From Propionibacteriaceae bacterium (GTDB lineage Bacteria > Actinomycetota > Actinomycetes > Propionibacteriales > Propionibacteriaceae), in assembly GCA_020438595.1 (NCBI GenBank), contig JAGQUI010000114.1:1-7977 (forward strand): DNA of 7,977 bases, in the 5' to 3' direction. Positions 1-7,977 of this stretch are shown here, one piece after another (position 1 is the first letter of the stretch; the number at the start of each line of letters is the position of its first letter). The notes under the pieces were generated by a model. It made no database searches. It had not been told where the DNA came from and worked only from the letters and a program-made list of their open reading frames with translations. Both the position numbers and the translations under genes were made by a program.

Positions 1-1302
1 GTCAGCAACGGCGAGCGGATCATGGTCTTCAAGGACATGGGCCTGGTCTCGCAGGTGTTCGACGAGCCCACGCTGAACTCCCTGAACGGCTTCATGGCGG
101 TGGGGCACTGCCGCTACTCGACCACCGGCGCGAGCACCTGGGACAACGCCCAGCCCACCTTCCGCGGCGCCGGCGACTTCGGCCTGGCGCTAGCCCACAA
201 CGGCAACCTGACCAACACCGACGAGCTCGAGGCGTGGCTGGAGCAGAGCGTCGAAGCGTCCGAGGTACCCCGCAAGAACCGGATGGACTCCACCTCCGAC
301 ACCGCGCTGGTCACCGCGCTGATGACCGCCCACGCCGAGCGTGGGCTCGGGGACGCCGCGCTCCAGGTGCTGCCCCGGCTGCAGGGCGCGTTCTGCCTGG
401 TCTTCTCCAACGAGCGGACGCTGTTCGCCGCCCGCGACCCCCAGGGCCTGCACCCGCTGGTGCTGGGCCGGCTCTCCAACGGCTGGGTGGTGGCCAGCGA
501 GACCGCGGCGCTCGACATCATCGGCGCCTCGCTGATCCGGGAGGTGGAGCCCGGCGAGTTGATCTGGATCGACGAGTCCGGCCTGAACAGCGCCCGGTTC
601 GCCGAGGCCGACCCGAAGGGCTGCCTGTTCGAGTACGTCTACCTGGCCCGTCCCGACACCCTGGTCTCCGGACGCCGGGTGCACGCCGTGCGGGTCGAGA
701 TCGGCCGCACCCTGGCCATGGAGGCCCCCGTCGACGCCGACCTCGTGATCCCGACCCCGGAGTCGGGCACGCCGTCCGCGATCGGGTACGCGGAGGCGTC
801 CGGCATCCCGTTCGGCCTCGGCCTGGTCAAGAACTCCTACGTTGGCCGCACGTTCATCCAGCCGTCGCAGACGATCCGCCAGCTCGGCATCCGGCTCAAG
901 CTGAACCCGATCCGGGACATGATCGAGGGCAAGCGGCTGGTCGTGGTGGACGACTCGATCGTGCGCGGCAACACCCAGCGCGCGCTGGTCAAGATGCTCC
1001 GCGAGGCCGGCGCCGCCGAGGTGCACGTGCGCATCTCGTCCCCGCCCGTGCAGTGGCCGTGCTTCTTCGGCATCGACTTCGCCACCCGCGCGGAACTGAT
1101 CGCGCCCGGGCTCAACACCGACGAGATCTGCCGGTCGCTGGGTGCCGACTCGCTGGGCTACATCAGCCTCGAGGGGCTGACCGCGTCCACCGGGGTGAGC
1201 GGACGCCGGCTCTGCCGGGCGTGCTTCGACGGCGTGTACCCGGTGCCGATCCCGGCGGACCGGGCCCGCCAGATGGGATTGGAGCAGAAGTTTGGCTGCT
1301 GA
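1..1302 (+). CDS. purF: Amidophosphoribosyltransferase (PurF), 5' end missing
   Basis: Catalyses the first committed step of purine synthesis: PRPP plus glutamine gives 5-phosphoribosylamine. The reading frame is open from base 1, so the gene starts upstream; the catalytic N-terminal Cys and roughly 75-90 residues are missing (estimate from family length). The remaining 433 residues show the class II glutamine amidotransferase domain (GHCRYSTTGAS near base 106, LAHNGNL near base 190) and then the phosphoribosyltransferase domain with the PRPP loop VVVDDSIVRGNTQ near base 940. Four cysteines at codons 622, 1060, 1213 and 1222 (the last two as CRAC) match the positions that bind the [4Fe-4S] cluster in the Bacillus subtilis type enzyme, so this is the iron-sulfur class rather than the E. 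coli class. The 3' end overlaps purM by 11 bp, implying co-transcription and coupled translation. Confidence 0.97.
   Translation, partial: VSNGERIMVFKDMGLVSQVFDEPTLNSLNGFMAVGHCRYSTTGASTWDNAQPTFRGAGDFGLALAHNGNLTNTDELEAWLEQSVEASEVPRKNRMDSTSDTALVTALMTAHAERGLGDAALQVLPRLQGAFCLVFSNERTLFAARDPQGLHPLVLGRLSNGWVVASETAALDIIGASLIREVEPGELIWIDESGLNSARFAEADPKGCLFEYVYLARPDTLVSGRRVHAVRVEIGRTLAMEAPVDADLVIPTPESGTPSAIGYAEASGIPFGLGLVKNSYVGRTFIQPSQTIRQLGIRLKLNPIRDMIEGKRLVVVDDSIVRGNTQRALVKMLREAGAAEVHVRISSPPVQWPCFFGIDFATRAELIAPGLNTDEICRSLGADSLGYISLEGLTASTGVSGRRLCRACFDGVYPVPIPADRARQMGLEQKFGC
1281..1294 (+). promoter_or_regulatory. Ribosome binding site deciding the TTG start of purM
   Basis: GGAG at 1281-1284, within the last codons of purF, is followed after 7 nt by TTG at 1292. 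It supports a purM start that overlaps purF rather than the downstream GTG at 1325, which has only GC-rich sequence before it. Confidence 0.6.
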
Positions 1303-2350
1303 GAGCGCATACGCCGCCGCCGGCGTGGACATCGATGCCGGCGAACGGGCCGTGGAGTTGATGAAGGCGTCGGTCGCCGCGAGCCACCGGCCCGAGGTGC
1401 TCGGCGGGCTGGGCGGCTTCGCCGGGTTCTTCGACGCCTCCGCGCTCGCGGGCTACTCGCGTCCGGTGCTCGCCACCTCCACCGACGGGGTGGGCACCAA
1501 GGTCGCGATCGCCCGCGCCATGGGCGTCTACGACACCATCGGCTGGGACCTTGTCGGCATGCTCGTGGACGACCTCGTGGTCACCGGAGCCGAGCCGCTG
1601 TTCGTCACCGACTACATCGCCTGCGGCAAGGTCTACCCCGAGCGGATCGCGGCCATCGTCCGCGGCATCGCCGAGGCCTGCACCGCCGCCGGGGCCTCGC
1701 TGCTCGGGGGCGAGACCGCCGAGCACCCCGGCCTGATGCAGGCCGAGGACTTCGACGTCGCCGGGGCCACCACCGGGGTGGTCGAGTACGACGCGATCCT
1801 CGGCGCCGACCGGGTGCGCGCGGGGGACGCGGTGCTCGCGCTCGCCGCGTCCGGCCTGCACTCCAACGGCTTCTCGCTGGTGCGCCACGTGGTCGCGAAG
1901 GCCGGCTGGGCGCTGGACCGCGAGGTGCCCGAACTGGGCACCACGCTCGGTGAGGCGCTGCTCACGCCCACGCGGGTGTACGCGAAGAACCTGCTCGCGA
2001 TCATCGCCGCGTGCGAGGTGCACTCGATCAGCCACATCACCGGCGGCGGGCTGGCGAACAACCTGGTCCGGGTGCTGCCCGACGGCGTCCTCGCCGACCT
2101 CGACCGGGCCACGTGGACGCCGCCGCCGGTCTTCGGCCTGGTGCAGGAGCTCGGCGGCATCTCGCAGCCCGACATCGAGGCCACCCTGAACCAGGGGGTG
2201 GGCATGGCGCTGGTGCTGCCGGAGTCCTCGGTGGCGCGGGCGCAGCGCGAGGCGGAGGCCGCCGGCATCGCGTCCTGGGTGGTCGGCACCGTCCGCTCCG
2301 CCCCGGGGGCACCGGCCCGGGTCGAACTGCGCGGGGACCACCCCCGCTGA
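1292..2350 (+). CDS. purM: Phosphoribosylformylglycinamidine cyclo-ligase (AIR synthetase, PurM)
   Basis: Converts FGAM plus ATP to aminoimidazole ribonucleotide, the fifth step of purine synthesis, in the cytoplasm. The 352-residue product has the usual family length and motifs: TSTDGVGTK (62-70), GGETAEHPG (139-147), SGLHSNGFSL (187-196), HITGGGLANNL (248-258) and NQGVGMALVLP (300-310). The start is a TTG inside the end of purF, chosen because GGAG at 1281-1284 lies 7 nt upstream. The in-frame GTG at 1325 has no visible ribosome binding site. The 11-bp overlap with purF suggests translational coupling. A 5-bp stem (CTGAG/CTCAG, 2347-2360) overlaps the stop codon but is too short to call. 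Confidence 0.96.
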   Translation: MAAESAYAAAGVDIDAGERAVELMKASVAASHRPEVLGGLGGFAGFFDASALAGYSRPVLATSTDGVGTKVAIARAMGVYDTIGWDLVGMLVDDLVVTGAEPLFVTDYIACGKVYPERIAAIVRGIAEACTAAGASLLGGETAEHPGLMQAEDFDVAGATTGVVEYDAILGADRVRAGDAVLALAASGLHSNGFSLVRHVVAKAGWALDREVPELGTTLGEALLTPTRVYAKNLLAIIAACEVHSISHITGGGLANNLVRVLPDGVLADLDRATWTPPPVFGLVQELGGISQPDIEATLNQGVGMALVLPESSVARAQREAEAAGIASWVVGTVRSAPGAPARVELRGDHPR

Positions 2351-2379
2351 GGCGTCTCAGGGGGCGAGCCACGGTGTCC

Positions 2380-2398
2380 ACGACGGCGTGAGCGTCGT
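2380..2398 (+). terminator. Possible terminator after purM
   Basis: A perfect 6-bp inverted repeat (ACGACG 2380-2385, CGTCGT 2393-2398) with a 7-nt loop is followed by the short sequence CTTTG. The stem is short and the U-run weak, so it may only partly end purFM transcription. It lies just upstream of the putative promoter of the next gene. Confidence 0.3.
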
Positions 2399-2400
2399 CT

Positions 2401-2428
2401 TTGCGGCGGTGCCCTGAACAGGTACCCT
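2401..2428 (+). promoter_or_regulatory. Possible promoter of the DUF3073 gene
   Basis: TTGCGG (2401-2406) and TACCCT (2423-2428), separated by 16 bp, resemble weak -35 and -10 boxes of a housekeeping actinobacterial sigma factor. Transcription would start near 2435, giving a leader of about 55 nt before the ATG at 2492. The call rests on box similarity and position only. Confidence 0.3.
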
Positions 2429-2491
2429 TGGCGTCACGACAAAACTTTGAATCTTGAAGCGGCTACGACCGCTGCGAAGGGGGCTGACCTC

Positions 2492-2728
2492 ATGGGGCGC
2501 GGCCGTGCGAAGGCGAAGCAGACCAAGGTCGCTCGCGATCTGAAATACCGTTCCTACTCCACCGACTTCTCGTCGCTGGAGCGGGAACTGCGCGGGGACT
2601 CCTACGATCCCGAGATCGTGACCGAGGAAGAGGCCGAGGACGAAGACGACGACCAGTACGCCGACCTCGCCGATCGCTACACCGACGACGAGGACGACGA
2701 GCCCGGGAGTTACCGCCGGATCAGCTGA
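2492..2728 (+). CDS. DUF3073 family protein
   Basis: Small protein of 78 residues of unknown function. The N-terminus MGRGRAKAKQTKVARDLKY is the hallmark of the actinobacterial DUF3073 family. The protein is split by charge: a strongly basic first 20 residues, a middle segment STDFSSLERELRG, and an acidic tail from about residue 41 to 70 rich in Glu and Asp. The ATG at 2492 was chosen because the family begins here and GAAGGGGG lies about 8 nt upstream; the frame extends back to a TTG at 2447, but those 15 residues are not family-like. From memory, purM followed by a DUF3073 gene is a recurring actinobacterial arrangement. The charge pattern would suit binding to a nucleic acid or a basic protein, but that is speculation. 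Confidence 0.9.
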   Translation: MGRGRAKAKQTKVARDLKYRSYSTDFSSLERELRGDSYDPEIVTEEEAEDEDDDQYADLADRYTDDEDDEPGSYRRIS

Positions 2729-2750
2729 TCGCTGATTCGCCCCTCGCGAT

Positions 2751-2889
2751 CCCTGAGGAGCGGTCCCGCCGAGCCGCGCGACCCAACCTCCGCCCCCTGA
2801 GGAGCGGTCCCGCTGAGCGCGCGACCCAAACCCCGCTCCCTGAGGAGCGGTCACGCTGAGCCTGCGAAGCGAGACCGCGTCACGAAGGG
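2751..2889. repeat. Three tandem GC-rich repeats, 43-44 bp period
   Basis: Units start at 2751, 2795 and 2838, each beginning CCCTGAGGAGCGGTC followed by a CGC(C/T)GAGC core; the first two continue into GCGCGACCCAA. The third unit (2838-2889) ends differently and can fold: CCCT pairs with AGGG (2838-2841/2886-2889), GCGGTC with GACCGC (2847-2852/2873-2878) and CGCT with AGCG (2854-2857/2868-2871). The array fills the gap between the convergent DUF3073 and sugE genes and ends 4 nt from the sugE stop, so the folding unit could act as a terminator for either gene. It resembles intergenic repeats common in actinobacteria (recollection, not searched). Confidence 0.85.
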
Positions 2890-2893
2890 CGGG

Positions 2894-3208
2894 TCAGTGC
2901 ACGGCCTTGAGGCCGACCACCCCGCCGATGATCATCGCCACGAACAGCAGGCGCAGGGCCGTGGCCGGCTCGGTGCCGTTCACCATGCCGTACCCGACGG
3001 TGAGCACGGCGCCGATCCCCACCCAGACCGCGTAGGCCGTCCCGGTGGGCAGCTCGCGCATCGCATAGGCCAGCCCACCCATGCTGAGCAGCAGGGCGAC
3101 GCCGAAGACGACCGACGGTACGGGACGGCTGAATCCCTCCGAGCGGCCGAGGGCGATCGCCCACACGGATTCCAGGACGCCGGAGAGCACAAGAACGAGC
3201 CAGGACAT
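2894..3208 (-). CDS. sugE: SMR-family guanidinium exporter (SugE/Gdx)
   Basis: Inner-membrane proton antiporter of the small multidrug resistance family, Gdx subtype, which exports guanidinium as a dual-topology homodimer. The 104-residue product has four predicted helices and aligns throughout with E. coli SugE (MSW start, GFSR near 25-28, PTGTAYAVW 54-62, GLK near the end). The central Glu13 and the residues Ser42, Tyr59 and Trp62 found in the Gdx substrate site are all present. The ATG at 3208 was preferred over GTG at 3220 because homologues begin MSW and a GTGAGG ribosome binding site lies 6 nt upstream of it. A guanidine-III riboswitch directly precedes the gene and supports the substrate. 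The gene converges on DUF3073 and ends 4 nt before the tandem repeat array. Confidence 0.93.
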   Translation of the reverse strand: MSWLVLVLSGVLESVWAIALGRSEGFSRPVPSVVFGVALLLSMGGLAYAMRELPTGTAYAVWVGIGAVLTVGYGMVNGTEPATALRLLFVAMIIGGVVGLKAVH

Positions 3209-3214
3209 GACGAG

Positions 3215-3220
3215 CCTCAC
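3215..3220 (-). promoter_or_regulatory. Ribosome binding site of sugE next to the riboswitch pseudoknot
   Basis: On the coding strand GTGAGG lies 6 nt before the ATG at 3208 and begins at the first base after the 41-nt riboswitch core. Folding of the pseudoknot could therefore change access of the ribosome, which suggests translational control. Confidence 0.6.
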
Positions 3221-3261
3221 TGGCCGTCTTGTCGCACACCGGGTACGGCTCCCTCGTCCGG
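3221..3261 (-). ncRNA. Guanidine-III (ykkC-III) riboswitch
   Basis: The 41-nt leader segment matches, from memory, the Thermobifida fusca guanidine-III RNA of known structure, at the same length. Shared blocks on the minus strand are CCGGACGAGG, GCCGTACCCGGT and GACAAGACGGC. CCGG at nt 1-4 can pair with CCGG at nt 20-23, and GCCGU (nt 13-17, 3249-3245) with ACGGC (nt 35-39, 3227-3223) to form the expected pseudoknot. The non-conserved positions differ mainly in the linkers (nt 11-12 and 25-28). It lies 12 nt upstream of the start of a SugE/Gdx gene, the known partner of this class. Guanidinium binding should expose the ribosome binding site and raise export. Confidence 0.92.
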
Positions 3262-3262
3262 G

Positions 3263-3277
3263 CCCCCGGATCGGGGG
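3263..3277 (-). other. Short hairpin just upstream of the riboswitch
   Basis: CCCCC and GGGGG (3263-3267 and 3273-3277) form a perfect 5-bp stem with a 5-nt loop immediately 5' of the riboswitch core in the sugE leader. It may insulate the leader or compete with folding of the core. No family assignment is possible. Confidence 0.4.
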
Positions 3278-3286
3278 TCGGAGCCA

Positions 3287-3292
3287 ATTCTC
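3287..3292 (-). promoter_or_regulatory. Possible -10 box for sugE
   Basis: GAGAAT on the minus strand matches four of six positions of the -10 consensus. Transcription from it would start near 3280, before the hairpin and the riboswitch, which is where a start is needed. No convincing -35 box is seen 16-18 bp upstream. Confidence 0.22.
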
Positions 3293-3330
3293 TCACAGGA
3301 AGCAGGGCCGAACGGCGCTGCCCGCCCGGA

Positions 3331-3440
3331 ACCCACCTTTGTCGGGTTATGGGGACCGCTGGCCCACTCGCCTGCTGTCCGACCCACTTTAGTCGGGTTC
3401 TGCCCCCGAACCCGGCCGCCATAGCCCGATGAAAGTGGGT
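3331..3440. repeat. Three copies of an 18-nt motif, one inverted
   Basis: ACCCACCTTTGTCGGGTT (3331-3348, +), ACCCACTTTAGTCGGGTT (3382-3399, +) and ACCCACTTTCATCGGGCT (3423-3440, -) agree at 14 of 18 positions. Copies one and three also share flanking bases, so the similarity runs to about 22 nt. ACCC at one end can pair with GGGT at the other. The copies lie upstream of sugE, about 40-150 bp before its putative -10 box, and downstream of the gene ending at 3520. They could be operator sites or small dispersed repeats. Confidence 0.7.
3394..3414. other. Perfect 7-bp inverted repeat overlapping the second 18-nt motif
   Basis: CGGGTTC (3394-3400) and GAACCCG (3408-3414) are separated by a 7-nt C-rich spacer. 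Pairing of this hairpin uses the GGGTT end of the 18-nt motif at 3382-3399, so the two structures exclude each other. Confidence 0.5.
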
Positions 3441-3519
3441 CTGTGCGGCCTGAGCCTTCGACCGGCCGCTGATATGCCTACAAACGTGGATCACGATCGG
3501 GTGGCTCGGCCGGGACGCG

Positions 3520-4026
3520 TCACTCCGGCCTGCGCTGGTCGAACACCGGCCAGGGCTCGGCGAGTTCGGCGGGCGGCGCCGGCCAGGGCTGGCCCTCGGC
3601 CCAGCTCTCGGTCGGCACGTCGTCCGGCTCGGCCGTGAGCGCGGCCGCCGGGACGCCGTGGAGCCGCCACTGCTCGAGCTGGGCGGCGAGAGCCGAGGCA
3701 TCCGGCCCCTCGACCCGCCAGCGCTGCTCGCCCACCTGTTCGCCCGTCCGCTGGACTGCCCTCTGCGCGAAATCGATCGTCGTCGAGGCCGCGAGCGCGC
3801 CCTGGCGGCGACCGCGGGACAGCACGGCATTGGTGCCGACGACGGCCACGAGGACGGCCGGAAACCTGATGGCTCCGGCGATGATGGCCACGACCACGGC
3901 CAGCGACGCAACGATGATCGCTGCCCGGGCGATCCGGTAGGTGCCGGCGGTGTACGTCCAGGCCAGGTGCCCACCGGGCATCCGGCGGACGTCGAGGCGG
4001 TCCAGGCTGCGGAAGTGGTCGCGCAC
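3520..4026 (-). CDS. Small membrane protein, function unknown
   Basis: Predicted 168-residue protein that I do not recognise. A short N-terminal segment (VRDHFRSLDRLDVRRMPGG) precedes two closely spaced hydrophobic helices at about 32-52 and 54-70. The rest should be a cytoplasmic or soluble tail, with a segment around 81-125 (TTIDFAQRAVQ to LEQWRLHG) and a Pro/Trp/Glu-rich end (WAEGQPWPAPPAELAEPWP). The start is a GTG 20 nt after the fructosamine kinase stop. Its ribosome binding site is poor, but the open frame further upstream is only the antisense-shifted shadow of the kinase. Short spacing suggests it is the last gene of the operon. Its tail composition looks variable and poorly conserved. 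Confidence 0.72.
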   Translation of the reverse strand: MRDHFRSLDRLDVRRMPGGHLAWTYTAGTYRIARAAIIVASLAVVVAIIAGAIRFPAVLVAVVGTNAVLSRGRRQGALAASTTIDFAQRAVQRTGEQVGEQRWRVEGPDASALAAQLEQWRLHGVPAAALTAEPDDVPTESWAEGQPWPAPPAELAEPWPVFDQRRPE

Positions 4027-4046
4027 GCCCCGAGCGTAGCTCGCGC

Positions 4047-4799
4047 TCAGTAGCGGCTCGCGGCGGCGACCGCCCGGTCGCCGTAGCCGCCGCCGAACAG
4101 GACGGCGTGCACGAGCAGGGGGTGCAGCTGGTGCAGCGGCACCAGGTCGCGCCAGCCGGACGGCAGGTGGGCGCTCGCGTCGGCGTAGGCGGCGAAGACG
4201 TCTTCCAGGTACGACAGGCCGAACAGGGCCAGCATGGCCAGGTCGGTGATCCGGTGGCCGCCGTGCGCGGCTGGGTCGATCACGGTGGCGGAGTCGCCGC
4301 TGAACAGCACGTTGCCCGACCACAGGTCACCGTGCAGGCGGGCCGGGGGAGCGGCGTCGTCGAACTCGCCGTCCGCGAGCCGTTCCGCGAGGGCCTCGAT
4401 GGTGGCCAGCCCGGGCCGGGACAGGGCGCCGGAGCGGGCGGCCGTCCGGGCGTAGGGCAGCACCCGTTCGGCCGCGTAGAACGCGCCCCACGTGTCGTGC
4501 GGACGCAACGTCAGCGGCGCGTCGCCGATGTAGCCGTCGCCGGACCAGCCGTCCGGGCCGGTGCCGAACGCGGCCGCCCCCGCGTCGTGGGTGGTGGCGA
4601 GCTGGGCGCCGAACCGCGCCGCAGCCGCCGCGGTCGGACGGGCTTCCACGACGCGTCCGACGGTGATGCTGCAGGCATCCACCGCCAGCACCGGCGCGAC
4701 CGGGACGCCGCCGGGCACCGCGAGCCAGCGCAGTCCGGCCGCCTCGACTCCGAAGAAGCCGGCCGGCGCGCCTGAGCGCCGCTTGGTGTACCCGTCCAC
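4047..4799 (-). CDS. Fructosamine kinase family protein
   Basis: Cytoplasmic kinase of the fructosamine-3-kinase family, related to aminoglycoside phosphotransferases. Members phosphorylate sugar-derived ketoamines on proteins so that the adduct falls off (deglycation). The 250-residue length is normal for bacterial members. Visible motifs are the N-terminal GFFGVEAAGLRWL (14-26), the catalytic loop HGDLWSGN (156-163) with Asp158 and Asn163, and the metal-binding DPAAHGGHRITDLAM (175-189) with Asp175. Most relatives I recall read GHRE at the last motif; here Ile184 replaces that Glu, so activity or substrate may differ. The start is GTG at 4799, 32 nt after the upstream gene; GGAG lies nearly adjacent to it, so the exact start is less certain. 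Bacterial members often prefer ribulosamines or erythrulosamines. Confidence 0.9.
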   Translation of the reverse strand: MDGYTKRRSGAPAGFFGVEAAGLRWLAVPGGVPVAPVLAVDACSITVGRVVEARPTAAAAARFGAQLATTHDAGAAAFGTGPDGWSGDGYIGDAPLTLRPHDTWGAFYAAERVLPYARTAARSGALSRPGLATIEALAERLADGEFDDAAPPARLHGDLWSGNVLFSGDSATVIDPAAHGGHRITDLAMLALFGLSYLEDVFAAYADASAHLPSGWRDLVPLHQLHPLLVHAVLFGGGYGDRAVAAASRY

Positions 4800-4831
4800 G
4801 CTCCGACCGTACTGGACGTCGCTGCGGCGGC

Positions 4832-5713
4832 TCAGGGGTGCGCGGTCGTGGTCGCGTCGGCCGCGTCGCCCCGGAGCCTGCCGCTCAGCCACGCGCCGAT
4901 CGCCAGCACGGCGCCGAGCGCCCCGATCACGAGCAGGGGAGTCACCACGGGGGAGCCGGTGGCGTCGGTGATCATCCCGGCGACCGGCCGCAAGTCCGCG
5001 CCGAGCCAGGAGTCCAGCGCCCGGATGGTCAGGAACCAGCCGAGGCCGACCACGGCGGCCCCGCCGAGCAGGCTGAGGCCGAGCCCGATCACCGGTTCCC
5101 GCACGCCCGGCCACACCCAGATCGTCGCGATCGCGAGGCCGAGCGCCAACCACGGCAACCAGGCGGACGCCAGGTCGAGCACGCGGTAGCCGGCCTGCAT
5201 CAGGGGGAGCGAGGCCGGGTCGATCGTGAGCACGGTGATGCCGCCGGTCACGTCGGGGACCTGGGCGATGACCGGGACGCCCGCGTCGATCAGCGCCTGC
5301 TGCACCGCTGCCACGTACGGCGCGTACGGAAGCTGCACCACGCCCTCCTCGAGTTGCAGGTCCGCATACTCGCCCGTGAGCTGGGCGAGAAGTTGCTCAC
5401 GGGCCAACTGGAGGCTCTCGATGGTGGCGTCGGTGAACGCGTCGCTCGCCACGATGTCAGCCACCACGCTAGTCACCAGCGTGCGGATCGTCGCGTTGTC
5501 GGCCACGCCGAACTGGGTGACGACCGCGTCGGTGAGCTTCGTGGTCACCACCTGCTGCATCGCGCTCGATCGCACCACCGGGGAGTACGCCGCGCCGAAG
5601 GTATCCGAGTCGCTGAGCAGTGCGTGCGTCCAGCCGGCCACCGGTGCGAGAGCGGCGGCGAGCCCGGCGAAGACCGCCACCACGATGCCGGCTACCCTCC
5701 GGCCGGGAGTCAC
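4832..5713 (-). CDS. Four-helix membrane protein with an extracytoplasmic domain, function unknown
   Basis: Predicted 293-residue integral membrane protein that I cannot assign to a named family. A positively charged N-terminus (VTPGRRVAG) leads into helix 1 (about 7-28). A non-membrane domain of about 150 residues follows (30-180), probably outside the cell, rich in Val, Ala, Thr and Gln, with a helical stretch DATIESLQLAREQLLAQL (95-112). Three further helices lie at about 182-201, 208-230 and 256-276, and the tail is short and charged. The GTG start overlaps the ABC-F stop as GTGA (5713-5710), a typical sign of translational coupling. The fructosamine kinase follows after 32 nt. The overlap suggests matched expression with the ABC-F protein but does not show a shared function. 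Confidence 0.85.
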   Translation of the reverse strand: MTPGRRVAGIVVAVFAGLAAALAPVAGWTHALLSDSDTFGAAYSPVVRSSAMQQVVTTKLTDAVVTQFGVADNATIRTLVTSVVADIVASDAFTDATIESLQLAREQLLAQLTGEYADLQLEEGVVQLPYAPYVAAVQQALIDAGVPVIAQVPDVTGGITVLTIDPASLPLMQAGYRVLDLASAWLPWLALGLAIATIWVWPGVREPVIGLGLSLLGGAAVVGLGWFLTIRALDSWLGADLRPVAGMITDATGSPVVTPLLVIGALGAVLAIGAWLSGRLRGDAADATTTAHP

Positions 5714-7560
5714 CCCTCGCCCACCTGTTCGGCCAGTTCCAGCCACTGCTCCTCCAGGGTCTCCTGACGATTCACAGCCTGCTCCAGTTCCGCGCCCAAC
5801 GCCACCAGCTTCTCGTAGTCGGCGGCGTGCGCGTCGAGTTCCGCGTGCAGTTCCTCGATCCGGGCCCCGGCCTTCGCCAGCTGGGACTCCACCCGGGCCA
5901 GGTCCTTGCGGGCCTGGCGCTGCACGGCGGCGTCGGTGGCGGTGGGACGCGGAGCCCCGGCCCGGCCACCGGGTTCCTCGGGGACCGCTGCCGCACGACG
6001 GCGCTCCAGGTACTCCTCGACCCCGCCGGGCAGCAGGACGCAGCTGCCGTCCCCGAGCAGGGCGTACTGCACGTCGCAGGTGCGCTCCAGGAACCACCGG
6101 TCGTGGGAGACCACGATCAGCGTGCCCGGCCAGCCGTCCAGGTGGTCCTCGATCACGGTGAGCGTGTCGATGTCGAGGTCGTTGGTGGGCTCGTCCAGCA
6201 GCAGCACGTTGGGCTCGCTGAGCAGCAGCCGCAGGAACTGCAGCCGGCGCCGCTCACCGCCGCTCAACTCGCCGATCCGGGTGACCAGGCGCTGGCCCGA
6301 GAACCCGAAGTCCTCGAGCAGGTTGGACGCCGAGGACTCCTTGCCGGTGGCCAGTTTCACCTGCCGCTGCAGCCGTTGCACCGACTCCAGCACCCTCTCG
6401 CCCGGGTCGGGTGGACCGAGTAAGGAACCGTCCCCAACTTGGTCCGGACCGGGTTGGGGACGGTTCCTTACTCGGTCCACCGCGGCGGCGTCCTGACTGA
6501 GGTAGCCGATCCGCAGGGTCTTCCCCTGCTTCACCCGTCCGGCCTGCGGCGCCACCTCGCCGGCCAGCAGGCGCAGCAGCGTGGTCTTTCCCGACCCGTT
6601 CACCCCGACGATCCCGATCCGGTCGCCCGGCCCGATCGACCAGTCCAGGTGGTCGACGAGCGCCCGGCCGTCGGGCAGCGCGTAGGTGAGGTGGTGCAGG
6701 TCGAACACGTCCTTGCCGAGCCGGGCGGTGGCGAACTCGCGCAGCCTCAGCGAGTCCCGGGCCTCGGGCTCGTTGCGGATCAGGGCGTTCGCCGCCTCGA
6801 TCCGGAACTTCGGCTTCGACGTGCGCGCGGGCGGGCCGCGGCGCAGCCAGGCGAGCTCCTTGCGCAGCAGGTTCTGCCGCCGGGCCTCGTTCGCCGCCGC
6901 CTGCCGGACCCGCTCGGCGCGGGCCAGCACGTAGGCCGCGTAGCCGCCGTCGTAGGCGTCCACGACCGCGTCGTGCACCTCCCAGACCCGGGTGCAGACC
7001 GCGTCGAGGAACCAGCGGTCGTGGCTGACCACCAGCATCGCGGTGCCGGCAGCCTGCAGCCGGTTCAGGTGCCCGGCCAGCCAGGCGACGGCCTCCACGT
7101 CCAGGTGGTTGGTGGGCTCGTCCAGGACCAGCAGGTCGTGCCCGGCCAGCAGGACGGCGGCGAGGCTGACCCGGCGCCGCTCGCCGCCGCTCAGGTCGGC
7201 GACCGGCTGGGCGAGGTCGAGGATGCCGAGCAGGTGCGTGACCACCGACCGCTTGCCCGCGTCCGCCGCCCACGCGTGGTCGGGCCGTCCGCCCACGACG
7301 ACGTCGCGGATGGTCGCTCCGGGCGCGAAGTCCTCCACCTGGCCGAGGTGGCCGACGGTCGCGGACCGGTTGCGCACGACCTGCCCGGCGTCGGGCTCGC
7401 GCTCGCCGACGAGCAGTTCCAGCAGCGTGGTCTTGCCGTCGCCGTTGCGCCCGACCACACCCACCACGTCGCCGTGGTCGAGGCCGAGGCTCACCCCGTC
7501 CAGCAGGACGCGGGTGCCGAACGCGATCGAGATCCGTTCGGCGTTCACCAGGTTCGCCAA
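5710..7560 (-). CDS. ABC-F family ATPase (Uup-like) with an in-frame palindromic insertion
   Basis: Soluble protein with two ATP-binding cassettes and no membrane domain; the ABC-F family acts on ribosomes, in translation rescue or antibiotic protection, rather than in transport. Domain 1 has Walker A GRNGDGKT (37-44), signature LSGGE (123-127), Walker B LLVLDEPT (143-150) and switch His180. A basic linker of about 200-290 is the region that contacts the P-site tRNA. Domain 2 has GVNGSGKT (319-326), LSGGE (432-436), LLLDEPT (453-459) and His486. A charged C-terminal coiled coil (about 540-614) suggests the Uup type, which is why the best guess is a housekeeping rather than resistance member. 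Residues 363-385 are encoded by a palindromic insertion. The start is TTG, supported by the family-typical MANLVN, though no clear ribosome binding site is seen. It is 10 nt from the DUF4191 stop. Confidence 0.95.
   Translation of the reverse strand: MANLVNAERISIAFGTRVLLDGVSLGLDHGDVVGVVGRNGDGKTTLLELLVGEREPDAGQVVRNRSATVGHLGQVEDFAPGATIRDVVVGGRPDHAWAADAGKRSVVTHLLGILDLAQPVADLSGGERRRVSLAAVLLAGHDLLVLDEPTNHLDVEAVAWLAGHLNRLQAAGTAMLVVSHDRWFLDAVCTRVWEVHDAVVDAYDGGYAAYVLARAERVRQAAANEARRQNLLRKELAWLRRGPPARTSKPKFRIEAANALIRNEPEARDSLRLREFATARLGKDVFDLHHLTYALPDGRALVDHLDWSIGPGDRIGIVGVNGSGKTTLLRLLAGEVAPQAGRVKQGKTLRIGYLSQDAAAVDRVRNRPQPGPDQVGDGSLLGPPDPGERVLESVQRLQRQVKLATGKESSASNLLEDFGFSGQRLVTRIGELSGGERRRLQFLRLLLSEPNVLLLDEPTNDLDIDTLTVIEDHLDGWPGTLIVVSHDRWFLERTCDVQYALLGDGSCVLLPGGVEEYLERRRAAAVPEEPGGRAGAPRPTATDAAVQRQARKDLARVESQLAKAGARIEELHAELDAHAADYEKLVALGAELEQAVNRQETLEEQWLELAEQVGEG
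6410..6481. repeat. 72-bp near-perfect palindromic element inside the ABC-F gene
   Basis: Bases 6410-6438 and 6453-6481 are exact reverse complements (29 bp). The centre, 6441-6450, is GGTCCGGACC, itself palindromic, and only the pairs 6439/6452 and 6440/6451 (T and G) fail, so 34 of 36 positions pair. The host gene reads through it without a stop, as residues from Ala360 to Pro384, with RVRNRPQPGPDQVGDGSLL central. Deleting 69 bp (6409-6477) restores AAAVDPGERVLE, a normal-looking ABC-F sequence, and leaves GGTC on both sides (6405-6408 and 6474-6477), a possible target duplication. The core TAAGGAACCGTCCCC resembles short palindromic repeats linked to REP-associated transposases (recollection). 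No second copy is seen in this window. Confidence 0.93.
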
Positions 7561-7570
7561 GGGACGCTGC

Positions 7571-7977
7571 TCAGCGCCCGCGCATCGCCTGCTTGGCGCC
7601 CTTCATCGACGGCATCGGGCCGCGGGGCATCGGCACCTTCGGCCGTACCGCGTCGAGCGCCCGCAGCCGGGCCTTCACGTCGGTGATCTGGCTCGGCTCG
7701 AGCTTCTTCGGCAGCTTCTTGATCGTGTCGGCCAGCTTGGCGAGCGGCACCTGGCCCTCGCCGTCGCCCATCACGATCGACGTGACCGGGACGCCGTAGG
7801 CGACCTGCTCGTGCTTCTTGGTCTCGGACGCGAGCAGCGTCTTCACCCGTCCCGCGTTGCCCTCGCCGACCAGCACGATGCCGCCCGGGCCGACCGCGCG
7901 GTGCACGATGTCGAGCTGCTTGGTGGCGGTGACCACCGGGGTGTAGAACCACTTCTTCTGGTCCAGCATGCCGAGGG
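7571..7977 (-). CDS. DUF4191 family protein, C-terminal part
   Basis: Uncharacterised actinobacterial protein, cut by the window end. The frame is open to base 7977, and the ATG at 7969 is probably internal, because family members carry an N-terminal region with two membrane helices before this part. What is present includes TATKQLDIVHRAVGPGGIVLVGEG (split here as positions about 14-37 after that Met), KTLLASETKKHEQ, GDGEGQVPLAKL and the Pro/Met-rich tail ending MRGR, all typical of DUF4191. In many actinobacteria this gene sits near lipA and glnA (from memory). Here it is followed after 10 nt by the ABC-F gene, so it is the likely upstream member of the operon. Its promoter is outside the window. 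Confidence 0.88.
   Translation of the reverse strand, partial: LGMLDQKKWFYTPVVTATKQLDIVHRAVGPGGIVLVGEGNAGRVKTLLASETKKHEQVAYGVPVTSIVMGDGEGQVPLAKLADTIKKLPKKLEPSQITDVKARLRALDAVRPKVPMPRGPMPSMKGAKQAMRGR

Follow-up and report, generated by a model that had tools for sequence, protein, structure and literature searches.

A putative REP doublet read in frame within an ABC-F ATPase gene of a Propionibacteriaceae bacterium

In the window (the whole 7,977-nt stretch of contig JAGQUI010000114.1 that was analysed), we identified a 72-bp palindrome at positions 6410–6481, inside the gene of an ABC-F ATPase. This palindrome is very probably an inverted doublet of a nearly genus-restricted, RAYT-linked REP family, which landed in the loop following the second-domain Q-loop and was tolerated there.

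The palindrome and the loop that holds it

The palindrome is composed of two 36-nt arms (6410–6445 and 6446–6481), which are 94% complementary, adjoin with 0 nt between them and pair at 34 of 36 positions. The first-pass annotation had described such a 72-bp palindrome, and its presence was confirmed by an inverted-repeat search and by shuffling: the centred-palindrome score of 6410–6481 was 30, with a maximum of 7 in the rest of the window and of 12 in 30 mononucleotide shuffles. The coding-strand RNA of this segment has a predicted folding energy of −71.7 kcal/mol, with z = −9.75 relative to 200 dinucleotide-shuffled sequences. Based on folding and palindrome score, we delineated two candidate REP units, the first with a GGTGG foot and a hairpin (6410–6445, plus strand) and the second inverted (6446–6481, minus strand). 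Each 36-nt unit also folds alone with a GGACC..GGTCC stem, at −15.3 and −12.6 kcal/mol, respectively, with weak z values (−2.43 and −1.22; 25 of 200 shuffles match the fold of unit 2). Judged by its sequence, and by doublets of like anatomy in a related genome, the palindrome is an inverted, REPIN/BIME-like doublet belonging to a REP family that has multiplied in relatives. The GGTC direct repeat that had also been reported is present at 6405–6408 and 6474–6477; the match is weak, being only 4 bp long with one copy inside a palindrome arm, and for the same reasons it is not counted as evidence for a MITE-like target duplication.

The whole palindrome lies within an open reading frame on the minus strand (5710–7560), listed with a TTG start and encoding 616 residues. 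Because EttA chains are its closest solved structures by sequence, two of its stretches match the ABC_tran profile and its top NCBIfam models score below their cut-offs, we call this protein ABC-F and nothing narrower. Residues 319–326 and 432–436, which we take to be the Walker A and LSGGE signature motifs, lie on either side of the palindrome, in agreement with the in-frame location originally proposed. The insertion site is the loop just after the Q-loop of the second ATPase domain, where the window protein has 32 residues (DAAAVD...DPGE) against nine in plain loops such as TVTELDDSE. The resulting net gain of 23 residues matches the figure of about 23 given earlier and equals 69 nt, a net excess over plain-loop homologues that corresponds to the codons of residues 363–385 (6406–6474, minus strand). 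The insert-derived peptide comprises RVRNRPQPGPDQVGDGSLLGPP and neighbouring residues, and two of the three coding-strand frames through the doublet are free of stop codons.

In the structural model predicted from a 71-row alignment (mean pLDDT 78.4), which replaced a first model from an 18-row alignment (mean pLDDT 45.6), residues 358–380 have pLDDT values below 50 and form no secondary structure. This stretch is placed between a strand (351–354) and a helix (390–405), and the insert thus occupies a loop that is predicted to be unstructured. Further stretches of low pLDDT are residues 242–267 and the C-terminal linker (527–541).

Other features of the window were recorded alongside. A Guanidine-III riboswitch (3219–3282, minus strand, 59.2 bits) is located just upstream of a gene for a small multidrug resistance family transporter (2894–3208, minus strand). 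A 43-bp repeat containing CCCTGAGGAGCGGTC occurs in three copies after the DUF3073 gene (2731–2860), and the sampled parts of genomes G001, G008 and G012 have one match each with up to three mismatches. Short ACCCACTTT..TCGGGTT repeats are found in the intergenic gap 3330–3440, with two matches in the window and none in the sampled relatives. Within 1–2350, a glutamine amidotransferase gene overlaps an AIR synthase gene; by their domains we take these to be the purF-purM pair.

A REP family and its transposase in related genomes

Matches to the element at E ≤ 1e-4 were identified in 7 of the 30 genomes of the genus to which G001 belongs: 82 in G001, 95 in G008, 78 in G012, and 13, 6, 3 and 1 in four others. 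These are match counts rather than copy numbers, as a palindrome is matched on each strand and scoring was limited to 30 candidates per genome. G001 is the metagenome-assembled genome Actinobacteria bacterium HGW-Actinobacteria-5 (L001), whose best ABC-F segment is 84% identical to that of the window; several ABC-F homologues carry the source label Propionicimonas. The exact unit pattern was present in 7 of 198 genomes of the bacterial family (six in the genus, plus one copy in G006), with 50 occurrences in G001, 61 in G012 and 42 in G008, and the reversed control gave 0 in all 198. The REP family is, as far as these matches tell, nearly confined to one genus. A scan of viral contigs with the 16-base core returned 14 stretches as a raw count.

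In the G001 consensus ggTGGACCGaGTTcGGAACCGTCCCCaAcccGGTCCGg, derived from 53 exact cores, the foot is GTGG, the stem is GGACCGAGTT..AACTCGGTCC and the core is GGAACCGTCCCC. With respect to the GTAG/GTGG foot, the form ggTGG was found in G001 (53 cores) and G012 (60 cores) and was absent in G008 (72 cores). As arranged by eye, the units form inverted doublets in G001, mainly head-to-tail 34-bp arrays in G008, and both in G012. Doublets of 72 bp like that of the window are present in G001, for example at 8827–8898 of locus L106, which is 92% identical. Among the traits of RAYT-associated REPs, a palindromic unit of 20–40 bp with its own hairpin is displayed by the window, an arrangement in inverted doublets by the window and by many G001 clusters, and high dispersed copy number by G001, G008 and G012. 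The further copies of a mobile-type repeat that had been suggested were therefore found in abundance, in these three relatives.

The extragenic position usual for REPs is violated by the window copy; elsewhere the family is extragenic except in a DNA ligase D (LigD) gene of G008. We trained a codon model on long frames of the related genomes and asked of each copy whether its flanks are coding in one open frame. The flanks of the window copy are (scores 26 and 28), and the model called none of 75 sampled clusters in G001, G008 and G012, and none of 10 in G021, as genic and in frame. The sampled clusters were drawn from the best matches, and one in-frame repeat (in the C-terminal linker of the G021 protein) escaped the model, so that the zero count among the 75 is an estimate and possibly too low. 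In the LigD linker (L206), readable by pattern in 1 of 24 fetched loci, a clear unit stands in frame next to a degenerate one. Peptide searches, restricted to proteins of limited length ranges, retrieved a LigD protein (P0121) with the REP peptide between its primase-polymerase (32–290) and phosphoesterase (360–450) domains, as well as three DUF4185 proteins with the same peptide frame near the C-terminus. In-gene copies are thus rare, not absent.

A TnpA_REP/IS200-like transposase gene, which the first-pass annotation had proposed to look for, is present in the relatives that carry the repeat. The corresponding family (PF01797) was above cut-off in 14 of the 30 genus genomes; all 7 genomes that carry the element are among these 14 (hypergeometric p about 0.0017), and none of the 16 genomes without PF01797 contained the element at E ≤ 1e-4. 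Inverted REP cores with up to one mismatch flank both sides of 14 of 21 RAYT loci, the count for random REP-rich stretches being 41 of 1,967; any REP core was seen at 16 of the 21 loci and none at five. All 21 RAYT proteins have YxWxNPV and all 21 have NHxH, but their frames were picked by NHxH; these are presumably the catalytic Tyr and HUH motifs, respectively. The single RAYT protein that was scanned gave Y1_Tnp only in Pfam, scored 70.9 bits with the NCBIfam model NF047646 against a cut-off of 80, and had no sequence match in the PDB. In the printed part of the alignment, many RAYT proteins (L058–L105) end in a helix-turn-helix-like segment resembling LRTRSVPYEQIARVTGLSxSxVxRLH. Co-occurrence and flanking cores link the REP family to a RAYT (Y1/HUH) transposase in these relatives.

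Loops and repeats among ABC-F homologues

Among the best 120 of 7,998 scored homologues, whose loops were read by pattern in 100 cases and by eye in the remaining 20, a nine-residue loop of the xVTELDDSE type is common. REP-like residues (GDGS, GDGT or NRP) occur at the same loop in 7 of these 120, as seen at the protein level only. Most homologues thus lack residues 363–385, as anticipated, and the notion of an isolated case was not borne out. P0001, a 99% identical protein from an NCBI contig, has the insert letter for letter; it is not identical to the window protein and therefore represents a second sequence with the insert. The loops of P0004 and P0020 read as three REP units, those of P0015 and P0021 as shortened doublets and that of P0033 as about one unit, whereas P0019 retains a weak remnant that we count with reservation. 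Close relatives such as P0002 and P0005 are without the insert, and the rows nearest to the window after P0001 (P0002, P0003, P0008 and P0007) have plain loops. Unrelated extra residues occupy the same loop in P0022, P0023 and L066.

From 71 chosen proteins we built a tree of 69, omitting the two with unread loops and excluding the loop itself. The eight REP-like rows share a single reading frame and fall in four or five groups: the window with P0001; P0004 with P0019; P0020, perhaps together with P0004 and P0019; P0015 and P0021; and P0033. They need six changes, at least four of which are forced by well-supported branches, gain and loss not being distinguished. A single clade of the REP-bearing rows plus P0030, a group named after the tree was seen, was rejected (p = 8.4e-6). 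The non-monophyly may be due to repeated gain, to repeated loss or to transfer between lineages. One old gain with many losses is compatible with the rejection of this clade and is judged less likely because plain xVTELD loops lie both inside and outside the group and each loss would have to restore xVTELD. The case for wholly separate insertions is weakened, for its part, by the left flank [DN]AAxx[DN], which is common to seven of the eight REP-like loops (P0019 has DAAAVA) and occurs in P0030 alone among the other loops read. P0030 has the right flank VPDESE, as in P0015, and no REP; it looks like the product of a REP deletion and, judged by its identical loops, is apparently the ABC-F protein encoded by G021.

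At the DNA level, 22 of 27 ABC-F loci from the genus had a readable loop, and none of these contained an insert of the window REP family. A REP core was found in 1 of the 27, as a one-mismatch site in L089 (genome G023) that looks like chance. The same locus shows an apparent frame change after the second Walker B region, either a real frameshift or an assembly fault. The loop in L065, from G008, has a 78-nt in-frame excess that is non-palindromic (GRPGAERQDERESRRGARQRAEEQA).

Repeats of two other families were also identified in frame in this protein, in two other species. In G011, the same loop carries a 21-nt insert with CCCTTCGACAGGCTCAGG, a dispersed, weakly palindromic repeat present in 36 exact copies in that genome, this one included. 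In G021, GTCATCCCGGCGAACGCCGGGATC stands in frame at a turn near residue 296; its pattern has 155 copies in the genome, two of them inside the ABC-F gene, where the second reads SSRRTPGS in the C-terminal linker. A sample of this third family in G021 had 2 of 48 clusters in frame, a fraction biased upwards because the ABC-F stretch was included on purpose, and the sample skipped clusters less than 150 bases from a stretch end as well as repeated occurrences of the same context. P0021 combines REP-like residues in one of its loops with VIPANAG in a second. We tentatively raise the possibility, in which we place rather limited confidence, that one ABC-F protein of the genus is a long-standing recipient of dispersed repeats, with families GGAACCGTCCCC, CCCTTCGACAGGCTCAGG and GTCATCCCGGCGAACGCCGGGATC in frame at three places and one site filled in several lineages, either as a preferred target or through exchange of REP-bearing loops between species by short-tract recombination; REPs would then be a recurrent source of new protein loops.

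Rival readings and relation to known repeats

We propose that a REP doublet entered the ABC-F coding sequence at the loop after the second-domain Q-loop with the help of a RAYT, and that it would be read as about 23 flexible residues which the loop tolerates. Read-through and tolerance would follow from a net length that is a multiple of three and a used frame without stops; the doublet would be kept because most coding-strand frames through it are stop-free and the loop accepts it. Gene-breaking copies were presumably lost, which would leave survivors in loops and linkers. On this account, a RAYT would have moved the doublet, the host of the window would have a RAYT and the inserted peptide would be neutral. 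An alternative that we consider unlikely is that old REP residues have been retained as a functional loop peptide tuning the ABC-F protein, the palindrome being a by-product. REP-like residues at the same place and in one frame across four or five tree groups would fit such selection, as would the shared peptide frame in LigD (P0121) and the three DUF4185 proteins, yet close relatives (P0002, P0005 and others) lack the insert, its length varies between about one and three units, unrelated residues are found in the loop as well (P0022, P0023, L066), P0030 of G021 looks like a loss, and the loop is predicted to be disordered.

It is more improbable still that the hairpin itself, as DNA or RNA, is selected within the gene, for example as a pause in transcription or translation. 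Its great fold stability and nearly perfect arms are what this explanation would predict, but a young copy accounts for the arm identity equally well and the G001 doublets, none of them in frame, are about as symmetrical by eye; as judged from the proteins, the shortened loops of P0019, P0021 and P0033 suggest that pairing has not been kept. Long hairpins are, as general knowledge has it, error-prone, and an assembly or cloning artefact is nonetheless hardly credible here: the reading frame is kept, the identical insert is present in P0001 from elsewhere, and other assemblies contain the same doublets in large numbers.

A REP doublet tolerated in a protein loop is of a kind already known from other phyla. 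The first-pass annotation regarded palindromes inside proteins as known mainly from Rickettsia, which does not agree with the intragenic REP dimers of 20–30 residues that Di Nocera et al (2013; PMC3733652) reported for several species from other phyla. According to that report, over half of the intragenic inserts are dimers or groups encoding 20–30 residues, many insert-bearing proteins serve DNA synthesis and repair, one host is a DNA ligase, and different REPs occupy about the same recB site in two Xanthomonas species. The window resembles these cases in its in-frame dimer of 20–30 residues and in the DNA ligase also hit by its family; it differs from those described there in the ABC-F target, the three repeat families within one genus and the actinobacterial host, the phyla that the main text lists for GTAG and CGTC repeats not including Actinobacteria. 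With REPINs and RAYTs (Bertels & Rainey, 2011, PMC3116915; Nunvar et al, 2010, PMC2817692) the window family and its relatives share the inverted doublet hairpin, REP clusters beside RAYTs and RAYTs between inverted REPs, the last of which Nunvar et al give as a mark of RAYTs. GTGG-headed REPs are listed in the same work, and those of P. fluorescens have a foot like that of the window, G001 and G012 units (PMC3116915, PMC2817692). Compared with REPINs, the window doublet is actinobacterial, has no spacer and so forms nearly one perfect palindrome, and lies in a gene. Rickettsia palindromic elements, set beside the window by description rather than by sequence, likewise consist of palindromes read in frame within proteins; the intragenic CGTC-kind repeats of R. 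conorii, to which RPE-4 and RPE-6 are assigned, apparently have no dedicated transposase (PMC3733652), in contrast to the RAYT-accompanied family of the window.

For Actinomycetota, putative REPs have been tallied in three members, including Acidipropionibacterium thoenii (PMC12306157), and our searches of titles and abstracts brought up no paper on in-gene REPs in Actinobacteria. Within these searches, both the lineage and the recurrence of such inserts in a single protein appear to be new. The finding extends in-frame REP insertion, with a linked RAYT, to an actinobacterial genus. In addition, a single conserved protein here presents a natural series, from the plain loop through about one, two and three units to remnants, along which the gain, growth and loss of a repeat-derived loop can be traced.
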